NCBI GenBank assembly: GCA_016182605.1
Contig: JACPGE010000016.1
Coordinates: forward strand, 62,001 to 126,000
DNA length: 64,000 nt
Direction: 5' to 3'
Source: Candidatus Hydrogenedentota bacterium
Lineage (GTDB): Bacteria; Hydrogenedentota; Hydrogenedentia; Hydrogenedentales; JAEUWI01
In this document: positions 1 to 64,000 of the stretch, in pieces
Layout of the letters: each line of letters starts with the position of its first letter
Numbering within the stretch: position 1 is the first letter of the stretch
Notes under the pieces: model-generated
Database searches by the model: none
Told to the model about the DNA's origin: nothing
The model's input: the letters and a program-made list of their open reading frames with translations, nothing else
Position numbers and translations under genes: made by a program

Positions 1-179
1 GGTATTCCTCACTTCGTTCGGAATGACAAGTGGCATTCGCTGTCATCTCGAACGCAGTGAGAGATCTCCTTCCCGGTCGTCGCTCAGGTTGGGGTATTCC
101 TCACTTCGTTCGGAATGACAAGTGGCATCGGAATGACAAGTGGCATTCGCTGTCATCTCGAACGCAGTGAGAGATCTCC
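1..179. repeat. Tandem dispersed-repeat array, left of GIY-YIG gene
   Basis: A unit of about 92 bases starting GGTATTCC occurs at 1 and again at 93, the second copy with an internal duplication of GAATGACAAGTGGCAT. Each unit carries a GTCATCTCGAACGCAGTGAG-AGATCTC motif (42-69 and 152-179). Related copies occur in this window at 474-500, 583-610, 9246-9273, 9464-9491 and 28681-28707. The last copy on this side (152-179) supplies the stop codon of the neighbouring nuclease gene. These are short intergenic repeats of the kind scattered widely in some genomes; mobility is inference. Confidence 0.8.
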
Positions 180-473
180 TTCCCAGTCGTCGCTCAGGTC
201 TCTCCACTCTGGGTTCATCGTGACAACCAGAGCGTCCTTTTTCTCCCTGCGCCATTTCTTGATTTCTTTTTCGCGCGCAATGGCCGCGTGGACATCGGAG
301 GTTTCCTCAAAATATACCAATTTATCTACGTTGTACTTCGCCGTAAAGCCCGGCACTTGTTTGGTTTTGTGTTCATAGAGACGCCGTCGGAGATCGTTGG
401 TCACCCCGACGTACATGACGTTGCCGTGCTTATTTGTCAGCAGGTAGACGTAGTAGTGATGGTCCCGAGGCAT
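153..473 (-). CDS. GIY-YIG nuclease family protein
   Basis: A 106-residue single-domain GIY-YIG protein of the small YhbQ-like type, expected to be a metal-dependent DNA phosphodiesterase. The first strand reads YYVYLL (residues 7-12), followed by YVGVTNDLRRRLYEH (21-35), which holds the second half of the motif and the conserved arginine. A helical region with ARE (66-68) follows. The ATG was chosen because it directly follows a repeat copy (474-500) whose GGGAGAG forms the ribosome binding site. The open frame further upstream only translates repeats. The stop lies inside an inverted copy (152-179), so the last residues EGDLSLRSR are repeat-encoded. The natural substrate is unknown; a functional link between nuclease and repeats is inference. 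Confidence 0.82.
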   Translation of the reverse strand: MPRDHHYYVYLLTNKHGNVMYVGVTNDLRRRLYEHKTKQVPGFTAKYNVDKLVYFEETSDVHAAIAREKEIKKWRREKKDALVVTMNPEWRDLSDDWEGDLSLRSR

Positions 474-612
474 GAGATCTCTCCCTTCGGTCGAGATGAC
501 AAGATTTGCCACTTTTGCACCAGCGGATTCAACTGTGTTCGGAATGACAGGGCGAGTGCGGGGTTGGGGTGCCGGCTTGGGTGGAGATCTCTCACTACGT
601 TCGAGATGACAG
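474..612. repeat. Dispersed-repeat copies, right of GIY-YIG gene
   Basis: Two copies (474-500 and 583-610) read GAGATCTCTC..TTCGAGATGAC, the inverse orientation of those at 42-69 and 152-179, so the nuclease gene sits between inverted copies. A related TTCGGAATGACAG motif lies at 535-550. The copy at 474-500 directly abuts the nuclease start codon. The rest of the stretch up to the next gene at 640 has nothing recognisable. Confidence 0.75.
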
Positions 613-639
613 GGGGGACCGAACCGGCATGGGCTCGCG

Positions 640-1902
640 CTACTTGCCGGGCTTCGCGGTGCTTTGAAGGTCTGACGAAACGATACAGCCGCGGTCATCG
701 GTGAGGTTGATGTAGTACCAGGTGCAGTTTTCGGGCAGGGTTGCGGTGACGGTTTTCGCGGCGGAATCGAGCAGCGCTTCCGTTGCTTCGAAGGGCTGGA
801 CCAGATCGAGGTGGCTTTTTTCATCTTTCTGGTCGTATTCCAGGGGCGCGGTGAGGGCGTAGAGGCTTGCGGAGACGACGGGGGCTTTGCTTTCGTAATG
901 GAGGATCACGGTAGCGCCCTTCTGCGCTTCGGGTTGCTTCGTGATGCGGGCGAGGGGTGCGCCGCTGCCTTTCAGCAGGTGATCGGCAAGGGCGTAGATC
1001 TCCGGCACCATATTGGTCTCCCAGCTTACCCCGTGGCCGTGGGGCATGCGCGGGTGGATGGAGAGGATGGACGCCGGGCCCGCGCTCTGATGCGAGCGGC
1101 TCATGGTATCGACGGAGAAATGCGGATCGTTGTCGCCGTTGACCCAGAGCATGGGCATGGGGGCGTTGGTGAAGTAGCGCGCGGGGTCCCAGTATTTCCG
1201 GAGTTCCAGCGTGGCGTCGTCCTTCGCGCCCATGCGGTTGAAGTAGCCCTTGGAGTCGTAGAGGTAGCCGCAGCCGTAGACCGGGGCCGCGAAGGCGAAG
1301 CGATCGTCCACACCCGCGACCAGGCTGGACAAGACGCCGCCCCAACTGATGCCCGTCATGCCGATGCGCGCGGGGTCCACCTCAGGCAGCGAGCGCAAGA
1401 GCGAATGGGCGAGCATGATGTCCGCCACGGCGTGGTACATCCACTGCGCGTTCCGCGGTTTGGCCTCGTCGTCGAACATGCCCGTGCGCGACGGGCCGCC
1501 CAGTGCATGGCGCGGATGCCCTTCGGTGGGCAATTGCCCTTCCAGGTCCATGGAGATGGCGGCGTAGCCCTTGTCATGCCAGATCTTGACCCAATCGTGG
1601 AAGGCCGTGCCGCCGCCGCCGTGGACGAGGACCATGGCGGGGAGTTTTTGGCCTTCGGGCGCAGCAGGCACACCCAGATAGGCGAAGACGCGCGTGGGGT
1701 TGTTTTCGTACGGCAGCGCGTCGTAATAGATCGCCTTGATGGGGCCCTGGTCCATCTCCGGCGCGGGATGGATGCCAGGCGCGGTGAGCACGGCCTCGCC
1801 CAGGGCCGCACGGAGAGCGGCGCGGGCCGCGACGGGATCGGCGGAGGTGTTGAGGGATGTGAAGGTGAGGGCGAGGAGGAGGGCAATGGGGGCTGTGCGC
1901 AT
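640..1902 (-). CDS. Secreted alpha/beta hydrolase (acetyl-esterase/dienelactone hydrolase type)
   Basis: A 420-residue exported alpha/beta hydrolase. The first ~21 residues (MRTAPIALLLALTF..SADP) form a signal peptide, and this ATG has an AGGAAAG ribosome binding site, unlike the ATG 20 codons upstream. The oxyanion segment is VLVHGGGG (92-99), the nucleophile elbow GISWGG has Ser186, the acid is in NGDNDP (Asp257 or Asp259), and the histidine is in MPHGHG (His288). A small beta-rich C-terminal domain follows from about residue 325. Related enzymes deacetylate carbohydrate esters or cleave ester substrates, but the substrate here cannot be read from sequence. A truncated paralogous 5' end lies at 4455-4590. 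Confidence 0.85.
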   Translation of the reverse strand: MRTAPIALLLALTFTSLNTSADPVAARAALRAALGEAVLTAPGIHPAPEMDQGPIKAIYYDALPYENNPTRVFAYLGVPAAPEGQKLPAMVLVHGGGGTAFHDWVKIWHDKGYAAISMDLEGQLPTEGHPRHALGGPSRTGMFDDEAKPRNAQWMYHAVADIMLAHSLLRSLPEVDPARIGMTGISWGGVLSSLVAGVDDRFAFAAPVYGCGYLYDSKGYFNRMGAKDDATLELRKYWDPARYFTNAPMPMLWVNGDNDPHFSVDTMSRSHQSAGPASILSIHPRMPHGHGVSWETNMVPEIYALADHLLKGSGAPLARITKQPEAQKGATVILHYESKAPVVSASLYALTAPLEYDQKDEKSHLDLVQPFEATEALLDSAAKTVTATLPENCTWYYINLTDDRGCIVSSDLQSTAKPGK

Positions 1903-2060
1903 GGGGTGCTTTCCTGGGGGATCAGAGGAACTGGCGGATCGGGTGAAGCCGCTCCAAGTCATGGGTCATATAACGACGTATGCTTCAGGCAACCTACACC
2001 ATTCGCGAATACATTACGGGTGCTGCGATACCATCGGCGCGATCGGTCTCCCGCGATTTT

Positions 2061-2510
2061 TTACGGCAGGTGTTCTAAGTCATTCAAGTCTTTGTACCGG
2101 CCACTTGCCTTCTTGTTCGCCTTCAAATCTTCAAGTGCGATGATGCGGACGGAAATGCCATCGATCTGAGCTTCAATGCCTCTGGAACTGCAATCCAGAA
2201 AATCAACCCCGTCGATACCCGTGAGCAACTCTATGCGATTGGGCTCGCGTCCCATCCTGACCACCTTGTCTTGCTCCAGGAGCCACTTTCTTTGCGAGCC
2301 GGCATTTTCGAATCCGAATTCCTCCAACACGGCCACTGCTTTGTCCGCATTCGCTTCGGATCGTTCGATCCAGATGTCAATGTCGACCGTTGCACGCGGG
2401 TAGCCGTAGTAGCCAACGGCATAACCTCCCACGAGCAAGTATTCAACTCTGTGAGAGGTCAATAACCTCAAGAACTCTTTGGAATGTGGCGGCAGTTGGA
2501 TCGTTGCCAT
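2061..2510 (-). CDS. Nucleotidyltransferase (MNT/AbiEii-like fold), possible toxin partner
   Basis: A 149-residue protein with the DNA polymerase beta-like nucleotidyltransferase signature: LVGGYAVGYYGYPRATVD-ID, that is GG followed about 15 residues later by DID at roughly residues 43-45. Proteins of this type are often found next to a small partner gene, as here, and several paired families behave as toxin-antitoxin modules. The ATG at 2510 has GAGG about ten bases upstream; a GTG three codons earlier is an alternative. The gene begins inside the upstream 67-residue gene (overlap about 68 bases in another frame), implying translational coupling. The nucleotide donor and target are unknown. 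Confidence 0.75.
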   Translation of the reverse strand: MATIQLPPHSKEFLRLLTSHRVEYLLVGGYAVGYYGYPRATVDIDIWIERSEANADKAVAVLEEFGFENAGSQRKWLLEQDKVVRMGREPNRIELLTGIDGVDFLDCSSRGIEAQIDGISVRIIALEDLKANKKASGRYKDLNDLEHLP

Positions 2511-2646
2511 AGAGCACACGCCTCATGTATTCGATCGCTTCGAAACGTTCCTGGGGCGTCCGGCTGAGCCAGTATTCCAGGTCGTTTCCTTGGTCAGCAA
2601 GGTCGCCGACGGAGAAGGCTGTTTTGTCCAATTCGTCCCATTCCAT
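2443..2646 (-). CDS. Small protein paired with nucleotidyltransferase (possible antitoxin)
   Basis: A 67-residue acidic, helical protein containing LEYWLSRTPQERFEAIEYMR and ending TFQRVLEVIDLSQS. The pattern of a short SRTPQER-A-E-MRR protein immediately 5' of a GGYAVGYYGYPRA nucleotidyltransferase is a recurrent two-gene arrangement. It has no DNA-binding motif that I recognise. AGGAAA lies about 12 bases before the ATG. The long out-of-frame overlap with the next gene argues that the two are expressed together. The antitoxin role is inference from gene order only. Confidence 0.65.
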   Translation of the reverse strand: MEWDELDKTAFSVGDLADQGNDLEYWLSRTPQERFEAIEYMRRVLYGNDPTAATFQRVLEVIDLSQS

Positions 2647-2726
2647 GGCTCATGTTTCCTTTGACCTGCGACACTTGAACTCTAACATGGTGTAACGTGC
2701 GGTTCAAGAATGCGAATCACGCCATC

Positions 2727-2755
2727 TTGACTGGCGATATATCGCTTGCTATCCT
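2727..2755 (+). promoter_or_regulatory. Candidate sigma-70 promoter
   Basis: TTGACT (2727-2732), a 17-base spacer, then TATCCT (2750-2755). It points toward the lipoprotein gene, and a transcript starting near 2762 would exclude an ATG at 2746, favouring 2836 as the start. The call is made from the hexamers only. Confidence 0.4.
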
Positions 2756-2835
2756 GCCTGCCTAAGCGGCACTTCGTTATAACGAGCTATCATCGGCAAC
2801 TATTCAGCCCGCATGGGCTGAGCGAGTGTTCACCT

Positions 2836-4356
2836 ATGGGCAGGGAATCGTGGAGCCCGGTATCAAATTCGTGGAGGGCGGGGAACCATCGGGACCCTCG
2901 TCATCGGCCGATCGCGACAGTTCGCACTTGCCGTTGTATAACTTTCGCACTGCTTCTCCCTGGCCTTGTTGGCTGCAGGGCAGTCATTCAGGTCCAAGCG
3001 CCGACTACAAACGAGTCGCACCTCTACAACCCTGATTCAGACCACCTCTGGAACCGATTTCATCGATCTCTTTTTGGCCGGGTTGACGCGAACGGGACAC
3101 TCGAAGGGTTGGACGAGGTCGACATACTATTTTGGGACCAGACCAGACACCTGTTGGAGGGGCCGAGCCGCGAGGCGGCCCTCGCGGTGCTCGACGAGTT
3201 TCTGGATCACAACGGTGAGACGCTGATTGACGACCCCCTGAAGAAAGCCATGATGCAGCGCGATCTCTGGGCACTCTTCGATTGGCTGGCGCAGCACGGT
3301 TCGAACAAGTATGCGGAAGGCGCCCGCCAGCTTCAGCGTAGAATTGCCGCCGTCATGAGGAGAATCGCCCTTTCGAGGGAGGCCATCGACGCGCTGCCCG
3401 ACAATTATGCCCAAGCGGCGCAATCGGGAAAGTTTCCCGACACGCCGAATATGGAACAAGCTGGCGCGCCCTACCTGCCACCACAGTTGTTCGATGAGTC
3501 TGGACCCTGGGTGCGCATTTACGGCGCGGGCGGTGACGGCGGAGCGGAACAGCATGTCATTCACAACCGTGGCCGATCCCTGTTCTGGGTGTTGGTGCGT
3601 CTACCCGATGGCCGCCAGGCGACGGAGGAATACTTTCGGAGTCTCAGGAATTTCGGGACGCCCTATGACACGTTGGACCTCGCCGAGATGCCCACCATTG
3701 GAGCAGGCAGGCCGGTTGATCGCGGCCTACTCTTGGGCCGCACCAATGTTTTTGAGAGTGGAGACTTGCCCCAGTTCCCCGTAGGAACCGAGCTTGCTTT
3801 GGTCCGCCAGACTCTCCTGATCGACGACCAGGGAAATATCGTTCCCACCAATTTGACGGAGGAGATTCAACTTCGGGTCTTCCGCCATATCGAGCCATCC
3901 AGGCCCAGCTTGGGATTCGGTTTTGGCCCTCACCAACAAAAACAGGCGGAGGTTCCATTCGTCATGCGGCTCAGACGAGAAGCACTTTTTCTCGGGCAAA
4001 ACGGGGGGCTGGTGGCGTTGAATGGAGAAAGCCGGGAATACCGGACCTTTCGCACCCATGGCTTCGACCCATTTATCAGGCAAAAAGCTCCACCGTCAGG
4101 CTTTTCCAACGATACAAACCCTAAAACCATCACTCTCGAAACTTGTACCAACTGCCACCAGGGCGCGGGTGTCTATTCCTTCCTTAGCCGCCAGCGCATC
4201 ATCGGCGTACCGGGCCGCTATATGCCTCAGCAGGGCATGAATCGTCCCGAACCCGAGAAGCCCGTTGCGCGATCGGAGGACGCGGATGGGGCGATTCTTT
4301 GGAAGCAACGGCAATATGATTGGGGGCTTTTTCAGGGTATTTGGGATGGGATATAG
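2836..4356 (+). CDS. Predicted lipoprotein with one CxxCH heme-binding motif
   Basis: About 506 residues if started at 2836. A hydrophobic stretch ending LLLPGLVGC (Cys47) looks like a lipobox, so the mature protein is probably an outer-surface or periplasmic lipoprotein. Near the C terminus CTNCHQG (Cys437, Cys440, His441) matches a c-type heme attachment motif. No other CxxCH is present and I do not recognise the rest of the fold. The stretch before the signal sequence is unusually long (about 34 residues) and no candidate start has a good ribosome binding site, so the start is uncertain; an in-frame ATG at 2746 is the alternative. It stands alone on the plus strand between minus-strand genes. 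Confidence 0.55.
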   Translation: MGRESWSPVSNSWRAGNHRDPRHRPIATVRTCRCITFALLLPGLVGCRAVIQVQAPTTNESHLYNPDSDHLWNRFHRSLFGRVDANGTLEGLDEVDILFWDQTRHLLEGPSREAALAVLDEFLDHNGETLIDDPLKKAMMQRDLWALFDWLAQHGSNKYAEGARQLQRRIAAVMRRIALSREAIDALPDNYAQAAQSGKFPDTPNMEQAGAPYLPPQLFDESGPWVRIYGAGGDGGAEQHVIHNRGRSLFWVLVRLPDGRQATEEYFRSLRNFGTPYDTLDLAEMPTIGAGRPVDRGLLLGRTNVFESGDLPQFPVGTELALVRQTLLIDDQGNIVPTNLTEEIQLRVFRHIEPSRPSLGFGFGPHQQKQAEVPFVMRLRREALFLGQNGGLVALNGESREYRTFRTHGFDPFIRQKAPPSGFSNDTNPKTITLETCTNCHQGAGVYSFLSRQRIIGVPGRYMPQQGMNRPEPEKPVARSEDADGAILWKQRQYDWGLFQGIWDGI

Positions 4357-4454
4357 GGCGTATAGGTCGTATAGAGTCTGTCGGACTTTGTCTCGTCGTT
4401 CCGGGCACCGTCTGCCTGCTTCCATCGCGCCGGTTCTTTTTCCAATGAGATTGG

Positions 4455-4590
4455 TTTCGGAAGAGGGGGCGTTGGGCACGGCATCGCCCAGCGCGGCACG
4501 GAGATCGGCGCGGGCCGCGCCGGGATCGGCGAAGGCGCGAAGGGGGAACGTGAGGGCGAGGAGGAGGAGGGCGATCGGGGCTATGCGCAT
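4455..4590 (-). pseudogene. Truncated paralogue of the secreted esterase (5' end only)
   Basis: The reading frame begins MRIAPIALLLLALTFPLRAF and continues ADPGAARADLRAALGDAV. This closely matches the first ~42 residues of the esterase at 640-1902 (MRTAPIALLL..ADPVAARAALRAALGEAV), after which similarity stops abruptly. Upstream DNA is also shared: GAAGCGGCTCCAAGTCATGG near 4630-4649 matches GAAGCCGCTCCAAGTCATGG near 1946-1965. It is therefore a copied promoter plus signal peptide cut off from its catalytic domain. The rest of the 4357-4776 interval holds nothing I recognise. Confidence 0.75.
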
Positions 4591-4776
4591 GGGGGGGGGC
4601 CTGGGGAAAAGGGGGATTGGCGGTTCCGTTGAAGCGGCTCCAAGTCATGGGGCATGTGGTACGTGTGTTACGGGGAAGGCGCTGCGAGAACAAGCAACGT
4701 CGCCCGGGGAGTACGTGGATCGACGGGCGCCGCTTAAGTAGAGACAGGCCGCACTTTGGCCGCTGATTGAGGTCGC

Positions 4777-7323
4777 TCATAACCTTGGATCCACAGGCTC
4801 ACTTTCCAGTGCAAGAACTCCGAAAACACATTCATGCACCCGATACAACGGTTCCTTCTCCACGAAGCGATGCAGAGCTTCGAGCCCAAGTGCAAACTCG
4901 CGAAGCGCCAAGGACCGCTTGGGTCCGAGCGACCGCGCGCGCAACCGCTCAATGTGCTCATCCAGGGTGTACTCCGGTCCGTAGATAATGCGCAAGTACT
5001 CCTTGCCGCGGCATTTGAGGGCGGGTTGGACGAGCCCCTTCTTTCCGTGCATGAGCCAATCGACCGGCTTGACGACCATCCCTTCGCCGCCACGCCCGGT
5101 GAGGGCTTCCCACCATGCGATGCCATCGGCTTGACTCTCCGTGTTGGTGAGGTCGACGACTTTAAATGCCGTCTTGTGAAGAATCTTCCCGTCTGCATCG
5201 CAAAGTTCTGCGAGTGTGTTCATGTGCCAGATATGATCGTGGCTGGCATGGACGCACCCTTCTGACGCGAGGAGGTGAAACGGCGCAAACTTAAGGCCGT
5301 CGATGCTCGTGACCGGCCAGCAGTAACGCCGATACGCGTCCGTGTATTTCTCGACGCACTCCTGGCGAGCCGTGTAGCGTTCAATCAGGCCGTCCATTCC
5401 GCCAGTGCGCGATGCCGCTTGCCGAAGGGCCGCCAGCGCCGCAGTCATGCTGGCCCGAGAGGCTGCCCCAACCGGGGCATACTGGAACTGTAGCAGTTCT
5501 TGAGCTTTTGCGGACCACGGCATGAGTTCCGCGTCGAGGCAGAACCAGTCAGACGCGAACTTTTTCCAGAAATCGGCGTTTGTGAAGGCCATACGGAGGC
5601 GATCGAGGAATTCGGAGGCAATTGCGGGATCGTCAAAGAAGGGCCTGCCCGTCCGTGTGTACAGCGCCCCGATGCCGTGGCCCCGGATGCCGAAGCGTTT
5701 TGCGGCCACGTCTTCATCGCGACAGACGACAGCGATAGCCCGTGACCCCATGTGCTTTTCCTGGCACACCACTTTCGGAACGCCGTTTGCGTGGAAATAT
5801 TGAAAGCACTCCTCGGGATGCTCGAGGGCAGGCCCATCCTTTCGTGTTTCCGAGGGCGACATCGTGGGCGGCAGGTAAATGAGCCACCGGGGATCGGTGG
5901 CGAAACGGCCCATGACTTCCAGCGCTGCTGCGGCGTTTTCCTCGCGCACGGTCACGGTGCCCCGGATGCGCGTGGAGATAATACGTTTTCCTTGAACATC
6001 GGCAATATCGAGCACATCATTGTATGGCCGATCTGCGGGCCGCGCCGAATCCTCCTCGATCGGTTTGATTGGCTTGTAGTACATCTTTGCAGCGGCCACG
6101 GAGACCAATTCGTTCTCGGGGTAGCGTAGCGCAGTAAGTACTCCGCCGAAGACACAGCCTGTGTCTATACAGATGGTGTTGTTGAGCCATTCGGCGCCTG
6201 GCACGGGCGTGTGGCCGTACACCACACGTGCCTGTCCCCGATAGTCCACCGCCCAATTGTAGCGGACAGGAAGCCCGTACTCGTCCGTTTCTCCGGTGCT
6301 TTCACCGAAAAGCGCGAAATCGCGGACACGCGCGGACGCACGCCCCTGGAAGGCCTCTTTCATTCCTGCATGGGCAATGACCAGTTTGCCGCCGTCCAGC
6401 ACGTAATGGCTCACGAGGCCGTGGATGAAGTGCTTGACTTCTTCGACGAAATCGATCGGCTCGCGATCGAGCTGCTCCATGGTCTCCGCGAGCCCATGGG
6501 CCAGGCGCACTTCCCGGCCGTCGAGCTTTCGATGCAGCTTGATGTCGTGATTGCCCGGGACGCAGAGGGCAGATCCCTGGCGGACCATTGCCATAACGAG
6601 ACGCAGGACGGCAGGGGACTTGGGACCGCGATCTATGAGGTCGCCGAGAAAGATTGCGCGGCGTCCCTTCGGATGCTCTGCCATTGGCGCGGCTTCGTCA
6701 TCGTTGACGTCGTAACCGAGTTTGCGCAATAGGCAGACAGTCTCGTCAAAGCAGCCGTGAACGTCTCCGATGATGTCGAATGGACCTGTTTCGTGCCGCC
6801 GGTTGTTCCAGAGGGGTTTGCGAACGATTTCGACAGCGGCCACTTCCTCCGGGGAGTTGAGTACTGCGATGTGCCGAAAGCCTTCCCGCTTGAGCGAACG
6901 GAGGGACTTTTGCAGCTGCCGCGACTGCTGGCTGATGACATGAGGGCCGAACTGGCGGCTCGCTCTTTCTCGGTTGCGTTCGTGACAGAGCTTGTCCGGG
7001 AGGTTCAACACAATCGCGACGGGCAGCACGTCGTGCTCTTGTGCCAGCTTCACGATAGGCTTACGCGCCTCAGCCTGGACATTGGTCGCGTCGATGACGG
7101 TCAACCGCCCTGCGGTCAAACGCTTTGCCGCGATGTAGTACAGGACGTCGAATGCGTTCCCGGTAGCGCCCTGATCGTTCTCGTCGTCGGAGACCAATGC
7201 GCGACAGTGGTCGGAGGAAAGCACTTCAGTCGGCTTGAAGTGCGCTTTCGCGAATGTCGACTTCCCGCTGCCGGTGGTGCCGATGAGTGCGACAAGCGAG
7301 AGTTCTGGCAGTTCGATCTTCAT
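4777..7323 (-). CDS. pnkp: Polynucleotide kinase-phosphatase-ligase Pnkp (RNA repair)
   Basis: An 848-residue three-domain RNA repair enzyme, close to the usual ~870 of bacterial Pnkp. It heals and seals broken RNA: it phosphorylates 5'-OH ends, removes 2',3'-cyclic and 3' phosphates, then adenylates. Kinase: P-loop GTTGSGKS (15-22) and Asp38. Metallophosphatase: GDVHG (Asp187, His189), GDLIDRG (227-233), GNHD (257-260), His318 and GHTP (370-373). Ligase-type nucleotidyltransferase: KHMGSR with Lys523 as the likely adenylation site, GEGMVVKP (746-753) and LKCR (769-772). The ATG overlaps the hen1 stop as ATGA, which fixes the start and implies coupling. In characterised systems the ligase step needs Hen1, encoded just upstream. 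Confidence 0.96.
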   Translation of the reverse strand: MKIELPELSLVALIGTTGSGKSTFAKAHFKPTEVLSSDHCRALVSDDENDQGATGNAFDVLYYIAAKRLTAGRLTVIDATNVQAEARKPIVKLAQEHDVLPVAIVLNLPDKLCHERNRERASRQFGPHVISQQSRQLQKSLRSLKREGFRHIAVLNSPEEVAAVEIVRKPLWNNRRHETGPFDIIGDVHGCFDETVCLLRKLGYDVNDDEAAPMAEHPKGRRAIFLGDLIDRGPKSPAVLRLVMAMVRQGSALCVPGNHDIKLHRKLDGREVRLAHGLAETMEQLDREPIDFVEEVKHFIHGLVSHYVLDGGKLVIAHAGMKEAFQGRASARVRDFALFGESTGETDEYGLPVRYNWAVDYRGQARVVYGHTPVPGAEWLNNTICIDTGCVFGGVLTALRYPENELVSVAAAKMYYKPIKPIEEDSARPADRPYNDVLDIADVQGKRIISTRIRGTVTVREENAAAALEVMGRFATDPRWLIYLPPTMSPSETRKDGPALEHPEECFQYFHANGVPKVVCQEKHMGSRAIAVVCRDEDVAAKRFGIRGHGIGALYTRTGRPFFDDPAIASEFLDRLRMAFTNADFWKKFASDWFCLDAELMPWSAKAQELLQFQYAPVGAASRASMTAALAALRQAASRTGGMDGLIERYTARQECVEKYTDAYRRYCWPVTSIDGLKFAPFHLLASEGCVHASHDHIWHMNTLAELCDADGKILHKTAFKVVDLTNTESQADGIAWWEALTGRGGEGMVVKPVDWLMHGKKGLVQPALKCRGKEYLRIIYGPEYTLDEHIERLRARSLGPKRSLALREFALGLEALHRFVEKEPLYRVHECVFGVLALESEPVDPRL

Positions 7324-8720
7324 CGCTGAAACACCGCCATCTGTGTTGGAGAGCCGACCTCGGGGTCCAGAGGCCCGATCGGAAGGAAGCGCACGCCATA
7401 TCCGTGACGTTCGGCCACTCCGTTGCACCATGACTGGAACTCCAGGCGTGTCCATTCGAACCGATGGTCCCTATGCCTGTACTGGCCCGCCGGGAGAGAT
7501 TCGAAACGAATGTTGTATTCGAAATTCGGAGTTGTAATGATCACGGCAGGGGGCTTGGAAAATTCGAACAGCACCCGTTCGAATGCACCGAGGCGAGAAA
7601 CATCTATGTGTTCGATGACCTCTACGGCGCAGGCCGCATCACAGTCCGCGAAACGGCCGTCCCGATAGGTAAGTGAGCTTTGAAACAAATCCACCTTGTT
7701 GCGCCGCATTTCAGGCATGCGGTCGAGCTTCATGCGGTCGCGAGCGCGTTCCAAGGATCTCATGGAGACATCGACGCCCACGACCCTGACGATGGACTGG
7801 TCTTCGAGGAGAGCGCGAATAAGTTTTCCCTCGCCGCAACCCAGGTCCAAAATGCGTTTAGCCGCCATTTCTTTCAGCACCGCGAGGACGGCCTCAAGGC
7901 GTTGGTCGTTCAGGCTAATGGGGCGTTCAAGGGCATCTTCCTCCTGCTCCTTCGAGACCTCGTGCACTTCAGAGTCAGGATTCTCTCCCGCCAAGAGGCG
8001 ATCGAGCGCATCGCGAAAGAGACTCCGCCGGTGCCTGAGGTAGCGGAGCGTGATTTGTTCCCGCATGGGGTGGGATCGCAGCCATTCACCGCCCTTTTCG
8101 AGGAGTTTTTCAACTTCATCGTCACCCACCCAATAGTGCTTCTGGTTGTCGAGCACGGGGATGAGCACGTATAGATGGGAGAGCAAGTCAGCGAGACGCA
8201 CATGCGCCTGGAGGCGCAACTCTACGTAGCAGCCCTCGCCCCACTCTGGAAAGTCTTCGTCGAGGGGAATGGTCCGGGCTTCTACCTCGTATCCGAGGGG
8301 CTCAAACAGACTATGGAGAAGCTCTTGGCCGCCACGGCTCGGAACGGCAGAAAGGCGCACATCAAGCGGCAGCGGTGTGTCGGCCAACTCCTGCCGGCCC
8401 TTCGATACCCCCTTCATCGCTGAACCGAAGATCTGAGCAATAGCGACGCTCAGAAAAGACGATGCGGCGTAGGGCCGATCATTGACGTATTGGGCAAGCG
8501 TGCCCTCGGCGTCTTGCCCCCAGCGGCGGCTGCGCACGAGACCTACTGGATCGAAGTCCATCAGCAGTGCTGCCGTGCATCGTTCCCCGGTTGCCTCTGG
8601 ATAGAAGACATGGGCTTTTCCGCAAGAAAGCGAATACGTTTGGCACTTGTCAAGGTGCTTCGCGAGGAGGTGCCCCAAATCTGTGGCTGGGCTATGAGTG
8701 GTCGCAATCGTTAACAGCAT
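7320..8720 (-). CDS. hen1: 3'-terminal RNA ribose 2'-O-methyltransferase Hen1
   Basis: A 466-residue bacterial Hen1. The N-terminal half (about 1-250) is the domain known to activate the Pnkp ligase. The C-terminal half is a SAM-dependent methyltransferase with LDLGCGEGK (291-299) and the metal-binding set typical of Hen1: EVIEH (Glu367, Glu370, His371) plus His416 or His419 in RHRDHRFEW. It methylates the 2'-OH at the break before ligation, which protects the repaired RNA from recutting at the same site. It is first in a two-gene operon with pnkp (4-base ATGA overlap). The ATG at 8720 has only a weak upstream purine tract and I see no clear promoter. Confidence 0.95.
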   Translation of the reverse strand: MLLTIATTHSPATDLGHLLAKHLDKCQTYSLSCGKAHVFYPEATGERCTAALLMDFDPVGLVRSRRWGQDAEGTLAQYVNDRPYAASSFLSVAIAQIFGSAMKGVSKGRQELADTPLPLDVRLSAVPSRGGQELLHSLFEPLGYEVEARTIPLDEDFPEWGEGCYVELRLQAHVRLADLLSHLYVLIPVLDNQKHYWVGDDEVEKLLEKGGEWLRSHPMREQITLRYLRHRRSLFRDALDRLLAGENPDSEVHEVSKEQEEDALERPISLNDQRLEAVLAVLKEMAAKRILDLGCGEGKLIRALLEDQSIVRVVGVDVSMRSLERARDRMKLDRMPEMRRNKVDLFQSSLTYRDGRFADCDAACAVEVIEHIDVSRLGAFERVLFEFSKPPAVIITTPNFEYNIRFESLPAGQYRHRDHRFEWTRLEFQSWCNGVAERHGYGVRFLPIGPLDPEVGSPTQMAVFQR

Positions 8721-9543
8721 TCAGTAGTTTTCATTTTCTGTGCGATTCGTTTGGTTTCCTGCCCACCCGGCAGGCGGCCTGAGGTTTGATGCCGTCACCT
8801 TGGACGCCCGACTTCCAGGGCCGATGAACTGCCTGTGCCTACGGAAAAGTCCGGCGTACGGCAAATCGGGGCGGGAGCAAAAGAGACTTGGGCGAAGGAG
8901 TTCTCAGCAGTGGTGTAGCGAAGAAGAAGCGAGCGCTGAGCCGGACTCTGCAAGCAGTTGTTGTACAAAGTTATTTGGCTTTCGTTCGTTTCGTTTGCGT
9001 CATCGTGGCCTTCACTCGTGTTTCTGACGGTCAGCGTCTTCTTGTGGATATCTGAAAGCCTGCGCTGAGTCGCACGATGTTTGCAATAGTACCGGGAGGT
9101 GCTATCTTGAATCAATAGGAAAGCAGGCTTCTTGGCGGGGAAATGGGGGAAGTGTTCTTGGGCGAGGCAGGGGTTTGGGCGGGGCGTTTGTCTGGCGCTT
9201 GCAGGGCGAGTGGCTTGGGGGTGGGTTTCGCTGGGTGGGCGGGGAGGAGATCTCTCACTGCGTTCGAGATGACAGGACACCAAAGGGACTGTCCCCCGCA
9301 CCGCCATCGCGCACAATCCCGCAACGGACGGGTTTTCGTCGGCCTCGTCATCGAAAAGAATTTACATCCCCCTTAATCCCCCTTCGAAGGGGGACCAAGG
9401 GGGATGTGGATTTTGGGGCGGGATCGCGTTTCGTTGTTTTGGGTTGCGCGTGGGCGGGGTGGAGGAGATCTCCCACTTCGTTCGAGATGACAATTGGAAA
9501 AGGGCCCCGGGGGTGTTCCCGGGGCCCTTTGTGGTGTGTGGCT
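8721..9543. other. Gene-poor interval with three repeat elements
   Basis: I see no convincing gene in these 823 bases. They hold two copies of the GAGATCTC..TTCGAGATGAC repeat (9246-9273, 9464-9491) and, at 9365-9406, an imperfect palindrome made of CCCCCTTAATCCCCCTTCGA and its near-complement, a common intergenic hairpin type. The far right end carries the thiolase terminator. Apparent frames here only translate repeat sequence. Confidence 0.7.
9499..9530 (-). terminator. Rho-independent terminator of the thiolase gene
   Basis: A perfect 13-bp stem, AAAGGGCCCCGGG (9499-9511) with its complement at 9518-9530 and a 6-base loop. Read on the minus strand it ends in TTTT and lies 14 bases after the thiolase stop codon. 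Confidence 0.85.
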
Positions 9544-10743
9544 TTAGCTGGGGCAGAGTTCGAAGAGGCCTGCGGCGCCTTGGCCGCCGCCGATGCACAT
9601 GGTGACGACGCCCCATTGGGCCTGGCGTTCGACCATCTGGTTGGCGAGGGTGCCGGTCATGCGGGAGCCGGTCATGCCGAAGGGGTGGCCGATGGAGATG
9701 GATCCGCCGTTGATGTTGAGTTTTTCGGGGTCGATGCCGAGGCGGTCGCGGCAGTAGACGGCCTGTACGGCGAAGGCTTCGTTGAGTTCCCAGAGATCGA
9801 TGTCACTCACGGCGAGTCCGTGGCGCTTGAGGAGCTTGGGGATAGCGAAGACGGGTCCGATGCCCATTTCGTCGGGTTCGCAGCCGGCGACGGCGAAGCC
9901 GCGGAAGATGATCTTGCCTTTGATGCCGAGGGCGTCGGCCTTTTCGCGGGAGAGGAGGAGGCAGGCGGAGGCGCCGTCGGAGAGTTGGGAGGCGTTGCCT
10001 GCGGAGACGGTGCCCTGGCCGCTGTCGCGGTCGAAGGCGGGGGGCAGGGAGAGCAGGCCTTCGAGGGTGGTGTCGGCGCGGTTGCATTCATCCTTGTTGC
10101 AGGTGACTTCTTTGGTGCCGGCGATTTTTTTGGTTTCTTTGTCGATGAGTCCCATTTGCACGGTCATGGGGGCGATCTCTTCGTCGAAGAAGCCGCGGGC
10201 CTGGGCGGCGGCGGTGCGCTGTTGGCTGAGGAGGGAGAGTTCGTCTTGTTGCTGGCGGCTGATCTTGTAGCGCTTGGCGACGTTCTCGGCGGTGTCGCCC
10301 ATGGCCATGTAGAGGGCAGGCCTCATTTCGAGGACGCGCGGGTTGGGTTCGAAATCGAGGCGCTTGCCCATGATGGTCGTGATGCTTTCGACGCCACCGC
10401 CGATGACGGCGTCCGCGCTTTCATTCATGATGGTGTGTGCGGCGAGGGCGACGGCCTGGAGGCCGGAGGAGCAGAAGCGGTTGACGGTGGTGCCGGGCAC
10501 GGTGACGGGGAGTCCTGCGAGTTGGCCGGCGACGCGGGCGATGTTCATGCCCTGGGTCTGTTCGGGGTAGCCGCAACCGAGGAAGACGTCTTCGATTTCG
10601 GCGGGGTCCAACCCGGGGACCTTCTTCAATACGTCCTGGATGCAATGTGCGGCGAGGTCGTCTGGCCGGGTGATGTTGAAGGATCCTCGGAAGGACTTGG
10701 CCAGCGCGGTGCGCGAATGGGCGACAATGACGGCTTCTCTCAT
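9544..10743 (-). CDS. Acetyl-CoA acyltransferase (thiolase)
   Basis: A 399-residue thiolase, cytosolic, either cleaving 3-ketoacyl-CoA in beta-oxidation or condensing acetyl-CoA. The acyl-accepting Cys91 is in VNRFCSSGLQA, His353 in ISIGHPFGMTG, and the second catalytic Cys383 in MCIGGGQG. Length is normal for the family. AAGGAGAG precedes the ATG. It is a single-gene unit with its own terminator. Degradative versus biosynthetic class cannot be decided from sequence; the fatty-acid-type operon at 44-50 kb makes a role in acyl-CoA breakdown plausible. Confidence 0.94.
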   Translation of the reverse strand: MREAVIVAHSRTALAKSFRGSFNITRPDDLAAHCIQDVLKKVPGLDPAEIEDVFLGCGYPEQTQGMNIARVAGQLAGLPVTVPGTTVNRFCSSGLQAVALAAHTIMNESADAVIGGGVESITTIMGKRLDFEPNPRVLEMRPALYMAMGDTAENVAKRYKISRQQQDELSLLSQQRTAAAQARGFFDEEIAPMTVQMGLIDKETKKIAGTKEVTCNKDECNRADTTLEGLLSLPPAFDRDSGQGTVSAGNASQLSDGASACLLLSREKADALGIKGKIIFRGFAVAGCEPDEMGIGPVFAIPKLLKRHGLAVSDIDLWELNEAFAVQAVYCRDRLGIDPEKLNINGGSISIGHPFGMTGSRMTGTLANQMVERQAQWGVVTMCIGGGQGAAGLFELCPS

Positions 10744-11181
10744 GGGAATGCTCTCCTTGGGTTCGGGTAGTGGGTCCGCGCCGGGGCAAAAAGCTTACAA
10801 CGGTCACAGGGGTATTGAAGGCGTATTAGAGCAAAACGGGGAAGGGGAAGTCACCTTGCTTCGGCGGCGGCCTGCGCGCACGAATGCAACCGCCCGCCCC
10901 GGGGTTCTGCTGCGGGAGCGCCAATGCCTACGTTCATCGAGCGAAGGCCTACTTCCGGCGCCGCCATCGAGGAGATCGGCCCTCGTTGCATTGCCGAGTT
11001 CTTTGAGCTTTGAGCCCCGAATCTCCAATTGCAGCGGGATGGATGCGGGCAATCTTATTTCGGCGCGAGTCCTTAACGGGTGCGGGGGTGCGGGCCGTGC
11101 CTTGGGGCCGTGGAATTGGATACAATGGAAGCATTCTCGGGTAGATCCCCTCCTCTCAACGGGCCAGGAAGTACGGAAATT
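10744..11181. other. Intergenic region upstream of Tricorn gene
   Basis: This is a divergent intergenic region between the thiolase and Tricorn genes. A TACAAT hexamer at 11121-11126 could be a -10 element for the Tricorn gene but no good -35 is spaced correctly. I see no gene, RNA or repeat that I can support here. Confidence 0.4.
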
Positions 11182-14100
11182 ATGACGCACGGCTATTATC
11201 GTTCTCCCACGGTGCATGACAGCACGGTGGTGTTTCTTTGTGAAGACGACCTGTGGAGCGTGCCGCTGAGTGGGGGCATGGCGCGGCGGCTGACGACGTC
11301 GGTTGGGGCGGCGGCGAACCCGTGCTTTTCACCCGACGGGAAGCATCTGGCGTTTATTGCGCGGGAGGAGGGGGCGTGGGAGGTTTTTGTGATGCCGTCT
11401 GCGGGGGATGCGGCGCGCCGTCTAAGTTATCAGGGGGCGACGCCGCAGATCGCGGGGTGGACGCCGGACAGCAAGAAGGTTATTTATGCGAGCGAGGCCA
11501 GCAGTCCGTTTGACTGGGCGCGGCATCTGTGGGAGGTGCCGTGCGACGGGGGGCTGGAGACGCGGCTGCCCTATGGCGTGGCGAACCGCATTGCGTTTGG
11601 GCCGGGGAAGCAGATGCTGCTTGGGCGGCACATCGGGGATCCGGCGCGCTGGAAGCGTTATCGCGGCGGCACGGTGGGGCAGTTCTGGATCGATTCGACG
11701 GGTGCGCGCGCGTTTGCGCATTTCAATCCCACGGGCGGCAATGTGACCTCGCCGATGTGGGTGGGGAACCGCATCTATTTCATCAGCGATCACGAGGGCA
11801 TTGGCAATATTTACAGTTGCACCGCGGAGGGCCACGGCCTGAAGCGGCACACGCACCTGGATGATTTTTACGCGCGTGGCGCGCAGAGCGACGGGAAGCA
11901 CATTGTATTTCATGCGGGAGGCGCGCTGTACCGGCTGGATCTGAAGCAGGGGGCGTGCGAGGAGATCGATGTACGCTTCCACAGTCCGCGGACGCAGGTG
12001 CGGTTGAAGTTTGCGGGGGCGGGGCGTCATTTGCAGGAGTTTGCGATGAACCCGAAGGGGAACGCGCTGGCGGTAACGGCGCGGGGCAAGCTTTTCAGTT
12101 TTCACAACTGGGAGGGCCCGGTCTTGCAGCACGGCGCGGCGCAGGGGGTGCGCTACCGGCTGACGGAATTTTTGAACGACGGCAAGCGCCTGGTGACGGT
12201 GTCGGATGCGGACGGCGAGGAGGCGATCGAGATTCATCACCGCGATCATAGCAAGGCGCCGGTGCGGCTGGACGCGATCGATATTGGGCGGCCGACGGGC
12301 TTGCAGGTATCGCCGAAGGCGGATATGGTGGCGGTGCCGAACCACCGCTTCGAGCTGCTGCTGGTGGATCTGAAGAAGAAGGCCGCCTGGGTGCTCGACC
12401 AGAGCAAGTTCGATCGCATCACCGGTGTGTCGTGGTCTCCCGATGGGCAATGGGTGGCCTATGCGTTTGCGGATTCTCCGCGCACGCGGGGGATCAAGGT
12501 GTGCCGCGTTCAGACGGGAGAGGTGCACGCGGTGACGCGTCCCGAGTTCAACGACGTGTCGCCATCGTGGGATCCCGACGGCCGCTTCCTGTATTTCCTT
12601 TCGTACCGCACGTTTAATCCCGTGTACGACGCGCTCCATTTCGAGCTGGGCTTTCCCAAGGCGATGCGCCCGATGCTGGTGACCTTGCGCGGGGACATAC
12701 CCAATCCCTTCGTTCCTGTGGCTCCGGGGGATGCGTCCGCGAAGAAGGCGAAGAAGAAAAAGGACAAAGACGTTCCGGTCACCATTCATTTCGAAGGCAT
12801 TGCCGATCGCGTGCTTGCGTTTCCGTGCGATGAGGGGCGCTACGGGAAGATTTTGGGCATCCCTGGGAAGGCCTTGTTCACGGTGTATCCCGTGGAGGGC
12901 GCGTTGGGGCAGTCCTGGCGCAAGCCATCGGCAAGGAAGGGCCAATTGAAATCGTGGGATTTCAAAGGCTTCAAGGAGACCTCGATCACCGGCGGTGTGA
13001 GCACTTTCGACGTCTCCCGCGACGGCAAGATGCTGGCGTATTTGTCGCAGCGGGAGTTGCGCGTGGTGAAGGCGGGCGAGAAGCCGCCGGAAGACGACGA
13101 TGACAACGCGCACGACGGCGGACGCAGCTCGGGGTTCATCGATCTTGAGCGGATCCGGCTGGCGGTGCATCCGCCGCAGGAATGGCGGCAGATGTTCCGC
13201 GAGGCGTGGCGCTTGCAGCGCGATCATTTCTGGAGCCCGAACATGTCCGGGGTGGACTGGGAGCGCATTTACCGGCGCTACCTGCCGCTGCTGGATCGGC
13301 TGGCATGCCGGAGCGAATTTTCGGATGTGATGTGGGAGATGCAGGGGGAGTTGGGCACGTCGCACGCGTATGAGGCCGGGGGCGATTACCGGATTGCGCC
13401 GCACGTGTCGCAGGGGAGCCTGGGCGCGGACTTTCAGTATGACGCCAAGAAGAAAGGCTACCGCATCGCGCATTTGGCGCGCGGGGATTCGTGGGAGACG
13501 GGCGACACCTCGCCCCTGGCGGGGCCGGGCGTGGGGCTGGCGGCGGGCGATGTGATCACGGCGATCAACGGGCAGGCGCTGGATCGGGAGCACACCCCGG
13601 GAAGGGCGCTGGTGCATCGCGCGGATCATGAAGTGCAGATTTCAGTGACGAAGCGCGATGGCAAACAGAAGACCTTTAATATTACCGCGCTGCACTCGGA
13701 TTCCGAGGCGCGGTACCGCGAGTGGGTGCAGAAGAACCGCGCGTATGTGCACCGGAAGACGCGGGACAAGGCGGGCTACATTCACATACCCGACATGGGC
13801 CCGTATGGGTTTGCGGAGTTTCACCGGGGCTGGCTGGCGGAGTTGCAGTACCCGGCGCTGATCATCGATGTGCGCTACAACGGCGGGGGGCATGTGTCGC
13901 AGTTGTTGCTGGAGAAGTTGTCCCGGCGGCGGCTGGGTTACGACGTGCCGCGCTGGCACCAGCCGGAGCCGTATCCGTCCGATTCGGTGCTGGGCCCGAT
14001 GGTTGCGCTTACGAACGAGGCGGCGGGATCCGATGGCGACATCTTCAGCCACGCCTTCAAGATGCTGAAGCTTGGGCCGCTGATCGGCAAGCGGACGTGG

Positions 14101-14388
14101 GGCGGTGTGATCGGGATCAACCCGAGTCAGGTGCTTTCCGACGGCACGATCACGACACAGCCGGAGTTTTCCTTCTGGTTTGAAGACGTGGGCTGGGGCG
14201 TGGAGAACTACGGCACCGATCCCGATATTGAAGTGGAGATCCGGCCGCAGGATTACATCGCGGGCCGGGATCCGCAATTGGACCGCGCGATCGAGGAGGT
14301 GCTTTCACTGTGGAAACAGAATCCGCCGCAGGTGCCCAATTTCGATCAACGCCCCAATCTGAAACTGCCGCGCCTGCCCAAGGTGTAG
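11182..14388 (+). CDS. tri: Tricorn protease homologue (S41 family)
   Basis: A 1068-residue cytosolic protease, nearly the length of the archaeal Tricorn (about 1070). It is expected to form a large ring and release short peptides from proteasome- or Lon-type products. The N-terminal half is WD/beta-propeller repeats (SPDGK, SWSPDGQW, SWDPDGRF motifs), followed by a helical segment, a PDZ domain (about 790-850) and an S41 catalytic core. The family tetrad is recognisable: Ser727-His728 in GTSHAYE, the nucleophile Ser950 in AAGSDGD, and an acidic region PDIEVEIR. There is no signal peptide. The ATG at 11182 follows AGGAA by 11 bases; an upstream in-frame ATG has no ribosome binding site. Confidence 0.95.
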   Translation: MTHGYYRSPTVHDSTVVFLCEDDLWSVPLSGGMARRLTTSVGAAANPCFSPDGKHLAFIAREEGAWEVFVMPSAGDAARRLSYQGATPQIAGWTPDSKKVIYASEASSPFDWARHLWEVPCDGGLETRLPYGVANRIAFGPGKQMLLGRHIGDPARWKRYRGGTVGQFWIDSTGARAFAHFNPTGGNVTSPMWVGNRIYFISDHEGIGNIYSCTAEGHGLKRHTHLDDFYARGAQSDGKHIVFHAGGALYRLDLKQGACEEIDVRFHSPRTQVRLKFAGAGRHLQEFAMNPKGNALAVTARGKLFSFHNWEGPVLQHGAAQGVRYRLTEFLNDGKRLVTVSDADGEEAIEIHHRDHSKAPVRLDAIDIGRPTGLQVSPKADMVAVPNHRFELLLVDLKKKAAWVLDQSKFDRITGVSWSPDGQWVAYAFADSPRTRGIKVCRVQTGEVHAVTRPEFNDVSPSWDPDGRFLYFLSYRTFNPVYDALHFELGFPKAMRPMLVTLRGDIPNPFVPVAPGDASAKKAKKKKDKDVPVTIHFEGIADRVLAFPCDEGRYGKILGIPGKALFTVYPVEGALGQSWRKPSARKGQLKSWDFKGFKETSITGGVSTFDVSRDGKMLAYLSQRELRVVKAGEKPPEDDDDNAHDGGRSSGFIDLERIRLAVHPPQEWRQMFREAWRLQRDHFWSPNMSGVDWERIYRRYLPLLDRLACRSEFSDVMWEMQGELGTSHAYEAGGDYRIAPHVSQGSLGADFQYDAKKKGYRIAHLARGDSWETGDTSPLAGPGVGLAAGDVITAINGQALDREHTPGRALVHRADHEVQISVTKRDGKQKTFNITALHSDSEARYREWVQKNRAYVHRKTRDKAGYIHIPDMGPYGFAEFHRGWLAELQYPALIIDVRYNGGGHVSQLLLEKLSRRRLGYDVPRWHQPEPYPSDSVLGPMVALTNEAAGSDGDIFSHAFKMLKLGPLIGKRTWGGVIGINPSQVLSDGTITTQPEFSFWFEDVGWGVENYGTDPDIEVEIRPQDYIAGRDPQLDRAIEEVLSLWKQNPPQVPNFDQRPNLKLPRLPKV

Positions 14389-14395
14389 AGGGGAA

Positions 14396-15493
14396 TCAGA
14401 GCTCCTCCAGGTGCTTCAGTGCGATGGCGGTGAGCCCTTCCTGCGTTTCATTGAGGTTGATGTCCTGCACGTTCGTGATGACGGCCACGGCGATCTTCTT
14501 TTCTGGCGCGATGAGGAGCTGGCTGCTGGCGCCGGATTGGTTGCCGCTGTGGAAGAGCACCTTTCCGAGGGTCTTCCACTGCCACACGTTGAATCCGAGG
14601 GCGTAGTCCACTTTCCGGCCGGGGTAGTCCGGCACGGTAAGCATGCGTTCGCGGGTGGCCGGGGTGAGGAGTTTTCCGGATTCGAAGGCCAGGGCGAAGC
14701 GCAACAGATCGCCCGCGGTGGACTGCATGCCGCCGCCGGGATACTTCACGCTGAGGTCGTCGTTGGTGTCGGGCTCCAGCGCCTTGCTCTTGCGATTGAT
14801 GCGGTAGAGCTTCGCCTTGTTCTCGACGGGCGCGCCAAACACCTCGATGCCGGTGTGATCCATGCCGGCCGGTCCCCACACCTTTTCGCGCATGTAGTCT
14901 TCAAAGCGTTGCCCTGAAATGCCCTCTATGATTGCGCCCAGCGTGGTGTAGCCGTAGGTGGTGTAGAGGTAGCCGGTGCCGGGAGCGAAGGCGAGGGGCC
15001 GGTCCATGTAGAGGGCCACGGCATCGTTCAGGGCGGCGTAGCGGGTGGTGGTCTCGTTTTCGCCGGCCTTGTAGTGGCGCGTGCCCGAGGTGTGCGCGAG
15101 GAGGTGCTCGACGCGTATCGTTCCGAGTTCCGGTTGCGGGTAGCCCGGGAGGTAGTCTTGCACTGGAGCCTCCAGTTTCAGCTTGCCGGCTTCGTAAAGC
15201 TGCATGATGGCCACGGCGGTCATGGGCTTGGAGATCGATGCAACGCGGTGCACCATGTTGGCCTCCGCGGGGAGTTGCATCTCCAGATCGCGGAATCCCG
15301 CGCCGCCTTCCCAGACGATCTCCCCGTTCATGGCGATGGCAGCAGTGATGCCCGCGAGTTGCAGGGTTTCCCGCGCTTGCGCCAGATGGGCTGACGCCTC
15401 GTCCTGCAGGGAGGCCGCATTCGCCGAAGACCCTGCCGCAAGCAGGAAGAGAAAGAACAGGGAAAGCAGAATGTGCAGTGCTATGCGGGGCAT
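14396..15493 (-). CDS. Secreted serine hydrolase of the beta-lactamase/class C family
   Basis: A 365-residue exported protein with a clear signal peptide (MPRIALHILLSLFFLFLLAA). The SxxK motif is SISK (Ser86, Lys89), a YGY tripeptide sits where class C enzymes have YxN, and HSG near residue 310 fits the HxG/KTG position. Such proteins are usually esterases or D-aminopeptidase-like enzymes rather than antibiotic-degrading lactamases; the substrate is unknown. The ATG has AAAGGAT upstream. It converges with the Tricorn gene, leaving only seven bases between the stops. I reject a 149-codon upstream extension. Confidence 0.9.
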   Translation of the reverse strand: MPRIALHILLSLFFLFLLAAGSSANAASLQDEASAHLAQARETLQLAGITAAIAMNGEIVWEGGAGFRDLEMQLPAEANMVHRVASISKPMTAVAIMQLYEAGKLKLEAPVQDYLPGYPQPELGTIRVEHLLAHTSGTRHYKAGENETTTRYAALNDAVALYMDRPLAFAPGTGYLYTTYGYTTLGAIIEGISGQRFEDYMREKVWGPAGMDHTGIEVFGAPVENKAKLYRINRKSKALEPDTNDDLSVKYPGGGMQSTAGDLLRFALAFESGKLLTPATRERMLTVPDYPGRKVDYALGFNVWQWKTLGKVLFHSGNQSGASSQLLIAPEKKIAVAVITNVQDINLNETQEGLTAIALKHLEEL

Positions 15494-15599
15494 GATTCGA
15501 TCCTTTCCGGGTGGGATGAGGGTGAGGTCCATTGTACACTTTGTGATGCGGCCGCGGGACCTGGGGTTTAGGCGTGGCAGGGGATTGCGTACAAGGAAG

Positions 15600-15645
15600 T
15601 TGGCGTGAATATTGCGTGTCCGCACGCAAGACCGCAGTACTGCGG
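15600..15645 (+). promoter_or_regulatory. Candidate sigma-54 promoter and palindrome upstream of Amt kinase
   Basis: TTGGCGTGAATATTGCG at 15600-15616 has the GG-N10-GC spacing of a -24/-12 promoter (TGGC at 15601, TTGC at 15612), though the bases after TGGC depart from consensus. A perfect 14-bp palindrome CCGCAGTACTGCGG follows at 15632-15645. Ammonium-transport genes are classic sigma-54 targets, which raises the prior. No biochemical support is possible from sequence. Confidence 0.42.
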
Positions 15646-15734
15646 GATATTCGTACCGGACGGTATTGATTTGTCCGATTGGATACCAACTGGTAAGAAC
15701 CCCTATGGGCAAACAAGGGTAGCACGGGAGAAGT

Positions 15735-18700
15735 ATGCCGCAAGAATTGCTCGACATCATGTGGATGCTGGTCGCCGCCTCGCTCGTGTTTATGATGCAG
15801 GGCGGCTTCATGTGTCTGGAGAGCGGCTTTACCCGCTCGAAGAACAGCATCAACGTGGCCATCAAGAACTTCACCGATTTTCTCATCTCCTTCGCGTTGT
15901 TCTGGGTGTGGGGTTTTGGGGTCATGTTCGGCGCCAGCAATGAGGGCTGGATAGGGCTGGATCATTTCTTTCTTCCGTTTGAAACGGCCGGCCAATGGAC
16001 GACGGCGTTTTTCTTTTTTCAGGCCATGTTCTGTGCGACGAGTGTCACGATTTTGTCGGGCGCGGTGGCGGAACGGATGCGCTATATCAACTATGTGGTC
16101 CTGGCCTTTATTATCTCGGGCCTGATCTACCCGGTTTATGGCCATTGGGTGTGGAACAGCGCGAGCGGCATCTCGACCGGAGGCTGGCTGGGCAACCGCG
16201 GATTTGTGGATTTTGCCGGTTCGAGCGTGGTGCACAGTGTGGGTGGGTGGGTGTCGCTGGCGTGCCTGCTGGTCATAGGGCCGCGCCGGGGGCGCTTTCC
16301 CGAAGGCGCGCCGCCACGCACGATCCATGGCCACGATCTCCCGTTGAGCGTGCTGGGGGCGATCCTGTTGTTTATGGGATGGTTTGGTTTCAATGGCGGC
16401 AGCACGCTGACCTTGAACAGCAGCGTGCCCATGATCATTGCGAACACCGCTCTGGCAGGCTGCACCGGCGGATTGATGACGCTGGGCGTGGGCTGGATGA
16501 TCCGCAAGTTGCCGGATGTGGGCCTGGTGATCAATGGCGCGCTGGCCGGCCTCGTGGCGATCACGGCAAACTGTCATGTGGTCTCGGCGGAAGAAGCCGC
16601 AATCATCGGAGCGATAGGGGGCCTGGTGATGTTGGGGACGGACTCGCTGTTGACGCGGCTGCGGATAGACGATGCGGTGGGGGCGATCCCGGTGCATTTG
16701 AGCGCGGGGGTATGGGGCACATTGGCGGTGGCCTTTTTTGGCAATGCGGAACTGCTGGGCACGGGACTCGGTTATGGTGAACAAGTGTTGGTGCAGCTTT
16801 TGGGCGTGGCGGTGGGGGGAGTCTGGGCCTTTGGCGTGACCTACCTCATCCTGTTGCCGATTAACCGCGTCTTTCCATTCCGGGTCGATGTGGCGTCCGA
16901 GGAACAGGGCCTCAACTTCTCCGAACATGGCGCGACCACGGAGTTGATAGATTTGTTGCAGGCGATGGAGGAGCAGGGGCGCGCCGGGGATTTGAGCATC
17001 CGCGTGCCGGTGGAGCCGTTCACAGAGGTGGGTCAGATAGCGCGGCGCTACAACCTGGTAATGGATCGGCTGCAGAAAGCGGTCAACCGCTCGGACCACA
17101 TCGTGCGGGACATCCAGGATGGCATCGTGACCTTCGCCAGGAATGGCGTGTTGACCAGTCTGAATCCGGGCGCGGAGAAACTGTTTGGCTATGCGGCGGC
17201 GGACCTGATGGGAATGCCGGTCACGACTTTGCTTGCGGCATCGCCGGCGGGGGAGGCGATCGGGCTGGAGGCGCTTCTTGACTGGGGCAACAAGCGCAGT
17301 GACAAGCTTCTTTACGGGGTACGGCGTGACTCGGGGCGCTTTCCGGTGGAAGTGCGTGTTTCACCGGGATCGGCGATGGGTGGTTCGGAGTACACGAGTT
17401 TGGTGAAGGACGTGACGGAGCGCAAGGTGGCGGAGGATGCGTTGCAGGAGAGCCGGGATCGCACACGCAGACACAACCATGCGCTTACGGTTCTGTCCAA
17501 CGCGGAGCGGAAATGCGGCGGGAACTTTCCGGCGATGGTGCGAGAGATCGTGGATGTGGCCATGAAGACCCTGGATCTGGGCCGGGTGACGGTCTGGCGC
17601 TTCTCGGAGCGGCCGAACACGTTGCAGAACGTGTATCTGTTTGAGCGTGGGGAGCATGATCTGAAGCAGGTGACGTTGAGTGTGGAGATCGAATTGCCGG
17701 CGGCCTTGCGCAACGCGATGCAGACGCACCGGCTGATCAGCACGGGCGACGCCATGAACGATCCGCGGACCCGGGGTTTGTGGATCGGCTACCTGCTCCG
17801 TCAGAACATCACGTCGCTGCTGATCACGCAGTTGCGCATGGGGGGCGAGGTGTGGGGGCTGCTGTTTTTCGAACAGACCGGCGTGCAGCGGCACTGGTAT
17901 CCGGAGGAGGAGCAGTTTGCGGCGTCCTCGGCGGATTTTCTGGTGATGGCGTATGAAGAGGCGGAGCGCCTTCGGGTGGAGGAAGAGATCCGGCAGATTA
18001 ACGAGCAACTGGAGCACCGGGTGCATGCGCGGACGGCGGAGTTGCAGACGTCGAACCAGGAGCTTCGGGAGACGCTGGAGCGCCTGGAGCGCACGCAGAA
18101 CAAGCTGGTGAATTCGGAGAAGATGGCGGCGCTCGGCGAACTGGTGGCGGGCGTGGCGCATGAGATCAACACGCCGGTGGGCGTGGCAGTGACGGCGACC
18201 TCGCACCTTCAGCTCAAGACGGAGGAGTTCTTGCGGCAGTATGACGCCGGCCAGATCAAGAAGTCGGAGCTGGAGCGCTACCTGCGGCTGGCGGGCGAAT
18301 CGACCACGATGCTGATGTCGAACCTGACGCGCGCGGCGGATCTGGTGCAGAGTTTCAAGAAGGTTGCGGTGGATCAGACCAGCGAGGCGATGCGGGTATT
18401 CGATCTGCGGGAGTATGTGCATGAAGTGCTGTTGAGTCTGCGGCCCAAGCTGAAGAAGACGGAGCACGACATACTCGTGCACTGTCCGGAAGATCTTCAG
18501 CTCCGGACCTTTCCGGGCGCGCTCTCGCAGATACTGACCAACCTGATCATGAATTCCCTCATACACGGATTTGAGGAGAAGGAAGCGGGCAAGATAGAGA
18601 TCACATTCAGTCCGGAGGAGTCCGAATTGCTGATGACGTACCGCGACAATGGCAAGGGCATTCCACCGGAATACCTGGGCCGCATATTCGATCCGTTCTT

Positions 18701-18863
18701 TACGACACGCCGGGGTTCCGGGGGCAGCGGGCTCGGGCTGCACATTTTGTATAACATTGTGTCCCAACAGCTTCAGGGGAGCATCCACTGCGAGAGTGAG
18801 CCCGGAGTAGGGACGGCTTTTTTTGTACGGTTTGCCATGAACATCGAAGAGGAAGCAGCATGA
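15735..18863 (+). CDS. Ammonium transporter-histidine kinase fusion (Amt sensor)
   Basis: A 1042-residue membrane sensor. Residues 1-385 are an Amt/Rh channel-like domain with about 11 hydrophobic helices, the twin histidines (His167 in VVHSVGG, His321 in VHLSAGVWG) and the conserved Asp159. A HAMP-like linker (about 400-455) leads to a PAS domain (455-565), a GAF domain (575-745), a coiled coil, a HisKA domain with His809 (GVAHEINTP) and an ATPase domain with the N box near 940 and G boxes DNGKGI and GSGLGL. Similar Amt-kinase fusions are known, for example in anammox bacteria, and act as ammonium transceptors. The gene overlaps the downstream regulator by ATGA, so the two form one signalling unit. 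Confidence 0.93.
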   Translation: MPQELLDIMWMLVAASLVFMMQGGFMCLESGFTRSKNSINVAIKNFTDFLISFALFWVWGFGVMFGASNEGWIGLDHFFLPFETAGQWTTAFFFFQAMFCATSVTILSGAVAERMRYINYVVLAFIISGLIYPVYGHWVWNSASGISTGGWLGNRGFVDFAGSSVVHSVGGWVSLACLLVIGPRRGRFPEGAPPRTIHGHDLPLSVLGAILLFMGWFGFNGGSTLTLNSSVPMIIANTALAGCTGGLMTLGVGWMIRKLPDVGLVINGALAGLVAITANCHVVSAEEAAIIGAIGGLVMLGTDSLLTRLRIDDAVGAIPVHLSAGVWGTLAVAFFGNAELLGTGLGYGEQVLVQLLGVAVGGVWAFGVTYLILLPINRVFPFRVDVASEEQGLNFSEHGATTELIDLLQAMEEQGRAGDLSIRVPVEPFTEVGQIARRYNLVMDRLQKAVNRSDHIVRDIQDGIVTFARNGVLTSLNPGAEKLFGYAAADLMGMPVTTLLAASPAGEAIGLEALLDWGNKRSDKLLYGVRRDSGRFPVEVRVSPGSAMGGSEYTSLVKDVTERKVAEDALQESRDRTRRHNHALTVLSNAERKCGGNFPAMVREIVDVAMKTLDLGRVTVWRFSERPNTLQNVYLFERGEHDLKQVTLSVEIELPAALRNAMQTHRLISTGDAMNDPRTRGLWIGYLLRQNITSLLITQLRMGGEVWGLLFFEQTGVQRHWYPEEEQFAASSADFLVMAYEEAERLRVEEEIRQINEQLEHRVHARTAELQTSNQELRETLERLERTQNKLVNSEKMAALGELVAGVAHEINTPVGVAVTATSHLQLKTEEFLRQYDAGQIKKSELERYLRLAGESTTMLMSNLTRAADLVQSFKKVAVDQTSEAMRVFDLREYVHEVLLSLRPKLKKTEHDILVHCPEDLQLRTFPGALSQILTNLIMNSLIHGFEEKEAGKIEITFSPEESELLMTYRDNGKGIPPEYLGRIFDPFFTTRRGSGGSGLGLHILYNIVSQQLQGSIHCESEPGVGTAFFVRFAMNIEEEAA

Positions 18864-20446
18864 ACCCTCTAAGCAGTACCGCCGAAGAAGAGAGCGACGA
18901 TCTGTTGTTTGTGAATGATGACGAGGCTCCGGAGGCCGTACCCGAGCTTACGCAGCCGTGGAAAGTGATGATTGTCGATGATGAGGCCGAAGTGCACAAT
19001 GTGACGCGGCTGGTGCTGGAGGGATTTCAGTTTGCCGAGCGCGGGCTGGATCTGATCAGCGCCTATTCGGCGGCGGAGGCGCGCGAGAAGATTGCCCTCC
19101 ATCCCGACCTGGCCATGGTGCTGCTGGACGTGGTGATGGAGACGGAGGATGCCGGGCTGCGCTTTGCGCAATATGTGCGCGAGGATCTGCGCAATGCCGC
19201 GGTGCGCATCGTGCTGCGCACGGGCCAGCCGGGGCAGGCGCCGGAGGAACAGGTAATCCTCAATTACGACATCAACGACTACAAGGCGAAGACCGAGCTG
19301 ACCTCGACCAAGCTGTTCACGACGATGGTGGCGTCGCTGCGATCGTACCGGCACCTGCAAACCCTGGAGACGAACAAGCGCGGATTGCAGACCATACTAC
19401 AGGCGTCGTCGTCCATCTTTGAGTCGCGCGCGATGGAACAGTTTTCGTCGGGGGTGCTGACGCAGCTCACGGCCCTCCTGAATCTGAAAGAGGACGCGCT
19501 GTATTGCAAGACCTCGGGTTTTGCGGCGGCCTCGCAGGACGGGGTCTTGCGGATCGTGTCTGGCACGGGCATTTACGAGAACTTTGTAAGCAAGACGGTG
19601 GACGACATAACGGATCCGGAGATTATGCGGTGTCTGGAGTCCGCGCGCGAACAGCGGCAGGCCCTCTACCTGGACGACAACCGCTACGTGGGATATTTCT
19701 ACGGCGACAATGGCTCGGAAAACCTGCTGTATTTGCACGGATGGAAGGGTCTGAACCAGTGGGATCGGTACCTGTTGGAGATTTTTTGCCGGAATGTGGC
19801 AATTGCCTACGACAACATCAGCCTGAACAATGAGATCCTGGAGACGCAGCGGGAGATCATCTTCAAGCTGGGCGAGATCGTGGAGAACCGATCGCGGGAG
19901 ACGGGGAATCACGTGAAGCGTGTGGCGGAGTATTGTGGTGTGCTTGCGCGTGCGGCGGGCCTGAGCAGCGACGAGGCTGCGGTACTGCGTTTTGCTTCGC
20001 CCATGCATGACCTGGGGAAGATGGCGATCCCGGACAGCATCTTGAAGAAGCCGGGAAAACTCACGGACGAAGAGATGGACGTGATGAAGTCGCACACGAC
20101 CATCGGCTATGACATGCTGCGGCATTCCAAGCGGGAGTTGCTCGGCGCCGCAGCCACGATCGCGCTGCAGCACCATGAGCGGCACGACGGCAAGGGCTAT
20201 CCGAACGGCCTGCAGGGGCACGACATTCATATCTACGCGCGCATCGCCTCCATCGCGGATGTCTTCGATGCGCTGGGTGTGAAGCGTGTGTACAAGGATG
20301 CGTGGCCGATGGAGGAGATCCTGGCGCATTTCCATGCGCAGCGCGGTACGCAGTTCGATCCGGAACTGGTGGATGTGTTCTTCAACAGCCTGGACTCACT
20401 TATCGCCATTCGGGACGCCTTCCCGGACGTGTCGGGGGAGTGCTGA
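18860..20446 (+). CDS. Response regulator with DUF3369 and HD-GYP domains (c-di-GMP phosphodiesterase)
   Basis: A 528-residue partner of the Amt kinase. The receiver domain (about 34-160) has DD at 40-41, the phosphoacceptor Asp90 in LLDVVM and Lys144. A DUF3369 sensory domain spans roughly 175-320, and an HD-GYP domain runs from about 330 to the end with HD at 383-384, HHERHDGKGYP at 438-448. All metal-binding positions look intact, so hydrolysis of cyclic di-GMP is the expected output. With the upstream kinase this suggests external ammonium controls c-di-GMP, hence motility or attachment; that wiring is inference from gene fusion and overlap. Confidence 0.93.
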   Translation: MNPLSSTAEEESDDLLFVNDDEAPEAVPELTQPWKVMIVDDEAEVHNVTRLVLEGFQFAERGLDLISAYSAAEAREKIALHPDLAMVLLDVVMETEDAGLRFAQYVREDLRNAAVRIVLRTGQPGQAPEEQVILNYDINDYKAKTELTSTKLFTTMVASLRSYRHLQTLETNKRGLQTILQASSSIFESRAMEQFSSGVLTQLTALLNLKEDALYCKTSGFAAASQDGVLRIVSGTGIYENFVSKTVDDITDPEIMRCLESAREQRQALYLDDNRYVGYFYGDNGSENLLYLHGWKGLNQWDRYLLEIFCRNVAIAYDNISLNNEILETQREIIFKLGEIVENRSRETGNHVKRVAEYCGVLARAAGLSSDEAAVLRFASPMHDLGKMAIPDSILKKPGKLTDEEMDVMKSHTTIGYDMLRHSKRELLGAAATIALQHHERHDGKGYPNGLQGHDIHIYARIASIADVFDALGVKRVYKDAWPMEEILAHFHAQRGTQFDPELVDVFFNSLDSLIAIRDAFPDVSGEC

Positions 20447-20458
20447 TGGCGCAACGGC

Positions 20459-21802
20459 CTATTTGAAGAGCGTGTCGCGCAGGGCGATGGCGCCGGCGGC
20501 AAAGAGGCTGATCAGGCTTGCCCAGAGGTAGGCGTCGTAGAGCCGTGACGGGCGCAGGCGCGGATCGGTCTCGTAGTAGCGGTAGACGAAAGCCTGCCAC
20601 ACGACCACGAGCAGGAACACGGAGTTGGCGACGCCCATGATCGTGACGAGCAGGAGTGGCTTTTCGAAGAGCACATAAAAGGCTGCCCAGCCCAGGGGCA
20701 GCAGGCAGGCGAAGATGCCGATGGTGCGTCTGCGCACCCGATCGGATGTGGAATCGATGACGCCACAGAGGGTGAGGAAGTCGGTCCAGAGGCGGCTGTT
20801 CGACGCGCAGTTGGAGAAGGCGGTGGAGAAGAGCACCGCGAACGCGCAGAACAGAAACATGACAAGCGCGCCTTCTCCCAGCACGGAGGTAAAGATGTTG
20901 GACAACTGGACGATGAGTCCGTTGCCATCGGCAATTTCCGGCTGGGCGCGCAGGACGGTCGCGCCGAGGATGTAGAAGGAAACTGTTGCGGTGGTGTAGA
21001 TGATCAACGAGACGACGGCGTCGAGCGTCATCACACGAATCCATCCGCGTGCACGGTCCGCCCATTCCGGTGAATCATCGCGCGGCCCCGTCCAGGCGGC
21101 ATAGCCCTTTTCCACACACCAGGTGGGATAGACGAGTATCTCGCCCGCGCCCACGCCGGTGATGCCGAAAGCGCTTACTGCGAGCAGCAGGGTCTCTTTG
21201 GGCAGCGTGAGGGAAAAGCCGTGGGCGATATCCGCGGCGGTGAAAGCGTAGGGGGTCTGCTGTACGGCGAAGACGCAATACAGGATGGCGAACACAAAGA
21301 TCAGATTGAAGGCCATGCAGATGTGCTCGATCGGGCCGTAGCGGCCGTGAAAGACGAGCGCCGACACGGCAATCGCCAGGAGCCACGGCCAAAGCGCGGG
21401 CGCAACGCCTGGAAAGGCCTGGCGCATTACCAGCGCGGTTGCGCCCAGCACCCCGCCCTGCCCGAGAATGTTGACCGCGATGTAAATGAGTCCCGCGTAG
21501 ACGGTCCAGTGCAGGCCGATGAATTTTTGGCGGCCCTGGTTCCACGCAAAGAATGCGGTCTGGCCATGGGTGATGCAGTGGCGTCCGAACTCGAGTTGCA
21601 CGCCCACCTTGATGACGCAACCGAGGAGTATGACCCAGAGCACGGCGAAACCGGCCTTTGCGCCGAGGGTGGTGGTGGCGATAAGTTCGCCCGAGCCCAC
21701 GATGGCAGCGGAGAGGATCACGCCCGGGCCGAGATAGCGCAGAGACGGGAAGAAGCCTTCCGGCGGTGGGCGTAGTGCTTTGGATTCTTGCTGCCCGGAC
21801 AT
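20459..21802 (-). CDS. Divergent Nramp-family divalent-cation transporter homologue
   Basis: A 447-residue membrane protein with about 11 hydrophobic helices and the LeuT-like Nramp layout. The usual metal-site motifs (DPGN in helix 1, MPH in helix 6) are absent. Instead helix 1 reads AAIVGSGELI (Gly-Ser-Gly-Glu at 36-39) and helix 6 reads GITGVGAGEILV (Gly-Ala-Gly-Glu at 218-221), so the two pseudo-symmetric unwound segments carry the same GxGE motif. The transported ion is therefore not predictable. The start at 21802 is supported by GGGAG; an ATG ten codons upstream is not. It converges on the HD-GYP gene with 12 bases between. Confidence 0.85.
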   Translation of the reverse strand: MSGQQESKALRPPPEGFFPSLRYLGPGVILSAAIVGSGELIATTTLGAKAGFAVLWVILLGCVIKVGVQLEFGRHCITHGQTAFFAWNQGRQKFIGLHWTVYAGLIYIAVNILGQGGVLGATALVMRQAFPGVAPALWPWLLAIAVSALVFHGRYGPIEHICMAFNLIFVFAILYCVFAVQQTPYAFTAADIAHGFSLTLPKETLLLAVSAFGITGVGAGEILVYPTWCVEKGYAAWTGPRDDSPEWADRARGWIRVMTLDAVVSLIIYTTATVSFYILGATVLRAQPEIADGNGLIVQLSNIFTSVLGEGALVMFLFCAFAVLFSTAFSNCASNSRLWTDFLTLCGVIDSTSDRVRRRTIGIFACLLPLGWAAFYVLFEKPLLLVTIMGVANSVFLLVVVWQAFVYRYYETDPRLRPSRLYDAYLWASLISLFAAGAIALRDTLFK

Positions 21803-22013
21803 CTGCCAGTCTCCCTCTCTATTCACGTGCATTGCCGGAATTCGAGGGCACAGGATAAACTACGGAGCACCCCATAGGGAACCTTGGACAAATTGCGTGC
21901 GCTGCGCTTCCGGCGACGAATAGATTCTGGTGTGGGGAGTAGTTCCTTGCAGAGACGCGCGGCGCCGCAATGGCGTGTTGCGTGCGCTTGGCCGGCGTTG
22001 AAGAAGGAAGGAT

Positions 22014-22949
22014 ATGCAAACACGCGAAGTCTTGATACCGGGCGGCGCCGTGACGCTCGCCGGAACCCTGAGTCTTCCGCAGGGCGCGGGGCCGTTTCCT
22101 ACGTGCCTGCTGGTGCATGGCACAGGCCCGCTGGACCGCGATGAGAATATGCCCGGGCAATCGCTCGACATCTTCAACCGCATTGCGGAGCATCTGGCGG
22201 GGCACGGTGTGGCGGCGCTTCGCTATGACAAGCGGGGCTGCGGGAAGAGCACGGGCGATTACTATCGGAGCGGCCACCACGATCTGGTGGATGACGCCAT
22301 TCACGCGGTGGATTTTCTGGCGATGCAGCCGGAATGTGATCCGGATCGGATCTTTGCCTTGGGTCACAGCGAGGGCACGGTTATTGTTCCGCAACTCAGT
22401 GCGCAGCGGCCGTCGCTCCGGGGTATGGTGTTGTTATGTCCATTCATGGAGCGGGTGGAGGCGATACTGAAGGCGCAGGCGCGTCACATGGAGGAGGCGA
22501 TTGTGGGTTTGCGCCAGCCGCGGCGCGCGATCATGCGCCTTCTGTTGGGTGGCGGCAGGTCCATCCCCGCAGCGCAGCAGCGGTTGATTGCGCGGCTCAA
22601 GAGCAGTGATGCGCCCTGTATGCGCATAGCGTTCCAGAAGGTCGCGGCAAAGTCCCTGCGGGAACTGATGGCGCTGGAACCGGAGGCCCTGTTTCGCGCG
22701 GCACGCTGCCCCATGCTGGCGATTTCCGGGGCGAAAGACCTGCAATGTGCCCCGGAGGATGCGCAGCGCATTGCGGCGGTGGCTCAGGTCCCTGTGGAGG
22801 CCCATTGCGTGCCGGATCTCACGCATCTACTCCGGCGCACCGGGGGCAAGCACACCTTCTTTGAGTATGGCAAACTCATGAAGGGTCCGGTGGACGCGGA
22901 GGTGCTTGCGCTGATTTCAGGCTGGATCGAAAGGCAACTCCAGGTATAA
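22014..22949 (+). CDS. Alpha/beta hydrolase (serine esterase/peptidase-like)
   Basis: A 311-residue cytosolic alpha/beta hydrolase. The oxyanion region is LLVHGTGPLDRDEN, typical of the family containing acyl-CoA-like and dipeptidyl hydrolases. The nucleophile elbow is LGHSEGT (serine near 119), the acid is probably Asp in SGAKDLQ, and the histidine is in DLTHLLR. GAAGGAAGGAT gives a strong ribosome binding site. There is no signal peptide. The substrate is unknown. It is transcribed alone and converges on the PKD lipoprotein gene. Confidence 0.85.
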   Translation: MQTREVLIPGGAVTLAGTLSLPQGAGPFPTCLLVHGTGPLDRDENMPGQSLDIFNRIAEHLAGHGVAALRYDKRGCGKSTGDYYRSGHHDLVDDAIHAVDFLAMQPECDPDRIFALGHSEGTVIVPQLSAQRPSLRGMVLLCPFMERVEAILKAQARHMEEAIVGLRQPRRAIMRLLLGGGRSIPAAQQRLIARLKSSDAPCMRIAFQKVAAKSLRELMALEPEALFRAARCPMLAISGAKDLQCAPEDAQRIAAVAQVPVEAHCVPDLTHLLRRTGGKHTFFEYGKLMKGPVDAEVLALISGWIERQLQV

Positions 22950-22955
22950 AACGCG

Positions 22956-22983
22956 ACGGCAGGGGTCCGCAGGCCCCTGCCGT
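22956..22983 (-). terminator. Hairpin terminator between convergent genes
   Basis: A 10-bp stem ACGGCAGGGG (22956-22965) pairs with 22974-22983 around an 8-base loop. On the minus strand it is followed by CGCGTTTTA. It lies 10 bases after the PKD lipoprotein stop and may also slow plus-strand transcripts. Confidence 0.7.
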
Positions 22984-22993
22984 TGCGGAGTTC

Positions 22994-24826
22994 TTATTCC
23001 AGTACGGGCAGCTCGATGCCTTCGAGGGCGTCGGCGGTGAGTTGCATAGCTTCATCCGCAGCCTTTGATGGGGGGCACTGTCCCGCGCGCAAGAGTTCCT
23101 TCTTTTGTGTGAAGAGGGTCTTGCTGCCGGAGGCGAGATCGAAGCCGAGCACGCCCAGGTTGTATCCGACGGCGCCGATGAATTGGGCGTCAGCGGTCTG
23201 ACAGGCGGGTGTGAAGGTGTAGGAGCCGCCGACGAGGAAGGCGGTCTGCGCCCAGGGCACGAGGGTGCCTGCGGCGATGTCGAGCGAGACGCGGGGGAAG
23301 CCGATGCCGAAGTTTGCGGAGATGGCACTCGCGGCGCCGGTCATGTGGAGGGGATCGCCGAAGGTGGTGTCCCCCGCACGGCCACCGGCCATGACCTGGG
23401 CGCCATTGTAGGTGAAACCGATGTCGCTGTTGTAGTCAAAGCTCGAGCCGACCTGCGCGCTGCCTTCGAGGGGGACTGCGGCATTGATCACGAACTGGGC
23501 GCCCACAGACACCACGGCAGGAATGAAGCCGACGACGAAGGGTATCTTCATGATAGGCACGGGGATCTTGAAATCGATGGCATCGCTGCCGGAACCGGCC
23601 ACGATCAGTTTCAGATCCGTGTGGCCGCGCATGCCGTGAAACTCGTGGCCGAAATTCATGATTTGGCCCCCATCAATCTGGACGTCGTTCTTGCTCCGGA
23701 AGCGCGATATGCTGCCTGTCGCCGTGAACTGGGCCTTGACCCCGGCGCCGACCCCCTTGGTAACCTTAAAGTCGAAGTCGGCCGTGGTCGTTTTCAGGGT
23801 GGCCATAAGCTCGTACTTCAGTTCGCCCTGCTCAAAGGAGATGTTGATGGGTGTGTCCTGCTTTACCGGGAAGGAGCCCACCCCTTCAATCTCGATGCTT
23901 TTAACGGCGTCCGCGGTAAATTCGATGCCCTGATCCCAGGAGATGTCCGCGTTGGTGAAGACCTCGTTCAGCGGGATCATTTCCGTTTCAATGTAGATGC
24001 CGCTGGCGTCCGTCTCTTCGTATGTGATGCGCCCCATTTCGATCCCAGCCAGGATTATGGGATCCCCGACGTCCGGAGTGAGCCCCAGGCGATTCACATC
24101 CGCTTCGCTGAGCAGATAGGCGTGCTCTTCCTGATTAAAGCCGATGATGACATTTTCCAGCTCATTCTCTTGAACCAGGAGCACCTCCGGTGCGACGTCC
24201 ACGTCGAAATTGGATGTGTTTTCGGCCCAAGGTTCACCCTCGCCCTCGCCTTCGCCTTCACCTTCGCCTTCACCCTCGCCTTCGCCTTCACCTTCGCCTT
24301 CACCCTCGCCCTCGCCCTCGCCTTCGCCTTCACCTTCGCCTTCACCCTCGCCCTCGCCTTCGCCTTCGCCTTCACCCTCGCCCTCGCCTTCACCTTCACC
24401 TTCACCTTCACCTTCGCCCTCACCTTCGCCCTCACCTTCGCCCTCACCTTCGCCCTCACCTTCACCTTCACCCGATTCTTCGGTGACGGTGATAAATGCG
24501 TTTTTCGTTTCTGTGTCACTGCCATCGGCGGTTGTAACTGTGAGCGTTACGTTGAAGGAGCCCGCTGTGGCAAAAGTATGTGCCGGGCTGGCAAGGATGC
24601 TTGTGCCGCCGTCGCTAAAGGTCCATGCCCAGGAGGTGATGGCGCTGGTGCCCGGGGCGGATTGATCCGTGAACTGGACGACGAGCGGCACCACGCCCGC
24701 GGTTGGACTCGCGGTAAAGGCGGCGGTTGGGGGGGTGGCCGTGGGGGCTTCGGGGCACCCAGAGCCGGCAAAGAACACGAAAACGAGCAAAAGGGAAAGC
24801 AGTGGCAGGCAGGATGGATACTTCAC
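22994..24826 (-). CDS. PKD-domain lipoprotein with long Gly-Glu linker
   Basis: A 610-residue exported protein started at a GTG with GGAG nine bases upstream. The signal sequence ends FFAGSGC, so a lipid anchor is likely. A PKD domain follows (about 30-115; motifs SAITSWAWTFSDG and PAHTFATAG). Next comes an uninterrupted Gly-Glu dipeptide linker of about 40 repeats and a ~390-residue beta-rich C-terminal domain that I do not recognise. PKD domains are carbohydrate- or protein-interaction modules; the linker is presumably an extended, highly acidic spacer holding the C-terminal domain away from the membrane. Long Gly-Glu linkers are a habit of some uncultured lineages, which supports the taxonomic guess. 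Confidence 0.85.
   Translation of the reverse strand: MKYPSCLPLLSLLLVFVFFAGSGCPEAPTATPPTAAFTASPTAGVVPLVVQFTDQSAPGTSAITSWAWTFSDGGTSILASPAHTFATAGSFNVTLTVTTADGSDTETKNAFITVTEESGEGEGEGEGEGEGEGEGEGEGEGEGEGEGEGEGEGEGEGEGEGEGEGEGEGEGEGEGEGEGEGEGEGEGEGEGEGEGEGEPWAENTSNFDVDVAPEVLLVQENELENVIIGFNQEEHAYLLSEADVNRLGLTPDVGDPIILAGIEMGRITYEETDASGIYIETEMIPLNEVFTNADISWDQGIEFTADAVKSIEIEGVGSFPVKQDTPINISFEQGELKYELMATLKTTTADFDFKVTKGVGAGVKAQFTATGSISRFRSKNDVQIDGGQIMNFGHEFHGMRGHTDLKLIVAGSGSDAIDFKIPVPIMKIPFVVGFIPAVVSVGAQFVINAAVPLEGSAQVGSSFDYNSDIGFTYNGAQVMAGGRAGDTTFGDPLHMTGAASAISANFGIGFPRVSLDIAAGTLVPWAQTAFLVGGSYTFTPACQTADAQFIGAVGYNLGVLGFDLASGSKTLFTQKKELLRAGQCPPSKAADEAMQLTADALEGIELPVLE
24233..24473 (-). repeat. Six-base coding microsatellite encoding (Gly-Glu)n
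   Basis: About 40 tandem hexamers on the minus strand of type GGxGAx vary only at the third codon positions (GAA/GAG, GGC/GGT). Because the unit is six bases, copy-number change keeps the reading frame and would only lengthen or shorten the linker. The silent third-position variation shows the tract is under protein-level constraint rather than being a fresh expansion. Confidence 0.9.
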
Positions 24827-24988
24827 GGGAGGTACTCCGGGTTGCGGGCTTGGGAACCGATACGCGTCCTCCCCACGTGGCAACGCGCGCCCAAGCCTTC
24901 ATACCATGAAGTATAGAACGGACGTCCGGTAGAAGCAATGCCAGCGTTCTTTGCTCCGAAAACTTAGATTGTGCGCGGAAAAGGAAAA

Positions 24989-25018
24989 GGGCGGGGAGGG
25001 CTTGCACCCTCCCCGCCC
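24989..25018 (-). terminator. Rho-independent terminator
   Basis: A perfect 12-bp stem GGGCGGGGAGGG (24989-25000) with complement 25007-25018 and loop CTTGCA. On the minus strand it ends TTTTCCTTTTCC. It sits 15 bases past the stop of the broken sorting-signal gene at 25033. Confidence 0.85.
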
Positions 25019-25032
25019 ACGAAGCGCGTGTT

Positions 25033-25450
25033 CTAGAATTTCCTGCGGCGTAGCAGGCCGCTGGCAGCCGCGCACAGCACGCCGCACAGGGCAACGAGCC
25101 CGGCCGTTTCCGCGACGGGCACGTTGGTTGCCAGAATGACTTCCCAAAGGGCTGTAACGGTGGACTTGGCAGCGCTGTCGGTGATTTCGACGGAGTAGAT
25201 GCCGTCGTCACTTTCAATTTCGGCCACATCAACGATCATCTCTACGCTGTCGATTTCCAGGTTGAAGTTGGCCTGGCCTGGGGGGGGTAAATGCGGCCGC
25301 ATCGTTGATCCAGAGGCGCCCGCGAAATTCACCTACACTGCCTTCGGTACCGTCGCTGAAGAAGGGCGTGAGATCGGCGGCGACCCCGGTGTTTAGTGCC
25401 GATATGGGGAATACCAGGTCGACGGTTGCGGTGGCGCCGGTCTGGTTCGA
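25033..25450 (-). pseudogene. 3' fragment of a secreted protein with a sorting-type C terminus, frameshifted
   Basis: The C-terminal part of a secreted protein ends NVPVAETAGL, then a hydrophobic stretch, then LLRRRKF, resembling PEP-CTERM/exosortase-like tripartite sorting signals. The upstream portion (TVDLVFPISALNTGV..GRLWINDAAAFTPP) is in another frame; the two join at a run of eight Gs at 25280-25287, so a one-base slip there would restore one frame. No start codon or 5' half is present: homology-like coding stops near 25450, where an unrelated plus-strand fragment begins. It could be a real mutation plus deletion or a sequence/assembly artefact. Confidence 0.6.
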
Positions 25451-25454
25451 TCTG

Positions 25455-25652
25455 GTGTCCACGCAGGTCGACGAGTTCTCGCACGTTCCGGGCGGCAGCA
25501 ACACGTTGTACATGGACGGTCACGTGGCCTTCATTCGCTACAACGATTCGTTTCCCGCCGTGCCGAATTTTGCCCGTGCGGCCGGAGGTGAGATCACGTC
25601 CGGCAATTTCACGACCGAACTGCCCATAGCCGATCGCAAGTACGGGCTGTAG
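25455..25652 (+). pseudogene. 3' fragment of an H-X9-DG (DUF1559-type) pseudopilin-like gene
   Basis: This fragment encodes DEFSHVPGGSNTLYMDGHV followed by AFIRYND, the C-terminal signature of prepilin-type processing-associated proteins that are abundant in Planctomycetota/Lentisphaerota/Hydrogenedentota. The expected N-terminal type IV pilin-like helix is absent, because upstream of about 25450 the DNA belongs to a minus-strand gene fragment. The frame ends DRKYGL at 25652, followed by a hairpin. It is the tail of a truncated gene, joined head-to-head to another truncated gene. Confidence 0.6.
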
Positions 25653-25689
25653 GCCATCCAGCAACATTTTCCTCCCCTCCCTATACAGT

Positions 25690-25722
25690 GGCCTGGACGG
25701 AGTGCGATACTCCGTCCAGGCC
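25690..25722 (+). terminator. Perfect 14-bp hairpin, probable terminator
   Basis: GGCCTGGACGGAGT (25690-25703) pairs perfectly with 25709-25722 around GCGAT. It lies 38 bases after the pseudopilin fragment stop; a TTTT occurs ten bases later. It is also in the leader of the next gene. Confidence 0.6.
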
Positions 25723-25753
25723 AGAAACTGGTTTTACGCAGGATAGACAACGT

Positions 25754-27019
25754 ATGCAGGATTCATTTCGTTTGTGCGGCGTGCTGGTGCTCACCGGCAT
25801 CCTGGCCGCGTTAACGGGTAGTGTCTCAGCGCAGGCGCCGGGTGACGCCCCGCCCCAGGCCACGCAAGACGCGCTCAAGCCCCTGATACGGGAATTGGGC
25901 GCGGCCATGAACGCACGTGACGCCGCCGCAATTGAGCAGGTGGTCCAGCGGGTGCGGACGCTTCTCGGGCCCTTCGCGGGCGTGCCGGAGTCGCCGGAGC
26001 GTTACCAATGGCCTGCGGAGCGCGGCACCCCGGAGGCAGTTGCGCTTCGCCGCGCGTGGGACGCGGCGTTCAGCACGGTGCTGGCCCGTGCGGGGAGCAA
26101 GAGCGCGGCGCCGGCCCAGATGGAATTGCGCGAGCCGGCTTATGTGGCGCTGATGCTGGCCGCCGCCGTGGACGCCTGGCCGGACGCGCGCGATCGGTAC
26201 GTGGCGAGGCTGGAGGAGGAACTGGCGTTTCTGATGCCGCTTCAGGGTGAGAGCGGAATATTTCCCTACCCGGTGGAGCCCGATGAGCGCGCACCGGAGA
26301 ACGTCCGCCGGGATACGGCACGAATGCGGCAGCAGTTTCCGGAGAAGATCAAGAACGGCTACCTTTACATTGACGACGGCGGCATGCAGTTCGACACGGC
26401 CTGTGTGGGGGTGGCCCTGTGCGAGGGTTTCCGGCTGACGGGGGAGCGCCGCTACCTGGAGGCCGCGAAACGTGCCGCGGCCTGGGCCACGGCGCTGCCG
26501 CTGTCCAACAACTGGAACTACAACGCCTTTTCCGCGTGGCTGCTGGCGAGTGTATACCGCTACACGGGCGAGCCGGTCCACCTGGAGGCGGCACTGGAGA
26601 AGACCCGTTACGGGGTGCTGCCGGGATTGATGGAGAGCGGCCGGTGGGTCGATCAGCATAACGCGAAGCAAACGTATCATTTCATCATCGTGCGTGCGTT
26701 GAGCGAATTGCTCGATGTGCTTCCGGCGGACCACGCCGATCATGCCGCCTTGAAAGAGCGCCTGGATCTTGCCGTCGATGCGCGGGTGGAGGACATCCTG
26801 CGGGACGGGATATCGAATGTGGAAAGCGCCTTCTGGGGGCTTTCGCAGGCCGTTTACCGCCAGGGTCCGCAAAGCCGGCGCGGCGAGGCGCTGGACCTCA
26901 TTGCACAGCTTATCCTGGAACAGCCTTCAGGTTTCTACCCCGCCCTGTTGCCGCTCTATGCGCGCTTGGGAAAAGAGACGGGCGGTGTGGAGGTGCGTGC
27001 GGTGAATGGCGTCGACTGA
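25754..27019 (+). CDS. Secreted (alpha/alpha)6-toroid, glycosidase-like protein
   Basis: A 421-residue exported protein. A signal peptide (MQDSFRLCGVLVLTGILAAL..SAQA) is followed by helical-hairpin repeats typical of six-hairpin glycosidase/lyase folds. Family-like motifs are GESGIFPYPVEPDE, KNGYLYIDDGGMQFDTACVG and LSNNWNYNAFSAW. The ATG at 25754 has AGGAT upstream. Carbohydrate substrate and catalytic residues are not assignable. The gene ends at a TGA, but the same frame continues open for 94 codons with related sequence (next entry), so this may be a truncated longer protein. Confidence 0.65.
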   Translation: MQDSFRLCGVLVLTGILAALTGSVSAQAPGDAPPQATQDALKPLIRELGAAMNARDAAAIEQVVQRVRTLLGPFAGVPESPERYQWPAERGTPEAVALRRAWDAAFSTVLARAGSKSAAPAQMELREPAYVALMLAAAVDAWPDARDRYVARLEEELAFLMPLQGESGIFPYPVEPDERAPENVRRDTARMRQQFPEKIKNGYLYIDDGGMQFDTACVGVALCEGFRLTGERRYLEAAKRAAAWATALPLSNNWNYNAFSAWLLASVYRYTGEPVHLEAALEKTRYGVLPGLMESGRWVDQHNAKQTYHFIIVRALSELLDVLPADHADHAALKERLDLAVDARVEDILRDGISNVESAFWGLSQAVYRQGPQSRRGEALDLIAQLILEQPSGFYPALLPLYARLGKETGGVEVRAVNGVD

Positions 27020-27304
27020 CCGGGCAAGCTGCCGGAAGAATTCCTTACGTATGCGAAGCAGGGGTTTGATTATTTGTTGAGTGCCCAATGCAGCACGGGT
27101 GTCTTTGGGTATCCCTACGATCCGGCGGGCGGCGGACTCAAGGCCACGGCGGCCCGCATTGTCGAGAAGGCCCGCGCGCAGGGGCGCAATATCGTGGAGA
27201 ACGGCTGGACTATCGACGAGGGCGGCGAGGGCGGATTGCGCACCAGCCTGCTGCTCCTGGCCATCGCCCTGCTCTTGTGCCTGTCCTTGCCCTTGTTCGC
27301 GTAG
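27020..27304 (+). pseudogene. In-frame continuation after TGA: degenerate second toroid repeat
   Basis: This stretch stays open in the same frame directly after the TGA and reads PGKLPEEFLTYAKQGFDYLL, then SAQCSTGVFGYPYDPAGGG, then VENGWTIDEGGEGGL. It resembles the preceding protein around GESGIFPYP and KNGYLYIDDGGMQFD, so it looks like part of a second related domain or a neighbouring paralogue. A single TGG-to-TGA change would explain the stop. The last ~22 residues are an unrelated hydrophobic run. The following 250 bases to the next gene show nothing recognisable. Confidence 0.5.
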
Positions 27305-27554
27305 GCAAGCCGGAAACAATACGTGGAATATCCAAAGCGGTCCTCCGCTCGATGCGCGCAAGAATCTCCGCACGGACAAGCTGGAAGCAGAGTCCTTCAG
27401 GGGAAGAAGCATCCCTTCCAAACAGGATTTCCAAGCACACGCTCAACGCTTTTGGCCGGGACCTTGCCCTCGTGCCTTCATCCGGTATTGCTTGTCACGC
27501 GCCCAGCCGCTACAGTAGGGTGAACGGATAAACTGTGCATTTGGAGGTTCCCCC

Positions 27555-27953
27555 ATGAATTACCAGGATTACGTCGACTCGGCCAACGCCGCGAGCAAAA
27601 AATTTGACGACAACGACCTGGACGGCGCCATGTCCGGCTTTGAAGAGCTTGTCAAGAGCGACATCTCCGACATCGACAAGTCGATCATGTGCTACAACAT
27701 CGCGCGGGTGTGCGAGAAGGGCGGACATATCGACCACGCGCTCGAATGGTTCGACTATGGCGTCTCGCTGGAGGAGCCGCTTTGCCGCTGCCTGCTGCAG
27801 GAACACAAGGCCGCCTTCCTGGCAAATCTGCGCCGCGACGCCGAATCCCTTGCGATCTATGAAGCACTCTACACGCAACCCTACCTGCAAGAATCTGACA
27901 AGGAACGCATTTGGAAAAACATCCTGGTCTTGCGCAACCCGCGTCCGGCCTGA
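27555..27953 (+). CDS. Small TPR-like protein
   Basis: A 132-residue cytosolic protein with a strong TTGGAGG ribosome binding site. It consists of helical pairs resembling tetratricopeptide repeats: ANAASKKFDDNDLDGAMSGF, then CYNIARVCEKGGHIDHALEW, then AAFLANLRRDAESLAIYEAL. TPR proteins act as protein-protein adaptors; no partner is suggested by the context. It appears monocistronic. Confidence 0.7.
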   Translation: MNYQDYVDSANAASKKFDDNDLDGAMSGFEELVKSDISDIDKSIMCYNIARVCEKGGHIDHALEWFDYGVSLEEPLCRCLLQEHKAAFLANLRRDAESLAIYEALYTQPYLQESDKERIWKNILVLRNPRPA

Positions 27954-27994
27954 GATCCATCCCAGTCAATTGCAGGATGCTCCGGCCCTAACCC

Positions 27995-28199
27995 GCATAT
28001 TTCACCACTTTGCGACCTCCGGATCGCATTCGGATTGGCAACGTGGTGAAATATGCTCAGCGTAACGTCGATGCTGGCGTTCACTGGGCAGGCTAAATCA
28101 CGGGCTGTTTGTTATTCCCAAGCTTGAAGTTGGGACAACGATATGTATGAATGGGTGTTACGACTACATCGTTTGGAGCCCGTGATTTATCCGGGCTAA
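27995..28199. repeat. Composite palindromic repeat, copy 1
   Basis: Two nested inverted-repeat units lie side by side. The first is GCATATTTCACCAC (27995-28008) with its perfect complement at 28043-28056. The second is TAAATCACGGGCT (28094-28106) with its complement at 28177-28189, separated by 70 bases. The whole ~200-bp block recurs in inverted orientation at about 38263-38460 with many substitutions, and a partial copy lies at 33895-33962. There is no coding capacity. Confidence 0.75.
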
Positions 28200-28333
28200 A
28201 GACGTAGCGTGAAGCAAGCGGCCGCGAGGCAGGGGGCGCGTGGCCCGGTCCTGTTCCCGATGCATTTTCCCCGAGCGCCAAGGCTCTTGAAAGGACCCCT
28301 TTCACCGGACGCTTACGATGAAGACTTGGGTTA

Positions 28334-28605
28334 CGGGGACAGCCCCGAATGGCACTAACTTAAGGACATGGCTCGAAGCATTGCCACGCAAAAACACGGG
28401 AATGACATCAACAAACCGGACAAAGTAGGCCTTCGCTCGCCGAGCGTAGGCATTTCCACACGAGCCAGCCGCACCACACTCTAACAATGACGTTCCAAAC
28501 GTTGAAATGGCCCTTCGAAGGGGATAGCGGGGATCTAAGAACCTTACGCAAGACCAGACACCGGCATGATTTACCGCTAAGTTAGTACCATTCGGGACAG
28601 TCCCG
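28334..28605. mobile_element. MITE-like element with ~29-bp terminal inverted repeats
   Basis: The left end CGGGGACAGCCCCGAATGGC plus ACTAACTTAAG (28334-28364) is matched by the complement of 28577-28605 with a few mismatches. The 210-base interior has no transposase frame that I recognise, so it is either a non-autonomous element or the shell of an insertion sequence. No clear target-site duplication could be assigned. Confidence 0.55.
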
Positions 28606-28721
28606 CGCCGGTGCGGGACGGCGTTGCGGATCTGGGATATGCAGGCCCCGCGGGGACAACCCCCTTTGGTTCGGGAAAGAGAGATCGCTCACGGCGTTCG
28701 AGATGACGATTGGGGGGCGGG

Positions 28722-28889
28722 TTCTCCACAACTTATCCACCGGTGGAGAAATTGTGGGGTGTGGCGGTCTGGCATGCCAGATTGGGCGGAATTGGGGGTG
28801 CTTATACTTGTTTCAACGGTGGAATAACGGTGGATAAGTAGGGATCGGGTGTGGATGGACTGTGGAGATGTGGATAACTTTGTGGAGAA
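28722..28889. other. Cluster of DnaA-box-like nonamers in mirrored pairs
   Basis: TTCTCCACA (28722-28730) and TTATCCACC (28733-28741) lie on the plus strand. On the minus strand TTCTCCACA (28881-28889) is followed by TTATCCACA (28869-28877), a perfect consensus box. A further minus-strand TTATCCACC lies at 28829-28837. The two pairs have the same order and 11-12-base centre spacing, in opposite orientation. No dnaA or dnaN is nearby. It could be a DnaA-binding site, an origin-related locus or a control region. Confidence 0.5.
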
Positions 28890-28899
28890 GCCGGCGGTA

Positions 28900-29487
28900 T
28901 CAGCCGGAAAAGCGGTAGAAAAGATCGCGGAGGAGGTAGACCGTGTATTCGAGCGCGTACTGCAGCCAGTCGCGCAGCCCGGGAAGGAAGGCGGCGGCGA
29001 TCCCGAGGACAACAAGCAGGGGGATGAGGTAGCGGAAGGAGCGGCCGAAGAGAAAAGGTAGCGCGCCGCCGATGGCCAGGAAGAAGCGAAGGAAGGTCTT
29101 TAAAGCGAGGTGGATGAACCACCAGGCGTCGCTCTCGGTGGGGAGCCCGTGGCTGCGTTCTGCGAGGCCGCCGTTGGAGCAGACCAGTGCGAGGCGGGTG
29201 TTGCCAACCTGGAGGGTGCCTTGGTTGCGCAGGATGCGGGAGCGGATGAGGCCGGCGCGTTTACCGTTGACGTAAACGGGCTGGCGGTCGAGGGCGCGGA
29301 CGCGGTATCCGTCGGAGACGACGGTAAGCCGGGCCTGGATACGCCGGATAGCGCCGTCGAGGCGGAGATGTACGGCGCAGGCGGGATCGGCGCCGATGTC
29401 CAGTGGGGTGCGCACGAGGGTGAAGGTGGTGCCGTCTTCGGGGCCGTTGACGACTTCGAGGCGGTCTGGATAGCCAACGCCTTTCAT
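28900..29487 (-). CDS. Membrane-anchored, degenerate FHA-domain protein
   Basis: A 195-residue protein. Residues ~10-105 follow the FHA beta-sandwich pattern (GTTFTLVRTPLDIGADPACAVHL, quoted in two parts as GTTFTLVR and LDIGADPACAVHL, then RRIQARL, PVYVNGKRAG, LQVGNTRLAL). The phosphothreonine-binding Gly-Arg and Ser-Arg-x-His residues are replaced (IGAD, RRIQA), so pThr binding is doubtful. Two hydrophobic segments near 135-150 and 155-175 suggest membrane insertion with the FHA part in the cytosol. The start codon overlaps the upstream Clp ATPase stop as ATGA, so the two proteins are translationally coupled and probably work together. Confidence 0.7.
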   Translation of the reverse strand: MKGVGYPDRLEVVNGPEDGTTFTLVRTPLDIGADPACAVHLRLDGAIRRIQARLTVVSDGYRVRALDRQPVYVNGKRAGLIRSRILRNQGTLQVGNTRLALVCSNGGLAERSHGLPTESDAWWFIHLALKTFLRFFLAIGGALPFLFGRSFRYLIPLLVVLGIAAAFLPGLRDWLQYALEYTVYLLRDLFYRFSG

Positions 29488-31868
29488 GGGGCGATCTCCT
29501 GTTTGGCGTCGTGGGGTTTGCCGCGCCTGTAGGTGAGTTGCCCATCCTCCATGAGGACATCGATCATGTCGCCAACGCGGAACTCGTTGTTCAGGAGGCG
29601 CTCGCTGATGGGTTTGGTGATGTGGGTGTCGACGATGCGCCGGAGTTCGCGTGCGCCGAATTGCCGGTTGTATCCTTTTTCCGCGAGGAACTCGTAGGCC
29701 TGTTGGTACATGCGGATGCCGATGTGTTTGTCGCGCAGGCGATGTCGGATGCTGTTGATTTCGAGGCGGAGGATGTTGCGGATGTCTTCGGCGAGGAGCG
29801 GGTAGAACGGCACGATCTCGTCGATGCGGTTGATGAACTCGGGGCGGAAGTGGCCGCGCATTTCCTGCACGAGCGCGTCGTGTATGTCTCCAGTTTCGGA
29901 GCGGTAGAGGAGGTCTGCGCCGATGTTGGAGGTCATGATGATGATGCAGTTGCGGAAGTCGACATTACGGCCGCGGGCGTCTTTGAGGCGGCCCTCGTCG
30001 AAGATGGGCAGGAAGAGATCGTAGACGCGGGGATGGGCCTTTTCGATCTCGTCGAAGAGGAGAATGGAGAAGGGGGCGTCTTTCACGGCGCCGGTGAGGC
30101 GGCCTTCTTCGTCATGACCGGCGTAGCCCGGGGGCGCGCCGATGAGCTTGGCGACGGAGTGCTCTTCCTGGTATTCGGACATGTCGAAGGTGATGAGGTG
30201 TTTGGTGGAACCGAAGAGGTGGCGCGCAAGCAATTTCGCGAGCTGGGTCTTCCCCACGCCGGTGGGCCCAAGAAAGAGAATGACGGCATCCGGGCGGTTC
30301 GGATCGGCGAGGCCGGCGCGGGATTTCTTGACGGCGGCCACGGCCTTGGCCACGGCCTCGTCCTGACCGATGAGTTCCTTGCGCAACTGGCGGTCGAGGT
30401 CGTTGAGCTGGAGGCGTTCTTCGGAGGTCATCTGTTCGATGGGAACGGCGGTGATCTGGCTGACCACCTTGCGGATGTCGTGCGGGTTGACCGCGTCCTC
30501 CCCCTGCACGATGCCGTGGGCCTGCGTCAATTCCGGGTCGCTCTGAAAGGCGACGCGCCGGAGGCGATGCCGGGAGCAGGCCTGATCGAGGACATCGATG
30601 GCCTTGTCGGGGAAATTCCGGTTGGGCATGTAGCGCCCGGTGAGGGTGATGGCGGCCTGGAGGGTGCGCGAGCGGATGCGCACGCCGTGGTGTTTCTCCA
30701 GGGAGGGGCGCATCGACTTGAGGACTTCGAGGGTGTCTTCCGGGGAGAGTTCCTCCACACGGACCATTTGGAAACGGCGCTCGATGGCGGGGTCTTTTTC
30801 GACGAATTTGCGGTATTCCTGGACCGTCGTGGCGCCGACGCAGCGAATCTCGCCGCGCGCGAGCACGGGCTTGAGAAGGTTGGCCATGCTCATGACATCG
30901 CCGTCGGTGGCGCCCGCGCCCATGATCATGTGAATCTCGTCGATAAACAAGACGGACTGGGGGTTCTGCTTGAGTTTGTCAAGAAGCTTGAGGACTTTTT
31001 CCTCGAAGGCGCCCCGGTACTGGGTGCCGGCCATGAGGGCCGCGATATTGAGTTCAAAGATCTCGAAGTCGGGCAGGGCAGAATCTTTGCTGTGGCGGGC
31101 CAGATGGCGGGCGAGCCCTTCGACCAGTTGCGTCTTCCCCACGCCGGCTTCCCCCACGAGCATGACGTTGTTCTTGGTCTTGCGGGTGAGGATCTGGAGC
31201 ATTTCCATCTGTTCGCTGTCGCGGCCGATGCATTTGCTGAGCCTGCCTTTGCGGGCTTCGCGCGAAAGACTGCGCACGAGCCCGTTGAGACCGTCGGCCT
31301 TTTCCTGCTGTGCCGGGTCGCCCCCTGGCCCCGTGGGCGGCGTGGCGGGCTGGCCCTCGAAACCCGATTCCGCCCTGCGTATGGCCTTGAGTTGATCCAG
31401 TTGCGAGATGGTGTCGGTCTTGACCTGTTGTGGTGACGAAAAGTGCTCCGTCAACAATTTGATGCACTGCGGGCGGTCCAGTTCAAGGGCGTCCATGGCG
31501 CTGCTGGGCGCAGCGAGGGGATCGGACAAGATCGAGAGCATCAAATGCCCGGGGCGCGCGTGGCCGAGGCGGAAGCGCTCGGCGAGTTTCGTGGCCTGAT
31601 TGATGGCGTTGATGGCGCGGGGGGTGTAAAAGATTTCGCCCGACGCGTTCGGAATGGCGCCGCTCCAGGGCTGCCGCTGGCATTCGCGGAGTGCCGAAAA
31701 CCAGGCGTTGAGATAGAGATCGCGAATGTCTTCGGGCAGCACATCGGAATCGTCCAGAAGGGCGGCGAAGAGGTGCTCCACGCCAACATAGAAATGCCCC
31801 TGCCGGACACTGATCGCCACGGCCTGTTCCACGACGGAATTGACCGCCGGCGACACGTTAATCTGCAC
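29484..31868 (-). CDS. Double-AAA+ Clp/Hsp100 ATPase without ClpP-docking loop
   Basis: A 794-residue Hsp100 unfoldase started at a GTG with GGGAGG seven bases upstream. A Clp N-domain (1-145) and a linker lead to D1 with GEAGVGKT (239-246), pore loop GTQYRG (281-286) and FIDEIH (308-313). D2 has GPTGVGKT (534-541), pore loop GYAG (591-594) and DEIEKAHP (606-613). The long ClpB coiled-coil middle domain is missing and I see no IGF/IGL tripeptide, so neither classic ClpB disaggregation nor ClpP partnering is obvious. The partner gene encodes a membrane FHA-like protein. ClpV of type VI secretion also co-occurs with FHA proteins, but no secretion genes are visible here. Confidence 0.9.
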
Positions 31869-32020
31869 CAGGCGCCTCCCACTTCATAGCCGCGATGGCA
31901 TTCGCCCTCCCCGGGCCCACATCCGTCTGTTCCTGCCGCACGATGGAGCGGGCTCATCGACGCACACCGAGAGGGTATCGAGAGTCCGTCAGGATGGATA
32001 GCTGCACACCGGGTATCGAA

Positions 32021-32050
32021 ATTATGACTGTGGGAACACAAATGATGCAA
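32021..32050 (-). promoter_or_regulatory. Candidate sigma-70 promoter for the Clp-FHA operon
   Basis: On the minus strand TTGCAT (32050-32045), an 18-base spacer and CATAAT (32026-32021). It would give a leader of about 145 bases before the GTG at 31868. The rest of 31869-32201 contains no gene that I can support. Confidence 0.4.
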
Positions 32051-32201
32051 GGTGCTTGAGGGCGGGGCGCTGAGGCAGGGAAACGCCCGCGGGGGATGGC
32101 CGCCCGTATCGGGACAAAAGACTATGGGCGGACTGGGCTGGAGCGGGGTGTTGGAGGGGTGTTAAGCCTGGAAGGGGCGCACGGTGAACCGTTGGGCAGG
32201 G

Positions 32202-32516
32202 CTATTCCACGACTGTCTCGAATTCGAACTCATACCATTCGCGCCAGCGGGCGGCATACTTCAGCACCCAATCGAGGGCGGCCTGGCGCCCGAGATCGCA
32301 ACGGGCCTTTTCCGATTCGATCCACTTGTAACGGGCGATTTCTTCGCGCTGCAACGCGAGCATGCGGGCTTGACGCTGGGTGCGGAAATCGGAGGCATAG
32401 TTGGCCAGCCAGTCTTCCCTGGCGGCGGCCATGCCGACGTCACAGCCCGCAGCTTGCGACATAAAGTACTTATGCCGCTCAATCTCGCGGATTTCCGCTT
32501 TCGATACGTTGTCCAT
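32202..32516 (-). CDS. Small protein with an internal two-fold repeat, function unknown
   Basis: A 104-residue cytosolic, helix-rich protein with a near-ideal AAGGAGG ribosome binding site. It contains the same ~34-residue motif twice: IERHKYFMSQAAGCDVGMAA..EDWLANYASDFR (about 13-45) and IARYKWIESEKARCDLGRQA..DWVLKYAARWREW (about 60-95). The conserved positions are I-R-K-S-A/C-D-G-AA-DW-YA-R. I do not recognise a named function. It may be co-transcribed with the Clp-FHA pair downstream, but the 333-base gap and the separate candidate promoter make that uncertain. Confidence 0.7.
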   Translation of the reverse strand: MDNVSKAEIREIERHKYFMSQAAGCDVGMAAAREDWLANYASDFRTQRQARMLALQREEIARYKWIESEKARCDLGRQAALDWVLKYAARWREWYEFEFETVVE

Positions 32517-32642
32517 GCACGTCCCTCCTTCGGAGACGACTCACATGTTTCCTTCCAGCCGGAAGAGAACTCTCGCAAAGGCCCAAGTGCCAGCCCGGAA
32601 TCACACCGGAACAGTTGTTGCAACGGATGATACTCTTATTGG

Positions 32643-32671
32643 TTTTTAGCACAAACGGGCACCAATATCAA
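32643..32671 (-). promoter_or_regulatory. Candidate sigma-70 promoter for the 104-residue protein
   Basis: On the minus strand TTGATA (32671-32666), a 17-base spacer and TAAAAA (32648-32643), about 127 bases before the ATG. The remaining intergenic DNA to 32969 shows no gene, RNA or repeat that I can support. Confidence 0.35.
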
Positions 32672-32969
32672 GTGTGATTACTGAACAATACTGGATAGTG
32701 CCCCAAAAGGCGCCGTTATGCATACCAAACCCGAAGTTAATTCCGCAATTCCAGGAAAATGCTGCTGCTTAGTAATACCCTTGGGACAGCCATTTGTCAC
32801 GTGCCGCGAACCGTGAGCATTCCCTATTGGGGCAATCCTGGCAATTGCGCGGCATCCAGCGTATGCCTTGAGCGCCGGTGGCACACGCCTTGCACATCGG
32901 GCATCCGGCAATGCAAACTCAACCGGTGTGTCTTGAAGCGTACCTGTGGCGAATAAGGAGTAGCGTGCG

Positions 32970-33551
32970 ATGCCCGCGAAGAAGTTGTTGATGATAGTGG
33001 GAGACTACGTGGAAGACTACGAGGTGATGGTGCCATTTCAGGCACTGCAGATGGTGGGGTTTGAGGTGGATGTGGTGTGCCCGGACAAGAAGGCCGGAGA
33101 CACGGTGCGCACGGCCATCCATGACTTCGAGGGCGATCAGACGTACAGCGAGAAACCGGGGCACAATTTTGTGTTGAACGCGAGTTTCAACTCGATAGTG
33201 CTTGAAGACTACGCTGGGCTGGTGGTTCCCGGTGGGCGCGCGCCGGAATACCTGCGCTTGAATGGCAAGGTGCTCGAACTGGTGCTGCATTTTCACGATC
33301 ACGACAAGCCGATAGCCGCGATCTGCCATGGTTTGCAGATTCTCAGTGCGGCGGGGGTCCTGAAGGGAAAAACCTGTGCCGCCTATCCGGCGGTGGGGCC
33401 GGAGGTGAACGCGGCCGGCGGCACATATATGGATATCCCGGTGACGGAGGCGCATGTGGACGGGATGCTGGTGAGCGCGCCGGCATGGCCCGCGCACCCG
33501 GCATGGCTGGCGGCCTTTCTAAAGGTACTGGGGGTACAGATCGGGCTGTAG
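32970..33551 (+). CDS. DJ-1/PfpI family protein
   Basis: A 193-residue cytosolic protein of the class I glutamine amidotransferase-like superfamily. The nucleophile elbow AICHG has Cys119-His120, and the conserved acidic residue is in GDYVEDYE (Glu15 or Glu18). PfpI-type members include peptidases, glyoxalases/deglycases and stress chaperones; which applies here is undetermined. AAGGAG is 11 bases before the ATG. It is a single-gene unit. Confidence 0.88.
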
Positions 33552-33961
33552 GAGGCCGGGGCTGTTTGTTCGAGGGGGCTGTCCCCGCCGGGTGTGGATC
33601 TCCCCAACTCCCCAGCACCGGCCCGCACCGGCGCGGGGCTGTCCCCGGAACACTGCCCAGCTATCCCGGCCTCAGCGTGCGAAGAGCTGCTTCGGCGCGG
33701 CCTTGATTGAAGTCCGCATCAGCGCCTCCAGAGTAGCACGCCGCTCGACGAGCGTCGTGATTGAGGCGTCAACGTGCATCGGATGCAGCATGAAAAAACG
33801 GCCTTGGGATGCTCCCGGGGACAGCCCCTCGCCGATGGGGGGTGGCGCTGCCAGGTCAGCGTCTGTGGCCCCGGCGTACGGAGCGAACTGTACATCACCG
33901 GACGCTTACGAAGTCAGAAGGGCTTACGGAACAAACGCCTGGGGCCCAGAATTGATCCAGG
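33552..33961. repeat. Intergenic repeats, including partial copy 3 of the composite repeat
   Basis: This stretch has no supportable gene. GGGGCTGTCCCC-type palindromic motifs occur near 33574, 33638 and 33819, matching the ends of the MITE-like element at 28.3 kb. At 33895-33962 the sequence GGCTTACGGAACAAACGCCT and following GGGGCCCAGAATTGATCCAGG match, with substitutions, the complement of 38213-38262. These are degenerate copies of the dispersed elements. Confidence 0.55.
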
Positions 33962-36900
33962 CTAGGTTCTGCCGCCAGCGAGCGTCTCGCGCAGCTTGGC
34001 GGCAAGCGCCGCTTCGGTGAAAGGTTTGGCGAGGAAGTGGACGCCGGAATCGAGAATACCTTCGTGGGCGATGAAATCCGCGGTGTAGCCGGAAAGAAAA
34101 AGGCACTTGAGTGCGGGGTGCCTCGAGGCGAGGGTATCCCAAAGCATGCGGCCGCTCATGCCGGGCATGATAACATCCGTGACGAGGACGTCGATGCCGC
34201 CGCTGTGCTGTTCGGCGAGTTCCAGGGCATCCAGTGGCGAGGGTGCGGCGAGCACGCTATAGCCAAGATGCTCCAGCAGCCTTCGGACGAGCATTAAGAG
34301 CGCGGTTTCGTCTTCCACGAGGAGGATGGTTTCCGTGCCGCCGGTAACGCACACCTTTTGGCCGGCCCCATCGCGGGTCCAGACTTCCTGGGTTTCACGG
34401 GGAAACCCGATCTCGAAGGTGGCGCCTTCGCCGGGGGCGCTGTGGACGCTAACGAAGCCGCGGTTCTGCCTCGCGATGCCATAAACGGTGGACAAGCCGA
34501 GTCCGGTGCCTTCGCCAATGGCCTTGGTGGTGAAGAAGGGCTCGAAGATATGGGCGAGGGTATCCTGATCCATGCCGCAGCCGCTGTCGCGGACGGTAAG
34601 GATCACGTAGTCTCCGGGCTCGATCTCTTCGCGGCAGTTGCTCCCCGGGCCACCGCAGAGGCGGTTGGCGGTTTCGAGGGAGACGGCGCCATTCCCGGCA
34701 ATGGCGTCGCGGGCGTTGACCATGAGATTGGCAAGGAGCTGGTGGACTTGGGCGGGGTCCATTTTAACGGGCCACAAGGCCTTTCCGGGCTTCCAGATGA
34801 GATCGATATTTTCTCCGATGAGGCGGCCGAGCATCTTGATCTGGCCGGAGACGATGTCATTCAGGTCGAGCACTTTGGGTGCGATGGTCTGTTTTCGCGC
34901 AAAGGCAAGCAATTGGCGGGTGAGTTCGGCGGAACGCTCCGCGGCGTTAATAATGGCCTGGAGATCGCTGCGCACGGCGTCGCTGAGATCGGGGGTCTGA
35001 ATGGCGAAGCCCGCATGCCCAAGGATAACGCCAAGCATGTTGTTGAAATCGTGGGCAACGCCGCCGGCGAGGCGTCCAATGGATTCCAGTTTTTGCGATT
35101 GGCGCAGTTGCTCTTCCAGAACTTCCCGGCGGGCCTCGGCCTGCCTGGCCTCCGTGATATCGGCCGCGATGCCGCCGATGGAGGTGATTTCCCGATTTTC
35201 ATTGCGCAAGGGGAAAAGCACGGAACTGAAGATGCGGGTAACGCCTCCGACGGTAAAGGAGTCTTCCACCGGCTGGGGCATGCCCGTGGCGCAAACGAGC
35301 TGAATACGGTTTTGAAAGTGCGCGGTGGTGCCGGGATCGAGGAATTCGCCGTAGCGGTGGCCCACGAGTCGGGACTGCTCGACGCCGAGGATCTCGCATG
35401 CCGCCTTGTTCACGAGCAGGTATTGGCCTTCCAGGTCGATCTCGGTGATGAGGAGGGGGCTGTGGTCGAGAATCCCCTGAAGGCGGTTGGTGATGGCGTG
35501 AAGGGAAAGACTCGCGATCTTTCGATCCGTGACCACTTCGGAGAAGACGAGTATGCCCCCGATCCCGCCGTCTTCCCTGTGCCAGGGGTGAACCTCCCAA
35601 CGCATCCAGTCCAAGTGTCCGCCGGCGCGCGGAAAAGGGTCCTCGTCGCATTTTTCAGTGGCGCCTTCGAGACAGCGGCGGTGGATCGCCTTCCAGCGTT
35701 CGGGGAGATCCGGAAAAACATCGTAGTGACTCCGCCCAATCAAGTCCCGATCGAGCAGATCGTAGTCGATGTGCCACCTCCTGCTGGCGGCGAGATAGCG
35801 CATGTCCCGATCGAACATGGCGATGGCGGCGGGGCTGTATTCGATGAAGAGGCGGAACTGCTCTTCCCGGATAGCGAGGGCATCCGCGGCGCGTTTTTGC
35901 TCGGTAATGTCGTGTGCAAGCACGAGCCTGCAAGCGCGTCCGGCGAAATCGAGTTTGTGCGAGACCATTTGGACGTCTATCCGGGAGCCGTCTTTGCGGC
36001 AATGGCGCACGTTGTCCGACTTGAAGAGGCCCTCGTCCTGCACGCGGGTGAGCGTTTGAAAGAGAAGTTGCCGGTCTTCCGCCGGCCGGATATCGGCGAT
36101 GCTCATGGCAAGAAATTCTTTCCGGCTGTAACCGTACTGAACGGTAGCGGCGTCGTTGACTTCCACGAAAGCGAGCGATTCCAGATCGAAGACCCACATG
36201 GGATGGGGGTTGGCTTCGAAGAGGCTGCGATAGCGCGCTTCGCGATCGCGAAGCTGGTTCTCGAAAATGCTGCGCTCGGTAATGTCCAGCACGGTGCCCG
36301 AATAGCGGATCGGCTCGCCCGCGGCATTGCTCCCGCGATAGACGCTTGGAGCAAAGTAGCGCACATCGCCCCATTCTGGATTGGTCCGGTAGACCAATCC
36401 CGGGGGACCTTCGCCGCGCAGGATGGCATCCATCGCGCCAATGATGGCGGCGCGATCCTCCGGATGAACGCGGGCGAGGAACTCCTCCAGTTTGGGAAAT
36501 GGCTTGCCGGCATCCAGCCCGTGCATGGCGCACATTTGAGCGGAACACCACCCTTGGCCGGAGGGCACGTCGAACTCCCAACTGCCAAGACGCGCATGCG
36601 CCTCCGCGGCCTCCAGGCGTGTCATCTGCAATTTCATGGCCGCTTCCGCGGCACGCTCCGCGCTTTGGTCCCGGAAGACGAGAACCACTCCGCTGGTGTG
36701 GCCCTGCTTGTCCAAGATGGGCGCGCTGCTGTCGGCAATGGGGCGCTTGACGCCATCGCGGGCCCGGAGCAAGGTGTGTGTTGCGAGCCCCGCGGCCTTT
36801 CCGGTGCTCATGACCTGGTGCACAGGGCTGGGGATCGATTCGCCGGACTCCCCGTTGACGATGCAAAAGACATCTTCAAGGGGCTTTCCAGACGCCTCGG

Positions 36901-38047
36901 ATTCGATCCAACCGGTGAGGGCTTCCGCCTGGGGATTCATCTTTTTGACGCGGCCCAGACCATCGGCCGTGATAACGGCATCGCCGATGCTGTAGAGCGC
37001 GAGGCGGAACTCCTCATTGGCCTGCCCCAATTCCTGTTCAGCCTGAAACATGACGCGATAGAGATCGGCCTGGCGCTCGCGGTAGCGGAAGGCAATCATG
37101 AAAGCGGCGAGTACGGTGGCCAGGGCTATGATCAGCGCGGTCAGTCTGGACTGCTGCCGGACCGCGGCGAGGCATTCCGACTCGTCGATCTTGGAGATCA
37201 GTACCCACTCGGAATCGGGAATGGCGCACAAGTCGGCCAAAACGCGCTCGCCCCGGTAATCGGCCCCTTCGAAAATTCCCCTGCGGCCGAGCGCGGCCTG
37301 AACGGCGGGAATCTGAAGCTCCGTCACTGGATAGCGCCTGCTGAACGGCGGGCCATCCACATGGCGCAGCCTGCTAACGAACACGATTTCGCCGGCCATC
37401 TTCACGGCAAGCGTGTTCTCCGCCGTGGCGCTCGGAAAGGGCCAGGCTTGAAGCAGCGGATAAAGATAATCCTCTGCGGCGAAACGGAGCGTCAAGACCG
37501 CCAGGATCTTTCCGGTGGTGTCGAATACAGGAGCTACGGCATCTATCCAGACTTCCCCGCTCTGGTCTGGGTACAAGCGGGATAGCACTTCTTCCCCCCG
37601 TGCAACGGCGGCATCGGCCGCGGCGAGCATCTCTGCCGGCACGGAAGCAGGGGCCTCTGGCTCGGCGGCGAGCAGCTTGCCCTCCAAATCACGGATGTAA
37701 GCTGCCCGGCAACCCTTTTCCTCTATCTCCAGGCTCAAAAGATGCTGAAGGTGTTCCATTCCGGCAGGTGCGGGCGGCGCGCTTTGCACTTCGAACACGG
37801 CACTTGCAAGCAGCCCGTTCCGGGAAAGGCGGGCGGCGTCGGAGAGGCACTCTTTGCGCCAATGGGCGATCTCGCGCGCTTTCGATTCGCCGATACTGAG
37901 GAGTTCCCGGTATTTTTCCCCACGAATACGCGCAGTATCGACGCGGTAATAGACATAGCCCGCAACGGCCAAGAGCAATGCCGCTCCGAAGAAGAGCAAC
38001 ACCGCCCTTCGCTTGGACGGACCCCGTGTTCGTAAGCCTGACCGCAT
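33962..38047 (-). CDS. Membrane hybrid histidine kinase with multiple PAS domains and receiver
   Basis: A 1361-residue sensor. The first transmembrane helix (about 15-36) and a second near residues 305-325 bracket an extracytoplasmic Cache-like sensor. At least five PAS/PAC modules follow (marked by DITERS, DITEQK, VVTDRK, DITEAR boundaries), then HisKA with the phosphoacceptor in GGVAHDFNNMLG, an ATPase domain (N box near NLMVNARDA; GEGTGLGLS) and a C-terminal receiver whose Asp lies in VLVTDVIMPG. The arrangement is typical of orphan hybrid kinases. The ligand is unknown and no regulator gene is adjacent. The start is ATG at 38047 with GGAG 11 bases upstream; a TTG one codon earlier is less likely. 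Confidence 0.93.
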   Translation of the reverse strand: MRSGLRTRGPSKRRAVLLFFGAALLLAVAGYVYYRVDTARIRGEKYRELLSIGESKAREIAHWRKECLSDAARLSRNGLLASAVFEVQSAPPAPAGMEHLQHLLSLEIEEKGCRAAYIRDLEGKLLAAEPEAPASVPAEMLAAADAAVARGEEVLSRLYPDQSGEVWIDAVAPVFDTTGKILAVLTLRFAAEDYLYPLLQAWPFPSATAENTLAVKMAGEIVFVSRLRHVDGPPFSRRYPVTELQIPAVQAALGRRGIFEGADYRGERVLADLCAIPDSEWVLISKIDESECLAAVRQQSRLTALIIALATVLAAFMIAFRYRERQADLYRVMFQAEQELGQANEEFRLALYSIGDAVITADGLGRVKKMNPQAEALTGWIESEASGKPLEDVFCIVNGESGESIPSPVHQVMSTGKAAGLATHTLLRARDGVKRPIADSSAPILDKQGHTSGVVLVFRDQSAERAAEAAMKLQMTRLEAAEAHARLGSWEFDVPSGQGWCSAQMCAMHGLDAGKPFPKLEEFLARVHPEDRAAIIGAMDAILRGEGPPGLVYRTNPEWGDVRYFAPSVYRGSNAAGEPIRYSGTVLDITERSIFENQLRDREARYRSLFEANPHPMWVFDLESLAFVEVNDAATVQYGYSRKEFLAMSIADIRPAEDRQLLFQTLTRVQDEGLFKSDNVRHCRKDGSRIDVQMVSHKLDFAGRACRLVLAHDITEQKRAADALAIREEQFRLFIEYSPAAIAMFDRDMRYLAASRRWHIDYDLLDRDLIGRSHYDVFPDLPERWKAIHRRCLEGATEKCDEDPFPRAGGHLDWMRWEVHPWHREDGGIGGILVFSEVVTDRKIASLSLHAITNRLQGILDHSPLLITEIDLEGQYLLVNKAACEILGVEQSRLVGHRYGEFLDPGTTAHFQNRIQLVCATGMPQPVEDSFTVGGVTRIFSSVLFPLRNENREITSIGGIAADITEARQAEARREVLEEQLRQSQKLESIGRLAGGVAHDFNNMLGVILGHAGFAIQTPDLSDAVRSDLQAIINAAERSAELTRQLLAFARKQTIAPKVLDLNDIVSGQIKMLGRLIGENIDLIWKPGKALWPVKMDPAQVHQLLANLMVNARDAIAGNGAVSLETANRLCGGPGSNCREEIEPGDYVILTVRDSGCGMDQDTLAHIFEPFFTTKAIGEGTGLGLSTVYGIARQNRGFVSVHSAPGEGATFEIGFPRETQEVWTRDGAGQKVCVTGGTETILLVEDETALLMLVRRLLEHLGYSVLAAPSPLDALELAEQHSGGIDVLVTDVIMPGMSGRMLWDTLASRHPALKCLFLSGYTADFIAHEGILDSGVHFLAKPFTEAALAAKLRETLAGGRT

Positions 38048-38209
38048 CAAAGCGCCTGCTCCCCAGAGTATTCGGCAATACAGGATACGATGCCCCCATT
38101 GGCCGCGATCTTCCTGCCAGAAACCGGCGCCGCGCGGTTCGGATTGCGATAGGAGACATAATTGCGCCGCAGTGCCCAGTATACCCCAAACGGAGGGGAC
38201 CTGCTAGGG

Positions 38210-38470
38210 ACCTTAACCCGGATAAATCACGGGCTCCACGCGTTTGTTCCGTAACTCCTTCTTAGCCCGGATAAATCACGGGCTCCTAACAATGTAGTCT
38301 TAACACCCACTCACACATATCGTTATCCCAACTTCAAATCTGGGAATGACAAACAGCCCGTGATTTAGCCTGCCCGGTGAACGCCAGCACCATCGCCACG
38401 CTAAATATGCGGGTTAGCCCGCACATTTCACTGCGCTCCAAATACCCGCTCGCGCATTGACCCTGCAAGT
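38210..38470. repeat. Composite palindromic repeat, copy 2 (inverted relative to 28 kb)
   Basis: TAAATCACGGGCT at 38272-38284 and its complement at 38355-38367 reproduce the second unit of copy 1. The intervening DNA matches 28107-28176 in reverse complement with scattered differences. An extra TAAATCACGGGCT lies at 38223-38235. Beyond it ACATTTCACT..GTGACGAAATGT (about 38424-38480) corresponds to the first unit. The rest of 38048-38569 holds nothing else recognisable. Confidence 0.72.
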
Positions 38471-38569
38471 GACGAAATGTACAGGTTACTATCATATCCC
38501 TCCTGGTGACTGTGGGACAAGCCGCTGAGGCGCGGTGAAAAAGGGGGCTTTCAGCAAGAATGGCAGCCC

Positions 38570-40522
38570 TCAGGCAAGGCTATCCTGTCTGGCGCGGTTT
38601 GCAGCGAGCGCTGCAAGGGCGCGCTGGCGCGGCTGCGCAAAGAGCCGGGACCAGGTGAGGAAAATGAAAGCGCTGTAGAGGGGCTTGGCCACCGTGGGAT
38701 CGCCGCGATGCAAGCGGGCGGTGAGCGCACGCAGATAGGCGGGTTGCAGCACCCCCCCACTACATTTTTGTGCGTCGATTGCGTCTGCGAGGGTACGCTC
38801 CAGATCACCGCGCAGCCACTCGTTCACGGGGACCTCAAAACCCTGCTTGCGGCGGTAGACGAATTCGCGGGGCATGTGGCGCGCGAGAATGGCCTTGAGG
38901 GGTCGCTTCATTTCCTTTCCGCGGATCTTGTGTCCAGGGGGCAGGGCGAGGCCGAACTCCACGAGGCGGTGATCGAGGAAAGGGAAGCGGCCTTCAAGGC
39001 TGGCGGCCATGGCGATCTTGTCGGACTTGAGCATGAGGTCGTCGGGGATGAAGCTGTTCAGTTCGGTGTATTGCATGGCGCCCATGGCGTCGAGTCCGAG
39101 ACCGTGGGCATTTTGGAAGAGGGCGCGGAATACTTCCGAGGATCGGTAGCGTCCGACGGCGTCGAGCACGTCTTCTGAAAGCATATCGTGCTTCCGGGCA
39201 TCGTCGGTTTGGGCGAACCAGTTCATGTAGCGCTCGTAATCGGGCAGGCCTGCGTGGCGGCTGAATTTTTCGCCGCGGCGGCCCAGTTCCTTAAGGGCGC
39301 CGGGGAAGGCCTGGAGACCGCGGAATAAGGGCGCGGCGATACCCTGGCGCAGCGCGTTGGGCAGTTTTCCATAGCCCCCGGCAAAGCGGTCCCAGAAGAA
39401 ACGGGAATAGCCGCCGAAAGCCTCGTCTCCCCCATCGCCGCAATGGACGACGGTGACTTCGTTGGTGGCGGCCTTGCAAAGGGTGTAGAGGGGAATCATC
39501 GCGGGATCGGCGAGGGGCTCTTCGAGGTGCCAGAGGATATCGTCGAGGTGGTCCACCGAGGCCGCAGTGCAGTCGAAGACCTGATGGCGGGTGCCGCAGT
39601 GCTTCGCGGCCTGGCGTGCGTAGGCAGTTTCATCAAATCCGGCGTGGCCCGGAAAGCCAATGGAGAAGGTGCGCAGGGGCTCGTCTATAAGTTTGGACAT
39701 GAGCACGGCGATGAGGGAGGAATCGACACCGCCGCTGAGGAAGAGCCCCTGGGGCACTTCGCTCATGAGGTGTTCACCGATGGCATCGCTGAGGAGGGCT
39801 TCGAGCTGTTCGAGGTGGACGTCCCAGGAACGCGGGGAGATGCCGTCGAAGCGGGGCTGCCAGTAGCGCTGAATCTTCACTTCGCCATTCTGGACGCGCA
39901 TCCAATGTGCGGGCAGGAGCCGCCGGATCTTCGCGAAGGGGGTGTGTGCGCCGGGAATGAACTTAAAAGTGAAGTAATCGTAGAGAGCGACGGGATCGAG
40001 GGCCGTATCGAGATCGGGATCGAGCCAGAGGGCCTTCATTTCGGAGGCGAACGAAAATTGCTGCGCGTCGTGCCAGTAGTAGAGCGGCTTGATCCCGAAG
40101 CGGTCGCGCGCGATGAAGAGGCTGCGATCGCGGGCGTCCCAGATGGCGAAGGCAAACATGCCACGCAGTTTTTCGACGCAGCCCGCGCCCCAGGCCTCGT
40201 AGGCGTGCAGAATGGTTTCGGTGTCGGAGCGGGTCTTGTAGACGTAGCCCTTCGCCTCCAACTGGGGGCGGAGTTCTTCGTGGTTGTAAATCTCGCCGTT
40301 AAAGACGATCCAGACGCTGTCGTCCGCATTGCTGATGGGCTGTTTACCTCCGGAGACATCGACGATACTGAGGCGCCGCTGGCCCAGGGCGATCGCCCCG
40401 TCAATGTGGTGCCCCACATCGTCGGGCCCGCGATGGTGGAGAATGGTGGTCATGTCGTGCAAGAGCTGGGGGGACACGGGCCGCGCAGAATCATGATGGA
40501 GCTTGCCGCAGATACCACACAT
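38570..40522 (-). CDS. asnB: Glutamine-hydrolysing asparagine synthase (AsnB-type)
   Basis: A 650-residue two-domain amidotransferase. The N-terminal glutaminase has Cys2 as nucleophile (MCGICG), RRLSIVD (49-55) and FNGEIYN (74-80). The synthetase domain has the ATP-pyrophosphate loop SGGVDSS (263-269) and GDGGDEAFGGY. It would convert aspartate to asparagine using glutamine and ATP. This subfamily is also common in exopolysaccharide/exosortase loci, where it may amidate a sugar. Its neighbour two bases upstream is a glycosyltransferase, which favours a surface-glycan role. That assignment is inference. Confidence 0.92.
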   Translation of the reverse strand: MCGICGKLHHDSARPVSPQLLHDMTTILHHRGPDDVGHHIDGAIALGQRRLSIVDVSGGKQPISNADDSVWIVFNGEIYNHEELRPQLEAKGYVYKTRSDTETILHAYEAWGAGCVEKLRGMFAFAIWDARDRSLFIARDRFGIKPLYYWHDAQQFSFASEMKALWLDPDLDTALDPVALYDYFTFKFIPGAHTPFAKIRRLLPAHWMRVQNGEVKIQRYWQPRFDGISPRSWDVHLEQLEALLSDAIGEHLMSEVPQGLFLSGGVDSSLIAVLMSKLIDEPLRTFSIGFPGHAGFDETAYARQAAKHCGTRHQVFDCTAASVDHLDDILWHLEEPLADPAMIPLYTLCKAATNEVTVVHCGDGGDEAFGGYSRFFWDRFAGGYGKLPNALRQGIAAPLFRGLQAFPGALKELGRRGEKFSRHAGLPDYERYMNWFAQTDDARKHDMLSEDVLDAVGRYRSSEVFRALFQNAHGLGLDAMGAMQYTELNSFIPDDLMLKSDKIAMAASLEGRFPFLDHRLVEFGLALPPGHKIRGKEMKRPLKAILARHMPREFVYRRKQGFEVPVNEWLRGDLERTLADAIDAQKCSGGVLQPAYLRALTARLHRGDPTVAKPLYSAFIFLTWSRLFAQPRQRALAALAANRARQDSLA

Positions 40523-40524
40523 AT

Positions 40525-41640
40525 TCAGCGCACCTCATTCTGCAAGATATCGTCCAGTGCGGCCATAACGCGCGCCGCGCCGATGCGGTTAAGACACTCG
40601 GGAACGGGATACTTGGGGCATACGTCGGCGAGGCACGGGCTGCATTCGATATCTTCGCGCAGCACCCGGTGCTGCAGCCCGTAGGGATACCAGCGGTGCT
40701 TGTGGTCGCGGGCGCTGAAGATGGCGACGACAGGCGTGCCCATGGCCGCGGCAACGTGCATGGTGCCGGTGTCATTCGAGACAAATGCAGCGCAGTTGCG
40801 GGCGACCGCGGCGAGTTCCGCGATGGTGGTTTCGCCCGCGAGATCGATACAGCGATCACCGATGCCCGCTTTCATCCGCGCCGTGAGTTCGCGTTCGCCC
40901 GGGCTTCCGGTGAGCACGACCCAGTGGCCGTAGCGCTGAACAATGTGGCGGCCGGTCTCAATGAAACGATCGGGGAGCCAGCGGTTTGCAGGACGCTTTG
41001 CGCCGCATTGCATGCCGATGACGGGGGAGCCCGCCGCCGCCGCGAGCAGGCGCCGTGCTTTTGATTCCACTTCGGGCGAGAGGGCGATCCAGGGCATCGG
41101 GCCAATCTGGTGCGCGCCAAGGGGCTCCAGAAGGCGCATGATGCGGGGCGCCTGGCCCATGTCGTGTTCTTCGACGGCGACGAGCCGTGCGCCGGTGGTG
41201 TGCCGGATGCCGGCGCTGGCGGCAAGGGCAAGGTACTTCAGGAGGCTTTTGAACGGGGTGCGATCGTCGGGGAGGATGACTGCGAGATCGAATTGGGAGG
41301 CGCGAAACCGATTGCGCAGATCGCGGAGGAATGCGGGGCGGGCGGACTCGTCTTCGTAGTAGACGATCATCTCGTCAAATGTGGGGTCGTGTTCGAGGAC
41401 CTCGATGGCGCCGGGCGCGCCGCGTTTTGTGGGAGAGGTGAGCAGGGTGAGGTGTGCGCCGGGGAATTGCTTGCGCAAGGCCTGGAACGCGGGCAGGGCG
41501 ACGATGATATCGCCGAGATTTCCCAGGCGAATGACGAGGATACGTGCGGGCGTGGCGGACCGCCGCCCCCCGGGGAGGTGGCGAAGCATGGCGGCGGCGG
41601 AGCGGAGGATCGTATTTTGCAACTGAAGCGGCACTTTCAT
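40525..41640 (-). CDS. Glycosyltransferase family 9 (heptosyltransferase-like)
   Basis: A 371-residue GT-B enzyme of the ADP-heptose:LPS heptosyltransferase family. Family motifs are RLGNLGDIIVALPAFQAL near the N terminus, GMQCGAKRPANRWLPDRF in the middle, and SNDTGTMHVAAAMGTPVVAIF, quoted in part as NDTGTMHVAAAMG, in the nucleotide-sugar site. A C-terminal Cys-rich segment (CSPCLADVCPKYPVPEC) is usual for the group. It is expected to act at the inner face of the cytoplasmic membrane on lipopolysaccharide or another glycan. It starts the asnB operon with a two-base gap; the ribosome binding site is weak. Confidence 0.9.
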   Translation of the reverse strand: MKVPLQLQNTILRSAAAMLRHLPGGRRSATPARILVIRLGNLGDIIVALPAFQALRKQFPGAHLTLLTSPTKRGAPGAIEVLEHDPTFDEMIVYYEDESARPAFLRDLRNRFRASQFDLAVILPDDRTPFKSLLKYLALAASAGIRHTTGARLVAVEEHDMGQAPRIMRLLEPLGAHQIGPMPWIALSPEVESKARRLLAAAAGSPVIGMQCGAKRPANRWLPDRFIETGRHIVQRYGHWVVLTGSPGERELTARMKAGIGDRCIDLAGETTIAELAAVARNCAAFVSNDTGTMHVAAAMGTPVVAIFSARDHKHRWYPYGLQHRVLREDIECSPCLADVCPKYPVPECLNRIGAARVMAALDDILQNEVR

Positions 41641-42001
41641 CGGCGGCGCTGGGCCCTACTGGCCAGGGTTGGGAACACGGAGCGCAGTATAGCAGCCGTG
41701 ACGGGACGGGCGCATACGCGACGGAAGCGGGCGTTGTGACAGCGCGCGATCTCTAAGAGAGGAGAGCAGACTAAGTTATATGTTGACACAAAACTGCTTG
41801 CAATTTTCACCCCATTGTAGTTAGATCAAGAAGCTTGGCACTGACGGGGGGGTGGCGGAAGGCAGCTCCTTTTCGAATTGGGATTGCTGCCGCGCGGAAG
41901 CGGCACTCCATTCCTAATGCCGTTGCCGCACAACTTGGCGCTTGATCCCGCCGCAGCAGCTTACTTTGCCGCGTTCATTCACTACAGGAAGGCAGGTGCT
42001 C
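41641..42001. other. Divergent intergenic region upstream of chemoreceptor
   Basis: This region separates a minus-strand glycosyltransferase from a plus-strand chemoreceptor gene. A TTGACA at 41783-41788 could be a -35 but no matching -10 is clear. TTGGCAC at 41835 looks like half of a sigma-54 site but lacks the downstream GC. I see no gene here. Confidence 0.35.
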
Positions 42002-44314
42002 ATGTTGAAAAGCATGCGGCTTGAATACCGGGTTACGCTGATGCTGTTCGCCCTGTTGGCGGTGTCTTTCCTGGGGGTGACGGCGCTGGTGGCATCGCAG
42101 GCGCGCAAGGCGCTTCGTGAAGAGGCGGAGGACAAGCTTGCGGAGATCGCGGCCCACCGCGCATCGGCGATCAGCGTGGAGTTGAACGACGCGATGAGCG
42201 CCACGCGGGCGGCGGCCAAGTTTTTTGAAGGGGTGATCACACAGCGCGCAACGGCGAGCCGCCCGGCGGGATTGAAGGCAATGGAACAGATCGTTACCTC
42301 CCGGGACTTCTATTTCGGGTTCTGGGTTCAGTTCATCCCGGACAAGTATGACGGACTGGATGCGGACTTTGTGAACAAGGACGGGTATGCGGCGGATGGC
42401 GGTTTCATGCCGTATATCACGAAGAAAGACGGCGGCGGTGTGGATATCGTGCAGAGCACCGGCACCTATGAGGAGTACAAGGAGGAGGCCTACTTCACAA
42501 TACCCCTGGAATCGAAGCAGGAAGCCTTGATGGAGCCGTATCAGGACCCGGACGCCGGCAATGCCCTGATGAGTTCGACCTGCGTTCCAGTCTTTGAAGG
42601 AGACGAAGTGGTGGCGGTGGTTGGCATGGACATCCTGCTAGACAAGTTCAGCGATATTATGGCCGGCATTACGCCATTTGATACCGGGCGCGCATTCCTC
42701 TTGAGCCAGGAGGGGCTCTACATCGGCCACCCGGATCGGACATTGCTGATTCAACCTGCGGCGGAGCACGGGGTGCCCGCGGAGCTGCTTGCGGCGGTGC
42801 ATGCGGGCGAGGCCGCCCGAGCGAATGCGATCGACTCCGGGAAGCCGGTAATCATGCAGGTGGCGCCGATCAAGGTGGGCAGCGCCCCCACGCCGTGGTC
42901 GCTGGGCATCGTCGTGGATGAGGATCGGGTGATGGCGCGGGCCAACCAGATGACGACGCTGGTGGCGGTGATCGGCGTGCTGGCGCTGCTGGTGTGCAGC
43001 CTCTTCACCTATATCACAATCCGTGCGATTGCGGGCCCGATCAAGCTGATTGTGAGCCGCCTGCAGGACATCGCGGAGGGCGAGGGCGATCTTACGGGGC
43101 GCATCCAGGTGCAGGACCGGGCGGAAATCGGGCTGCTGGCGCACTGGTTCAACACGTTCGTGGCCAAACTTCAAGGCATTATCCAGGACATCGCAGGCAT
43201 GACGGTGCGTCTTGGTGCATCATCGGATGAGATGGCGCTGGCATCGAAGAGCATGACCCGGGAGGCGGACCTGATGCACGACTGGCTGGAAAGCGCGGCC
43301 TCCTCGACGGAGAGGGCGTCGCAGAGCATTCAGGAAGCGGCCCATGGCGTGGAGGACGTAAGCGTTCGCGTGAGTGAGGTCGCGGATGCCGCCGACACGG
43401 TTTCCCAAAACCTGGGCACGGTGAGCGCCGCGGTGGAAGAGATGTCGGCAAACATGACCACTATCGCCGCTGCCGTGGAGGAGATGTCCTCATCGGTCAA
43501 CACGGTCGCCGCTGCCGTGGAAGAAATGTCGGCATCGTTGAACGACGTATCCGGCAGCACCGGGCGTGCGGCGCAGCTTTCCTCCAATGTCTCGGAAAAG
43601 GCCGGCGCGACGGTCAGTGTGGTGAACGAGCTTGATCAGGCCAGCCAGCAGATTGGCCAGATTGTGGAGTTGATACGCGGTATCGCGGCGCAGACCAACC
43701 TGCTGGCGCTGAACGCAACCATAGAAGCGGCCTCCGCGGGAGAAGCGGGCAAGGGCTTTGCCGTGGTGGCCCATGAAATTAAGGAACTGGCCCGGCAGAC
43801 CGCCACCGCCACGGGCGAAATCAGCAATCAAGTGGCAAGCATTCAGGACAAAACAGCCGGGACCATTGGCGCCATTCGCGACATCATCGAGGCGATCCAG
43901 GAGGTGAATTCGGTATTCGGATCCATCGCGGGCGCGATCCAGGAACAAACCTCGACCGTGAGCGAGATCACGCGGAATGTGGGCTATACCGCATCCGGCG
44001 CCAACGAGGTGGCACGCAACGTGAGCGAGGCCGCTTTGGGCGCGGCGGAAATCTCCAAGAGTGTCAGCGGAGCCAACCAGGGAACAGCAGCCATTGCCGA
44101 GCAGGTAACCCATGTGGCCCGGTCTGCCGCGCAGATTTCCGCGAATGCGGCCACGGCCGCGGAAAGTGTGGCGGAGGCCGCATCGCACGTGGCGCGAACC
44201 AGCGAAAAATCACGCGAAGCGCGGAGCCACGCCGAGGGGCTCAACAGCGACGCGCAGGCCCTGCGCGAATTGAGCGTGCAACTGAGGGCACTGCTGGATC
44301 AGTTCACGATTTGA
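42002..44314 (+). CDS. Methyl-accepting chemotaxis protein (dCache-like sensor)
   Basis: A 770-residue transmembrane chemoreceptor. Helix 1 (about 10-35) and helix 2 (about 318-342) flank a ~280-residue periplasmic double-Cache-type sensor with [17 protein letters not shown] and [23 protein letters not shown] domain follows (343-395), then a long signalling coiled coil whose tip has [19 protein letters not shown]. Three successive 14-residue repeats ([42 protein letters not shown]) lie before the tip. It would relay a small-molecule signal to CheA/CheW and the flagella encoded downstream. The ATG at 42002 follows AGGAAGGCAGG. Confidence 0.93.
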
Positions 44315-44398
44315 CCGGTTGGGCGCGCTTGGATGCTTCCCTGCGGGGGCCGTGCGAGGGGCGCGCCGGCTGCCGGGCGCTTGCGTAAGGACCTCCCA

Positions 44399-44452
44399 TT
44401 GACTCGCGGCCGGTGCATTGTCCACAATAGCGGCATTACCTACCCGTCGGTA
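44399..44452 (+). promoter_or_regulatory. Candidate promoter with TetR-type operator
   Basis: TTGACT (44399-44404) and CACAAT (44423-44428, spacer 18) form a plausible promoter. Right behind it TACCTACCCGTCGGTA (44437-44452) is an inverted repeat of half-site TACCnAC, resembling operators of TetR-family repressors that sense acyl-CoAs. It lies between promoter and start codon of the acyl-CoA catabolic operon. No regulator gene is nearby. Confidence 0.42.
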
Positions 44453-44481
44453 GCATGGGCCTGTACACGGAGAGCGCGATC

Positions 44482-45633
44482 ATGGATTTCACCCTGCCTG
44501 AAGAACTCGAACTGCTGCGCCAAAGCGCTCGAAAATTTGCCGAAGAGGAGATCGCGCCCCACGCCCAAGACTGGGACCGCGAGGCCTATTTCCCCGACCC
44601 CATGATCAAGAAGCTCGGGGATCAGGGCTTTATGGGGATACTCATCCCCGAGGCCTACGGCGGTGCGGCGTGCGGGTATATGGCGTTTGCCATTATTCTG
44701 GAAGAACTGGCGCGCCACGATGGCGGGCTCGCGCTGGCGGTGGAGGCGCACAATGGGCTGTGCTGTCAGCATATACTCATCGGCGGGAACGAGGAGCAGA
44801 AGCGGAAGTACCTCCCCCCCCTCGCGGCGGGCGATCGAATTGGGAGTTGGTGTCTCACGGAGCCGAACTCGGGTTCGGATGCGATCGCGATGCAGACGAC
44901 CGCGGTCCGGGATGGGGACGGATGGATCCTCAACGGCGCGAAGCAGTTCATCACCAATGGGCACCGCGCGGGCACCTTTGTGGTGATGGCAGTGACCGAC
45001 GGCGCCGCGTCGCCACGGGGCATCACGGCGTTTGTGGTGGAGCGGGACACGCCCGGGCTGAGCACGGGCAAGCGGGAAGAGAAGCTGGGGATGCGATCGT
45101 CGGACACGGTGGTGGTGACGCTGGATAACGTGCGCGTTCCGGACAGCCAGCGGCTGGGCGCGGAAAACCAGGGCTTTCACGATGTGAAGAAGGTGCTGGA
45201 GCATGGGCGGGTGATGATCTGCGCGATATCGCAGGGCTTTGCGCGGGGCGCGCTGGAGGAAGCGGCGAAGTATTCTCTGGAGCGCACGGCGTTTGGCAAA
45301 CCGATCCGCAGTTTCCAGAGCATCCAGAACAAGATCGCCGACATCGCCGTGCACGTGGAGGCGGGGCGGCTCATGCTCTATCACGCGGCGCATCTGCTTG
45401 AACTGGGGCAGTGCTCGGTGCACAAAGCGGCAATGACGAAGCTGTTTATCACGGAAATGGCGACGCGGAGTTGCATGGAGGCGATCCAGATACTGGGCGG
45501 CTACGGGTATTTGCGCGACTACAATGTGGAGCGCTACATGCGCGACGCAAAATTGTGCGAGATTGGCGAAGGCACGAGCGAAGTGATGCGCATCCTCATA
45601 TCGAGGACACTCGAAGAGCAGGGCGTCTATTAG
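44482..45633 (+). CDS. Acyl-CoA dehydrogenase
   Basis: A 383-residue FAD-dependent acyl-CoA dehydrogenase introducing the alpha-beta double bond. The FAD/substrate signature is CLTEPNSGSDA, the second family motif is QILGGYGYLRDYNVERYMRD, and the catalytic glutamate is probably Glu363 in GEGTSE. Length and position at the head of a carboxyltransferase/AtuA/hydratase operon suggest a branched-chain substrate such as isovaleryl- or citronellyl-CoA. The start is ATG at 44482 with GGAGAG upstream; the in-frame ATG nine codons earlier lies on the operator-like dyad. Confidence 0.92.
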   Translation: MDFTLPEELELLRQSARKFAEEEIAPHAQDWDREAYFPDPMIKKLGDQGFMGILIPEAYGGAACGYMAFAIILEELARHDGGLALAVEAHNGLCCQHILIGGNEEQKRKYLPPLAAGDRIGSWCLTEPNSGSDAIAMQTTAVRDGDGWILNGAKQFITNGHRAGTFVVMAVTDGAASPRGITAFVVERDTPGLSTGKREEKLGMRSSDTVVVTLDNVRVPDSQRLGAENQGFHDVKKVLEHGRVMICAISQGFARGALEEAAKYSLERTAFGKPIRSFQSIQNKIADIAVHVEAGRLMLYHAAHLLELGQCSVHKAAMTKLFITEMATRSCMEAIQILGGYGYLRDYNVERYMRDAKLCEIGEGTSEVMRILISRTLEEQGVY

Positions 45634-45704
45634 CCGGTCCTCGTAACTGGCTGCATCGATACGAAGAGTCTTCCGCACGGGTCATGTACAGGCAAGGAGT
45701 GTTT

Positions 45705-47339
45705 ATGAATCAAGTGGCTGCCAAGTTGTCGTTGCGCGAAATCACCGAAGCCGTGATGATCCAGGAGGAGGAGTTGCGGAAGGGCGGCGGCCCGAAGGGG
45801 CATGACCGGCAACACAAACTGGGGCGGCTGACCGCGCGCGAGCGGATTGTGCGGCTTATCGATGAGGGCACCGGCTTTTTTGAGATGGGGCTGTGGGCGG
45901 GCTACCGGATGTATCCGGAGGTGGGCGAGGTGCCCGCGGCGGGGCTCGTGGCGGGTGTGGGCATGGTGCACAACCGGCCCTGCATGATCATTGCGAACGA
46001 TGCGACCGTGAAGGCCGGAGCATTTTTCCCGCAGACCTGCAAGAAGATGATCCGCGCGCAGCGCATGGCTTTCGAGAATGCGCTGCCCATCATTTACATG
46101 GTGGATTCCGCCGGCGCGTACCTGCCCATGCAGGACGAGGTCTTTCCGGACGAGGACGATTTCGGGCGCATTTTCCGGAACAACTCGGTGCTCTCCGCGG
46201 CGGGCATACCGCAGTATGCGGCCATCATGGGCAACTGCATTGCGGGCGGGGCGTACTTGCCCGTGCTGTCGGACAAGATACTGATGACGGAAGGCAGCGG
46301 GCTCTACCTCGCTGGCGCGGCGCTGGTGAAGGCGGCCATCGGGCAGGATATCGACGAAGAGACGCTGGGCGGCGCAACTACGCACGCGGAGATCAGCGGC
46401 ACGATCGATTTCAAGGAGAAGAACGACGAGACGTGCATCGATCGGCTGCGGCGGCTCACGGATCTGCTGCCGATGGATCGCTGGGGCTGGTGCGGCGAGC
46501 TGCCCAACGCGAAGGATGCAGCGCGCGATCCGCAGGACATCTATGAGTTTGTGGACGCCCACGGGCGCAAGGAATACGACACGCGGGATCTGTTGAATTG
46601 TGTCATCGACGGGGGATCCTTCGACGAGTTCAAGGCGGACTACGGCAAGACCCTGGTGACGGGCTACGCGCGCATTGGCGGCCATGCCGTGGGCATCGTG
46701 GCGAGCCAGCGGAAGCGCCAGGAGGCTGCGAACAAGGGCCTTCAAATCGGCGGCGTGATCTACACGGACAGTGCGGACAAGGCCGCGCGCTTCGTAATGG
46801 ACTGCAACCAGACCGGCATTCCCCTGCTCTTCATTCAGGATGTGGTGGGCTTCATGGTGGGGCGCGACTCCGAGCACGAGGGGATCATCCGCAGCGGCGC
46901 GAAACTGGTGAACGCGTTGAGCAATGCCGTGGTGCCGAAGATTACGGTGGTGGTGGGCAGCAGTTTCGGCGCGGGAAATTATGCGCTGTGCGGCAAAGCC
47001 TATGACCCGCGCTTCATCTTCGCCTGGCCGAACGCCAAGTATGCGGTGATGGGCGCGGCGCAGGCCTCCGGCGTGATCTTCTCGATCAAGAAGCGGGCGG
47101 CGGAAGAGGAGGCGCGGAAACACGGGCATGAACTCGATCACGACGAACTGGAAGCCCTGCGGAAGGCCGTCTATGATCGTGCGGAAGAAACGACCGACAT
47201 CCGCCACGGCGCGGCGCGCGGCTGGGTGGATGGCCTGATCGCACCGCACACGACGCGCGACGTGCTTATTACGGCGCTGGGCCTGGTGACGCGGAAGACC
47301 CCGGAAGCGCGTTACAAGACGGGCGTGCTGCAAACCTGA
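45705..47339 (+). CDS. Acyl-CoA carboxylase carboxyltransferase (beta) subunit
   Basis: A 544-residue crotonase-fold carboxyltransferase of the methylcrotonyl-/geranyl-/propionyl-CoA carboxylase type, transferring CO2 from carboxybiotin to an acyl-CoA. The N-terminal half has GKLGRLTARERI-like sequence (KLGRLTARERIVRLID), VDSAGAYLPMQ and GNCIAGGAYLPVLSD. The C-terminal half has QDVVGFMVG and GSSFGAGNYALCGKAYDPRF. AAGGAG precedes the ATG by seven bases. The biotin carboxylase/biotin carrier subunit it needs is not encoded in this window, so it must lie elsewhere. Position favours 3-methylcrotonyl- or geranyl-CoA; which one is undetermined. Confidence 0.92.
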   Translation: MNQVAAKLSLREITEAVMIQEEELRKGGGPKGHDRQHKLGRLTARERIVRLIDEGTGFFEMGLWAGYRMYPEVGEVPAAGLVAGVGMVHNRPCMIIANDATVKAGAFFPQTCKKMIRAQRMAFENALPIIYMVDSAGAYLPMQDEVFPDEDDFGRIFRNNSVLSAAGIPQYAAIMGNCIAGGAYLPVLSDKILMTEGSGLYLAGAALVKAAIGQDIDEETLGGATTHAEISGTIDFKEKNDETCIDRLRRLTDLLPMDRWGWCGELPNAKDAARDPQDIYEFVDAHGRKEYDTRDLLNCVIDGGSFDEFKADYGKTLVTGYARIGGHAVGIVASQRKRQEAANKGLQIGGVIYTDSADKAARFVMDCNQTGIPLLFIQDVVGFMVGRDSEHEGIIRSGAKLVNALSNAVVPKITVVVGSSFGAGNYALCGKAYDPRFIFAWPNAKYAVMGAAQASGVIFSIKKRAAEEEARKHGHELDHDELEALRKAVYDRAEETTDIRHGAARGWVDGLIAPHTTRDVLITALGLVTRKTPEARYKTGVLQT

Positions 47340-47397
47340 ACCGTCCACTTTTTTCGCGCGCGGCCGTTTGCGTGCAGAACCAACCGGATATGAGTGC

Positions 47398-48768
47398 ATG
47401 GCATCCAAGATCACCATCGGCAACGCGCAGGGCTTCTGGGGCGACAGCCCGGATGCCCCCGCAAACCTGTTGCGCCAGTTCCCCGAACTGGACTACCTCA
47501 CGCTCGACTATCTTGCGGAAGTATCGCTAAGTATTCTGGCGCTGCAGCGATCCCGCGAGCCGGAGACGGGTTACGCTCGCGATTTTCCGGAAGTGTTGCG
47601 CAGCCTGATGCCACTCTGGAAAACGGGCTGCAAGACACGCATTGTGTGCAACGCGGGCGGGCTGAATCCGGAAGCATGCGCGCGCGCGTGCCTCAAGGTG
47701 CTTGCGGAGGCGGGGGTCTCGAAGACGATTGGCGTCGTGACGGGCGACAACGTGCTGCCGCTCTTGCAGGCGGAGCCTGGCGATGCGCTGTACCGGCATT
47801 GGGAGACCGGCGCGTCCGTCTCGACGGTGATCGATCGGCTGATGACGGCAAATGCCTATATCGGCGCGCCCGGCGTGTGCGAGGCCCTGGATGCCGGCGC
47901 GGATATCGTGTTGACGGGGCGCGTGGCCGACCCGAGTCTGGCCGTGGGCATTGCGATGCATGCCTTTGGCTGGCGCGAAACGGACTACGAGAAGCTGGCG
48001 GCCGCGACCGTGGCGGGGCATGTGCTCGAATGCGGCACGCAGGCCTGCGGCGGCATCTCAACGCACTGGCTGGACTGGCCCGATCCGGCGAACATGGGCT
48101 TTCCGTATGTGGAACTGCACGCGGACGGCGCATTCACCGTAACCAAGCCCGCGGGCACGGGCGGCGCCGTGAATCTGGAGACGGTGAAGGAGCAGTTGCT
48201 CTATGAGATCGGCGATCCCGTGAATTATCTGAGCCCGGACTGCCGTGTGGATTTCACCGCCCTCCAACTGAAGCCATCGGGGCCCAATCGGGTCACCGTT
48301 TCCGGCGTGGCCGGTTTTGCCCCAACGGATCGCTACAAGGTCAGCGCCACGTACCGCGACGGCTACTGGGCGCAGGGCGCCTTGACGATATTCGGCCGCG
48401 ACGCGGTTACGAAAGCGCGCCGCTGCGGCGAGATTGTATTGGAGCGGCTCGCGCGCGCGGGCTACACCTACGAGCGCCACAACATCGAGTGTCTGGGCGC
48501 GAACGCCGTGGTGGCGGGGGTGCTTCCGGAGCCGCCGCTGCTGGAGACGGTGCTGCGCATTTCGGTGGCGGATCCGCGCAAGGAGGCGATTGAACGCTTT
48601 GCGAAAGAGATCGCGCCGCTGGTGACGAGCGGCCCCCAGGGCACGACGGGCTACGCGGGGGGGCGTCCGAAACCGACGCCGGTCTTCGCGTATTGGCCGT
48701 GCTTCGTGGCGAAGAATCAGGTGCACGTGCAAAGCCGGCCGATCGGCCCGGAAGGAGACACGCCATGA
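47398..48768 (+). CDS. atuA: AtuA family protein (DUF1446), acyclic terpene utilisation
   Basis: About 456 residues from the ATG at 47398. It belongs to the AtuA/DUF1446 family: the opening ITIGNAQGFWGDSPDAP and the segments NAGGLNPEACA, VTGDNVL, GRVADPSLAVG and ECGTQACGG are characteristic. The family occurs in citronellol/geraniol catabolic operons but its biochemical step is not established. The gene is coupled to the next small gene by an ATGA overlap; in many genomes the two are one polypeptide. The ribosome binding site is weak, so the exact start is uncertain (a slightly upstream GTG is possible). Confidence 0.87.
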   Translation: MASKITIGNAQGFWGDSPDAPANLLRQFPELDYLTLDYLAEVSLSILALQRSREPETGYARDFPEVLRSLMPLWKTGCKTRIVCNAGGLNPEACARACLKVLAEAGVSKTIGVVTGDNVLPLLQAEPGDALYRHWETGASVSTVIDRLMTANAYIGAPGVCEALDAGADIVLTGRVADPSLAVGIAMHAFGWRETDYEKLAAATVAGHVLECGTQACGGISTHWLDWPDPANMGFPYVELHADGAFTVTKPAGTGGAVNLETVKEQLLYEIGDPVNYLSPDCRVDFTALQLKPSGPNRVTVSGVAGFAPTDRYKVSATYRDGYWAQGALTIFGRDAVTKARRCGEIVLERLARAGYTYERHNIECLGANAVVAGVLPEPPLLETVLRISVADPRKEAIERFAKEIAPLVTSGPQGTTGYAGGRPKPTPVFAYWPCFVAKNQVHVQSRPIGPEGDTP

Positions 48769-49133
48769 TCGCGGTGCGGCTTGGAGAGATTGCGCATGCG
48801 CGCAGCGGAGACAAAGGCAGTGGCGCGAACATTGGGGTGATCGCCTACACAGAGGCGGGCTACGCGACGATCAAGTCGAAGGTGACGGTGGAAGCGGTGG
48901 TGGCTTTTTTTGCGCCACTGAATCCGGGAGAGGTGCGGCGCTACACGCTGGACAATCTGGGCGCGCTGAATTTTGTGTTGACGTCGGTGCTGGCCGGCGG
49001 GGGCAGCCGGAGCCTGCGCATCGACGCGCAGGGAAAAACGCTGGGGCAGGCCTTGCTGGAGATGCCCCTGGAATTGGAACCCGCTGAACTTGCGCTGTGC
49101 CGCAGGCCCGCCAGAGAGGAGAACGCCTCATGA
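48765..49133 (+). CDS. AtuA-associated ferredoxin-fold-like small protein
   Basis: A 122-residue protein corresponding to the C-terminal domain that many AtuA proteins carry fused. It begins MIAVRLGEIAHARSGDKGSG and contains ANIGVIAY and NFVLTSVLAGGGSRSLRID, typical of this module. The start overlaps the AtuA stop (ATGA) and its own stop overlaps the next start in the same way, so it is locked into the operon. It likely forms a complex with AtuA; function unknown. Confidence 0.85.
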   Translation: MIAVRLGEIAHARSGDKGSGANIGVIAYTEAGYATIKSKVTVEAVVAFFAPLNPGEVRRYTLDNLGALNFVLTSVLAGGGSRSLRIDAQGKTLGQALLEMPLELEPAELALCRRPAREENAS

Positions 49134-49903
49134 GTGACCTGGTGTTGCTGGAACAAGATGCCCGCGGGGTCGTGACGATTTCGTTGAACCGCCCCGAGAA
49201 GCGTAACGCGATGAACATACCGCTCCTGGAAGCCCTGTGCACGGCGGTCGCAGCCTCAAACGAGGATCCCGCGGTGCGCGTGATTGTGATTCGCGGGAAC
49301 GGCGCCGCCTTTTGCGCCGGCCTCGATCTGGAAGAGGCGATGGACACGGATCGCAGCCACCGATCGGCCGATCTGGTGCGCCTGATGCTGGAGACGGTCT
49401 ACGCCTCGCCCAAGGTGACCATTGCCGCGGTGCATGGCGCGGCGGTGGCCGGGGGCGCGGGCCTCATGTCGGCCTGCGATATTGTGGTGGGCACACTGGA
49501 CGCCAAGTTTGGCTATCCGGAAGTGCGGCGCGGCCTCGTCGCGGGTCTGGTGATGACCTTCGTGCGGCGTCAATTGCAGGAGCGGCACGCGCGCGAACTG
49601 TTGCTGCTGGGCGAGATGATCAATGGCGAGCGCGCGCACGAGATCGGCCTGATCAACAGGGCGGTGCCCACAGACCTCTTGAACGCCGAAGTGGAGCGCC
49701 TGGTGGACACGGTGTTGAAGGGGGCGCCGGGGGCGATTGCGAACACGAAACGCTTCTATGACGGCCTGTGGCATTGCGCGGCGGAGGCCGACTTCGACAA
49801 GGCGCGGGCGCTGCATGTGGAAGTGCGGAACGGCGGCGAGGCCCAGGAGGGATTCAAGGCCTTCCTCGACAAGCGCAAGCCCCACTGGGATCCCTCATCG
49901 TGA
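49130..49903 (+). CDS. Enoyl-CoA hydratase/isomerase (LiuC/AtuE type)
   Basis: A 257-residue crotonase-superfamily protein. Oxyanion-hole segments are AAFCAGLDLEE and HGAAVAGGAGLMSACD; FGYPEVRRGL supplies one catalytic glutamate. It would hydrate the carboxylated enoyl-CoA made by the preceding carboxylase, for example 3-methylglutaconyl-CoA or its geranyl homologue. GAGAGGAG precedes the ATG, which overlaps the previous stop (ATGA). It fits the order dehydrogenase, carboxylase, AtuA, hydratase. Confidence 0.9.
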   Translation: MSDLVLLEQDARGVVTISLNRPEKRNAMNIPLLEALCTAVAASNEDPAVRVIVIRGNGAAFCAGLDLEEAMDTDRSHRSADLVRLMLETVYASPKVTIAAVHGAAVAGGAGLMSACDIVVGTLDAKFGYPEVRRGLVAGLVMTFVRRQLQERHARELLLLGEMINGERAHEIGLINRAVPTDLLNAEVERLVDTVLKGAPGAIANTKRFYDGLWHCAAEADFDKARALHVEVRNGGEAQEGFKAFLDKRKPHWDPSS

Positions 49904-50532
49904 AGGCCACGGCCAAATCCTTCGCCGCGGGATGCCTGCTCGGTACCTTCGTCTGTCCGCTGCTGCTCTTCGGCGCGTTCGGCGTGAGTTACTACTTTTT
50001 CCGCGATGCCATCATTGGCAAAGCGGCGGGCCTGCGCGAGGAATCCCTGCGGGTCCCCCCCATCTCCGCGGGCCAGCAGGCCGATTATGCGTGGACCGTC
50101 AAAGATCTCGAAGGGAACACCGTGTCCCTGGAAACCGCAAAGGGCAAGACGCTCTTCCTGCACTACTGGAGTCCGGAATGCGCAATCTGTCTGGCGGAGA
50201 TTCCCTCGGTGAACGCCCTCTACAAACAGGTGAAGGATCTGCCCATTGCCTTCTTTTGCGTGACCGCCAATCCGAACGGGATTGACTTGAACGCCACGGC
50301 CCGGGAATATGGACTGGACTTCCCCATCTACCTCTTCGACGGCGATCGACCGGAGGTCTTCGCCTCCAGCAGCGCCCCGCTCACCTGGATCGTGACGCCC
50401 AGTGGGGCTGTGGCCTTCAAGCACGAAAGCGGCGCCAAATGGGACGACCCCGCGACGGTGGCGTTCCTGCGGAGCCTTGCCGAAATGCCCGGAAATCCAG
50501 GCGAGCTCATCTCTGAGCCCTTGGAAAATTAA
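49900..50532 (+). CDS. TlpA-like thioredoxin-fold protein, membrane-anchored
   Basis: A 210-residue protein started at a GTG overlapping the hydratase stop (GTGA). One N-terminal transmembrane segment (about 10-34) is followed by a redoxin domain whose active site reads WSPECAICLAE (Cys94-Ala-Ile-Cys97). It probably faces the periplasm and reduces or matures thiol proteins such as c-type cytochromes. Its presence at the end of an acyl-CoA catabolic operon is unexplained. The overlap shows co-translation but not shared function. Confidence 0.82.
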   Translation: MKATAKSFAAGCLLGTFVCPLLLFGAFGVSYYFFRDAIIGKAAGLREESLRVPPISAGQQADYAWTVKDLEGNTVSLETAKGKTLFLHYWSPECAICLAEIPSVNALYKQVKDLPIAFFCVTANPNGIDLNATAREYGLDFPIYLFDGDRPEVFASSSAPLTWIVTPSGAVAFKHESGAKWDDPATVAFLRSLAEMPGNPGELISEPLEN

Positions 50533-50895
50533 TACACGACTGAGGTCTCTGCGAAAGGAAACGGCGCCGCCGCTGTCACGGAAAGGCCCCTTGGAGTTGC
50601 TCCGCACGCGTGAATGCTTGATGCAAGGATTGAGGGCGCGCCAGCAACGGGCATACAAACGTGCGTTTCGCACGATCATGTGGCACGGGATGATTGGCGC
50701 TGCCAGAATACGGGCGGGATCCTTCTCGGGCGCAACCGGCGCGGACAAAAACACCCGCCCACACCCCGCATCTCGTGCCGCTCTGCCTCCATTCCCCACC
50801 GCTTGATTCGCCCCCGCCCATCCGGCCTACACTACGCCCCGGCGGACATGGGACCGTGCATGGGGCACGCCGCCAAATGGGAACGCAGGAAATTC
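50533..50895 (+). other. Intergenic region upstream of the NtrC-type regulator
   Basis: These 363 bases show no gene that I can support and no convincing terminator for the upstream operon. The reading frame of the regulator stays open through much of it, but no ATG or GTG there has a ribosome binding site and the family start is at 50896. Confidence 0.45.
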
Positions 50896-52260
50896 ATGCC
50901 GAAACAACGCATCTTGGTGATTGACGACGAGCCCCTCATGCGGGAGTACGCCGAAGAGGCCATGCTCCGCGCGGGCTACCGGGTGGACACGGCGGGCAAC
51001 GGCGCGGACGGCATCGCCGCGGTAAACGCGCGGGGCTACGACGTGGTGGTCACCGATCTGAAAATGACCCCCGTCGATGGCGTGCAGGTGGTCCAGCAGG
51101 TCAAGGCGGACCACCCCCACGTGGAAATCATCGTCATGACGGCCTACGGCACCATCGAGACCGCCGTGGCTGCGCTCAAAGCCGGCGCCGCGGACTACAT
51201 ATTAAAGCCCTTCACGCCGGAGGTGCTGGAACTGGCCGTTGCGCGGGCGCTGGACCGGGCCCGCATGGCGGAGGAAAACCGCTACCTGCGCGCGGAGCTG
51301 AACGCGCGCTACGACTTCGGCGCGATGGTCGGCGAGAGCAAGTCCATGGCGGAGGTCTACGAGCAAATCAAAAAAGTGGCCGGCAGCCGCGCCACGGTGC
51401 TCATCCGCGGGGAAAGCGGCACCGGCAAAGAGCTGGTCTCCCACGCCATCCACGTCTCCAGCGGCCGGCGCGACAAGCCCTTCATCAAGGTAAACTGCGC
51501 GGCCCTCTCCGCGGGCATTCTGGAGAGCGAACTCTTCGGTCACGAAAAAGGCTCCTTCACCGGCGCGCACGAGCGCAAGATCGGCCGCTTCGAACTGGCC
51601 GATGGCGGCACCCTGCTGCTCGACGAGATCAGCGAGATCGACATCGACCTCCAGGCGAAGCTTCTCCGCGCATTGCAAGAGCGGGAGATCGAGCGCGTCG
51701 GCGGCTCGGAAACCATCAAGGTCGACACGCGCATCGTCGCCACCTCGAACCGCAAGCTCGAAGACGCCGTCGAGCAAGGCAAGTTCCGCGAAGACCTCTA
51801 CTACCGCCTCAACGTGATCACCCTGAATCTGCCCCCACTGCGCAATCGCAAGGAAGACATCCCCGCACTGGCCAGCGTCTTCGTGAAACGCTTCGCCCTG
51901 GAGAACGGACGCGCCATCAGCGGACTGAGCCCGGCCGCCCGCCAAGCCTTGCTGGCCTACGATTGGCCCGGCAACGTGCGCGAATTGCAAAATGCCGTCG
52001 AACGCGCCGTGGTTCTCACCAACGCCGCCTTGCTCGAACCCGGAGATTTCCAGTTCTCCACCATTCCGCCTTCACGAAACGGCGCCGCGGGCCTAAGCCC
52101 CGGCACCACCGTGGCCGAAGCCGAGCGGGCCCTGATCTATGTGACCCTGGAACACTGCAACCAGAACCGGACCAGCGCCGCAGAGATGCTCGGAATCAGC
52201 GTGCGCACCCTGCGCAACAAGCTGAACGAGTACAACGCCAGCACCGGCGACGAAGAGTAG
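50896..52260 (+). CDS. Sigma-54-dependent response regulator (NtrC family)
   Basis: A 454-residue activator. The receiver domain has DDE at 10-12 and the phosphoacceptor Asp54 in VVTDLKM. The AAA+ domain has GESGTGKE (172-179), the sigma-54-contact loop as GSFTGA (219-224, Ala-to-Ser variant of GAFTGA) and LLDEISE. A C-terminal Fis-type helix-turn-helix follows ([20 protein letters not shown]). Placed 200 bases upstream of a sigma-54 promoter that starts the flagellar cluster, it is probably the FlgR/FleR-type flagellar activator. Its cognate kinase is not adjacent. AGGAAA precedes the ATG. Confidence 0.93.
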
Positions 52261-52460
52261 CCCATCCATTCCGCTCAATCATAAGTCGACATCCTCGTTT
52301 CCAGTCTCAACCATACCAGGACGAAACACTCATCCCTCACCCCTCGCCCAACCGGCACAAAGTACCGCCCCGGAGGCAAAGCCTGCCGCTGTCCGCCTCC
52401 CCCACCACCTATCGCCTCCATAACCCCTTTGCTACAAGCCACTTAACCCGTTCAATTTAG

Positions 52461-52477
52461 TGGCATCCTCCTTGCTT
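52461..52477 (+). promoter_or_regulatory. Sigma-54 (-24/-12) promoter of the flagellar operon
   Basis: TGGCATCCTCCTTGCTT matches the -24/-12 consensus (TGGCA, N5-6, TTGC) with exact GG-N10-GC spacing. It lies 31 bases before the flgB ATG, giving a transcript start close to 52489, and just downstream of the gene for a sigma-54 activator. Confidence 0.72.
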
Positions 52478-52507
52478 ATCCTTTTCTGGAATCTGGAGAA
52501 TCCAACG

Positions 52508-52909
52508 ATGAGTGTCCCCTTTGCCGGGATAAAAACCGATCGCGTGCTGGTAGCGGCGATGAAAACCGCCGACATCAACCACAATATGATCGCCAACAAT
52601 CTCGCCAACGTCGACACCCCTGGCTACTCCGCCACAGAGTTGGACTTCGAACGGACCTTGAGAGACATGCTGGAGGACCGGGGCGGCATCGCACTCCGCA
52701 CGAGCCGACCCCGCCACCTCGATTTTGAAACTCATCGCCCACAATTCGAACGTATTGCATTTTTGTCAAAGAATGACTACAATAAAGTCGACTTGGACGA
52801 CCAGATTACCAAGCTGCGCATGAACACCGGGAAATACACCATGTATGCGCAACTCCTGTCGAAGCATTTCGAAATGCAGAAGAACATGCTGAATTCGTTG
52901 GTGCGCTAG
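52508..52909 (+). CDS. flgB: Flagellar basal-body rod protein FlgB
   Basis: A 133-residue proximal-rod subunit exported by the flagellar type III system. The rod-family N-terminal motif is NHNMIANNLANVDTPGYSA, and the C-terminal helix (KHFEMQKNMLNSLVR) is typical. GGAG precedes the ATG. First gene of the cluster, directly after the sigma-54 promoter. Confidence 0.94.
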   Translation: MSVPFAGIKTDRVLVAAMKTADINHNMIANNLANVDTPGYSATELDFERTLRDMLEDRGGIALRTSRPRHLDFETHRPQFERIAFLSKNDYNKVDLDDQITKLRMNTGKYTMYAQLLSKHFEMQKNMLNSLVR

Positions 52910-52919
52910 GGGATAGCTC

Positions 52920-53342
52920 GTGAATCTGGACTCCATATCCGCGACAGAGATTGCCGTTAGCGGCCTGAAAGCGCAACGGACACGGATGAATTTAATTGCG
53001 AACAACATCGCGAACGCACAGGCCACACGCACACCGGAAGGCGGCGCTTTTCGTCGGCAAATGGCGGTATTTCGCGGAGACCAGATCCGGCGCGGGGCCA
53101 ATCCCGAGCATGTCGGGGTCCGCGTCGCCCGCGTAATGCGCGATCCGTCGGCCTTGAAACAGGTCTACGATCCGAATCATCCCGATGCCAACGCAGACGG
53201 CATCGTGGAGTATCCGAATGTGGACGTTTCAATGGAAATGGTGGACTTGATCTCGGCCCAAAGGGCTTACGAGGCCAATATAGCGGTAATTGTCGCCGGC
53301 GGCCAGATGCGCCAGCGGGCCATGGAAATCATACAACGATAA
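52920..53342 (+). CDS. flgC: Flagellar basal-body rod protein FlgC
   Basis: A 140-residue rod subunit started at a GTG. The N-terminal rod motif is MNLIANNIANAQATRTPEGG and the family C-terminal signature VDLISAQRAYEANIAVI is present. It lies 10 bases after flgB in the canonical flgB-flgC-fliE order. Confidence 0.94.
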   Translation: MNLDSISATEIAVSGLKAQRTRMNLIANNIANAQATRTPEGGAFRRQMAVFRGDQIRRGANPEHVGVRVARVMRDPSALKQVYDPNHPDANADGIVEYPNVDVSMEMVDLISAQRAYEANIAVIVAGGQMRQRAMEIIQR

Positions 53343-53388
53343 TAGGGTTGACCCAACACCGGTCCCCATACCGGAAACTTGAGATACC

Positions 53389-53712
53389 ATGACCATCGAT
53401 CCCTTGAAAATTCCCGGACTGAATGCACGGCCGCTGGAAATCAGCGCGCGCCAGATGCGCGCTCCCCAGCCGCATGACGCGCAGCCCGCGGGAAAATCCT
53501 TCAAGGAGATGCTTGCCGACGCCATCACCGAAGTGCAGCAATTGCAGACCGAGGCAGACACCACCATCAAGCGTCTGGTGGCCGGCGAGATCAAAGACGT
53601 TTCGGAGGCCATGGTCGCGGTGGAGAAGGCGGATGTCTCCTTTCAGACCATGATGGCGGTGCGGGGGAAGGTGATGACGGCCTACGAAGAAATCATGCGC
53701 ATGCAGATCTAG
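53389..53712 (+). CDS. fliE: Flagellar hook-basal body protein FliE
   Basis: A 107-residue MS-ring/rod junction protein. The segment SFKEMLADAITEVQQLQTEA and the C-terminal DVSEAMVAVEKADVSFQTMM..RGKVMTAYEEIMRMQI pattern are diagnostic for FliE. Third gene of the cluster, just before a possible terminator. Confidence 0.93.
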   Translation: MTIDPLKIPGLNARPLEISARQMRAPQPHDAQPAGKSFKEMLADAITEVQQLQTEADTTIKRLVAGEIKDVSEAMVAVEKADVSFQTMMAVRGKVMTAYEEIMRMQI

Positions 53713-53733
53713 TGCCCCTGGCACTTTTCTTTT
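53711..53733 (+). terminator. Possible terminator or attenuator after fliE
   Basis: AGTGCC (53711-53716) pairs with GGCACT (53720-53725) around CCT and is followed by TTTCTTTT. The stem is short (6 bp) and starts within the fliE stop codon. It may partly separate flgBC-fliE from the fliF unit. Confidence 0.5.
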
Positions 53734-53792
53734 GGGCTGGCGGCAAAACTTGGGGCCGCCACTTGAAAGCGCGGAGGTTATAATTGAATACC

Positions 53793-53826
53793 GCCCGTTT
53801 TCCAGATTCCTATCTGGAAGACGGGC
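53793..53826 (+). promoter_or_regulatory. 15-bp hairpin in the fliF leader
   Basis: GCCCGTTTTCCAGAT (53793-53807) pairs with 53812-53826, with one G-U wobble, around a TCCT loop. TATAAT at 53779-53784 is a perfect -10 hexamer just upstream, but no -35 is well placed. The leader to fliF (to 54009) is otherwise featureless. Function unknown. Confidence 0.4.
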
Positions 53827-54009
53827 AAGACTGTTCCAGGGCGGCGCGCGTGCGGCGCTACGCCCCGAAGCAGGCCCTGTCTTCTGCTCCCATGGGCTAT
53901 GGGGGCCGCGTGCGTAAGAGGAGTGTGTGTAGGGCCGTGTCCTGACGGGTTGTCAGGGGGCGGATCCCGTGGACGGAATTGCGATCGCGACGCGGTATGA
54001 GGAACGCCC

Positions 54010-55593
54010 ATGCTGGAGTATTTTGCAGATTTTTTCCGCCAATTGTGGCGGGGAATTCGCGGCGCCTGGAAAGAACTCTCCCTCAGCGCGCGCATCAACA
54101 TCCTGTTGGCGGCAATCGCCGTCGTGGTCGTCATTGGCGTGGTGGTAATCACCGCCCCGCGCGAACAATACGTCACCCTCAGCTCCAATCTGGACGGCGC
54201 TCAGGCCAGCCAGATTGTCCAGCTCCTCACGGACAACGGCATCCCCTACCAGCAGCAAGACACCTTTAATACCGTCCTCGTTCCCGCTTCCCAGCGCGAT
54301 CGGGCCTTCCTCCTTCTGGAGGAAAACGAGCTGCCCGTGGGGCGGAAAATCCCCGCAGGTTTCGAAACCTTCAGCGAAACCGACCTCATGACCAACCGCT
54401 GGCTGCAAGACATGAAATTCATGCAGGCGGTCAAGGGCGAACTGGAAAAACAGCTCAGTTCCTTCAGTTTCGTGGAATACGCCAATGTCCTGATTCGCGA
54501 GGCCCCCGAAGAACTCTTCAAGAGCGACCAGCTTCCCTCCGAGGCCAGCGTCGTCCTCAAAGTCACCCGGCCCCTCACCGATCTGGAAAAAAAGACCATC
54601 GTCAGCATGATTGCCCGGGCCGGGGGCTCCAACCTCCACGAAGGCAACATCACCGTCACCACCACCGACCTGGAACCCATCTGGCTCCCGGCAAACTCGG
54701 AATTCGCGGCCCTCGCCACCGATCGCCTGGAATTCCAGGACGAGCTGGAGAGCCGGGCCGAAAAGCGCATCCGCAACCGCCTCAACGAGTTGGGCATTCG
54801 CGGCACGGTCAGCGTGGCCGCGAAGCTCGACCACACCAAGACCGAGACAACGAGCACCGAGGTGACCGAAGGCGAGCCGCTCAGCACCTACGAAATGTCC
54901 ACCACCACCTCGAGCGAAGAAAACCTGCCCGAGGGCGCTCCGGGCGCTTTCGCCAACGTCGCGGAACAAGCCCCCGCCCCAGGCGCCCTGAGCAACAAAG
55001 AAGAAATTACAGAGACCATCCAGAATCTGGAAAACTCCAACACCGTCACCCGCACCCAGACCGAACCGGGCGATGTGGTAAAATACACCGTGGCCCTGGT
55101 GGTGCAGGGAGACGAATACGAGGTCACGGCCGGGACCGACGGGGCTGAAACGCGCACCTATGTGGGCATGTCCGACAAGCTGCGCCAGACCTGCGAATCG
55201 ATCGCCATGAGCGCCGTGGGCGAAGGCAAAGAGAAGACAGAGGTATCGCTGCACGATTTCGAGTATGATGCAGCGGGCATATCGGCTTCGGTCGCGGCGG
55301 TGGAAGCGGCAGAATCGGCAAACATGCGTGAATGGTATATGCAGATCGGCTGGCAGGCCGCCCAGGTCTTGATGATCATTCTCTTGTTCTATCTCGTCCG
55401 CAACTTCCTGCGCCGCGCCATCGAAGAGCCCAAGGAAGAACGCATCGAACAGGAAGTCGGCGAGATTCCAGAAGCCACACTGGAAGACATGCGCCGCCAG
55501 GAAATTGCCCAGGAAATCATGCAGTTGGCCATGGACGAGCCCGATACCGTCGCGGCCCTCTTGCGTTCCTGGATGATCATGGAAGAGGAGTAG
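54010..55593 (+). CDS. fliF: Flagellar MS-ring protein FliF
   Basis: A 527-residue inner-membrane ring protein. Transmembrane helix 1 is near 33-50 and helix 2 near 447-467; between them are the ring-building motifs (LSSNLDGAQASQIVQLLTDN, FSETDLMTNRWLQDMKFMQA, EASVVLKV). The C-terminal tail (MQLAMDEPDTVAALLRSWMI) is the FliG-binding region. GAGGAA precedes the ATG. Length is typical. FliG follows with four bases between stop and probable start. Confidence 0.95.
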   Translation: MLEYFADFFRQLWRGIRGAWKELSLSARINILLAAIAVVVVIGVVVITAPREQYVTLSSNLDGAQASQIVQLLTDNGIPYQQQDTFNTVLVPASQRDRAFLLLEENELPVGRKIPAGFETFSETDLMTNRWLQDMKFMQAVKGELEKQLSSFSFVEYANVLIREAPEELFKSDQLPSEASVVLKVTRPLTDLEKKTIVSMIARAGGSNLHEGNITVTTTDLEPIWLPANSEFAALATDRLEFQDELESRAEKRIRNRLNELGIRGTVSVAAKLDHTKTETTSTEVTEGEPLSTYEMSTTTSSEENLPEGAPGAFANVAEQAPAPGALSNKEEITETIQNLENSNTVTRTQTEPGDVVKYTVALVVQGDEYEVTAGTDGAETRTYVGMSDKLRQTCESIAMSAVGEGKEKTEVSLHDFEYDAAGISASVAAVEAAESANMREWYMQIGWQAAQVLMIILLFYLVRNFLRRAIEEPKEERIEQEVGEIPEATLEDMRRQEIAQEIMQLAMDEPDTVAALLRSWMIMEEE

Positions 55594-55597
55594 GGCC

Positions 55598-56626
55598 ACG
55601 GCCAAGAAGGACAAAGCCCCCCTGGAAGTCGATGGCCGCCGCAAAGCGGCCATTCTTCTCGCATGCCTGGGCCCGGAGAATGCCAGCCGGGTGATGGCCT
55701 CGCTCACCGAAGAAGAAATCGATCAGATGACCCTCGACCTCTCGAGTCTCGGCACCGTCGACACCGAAGTGAAGGCCGCCGTCCTCGACGAGTTCTACGA
55801 GATGGCCGTGGCGAAACGTTTCGTGGCCTCCGGCGGCATCGATTACGCCAAGGATCTCCTCGAAAAATCCTTCGGCCCCGAACGCGCCTTCGAAATCCTC
55901 AACCGCCTCCAAAACAGCCTGCAAGAAGTCCCCTTTCAATTCCTGAAGAAAGCGGACCCCTCGCAGATCTCCAGCTTCATTCAGGATGAGCACCCCCAGA
56001 CCGTGGCCCTCATTCTCGCCCATCTCCCCCCGCAGATCGCCTCCTTCGTGCTCTCCTCCCTGCCGCAAGACGTGCAGTCCGATGTCGTCATCCGCATTGC
56101 CGGCATGGATCGCACCGCGCCGGAAATTGTCCGCGAGGTGGAACGCGTGCTCGAACGCAAGATGGCCGCGGTCTTCAGCCAGGGCTTCACCTTCGCCGGC
56201 GGCGTGAAAGACGTCGCCGAAATCCTGAATATGATCGAACGCGCAACCGAAAAAACCATCATGGCGGATCTCGAAGAACGCGATCCGGAACTGGCCGACG
56301 AAATCGCGCGCCTCATGTTCACCTTCGAAGACATTATCTATGTGGATGACGCGGGCATCCAGAAGACCCTCCGCGAAATCGAAAGCAAGGATCTCGCCCT
56401 GGCCCTCAAGGCCTCCAACGATGAGGTGAAGGAGAAGGTCCTGAAGAACATGTCGGAACGCGCCCGCGAAATGATCATGGAAGAAATCGAGTTCATGGGG
56501 CCCGTCCGCATGAAGAACGTGGAAGAAGCCCAGCAAAAGATCGTGGCCGTTATCCGGCGCCTCGAAGAGTCGGGCGACGTGGTCATCTCCGGGCGGGGCG
56601 GCGATTCCGACGAAATCCTGGTCTAA
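55598..56626 (+). CDS. fliG: Flagellar motor switch protein FliG (apparent ACG start)
   Basis: 342 residues if started at ACG 55598. FliG forms the rotor part that generates torque and couples FliF to the C ring. The family N terminus appears only upstream of the first ordinary start: after ACG come AKKDKAPLEVDGRRKAAILL and ACLGPENA, a normal FliG opening. No in-frame ATG/GTG/TTG precedes it. GAGGAG lies seven bases before the ACG. GTG 55691 or ATG 55694 would delete about 31 conserved residues. The middle EEHPQTVALILAHLP-type region (DEHPQTVALILAHLP) and the torque helix with charged residues are present. Either a rare ACG start or a T-to-C sequence error. Confidence 0.88.
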   Translation, partial: TAKKDKAPLEVDGRRKAAILLACLGPENASRVMASLTEEEIDQMTLDLSSLGTVDTEVKAAVLDEFYEMAVAKRFVASGGIDYAKDLLEKSFGPERAFEILNRLQNSLQEVPFQFLKKADPSQISSFIQDEHPQTVALILAHLPPQIASFVLSSLPQDVQSDVVIRIAGMDRTAPEIVREVERVLERKMAAVFSQGFTFAGGVKDVAEILNMIERATEKTIMADLEERDPELADEIARLMFTFEDIIYVDDAGIQKTLREIESKDLALALKASNDEVKEKVLKNMSERAREMIMEEIEFMGPVRMKNVEEAQQKIVAVIRRLEESGDVVISGRGGDSDEILV

Positions 56627-56708
56627 TATCGACGCCGGCGCCCGAAGCCAAGAAAATAATGATGGGGCCACGCAGCAGGGACGGCCCCGCGGATAAAGAA
56701 AGGCGGAC

Positions 56709-57407
56709 ATGCCGCGCATCGTGAAACAAGTTCATTCCTTCCGGCGTAGCGTCGATTCCTTTCGCCTCGGCGCCGATCTGGAATTCCCCGATCTGCAAGC
56801 TCAGGGCATGGCGCCCGATGAGCCCGAGAATGACACCGATGCGGAAGAAGAACCGATCGACCCCGAGACCATCCGCCTGGCCATCATGGAAGAGGCGCGC
56901 GAAGTCGCCGCCCAAAAAGTGCAGGAGGCCTATGCCGAAGGCCTCAGCCGCGGCGAACAAGCCGGCCGCGACGCCTTCGATGCAAGCATCGCACAGGCCG
57001 CCGCGATGCTCGAGGATGCCAGTCAAAAAATCCAGCAAGCGCGGGCCGCCTACCTGGACGCCTTGACTCCGCAGGTAAGTGCGCTCGCCGTCCTCCTGGC
57101 CGAGCAGGTGATCCAAAAAGAAGTGGCGCAAGATGCCGGACACATCCACCGCACCGTGCGGCGCGCCCTCGAATGCCTCTCCGACCGCCAGACCATTACC
57201 GTGCACATCCATCCCGCCGACTTCGCGGCACTCACGGAACACCGGGTCCGTCTCCTCGAAGATTTCACCGGCGTCGAAGAACTCAATATCGAAGCGGACG
57301 AAACCGTGGAACCCGGCGGATGCATCATCGCCTCCCAGTCAACACAGGTAGACGCGACCCTGCGCACCTTGCTGGCCGGCATCGTCGAGCGCATGTACGA
57401 TGCCTGA
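56709..57407 (+). CDS. fliH: Flagellar assembly protein FliH
   Basis: A 232-residue cytosolic regulator of the export ATPase. A variable acidic N terminus is followed by the Gly-rich helical stretch EAYAEGLSRGEQAGRDAF and a C-terminal domain with VTVHIHPADF-like sequence (TVHIHPADFAAL) and VEPGGCIIAS. AAAGGCGG precedes the ATG. The 3' end overlaps fliI by eight bases. Confidence 0.9.
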   Translation: MPRIVKQVHSFRRSVDSFRLGADLEFPDLQAQGMAPDEPENDTDAEEEPIDPETIRLAIMEEAREVAAQKVQEAYAEGLSRGEQAGRDAFDASIAQAAAMLEDASQKIQQARAAYLDALTPQVSALAVLLAEQVIQKEVAQDAGHIHRTVRRALECLSDRQTITVHIHPADFAALTEHRVRLLEDFTGVEELNIEADETVEPGGCIIASQSTQVDATLRTLLAGIVERMYDA

Positions 57408-58725
57408 ATCCCCCACCGACACCCTGAACGCCTACATGGAGCGGATTCGCGGCGTGGACCCCATCACGGCCTGCGGACGCATCGCCGGCATCGTCGGGCT
57501 CACCTTGCAGGCCACGGGACCGGCCATGAATATCGGCGATCTGTGCTATGTGCGCCCGAGAGGAGATGATCGGAAAATCCCCGTCGAGGTGGTCGGCTTT
57601 CGAGACAAGCGCCTCCTGCTCATGCCCCTCGGCGAAATGCACGGCATCGGCCCGGGCAGCATTCTCATCCCCACCCACCGGCGCAGACAGGTCCGCATCG
57701 GTCAAGACTACGTGGGCCGCGTCATTGGCGCGCTGGGACAGCCCATTGATGGCCTCCCTGCCCCGGCTTGGGAAGACGAAGTGCCCCTGCATGCGGAACC
57801 GCCGGGCCCCATGACCCGAAAACGCATTCGCGAACCCATTGTCACCGGCATACGCGCCATCGACAGTTGCATCACCTGCGGCAAGGGGCAGCGCATGGGC
57901 ATCATGTCCGGGAGCGGCGTGGGCAAGAGCAAACTGACCGGCATGATCGCGCGCAACACCAACGCGGACATCAACATCATCGCCCTGATCGGCGAGCGTG
58001 GCCGCGAAGTGCGCGAGTTCATCGAGAACGACTTGGGCGAAGAGGGATTGAAACGAAGTATCGTGGTGGTGGCCACCTCCGACGAACCGGCCTTGGTGCG
58101 CCTGAGCGGCGCCTACACCGCAACCGCCATGGCCGAATGGTTCCGCCGCCGGGGAGCCCATGTCATGCTCGTCATGGACAGCGTAACCCGCTTCGCCATG
58201 GCGCAGCGCGAGGTCGGACTCGCCATCGGCGAGCCCCCCACCACAAAGGGCTATCCCCCCTCGGTATTCGGGCTCCTGCCCAAGCTCCTGGAACGCGCGG
58301 GCACCGGCAGCCACGGCAGCATTACGGGATTCTACGCCGTGCTCATAGAGGCCGACGATTTCAACGACCCCATCGGCGACGCGGTCCGGAGCATTCTGGA
58401 CGGACACATCGCGCTCACCCGCGACCTGGCCTCCCGCGGACACTACCCGCCGATCAACGTACTCGAGAGTGTGAGCCGCTCGATGCTGGACGTAACCACC
58501 GAACGCCACCAGGATCTCGCACGGCGCATGCGCGCCCACCTGGCCACCTACCGCGATGCCGAAGACCTGGTCAACATCGGCGCCTATGTGGCCGGCAGCA
58601 ACCCCGATATCGACCGTGCACTGCGCCTCATGCCCAACATCCGCGCCTTTCTCCAGCAAGGCCTGAAGGAACAGTCGCCCTACGAAGTCCTGGAGAACCT
58701 CATGGCACAAGTGCTCGGAGTATAG
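57400..58725 (+). CDS. fliI: Flagellum-specific ATP synthase FliI
   Basis: A 441-residue hexameric ATPase that energises flagellar export. The Walker A is GSGVGKS near residue 168, followed by LIGERGREVREF, the Walker B region VMLVMDSVTRFAMAQRE, and the C-terminal family pattern LASRGHYPPINVLESVSR. Overlap with fliH implies coupled translation with its regulator. Normal length and motifs. Confidence 0.96.
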   Translation: MPESPTDTLNAYMERIRGVDPITACGRIAGIVGLTLQATGPAMNIGDLCYVRPRGDDRKIPVEVVGFRDKRLLLMPLGEMHGIGPGSILIPTHRRRQVRIGQDYVGRVIGALGQPIDGLPAPAWEDEVPLHAEPPGPMTRKRIREPIVTGIRAIDSCITCGKGQRMGIMSGSGVGKSKLTGMIARNTNADINIIALIGERGREVREFIENDLGEEGLKRSIVVVATSDEPALVRLSGAYTATAMAEWFRRRGAHVMLVMDSVTRFAMAQREVGLAIGEPPTTKGYPPSVFGLLPKLLERAGTGSHGSITGFYAVLIEADDFNDPIGDAVRSILDGHIALTRDLASRGHYPPINVLESVSRSMLDVTTERHQDLARRMRAHLATYRDAEDLVNIGAYVAGSNPDIDRALRLMPNIRAFLQQGLKEQSPYEVLENLMAQVLGV

Positions 58726-58729
58726 CGGC

Positions 58730-59221
58730 ATGGCGCTCTCACCGCGATTCCGGTTTGCCACACTCCTTCGGGTGCGCAAGCATGAGGAAGAACAAAAGGC
58801 CATCACCCTCTCGCGCACCGAACGCTCGGTACACGAACGCAAGGGACAGCGCAATCAGATCGAGGCCGAGCACCAGCGCGCACTCTTTGCCGCCGGCGAA
58901 CTCGCCAAATCTGCCTTTGATGCAAGCGACTTGCGCCGGTACCATCAGTATGAACGCTATCTATCCCGCCTGGGCGATCAAAAGGACGCCGAAATACGCT
59001 CCTTGCAGGACCAGGCACGCACCGAAAGAGAACGCCTCCTGGAGGCGCTGAAGAAGCGGCGCATGCTGGAACGGCTGCGGGAACGCCACCTGCTCGCCTA
59101 CATGCAGCAGCGGCGCATCGCAGAACAGAAAATGCAGGATGAAACCGCGGTCATGCGCCACATCCCGGGACCCTTCACCCTGCATGACCCGGAAAAGACT
59201 GAGGAGGAAGGCTCCAAATGA
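58730..59221 (+). CDS. fliJ: Flagellar export chaperone FliJ
   Basis: A 163-residue coiled-coil protein with the opening FRFATLLRVRKHEEEQKAI and long charged helices, as expected for FliJ, the central stalk of the FliI/FliH ATPase. GGAG precedes the ATG. The last four bases overlap the next gene (ATGA). Confidence 0.85.
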   Translation: MALSPRFRFATLLRVRKHEEEQKAITLSRTERSVHERKGQRNQIEAEHQRALFAAGELAKSAFDASDLRRYHQYERYLSRLGDQKDAEIRSLQDQARTERERLLEALKKRRMLERLRERHLLAYMQQRRIAEQKMQDETAVMRHIPGPFTLHDPEKTEEEGSK

Positions 59222-59766
59222 TCAAACTCATACTTCTGCCCGTCGTGGTCTTGGGCTCTTTTGCCGGCACCGTGGCGCTCGCCATGCTCTTGACCGGCTC
59301 GCTCAACCAGGAATCCATCGAGCGCCTGATGGGAACCGAAACGGAACTCGCCGCCCCGCCCGAGACCGCCAGCCAAAACCTGAGCGGGCTCGCCGAGCAG
59401 TTGAAGGCAAAAAGCGACGAACTGGCAAAGCTTGAACAGACTCTCAAGGAACGCGAAGCACAGCTGAACAAGCGAGAACAGGAACTGGCCACACTGCGTA
59501 CCGAGGTCGAAGCCATTCAAAAGCAGATCTCGGGCTCGCTGGAAGATGAAAACGCCGACCGCTCCGTCCGGCTAAAGACCGTGGCCCTCTCCGTAAGCGC
59601 AATGAAACCGGACAAGGCCGCCGAGATTCTGGGCAACTATCCTCCAGAAGACGCCGCGGAAATCCTCCAGGAAATCCCCGACAAAAACCGCGGCAAAATC
59701 CTCGAAGGTATGACGCCCGAGTTCGCAACCAAAGTCCTGCAATCCATGCGAGAGTCCATGATGTAG
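59218..59766 (+). CDS. MotE/YlxF-like flagellar operon protein
   Basis: A 182-residue membrane-anchored protein: one N-terminal helix (about 3-27), a coiled coil (about 55-105) and a C-terminal MgtE-N-like domain with MKPDKAAEILGNYPPEDAAE and ILQEIP, ILEGMTPEFA repeats. In other bacteria this gene sits between fliJ and fliK (YlxF) or acts as the periplasmic chaperone MotE for MotC. The role here is inferred from position and fold. Confidence 0.82.
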   Translation: MIKLILLPVVVLGSFAGTVALAMLLTGSLNQESIERLMGTETELAAPPETASQNLSGLAEQLKAKSDELAKLEQTLKEREAQLNKREQELATLRTEVEAIQKQISGSLEDENADRSVRLKTVALSVSAMKPDKAAEILGNYPPEDAAEILQEIPDKNRGKILEGMTPEFATKVLQSMRESMM

Positions 59767-59974
59767 CAACTTGCAGCGCGCTGCATTCCCTGCGCGCAAG
59801 ACTGGCCCTGCTCCCCCAAAACCTTGCGGGGAACCCCCGCAGGCCAAGACACCGCTTCACGCTCCCCGCGAGCGATTCGAGCCCCGCTCTTCAGGCTCCT
59901 CCCTCACCGCTCCACTTTCCGTAGCGCCATGCAACGACGCTACGCTTGCATCCACACCAGAAAGGAGGTGATTC

Positions 59975-60022
59975 ATGTATGAGTATATTTTCCATGTTAC
60001 CCATTCAAACGAATACGGCTAA
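59975..60022 (+). CDS. Possible 15-codon leader ORF overlapping the fliK start
   Basis: The ribosome binding site AAAGGAGGTGATTC is followed first by an ATG at 59975 (frame MYEYIFHVTHSNEYG, stop at 60022) and four bases later by the fliK ATG at 59979 in another frame. The first ATG has the better spacing. It may compete with fliK initiation or be meaningless. Confidence 0.25.
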   Translation: MYEYIFHVTHSNEYG

Positions 60023-62237
60023 CACCCTGTTCGCCGCGGATTCGGAAAGCCAGGATACCGCACTCACAGGCGCCCTGGATTTCGCGTCCATTCTGAGCGA
60101 GTTCACGGCGCCGTACATGCCGGAAAATGCCGGCGTGGCAGCGGATGAAAGTGCCTTGATTGACCCACAAGCAAGCACTCCCTCCCCGGTAAGCACCGAT
60201 ACGGATCCGGATTCGCCACCCGCCGCCCCAGTGGAGGGCGGCAAGGACACGCCCGATGCGATGCTGGATTCGGCCCCGCCGAATCTCTCGCAGCCCGTGA
60301 CCCCGCAGCATGCTGAAGGTTTCAGTCCGGAAGATGTAGACGTTACATCTGCCGGGTCGATTCCCAAGACCGGTGCGGATGTGGTGGAAGCGGTGGATGT
60401 GCCAGAGACCGGCGCACCTCCAACGATGGAGGAACTGCTATTGGCAGCCTTGCCAGTGCAGTCCACCGTGGTGACACCGGCGCCGGCGCCCGCCAGCGCC
60501 GCAAGTGAAGTGCGGCAGCAAACTCCGGATGCGGGTACCCCCCCGTTGTCCGGAACGAGCGCACCCGCACCGAACCCCGTGCCCGCAACTTCGAGCGTGG
60601 AAACAGGCGCAAAGGGTGTCGTGGCTGCAACGGGCGACGCGATGCCGGCAAGCGCAACAGCGCTCAACGTGGCGGATGCAAAGTCCGCCACGGAGCCGGC
60701 CCCCGAGGCCGGTGCGCCCCGGGAAGCAGCGCTCATGCGCGTCGCTTCCGCCGTGCCGCCTCCCGCGGAACCCCCTGCGGAAGGTGCCGTGCATCGGGAA
60801 GCCCCGATAACGCCTCCGGCGCCTCCAGAAGAAACCGCGATGCAGACGGTCGTGTCTGCGCGCGTATCCACGCAGGATCGGCAGACCGTCGCGGACCAGG
60901 CCGCGCTTCCAGCACAAACAACGGATGGTGATCTACCTGTGGACCCCAAGGCGACGGAGCTTGTCCGCAACCGCGTGCAAGTGGAACCGAAACAAGCCGT
61001 TGTTGCGCAAGTAGGGGCGCCAGAGGCCCCGGCCAATCCCGTGGAAGCGGTGTTGTTCCGCATTTTCGGTCTCTCCCGGACGGCAACAACGCCGGAAGCC
61101 AGTACGGCAACGCGGCAGGCTGATGCGCCTGTCACAATGCAGGTGCAGGCAACACCGGCCACCGCTGTCCCGGCCCCCACCGGGCCGGCGGCAGCAACCG
61201 TTACCCCAGTGCCAACGGCGGATACGGCAACGGTGCCCGCCGCCACGCCCACCGTGACCGAAAGTGCGGCGCCGGCGCCAATGGAGACCGGGGCTCCGAA
61301 ACCGCAAGATCCGCTAGACACACCGGTTCCGGCGGCTCCGAAAGTCACGGTGGACCCCGAAGTGAAGTCCGCGGCCCAACCCGTTGCCGATCAAGGGACG
61401 CAGTCCGGCACGCCAGCCGGTAGTCTGCGCCCTGCGGCGGCAACGCCGGCTGCAACCGCCAACCCGGCAGAAACGCCACCGCTAAGTGACGCCGATCGCG
61501 TTGCCGCTTCGTTGCAGGAAGCAACGGAGAACCGGCACGGTGAACGCACGGGAACTTCCGTCCAACCGCTGGGCAGAAACCTGCAAGCGCCCGCACTGAT
61601 CGCAGGCATCGCCTCCGCCAAGGCGGAGGAAGTGCCTCAGACCACGGCAGGTGACGTCATCCCGGGTGTGCGGCTCGAAACGCCGTCCGTGCCGGGTGCA
61701 AGCAGCATGACGCAGGTCAACAGCAACGCGGCCCTGAATATGGAGCCGGTTGCAATGCCTGCCGATACCCCCGCCGGGACCGTGGTGCGCACGACCCTTC
61801 CGAAGCTCGAAGAGACCATCGTTCGGGAGGTGCGCCTGACCGAAGTGCCGGGCGGCAAGCAAATCACCATCCAGCTTGTTCCGGACTCGCTCGGAGAAAT
61901 CCGGCTCGAGATCCAGGGCACCCAAGACGAAATGCGGGTGCGCCTGATCACCGCCCATCCACACGTGCGGGACAGCCTCGATGGACAATTGCAGCACCTG
62001 CGTGATGCATTGGCCAAGCAAGGGCTGGACGTGCAGCGCGTGGAGGTGAGCCTCGACACCAGCGCGGGCCAGCACCAGGGCGGAAGGGCTGCCCAGCAGG
62101 AACGGAATCCTGACGGGTCGCCGCGCACCCTGAACTATCCCGCTTCGACCTACGCGGGGAACGAGTCCGCCAAGGATTCGCGTCCCGCACCCCGAAACGT
62201 CTGGACCCCGGCAGGCGGACTCAATGTCTTCGCCTGA
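59979..62237 (+). CDS. fliK: Flagellar hook-length control protein FliK
   Basis: A 752-residue protein, long for FliK. Residues ~40-600 are low-complexity Pro/Ala/Thr/Val-rich sequence as expected for the ruler part. The conserved C-terminal hook-length domain (about 610-715) has KQITIQLVPDSLGEIRLEIQ and DSLDGQLQHLRDALAKQGLD. FliK measures the hook and switches export specificity through FlhB. The start at 59979 has an extremely strong ribosome binding site (AAAGGAGGTGAT). In canonical position before flgD. The long ruler would predict a long hook, if the usual relation holds. Confidence 0.9.
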   Translation: MSIFSMLPIQTNTANTLFAADSESQDTALTGALDFASILSEFTAPYMPENAGVAADESALIDPQASTPSPVSTDTDPDSPPAAPVEGGKDTPDAMLDSAPPNLSQPVTPQHAEGFSPEDVDVTSAGSIPKTGADVVEAVDVPETGAPPTMEELLLAALPVQSTVVTPAPAPASAASEVRQQTPDAGTPPLSGTSAPAPNPVPATSSVETGAKGVVAATGDAMPASATALNVADAKSATEPAPEAGAPREAALMRVASAVPPPAEPPAEGAVHREAPITPPAPPEETAMQTVVSARVSTQDRQTVADQAALPAQTTDGDLPVDPKATELVRNRVQVEPKQAVVAQVGAPEAPANPVEAVLFRIFGLSRTATTPEASTATRQADAPVTMQVQATPATAVPAPTGPAAATVTPVPTADTATVPAATPTVTESAAPAPMETGAPKPQDPLDTPVPAAPKVTVDPEVKSAAQPVADQGTQSGTPAGSLRPAAATPAATANPAETPPLSDADRVAASLQEATENRHGERTGTSVQPLGRNLQAPALIAGIASAKAEEVPQTTAGDVIPGVRLETPSVPGASSMTQVNSNAALNMEPVAMPADTPAGTVVRTTLPKLEETIVREVRLTEVPGGKQITIQLVPDSLGEIRLEIQGTQDEMRVRLITAHPHVRDSLDGQLQHLRDALAKQGLDVQRVEVSLDTSAGQHQGGRAAQQERNPDGSPRTLNYPASTYAGNESAKDSRPAPRNVWTPAGGLNVFA

Positions 62238-62254
62238 CCTCGAAAGGAACCCAC

Positions 62255-62857
62255 ATGAATGCACTTATCGCATTCAGAAGCAACGCGGTTGGCTCCATGT
62301 CAATCAACCGGACGCAACGCCAGCAGGCCCAGGAGGAAATCATTTCCACCTTCAAGGCCAAAGTGCTGGGCGCATCCGGAACGCAAAAGAGTGCCGCGGC
62401 CAAAGCCTCGGACAACACCGCCACCGACACCCTCGACAACGAACTGGACAAGGACGCCTTCCTGCGGCTGCTCGTTACGCAGTTGCAGAACCAGGACCCC
62501 CTGGAGCCGGTGGACAACACCGACATGATCGCGCAACTGGCCCAGTTCAGCGCGCTGGAACAGCAGAACAACCTGAACGAGAGTTTCCAGGGACTCAGCA
62601 CCCAGTTTGAAGCCCTTACCGGAAACGTTGACCAGCTCAACTTCATCTCGGCTCAGGGTCTGCTCGACAAGTACATCGAGGGCGTGGACATCGATGGCAA
62701 GGTCGTGGCCGGCAAGGTAGAGTCGGTGCACCTCGATGGCAGCATCGTCGTGCTCTCCGTCAATGACACCCTCGTCCCCATGAGTGGCGTCATCGCAGTC
62801 GCCGATTCGGCCCCAGCCGGCACAGCCAAGTCCAACAACGAGGAGAACGCCTCGTGA
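62255..62857 (+). CDS. flgD: Flagellar hook assembly protein FlgD
   Basis: A 200-residue hook-cap scaffold. The signature DKDAFLRLLVTQLQNQDPLE and DMIAQLAQFSALEQ is diagnostic. The C-terminal part is short, ending with a Tudor-like segment (GKVVAGKVESVHLDGSIVVL) and lacking a full FlgD Ig-like domain. AAAGGAA precedes the ATG. Overlaps the next gene by four bases (GTGA). Confidence 0.93.
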   Translation: MNALIAFRSNAVGSMSINRTQRQQAQEEIISTFKAKVLGASGTQKSAAAKASDNTATDTLDNELDKDAFLRLLVTQLQNQDPLEPVDNTDMIAQLAQFSALEQQNNLNESFQGLSTQFEALTGNVDQLNFISAQGLLDKYIEGVDIDGKVVAGKVESVHLDGSIVVLSVNDTLVPMSGVIAVADSAPAGTAKSNNEENAS

Positions 62858-63255
62858 TACGGCCACTCGCTCCTTCGCTCCTCGCCCCATCCACTCCGGA
62901 GATGAGGCAGCCCCAGGCGCCAACGACACCAAAGCAATCTTTTGCCAGCGTGTTGAAGGAGACCCGCCAGCCCGCTGCGCCACTCACCTTCTCCGGCCAC
63001 GCCCGTGAACGCCTCGCGGCACGCGGCATTGCCCTCTCGCCAGAGACCCTGGCGGAGGCCGGCCGGGTCGTGGATGAACTGGCCCAAAAGGGCGCCCGCG
63101 AATCGGTGCTCATGCTGGGAGACGCCACCCTCGTGGTGAACGTCGCCCGGCGCACCGTCATCACCGCCCTCGATTCCAACGAACAGACGGGGCGGCTGTT
63201 TACCAACATCGACAGTGCCGCGGTAATTCAGCCTCTTCAATCGACCTCAACCTAA
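62854..63255 (+). CDS. TIGR02530-family flagellar operon protein
   Basis: A 133-residue protein started at a GTG overlapping flgD. The family pattern is clear: FSGHARERLAARGIALS, KGARESVLMLGDATLVVNV and RTVITALDSNE, then FTNIDSAAVI. Members are found between flgD and flgE in many phyla; the function is not established. Confidence 0.85.
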   Translation: MIRPLAPSLLAPSTPEMRQPQAPTTPKQSFASVLKETRQPAAPLTFSGHARERLAARGIALSPETLAEAGRVVDELAQKGARESVLMLGDATLVVNVARRTVITALDSNEQTGRLFTNIDSAAVIQPLQSTST

Positions 63256-63330
63256 ACCCGGGCCGGCCCCCGAAAGGGGAGGCCTGCGGGGCATCGAACG
63301 ACTGAGATGCCCCCAGAAAAGGAATATAAC

Positions 63331-64000
63331 ATGGGTACAGCCTTATTCACCGGTGTGACGGGCCTTCTCGCACACCAGCGCCGCCTCGACGTGGTGGCCA
63401 ACAACATCGCAAACGTGAACACCATCGGCTACCGCGGTTCACGCACCCTCTTCCAGGATCTCTTCGCACAAACCATCGCCGGCGGCTCCGCGCCACTCGG
63501 CAGTTTCGGCGGCACGAACCCGCAACAGATCGGCCTCGGCGTACAGATCGGCAGCATCGACGTGGACTACGGTCAGGGCTCCCTGGTCACCACCGGCGTT
63601 TCCTCCGATTTGGCGATTCAGGGCAATGGCTTCTTCGTCCTCAGCAACGACACCCTGCAAACCTTCAGCCGGGACGGTTCCTTCACGCTCAACGCCAATG
63701 GCGTACTGATCGAACCGGGCACCGGCTTCCGGGTGCAGGGCTATTCCGCAGACGAAAACGGGGTGATCAACACCGATACCCAGCCTATTGGAGACATTGT
63801 CATCCCCGTCGGCGGCACCGGCATCGTCCGGGCTACCACCCTGACCAACCTGATCGGAAACCTGGACTCCGGGACCACCACCGGGGAGACCGTCTCGCGG
63901 ACCATGGAAGTTTTCGACTCCCTCGGCACCGCGCGCACCATTACCTTGGGCTTCACGAAGACGGCGGTGGCCAACCAATGGACCTGGACCGCAAGCTTTG
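63331..64000 (+). CDS. flgE: Flagellar hook protein FlgE, 5' part (runs off the window)
   Basis: At least 223 codons, open to the window end. It begins MGTALFTGVTGLLAHQRRLD followed by VVANNIANVNTIGYRGSR, the rod/hook family D0 signature, and later has DLAIQGNGFFVLSND and FSRDGSFTLNANGVL, typical of FlgE. The segment DSLGTARTITLGF marks the hook D2 domain, which distinguishes FlgE from FlgF/FlgG. AAAAGGAA precedes the ATG. It would form the extracellular hook. Confidence 0.93.
   Translation, partial: MGTALFTGVTGLLAHQRRLDVVANNIANVNTIGYRGSRTLFQDLFAQTIAGGSAPLGSFGGTNPQQIGLGVQIGSIDVDYGQGSLVTTGVSSDLAIQGNGFFVLSNDTLQTFSRDGSFTLNANGVLIEPGTGFRVQGYSADENGVINTDTQPIGDIVIPVGGTGIVRATTLTNLIGNLDSGTTTGETVSRTMEVFDSLGTARTITLGFTKTAVANQWTWTASF

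What the first reader, a model, noticed from the sequence alone, without database searches (positions are those of the whole stretch)
28722..28889. Mirrored pairs of DnaA-box-like nonamers in a gene-free gap
Five near-consensus boxes fall in 168 bases. Two pairs have the same order (TTCTCCACA then TTATCCAC[AC]) at helical spacing and face each other. Chance occurrence of this symmetry is small. The site could be a replication origin, a DnaA-titrating or regulatory locus, or the foot of an inverted duplication. Gene orientation here (plus to the left, minus to the right) does not look like an origin.
Basis: partly seen in the sequence, partly recalled or inferred. Interest (0 to 1): 0.6.

Follow-up and report, generated by a model that had tools for sequence, protein, structure and literature searches.

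The report
Extra DnaA-box cluster outside oriC
A short non-coding stretch in an uncultured Hydrogenedentota bacterium holds the tightest group of docking sites for the replication starter protein DnaA that we found in its genome, but it is not the origin of replication; it most likely soaks up or organises DnaA, as extra DnaA-box clusters do in E. coli and Bacillus.

Summary
Five nonamers within one mismatch of TTATCCACA lie at 28722-28889: two on + at the left, three on - at the right, paired at 11- and 12-bp pitch. Two-mismatch boxes in phase bring the count to eight or nine. Chance is excluded (expected about 0.02 per 168 bp). Genome-wide pattern searches found no comparable group of these boxes. 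The cluster is single-copy DNA in a 946-bp convergent gap whose left part is three dispersed repeat families.
It is not the chromosomal origin. The genome is a Candidatus Hydrogenedentota MAG. Its probable oriC is on another contig, upstream of dnaN: an AT-rich gap whose box positions recur at fixed offsets in most of 23 dnaN loci, with rsmG and the genome's only parS-like site 9 kb away. The left pair shares 18 of 20 bases with the pair upstream of dnaA, and pairs upstream of dnaA recur in relatives, so this is plausibly a real DnaA-binding module.
Best reading: a lineage-specific extra-oriC DnaA-box cluster, probably a DnaA sink. datA's IHF site and the DARS core spacing are not met; a DnaA roadblock behind the FHA-Clp operon is another rival. 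New member of a known kind, modest interest.

The parts
28722..28730 (+). DnaA box L1, TTCTCCACA (1 mismatch)
28733..28741 (+). DnaA box L2, TTATCCACC (1 mismatch), 2 bp after L1; L1-L2 shares 18 of 20 bases with the pair upstream of dnaA
28742..28750 (-). weak box, TTCTCCACC (2 mismatches), converging on L2 with no gap; part of the 28726-28757 palindrome
28726..28757 (.). 32-bp near-palindrome CCACAACTTATCCACC/GGTGGAGAAATTGTGG (88% complementary arms)
28768..28781 (.). perfect 14-bp palindrome TCTGGCATGCCAGA between the arms, role unknown
28818..28826 (-). weak box, TATTCCACC (2 mismatches to TTWTNCACA), 11 bp from 28829
28829..28837 (-). DnaA box R1, TTATCCACC (1 mismatch)
28850..28858 (-). 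weak box, CCATCCACA (2 mismatches)
28861..28869 (-). weak box, ATCTCCACA (2 mismatches)
28869..28877 (-). DnaA box R2, TTATCCACA (perfect)
28881..28889 (-). DnaA box R3, TTCTCCACA (1 mismatch), 3 bp from R2
27954..28899 (.). convergent intergenic gap that holds the cluster
27988..28199 (.). dispersed repeat family R1 (about 212 bp, dozens of copies at mostly 85-88% identity), flanking context
28334..28610 (.). dispersed repeat family R2 with terminal inverted repeats, MITE-like (about 277 bp, about a dozen copies), flanking context
28602..28721 (.). dispersed short repeat pieces, ending at the first DnaA box
28900..29487 (-). FHA-like protein gene (PF16697); stop codon 10 bp from box R3
29484..31868 (-). 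ClpA/B-type AAA+ protein gene, same operon
27555..27953 (+). small 132-aa protein, no Pfam match; left neighbour

Best explanation
The site is an extra-oriC DnaA-box cluster in a Hydrogenedentota chromosome. DnaA probably binds each arm cooperatively, head to tail, on boxes about one helical turn apart: two boxes on the left arm, four to six on the right arm. The arms converge and may be bridged. With no promoter or gene to serve and no origin function, its most likely effect is to hold DnaA away from oriC and so affect initiation timing. Shown: the boxes, their spacing and orientation, single copy, genome-wide rarity, and a different conserved dnaN-linked origin candidate. Inferred: DnaA binding in the cell, cooperativity, titration.
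For: Density far above chance and unmatched in genome-wide searches. The left pair TTCTCCACAACTTATCCACC matches the pair 5' of dnaA (TTCTCCACAACTTATTCACA) at 18 of 20 bases. Boxes on the opposite strand upstream of dnaA recur in six related genomes, at the same 11-bp pitch in four. A 2-bp gap between like-oriented boxes was optimal for cooperative DnaA binding in Thermotoga (PMC10316083). oriC is elsewhere. Extra-oriC clusters affect initiation in B. subtilis (PMC5295017) and titration is supported in E. coli (PMC12371093).
Against: The FHA gene recurs in 33 of 60 relatives, but none of the 29 relatives' loci checked has the cluster beside it. No other member of its genus was among the genomes searched, so selection on the site cannot be tested. 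No binding data. Distance from oriC unknown because the assembly is in 130 contigs.
Confidence: 0.55

Rival explanations
1. A catalytic DnaA-control site: datA-like (hastens ATP hydrolysis) or DARS-like (releases ADP through opposed DnaA protomers).
For: Several boxes in a non-coding gap, as at datA and the DARS loci (PMC4585315). The left arm has the DARS topology: two tandem boxes plus one opposed box; the 3-bp gap of the right pair equals that of two boxes in the E. coli bioD-uvrB gap.
Against: The opposed box has two mismatches and a 0-bp gap against 5 bp in E. coli DARS1, half a helical turn off. No match to the E. coli IHF consensus. Not conserved in relatives.
Confidence: 0.15
2. A DnaA roadblock that ends or regulates transcription of the FHA-Clp operon, whose last stop codon is 10 bp from box R3.
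For: No intrinsic terminator found on either strand. Transcripts leaving the operon run straight into the right array. DnaA bound at the asnC terminator is reported to block RNA polymerase (cited in PMC10950094).
Against: Relatives keep the FHA gene without boxes. A roadblock does not explain the second, mirrored arm.
Confidence: 0.12
3. A second, relic or conditional replication origin, for example from an integrated replicon.
For: Box arrays at helical pitch as in origins; the least stable 50 bp of the cluster (from 28797) is in the 99.5th percentile of the window.
Against: No initiator, partition or replication domain among the 20 neighbouring proteins scanned; no similar plasmid or phage DNA; arm polarity opposite to E. 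coli oriC; skew positive on both sides.
Confidence: 0.08
4. Not a DnaA site: tandem sites of another protein, or a decayed element whose repeats resemble DnaA boxes.
For: The gap is a landing zone for three repeat families; the cluster has its own palindromes.
Against: The cluster is not found elsewhere, other repeat copies have no boxes nearby apart from one single box, and one box is a perfect consensus while the left pair matches the dnaA upstream pair.
Confidence: 0.1

Closest known systems
Bacillus subtilis extra-oriC DnaA-box clusters (DBCs; Okumura et al. 2012, as reviewed in PMC5295017 and PMC13220808)
   Same: A group of DnaA boxes outside oriC on a chromosome; deleting all six in B. 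subtilis gives early initiation.
   Different: One strong cluster found here rather than six; mirrored arms; no binding data; phylum unrelated.
E. coli datA
   Same: About five boxes in a non-coding gap away from oriC.
   Different: datA boxes are widely spaced, mostly same-strand and flank an IHF site; here helical-pitch pairs, mirrored, no IHF match.
E. coli DARS1/DARS2
   Same: Tandem boxes next to an opposed box.
   Different: DARS1 spacing 5 and 3 bp, here 0 and 2 bp in the left arm; the opposed box is weak; accessory sites absent or unknown.
Bacterial oriC, including the Hydrogenedentota oriC candidate identified here upstream of dnaN
   Same: DnaA boxes in tandem.
   Different: No linked replication gene, arms of opposite polarity to E. 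coli oriC, not conserved.

Membership tests
Chromosomal oriC | conserved position beside origin genes (dnaA, dnaN, rsmG, parS) | tested here: not met
   dnaN and rsmG on contig C35, dnaA on C115; the only parS-like site is C35:29585
Chromosomal oriC | GC-skew minimum at the site | tested here: not met
   skew is positive on both sides of the cluster on contig C29; skew is noisy and the genome fragmented
Chromosomal oriC | AT-rich unwinding element next to the boxes | tested here: inconclusive
   cluster 49% AT against 38% in the window; least stable 50 bp in the 99.5th percentile; the dnaN gap is weaker still
Extra-oriC DnaA-box cluster (DBC) | dense group of near-consensus boxes outside oriC | tested here: met
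Extra-oriC DnaA-box cluster (DBC) | DnaA binds it and its loss changes initiation | not testable with these tools
   needs binding and genetic assays
datA | IHF site between essential boxes | tested here: not met
   no WATCAANNNNTTR match in 28501-29100; the host's IHF-like proteins may use another motif
datA | stimulates hydrolysis of DnaA-bound ATP | not testable with these tools
   biochemistry
DARS core | three boxes: one opposed, then two tandem, at set spacing | tested here: not met
   topology present in the left arm, but spacing 0/2 against 5/3 bp in E. coli and the opposed box has 2 mismatches
MITE or other dispersed repeat | several copies in the genome | tested here: not met
   single copy by genome BLAST

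The most novel reading that the evidence does not exclude
A dedicated DnaA-control locus, mirrored and unlike datA and DARS in layout, that arose in one Hydrogenedentota lineage and changes the nucleotide state or availability of DnaA through facing oligomers.
Probability: 0.12. Interest if true: 0.6.

Novelty: new member of a known kind. Interest (0 to 1): 0.35.

Why it matters
Extra-oriC DnaA-box clusters with a role in initiation are well documented in a few model bacteria. A clear case in an uncultured phylum would add to the evidence that control of DnaA through chromosomal sites is widespread and evolves quickly. The same analysis gives Hydrogenedentota a strongly supported oriC candidate with conserved box positions, which makes origin architecture in this phylum testable.

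Tried and rejected
Origin reading: rejected after finding the conserved dnaN-linked gap and the parS-like site. Repeat or MITE reading of the cluster: other copies of the neighbouring repeats carry no box clusters and the cluster has one copy. Conservation beside the FHA gene in relatives: absent. Plasmid or phage origin: no similar DNA, no replication gene in the scanned neighbours. RNA element: no Rfam match and no tRNA. A named-organism search with the FHA protein found nothing, so dnaN was used. The second DnaA-like protein, a possible alternative binder, lacks a domain IV match and so probably cannot read boxes.

Full report
WHAT IS THERE. The five boxes are at the stated coordinates. Left arm, + strand: TTCTCCACA 28722 and TTATCCACC 28733, with 2 bp between. 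Right arm, - strand: TTATCCACC 28829, TTATCCACA 28869, TTCTCCACA 28881, the last two with 3 bp between. Weaker boxes with two mismatches sit at 28742 (- strand, converging on the left pair with no gap), 28818, 28850 and 28861. The right arm is therefore a run of one orientation over 72 bp, mostly at 11-12 bp steps. The left pair and the weak opposed box form a 32-bp near-palindrome, 28726-28757.

CHANCE. The one-mismatch box occurs 54 times in 397 kb of this genome. Five in 168 bp compare with an expectation of about 0.02, and the rate-based expectation for such a group anywhere in the genome is of order 1e-5. A 3-Mb third-order Markov sequence never had more than two in 170 bp. With two mismatches allowed, this is the densest spot on the contig: 8, against 4 for the next best. 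Genome-wide pattern searches gave eight tandem pairs at helical pitch, two of them here, and no other place had more than one of the looser tandem or inverted matches close together. Those patterns do not cover all one-mismatch boxes, so the claim is 'densest found', not 'proved unique'.

CONTEXT. The gap 27954-28899 lies between a small + gene and the - operon of an FHA-like protein and a ClpA/B-type ATPase. Genes converge on it, so no promoter is served, and no promoter-like or terminator-like site was found. The left part of the gap consists largely of dispersed repeats: 27988-28199 (dozens of copies), 28334-28610 (about a dozen copies, inverted ends) and pieces between 28602 and 28721. The box cluster begins where the repeats end and was found only once. 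Other copies of the repeats carry no box clusters.

NOT THE ORIGIN. The organism is a Candidatus Hydrogenedentota MAG, judged by dnaN (75% identity to the nearest named relative). Upstream of dnaN, on contig C35, is a 632-bp gap of 58% AT. In 23 dnaN loci, mostly Hydrogenedentota, the 1000 bp upstream of dnaN are 13 times richer in boxes than the rest, and box positions recur at about -605, -334, -245, -181 and -162. The only parS-like site at two mismatches or fewer (TGTTCCACGTGGAACA) lies 9 kb away on C35 inside rsmG. The pattern's control also returned one match per strand, so that site is supporting, not decisive. On contig C29 the skew is positive on both sides of the cluster. E. coli oriC has outer - boxes at the left and + boxes at the right; this cluster has the reverse.

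A PLAUSIBLE DnaA MODULE. Upstream of dnaA (C115) there is TTCTCCACAACTTATTCACA on the strand opposite to the gene; the left pair here is TTCTCCACAACTTATCCACC. In six related genomes boxes also lie on the opposite strand upstream of, or at the start of, dnaA, in four of them at the same 11-bp pitch. In Thermotoga, cooperative binding of like-oriented boxes is best with 2 bp between them (PMC10316083). That dnaA controls itself through these boxes in this phylum is inference.

HOW IT PROBABLY WORKS. Inferred: DnaA oligomers form on each arm and keep DnaA from oriC. Deleting six such clusters in B. subtilis caused early initiation, strong only when all six were removed (PMC5295017). Titration on the chromosome is supported in E. 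coli (PMC12371093). datA needs an IHF site, for which no consensus match exists here. The DARS core needs opposed and tandem boxes (PMC8682772): scanning the E. coli bioD-uvrB gap, where DARS1 lies by my own knowledge, gave + box, 5 bp, - box, 3 bp, - box. The left arm here has the same topology but 0 and 2 bp, and the opposed box is weak. So neither membership is claimed. A transcription roadblock behind the operon is a further rival.

LIMITS. No member of the same genus was among the searched genomes, so conservation could be tested only at family and order level, where the FHA gene is kept without boxes. Pattern hits in 64 of 100 genomes are mostly single pairs, and in the relatives of the same order none of the listed hits showed two facing groups within 300 bp. 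The assembly is in 130 contigs, so distance to oriC is unknown.

VERDICT. A real, ordinary-in-kind, lineage-specific extra-oriC DnaA-box cluster with an unusual mirrored layout.

Noticed in passing
G000:C35:20023-20654 (L012:134-765): Probable oriC of Hydrogenedentota: AT-rich gap upstream of dnaN with DnaA boxes at conserved offsets in most of 23 dnaN loci; L163 (titled Nitrospiraceae) and L174 (titled Rhodothermaeota) group with these and are probably mislabelled MAGs.
   Followed up: partly
L102:6863-9109 (G000:C31, - strand): 748-aa protein with an N-terminal MshEN domain and a C-terminal DnaA-type AAA+ domain but no domain IV match, next to a PilB/GspE-like gene: a DnaA ATPase module apparently reused outside replication.
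   Followed up: partly
G000:C35:29585-29798: Single parS-like site TGTTCCACGTGGAACA inside rsmG, with three near-consensus DnaA boxes within about 210 bp.
   Followed up: partly
L136, L137, L138, L144 (G006, G013, G014, G005): A tandem DnaA-box pair at 11-bp pitch recurs beside an argG-like gene near an nrdR-like gene in four related genomes.
   Followed up: no
window 27988-28199 and 28334-28610: Two abundant dispersed repeat families (dozens of copies and about a dozen), the second MITE-like with inverted ends; both unnamed here.
   Followed up: partly
window about 50000: GC skew switches from positive to negative about 21 kb right of the cluster; contig C29 has skew blocks of about +/-0.2 over tens of kb, while C35 and C115 have weak skew.
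   Followed up: no
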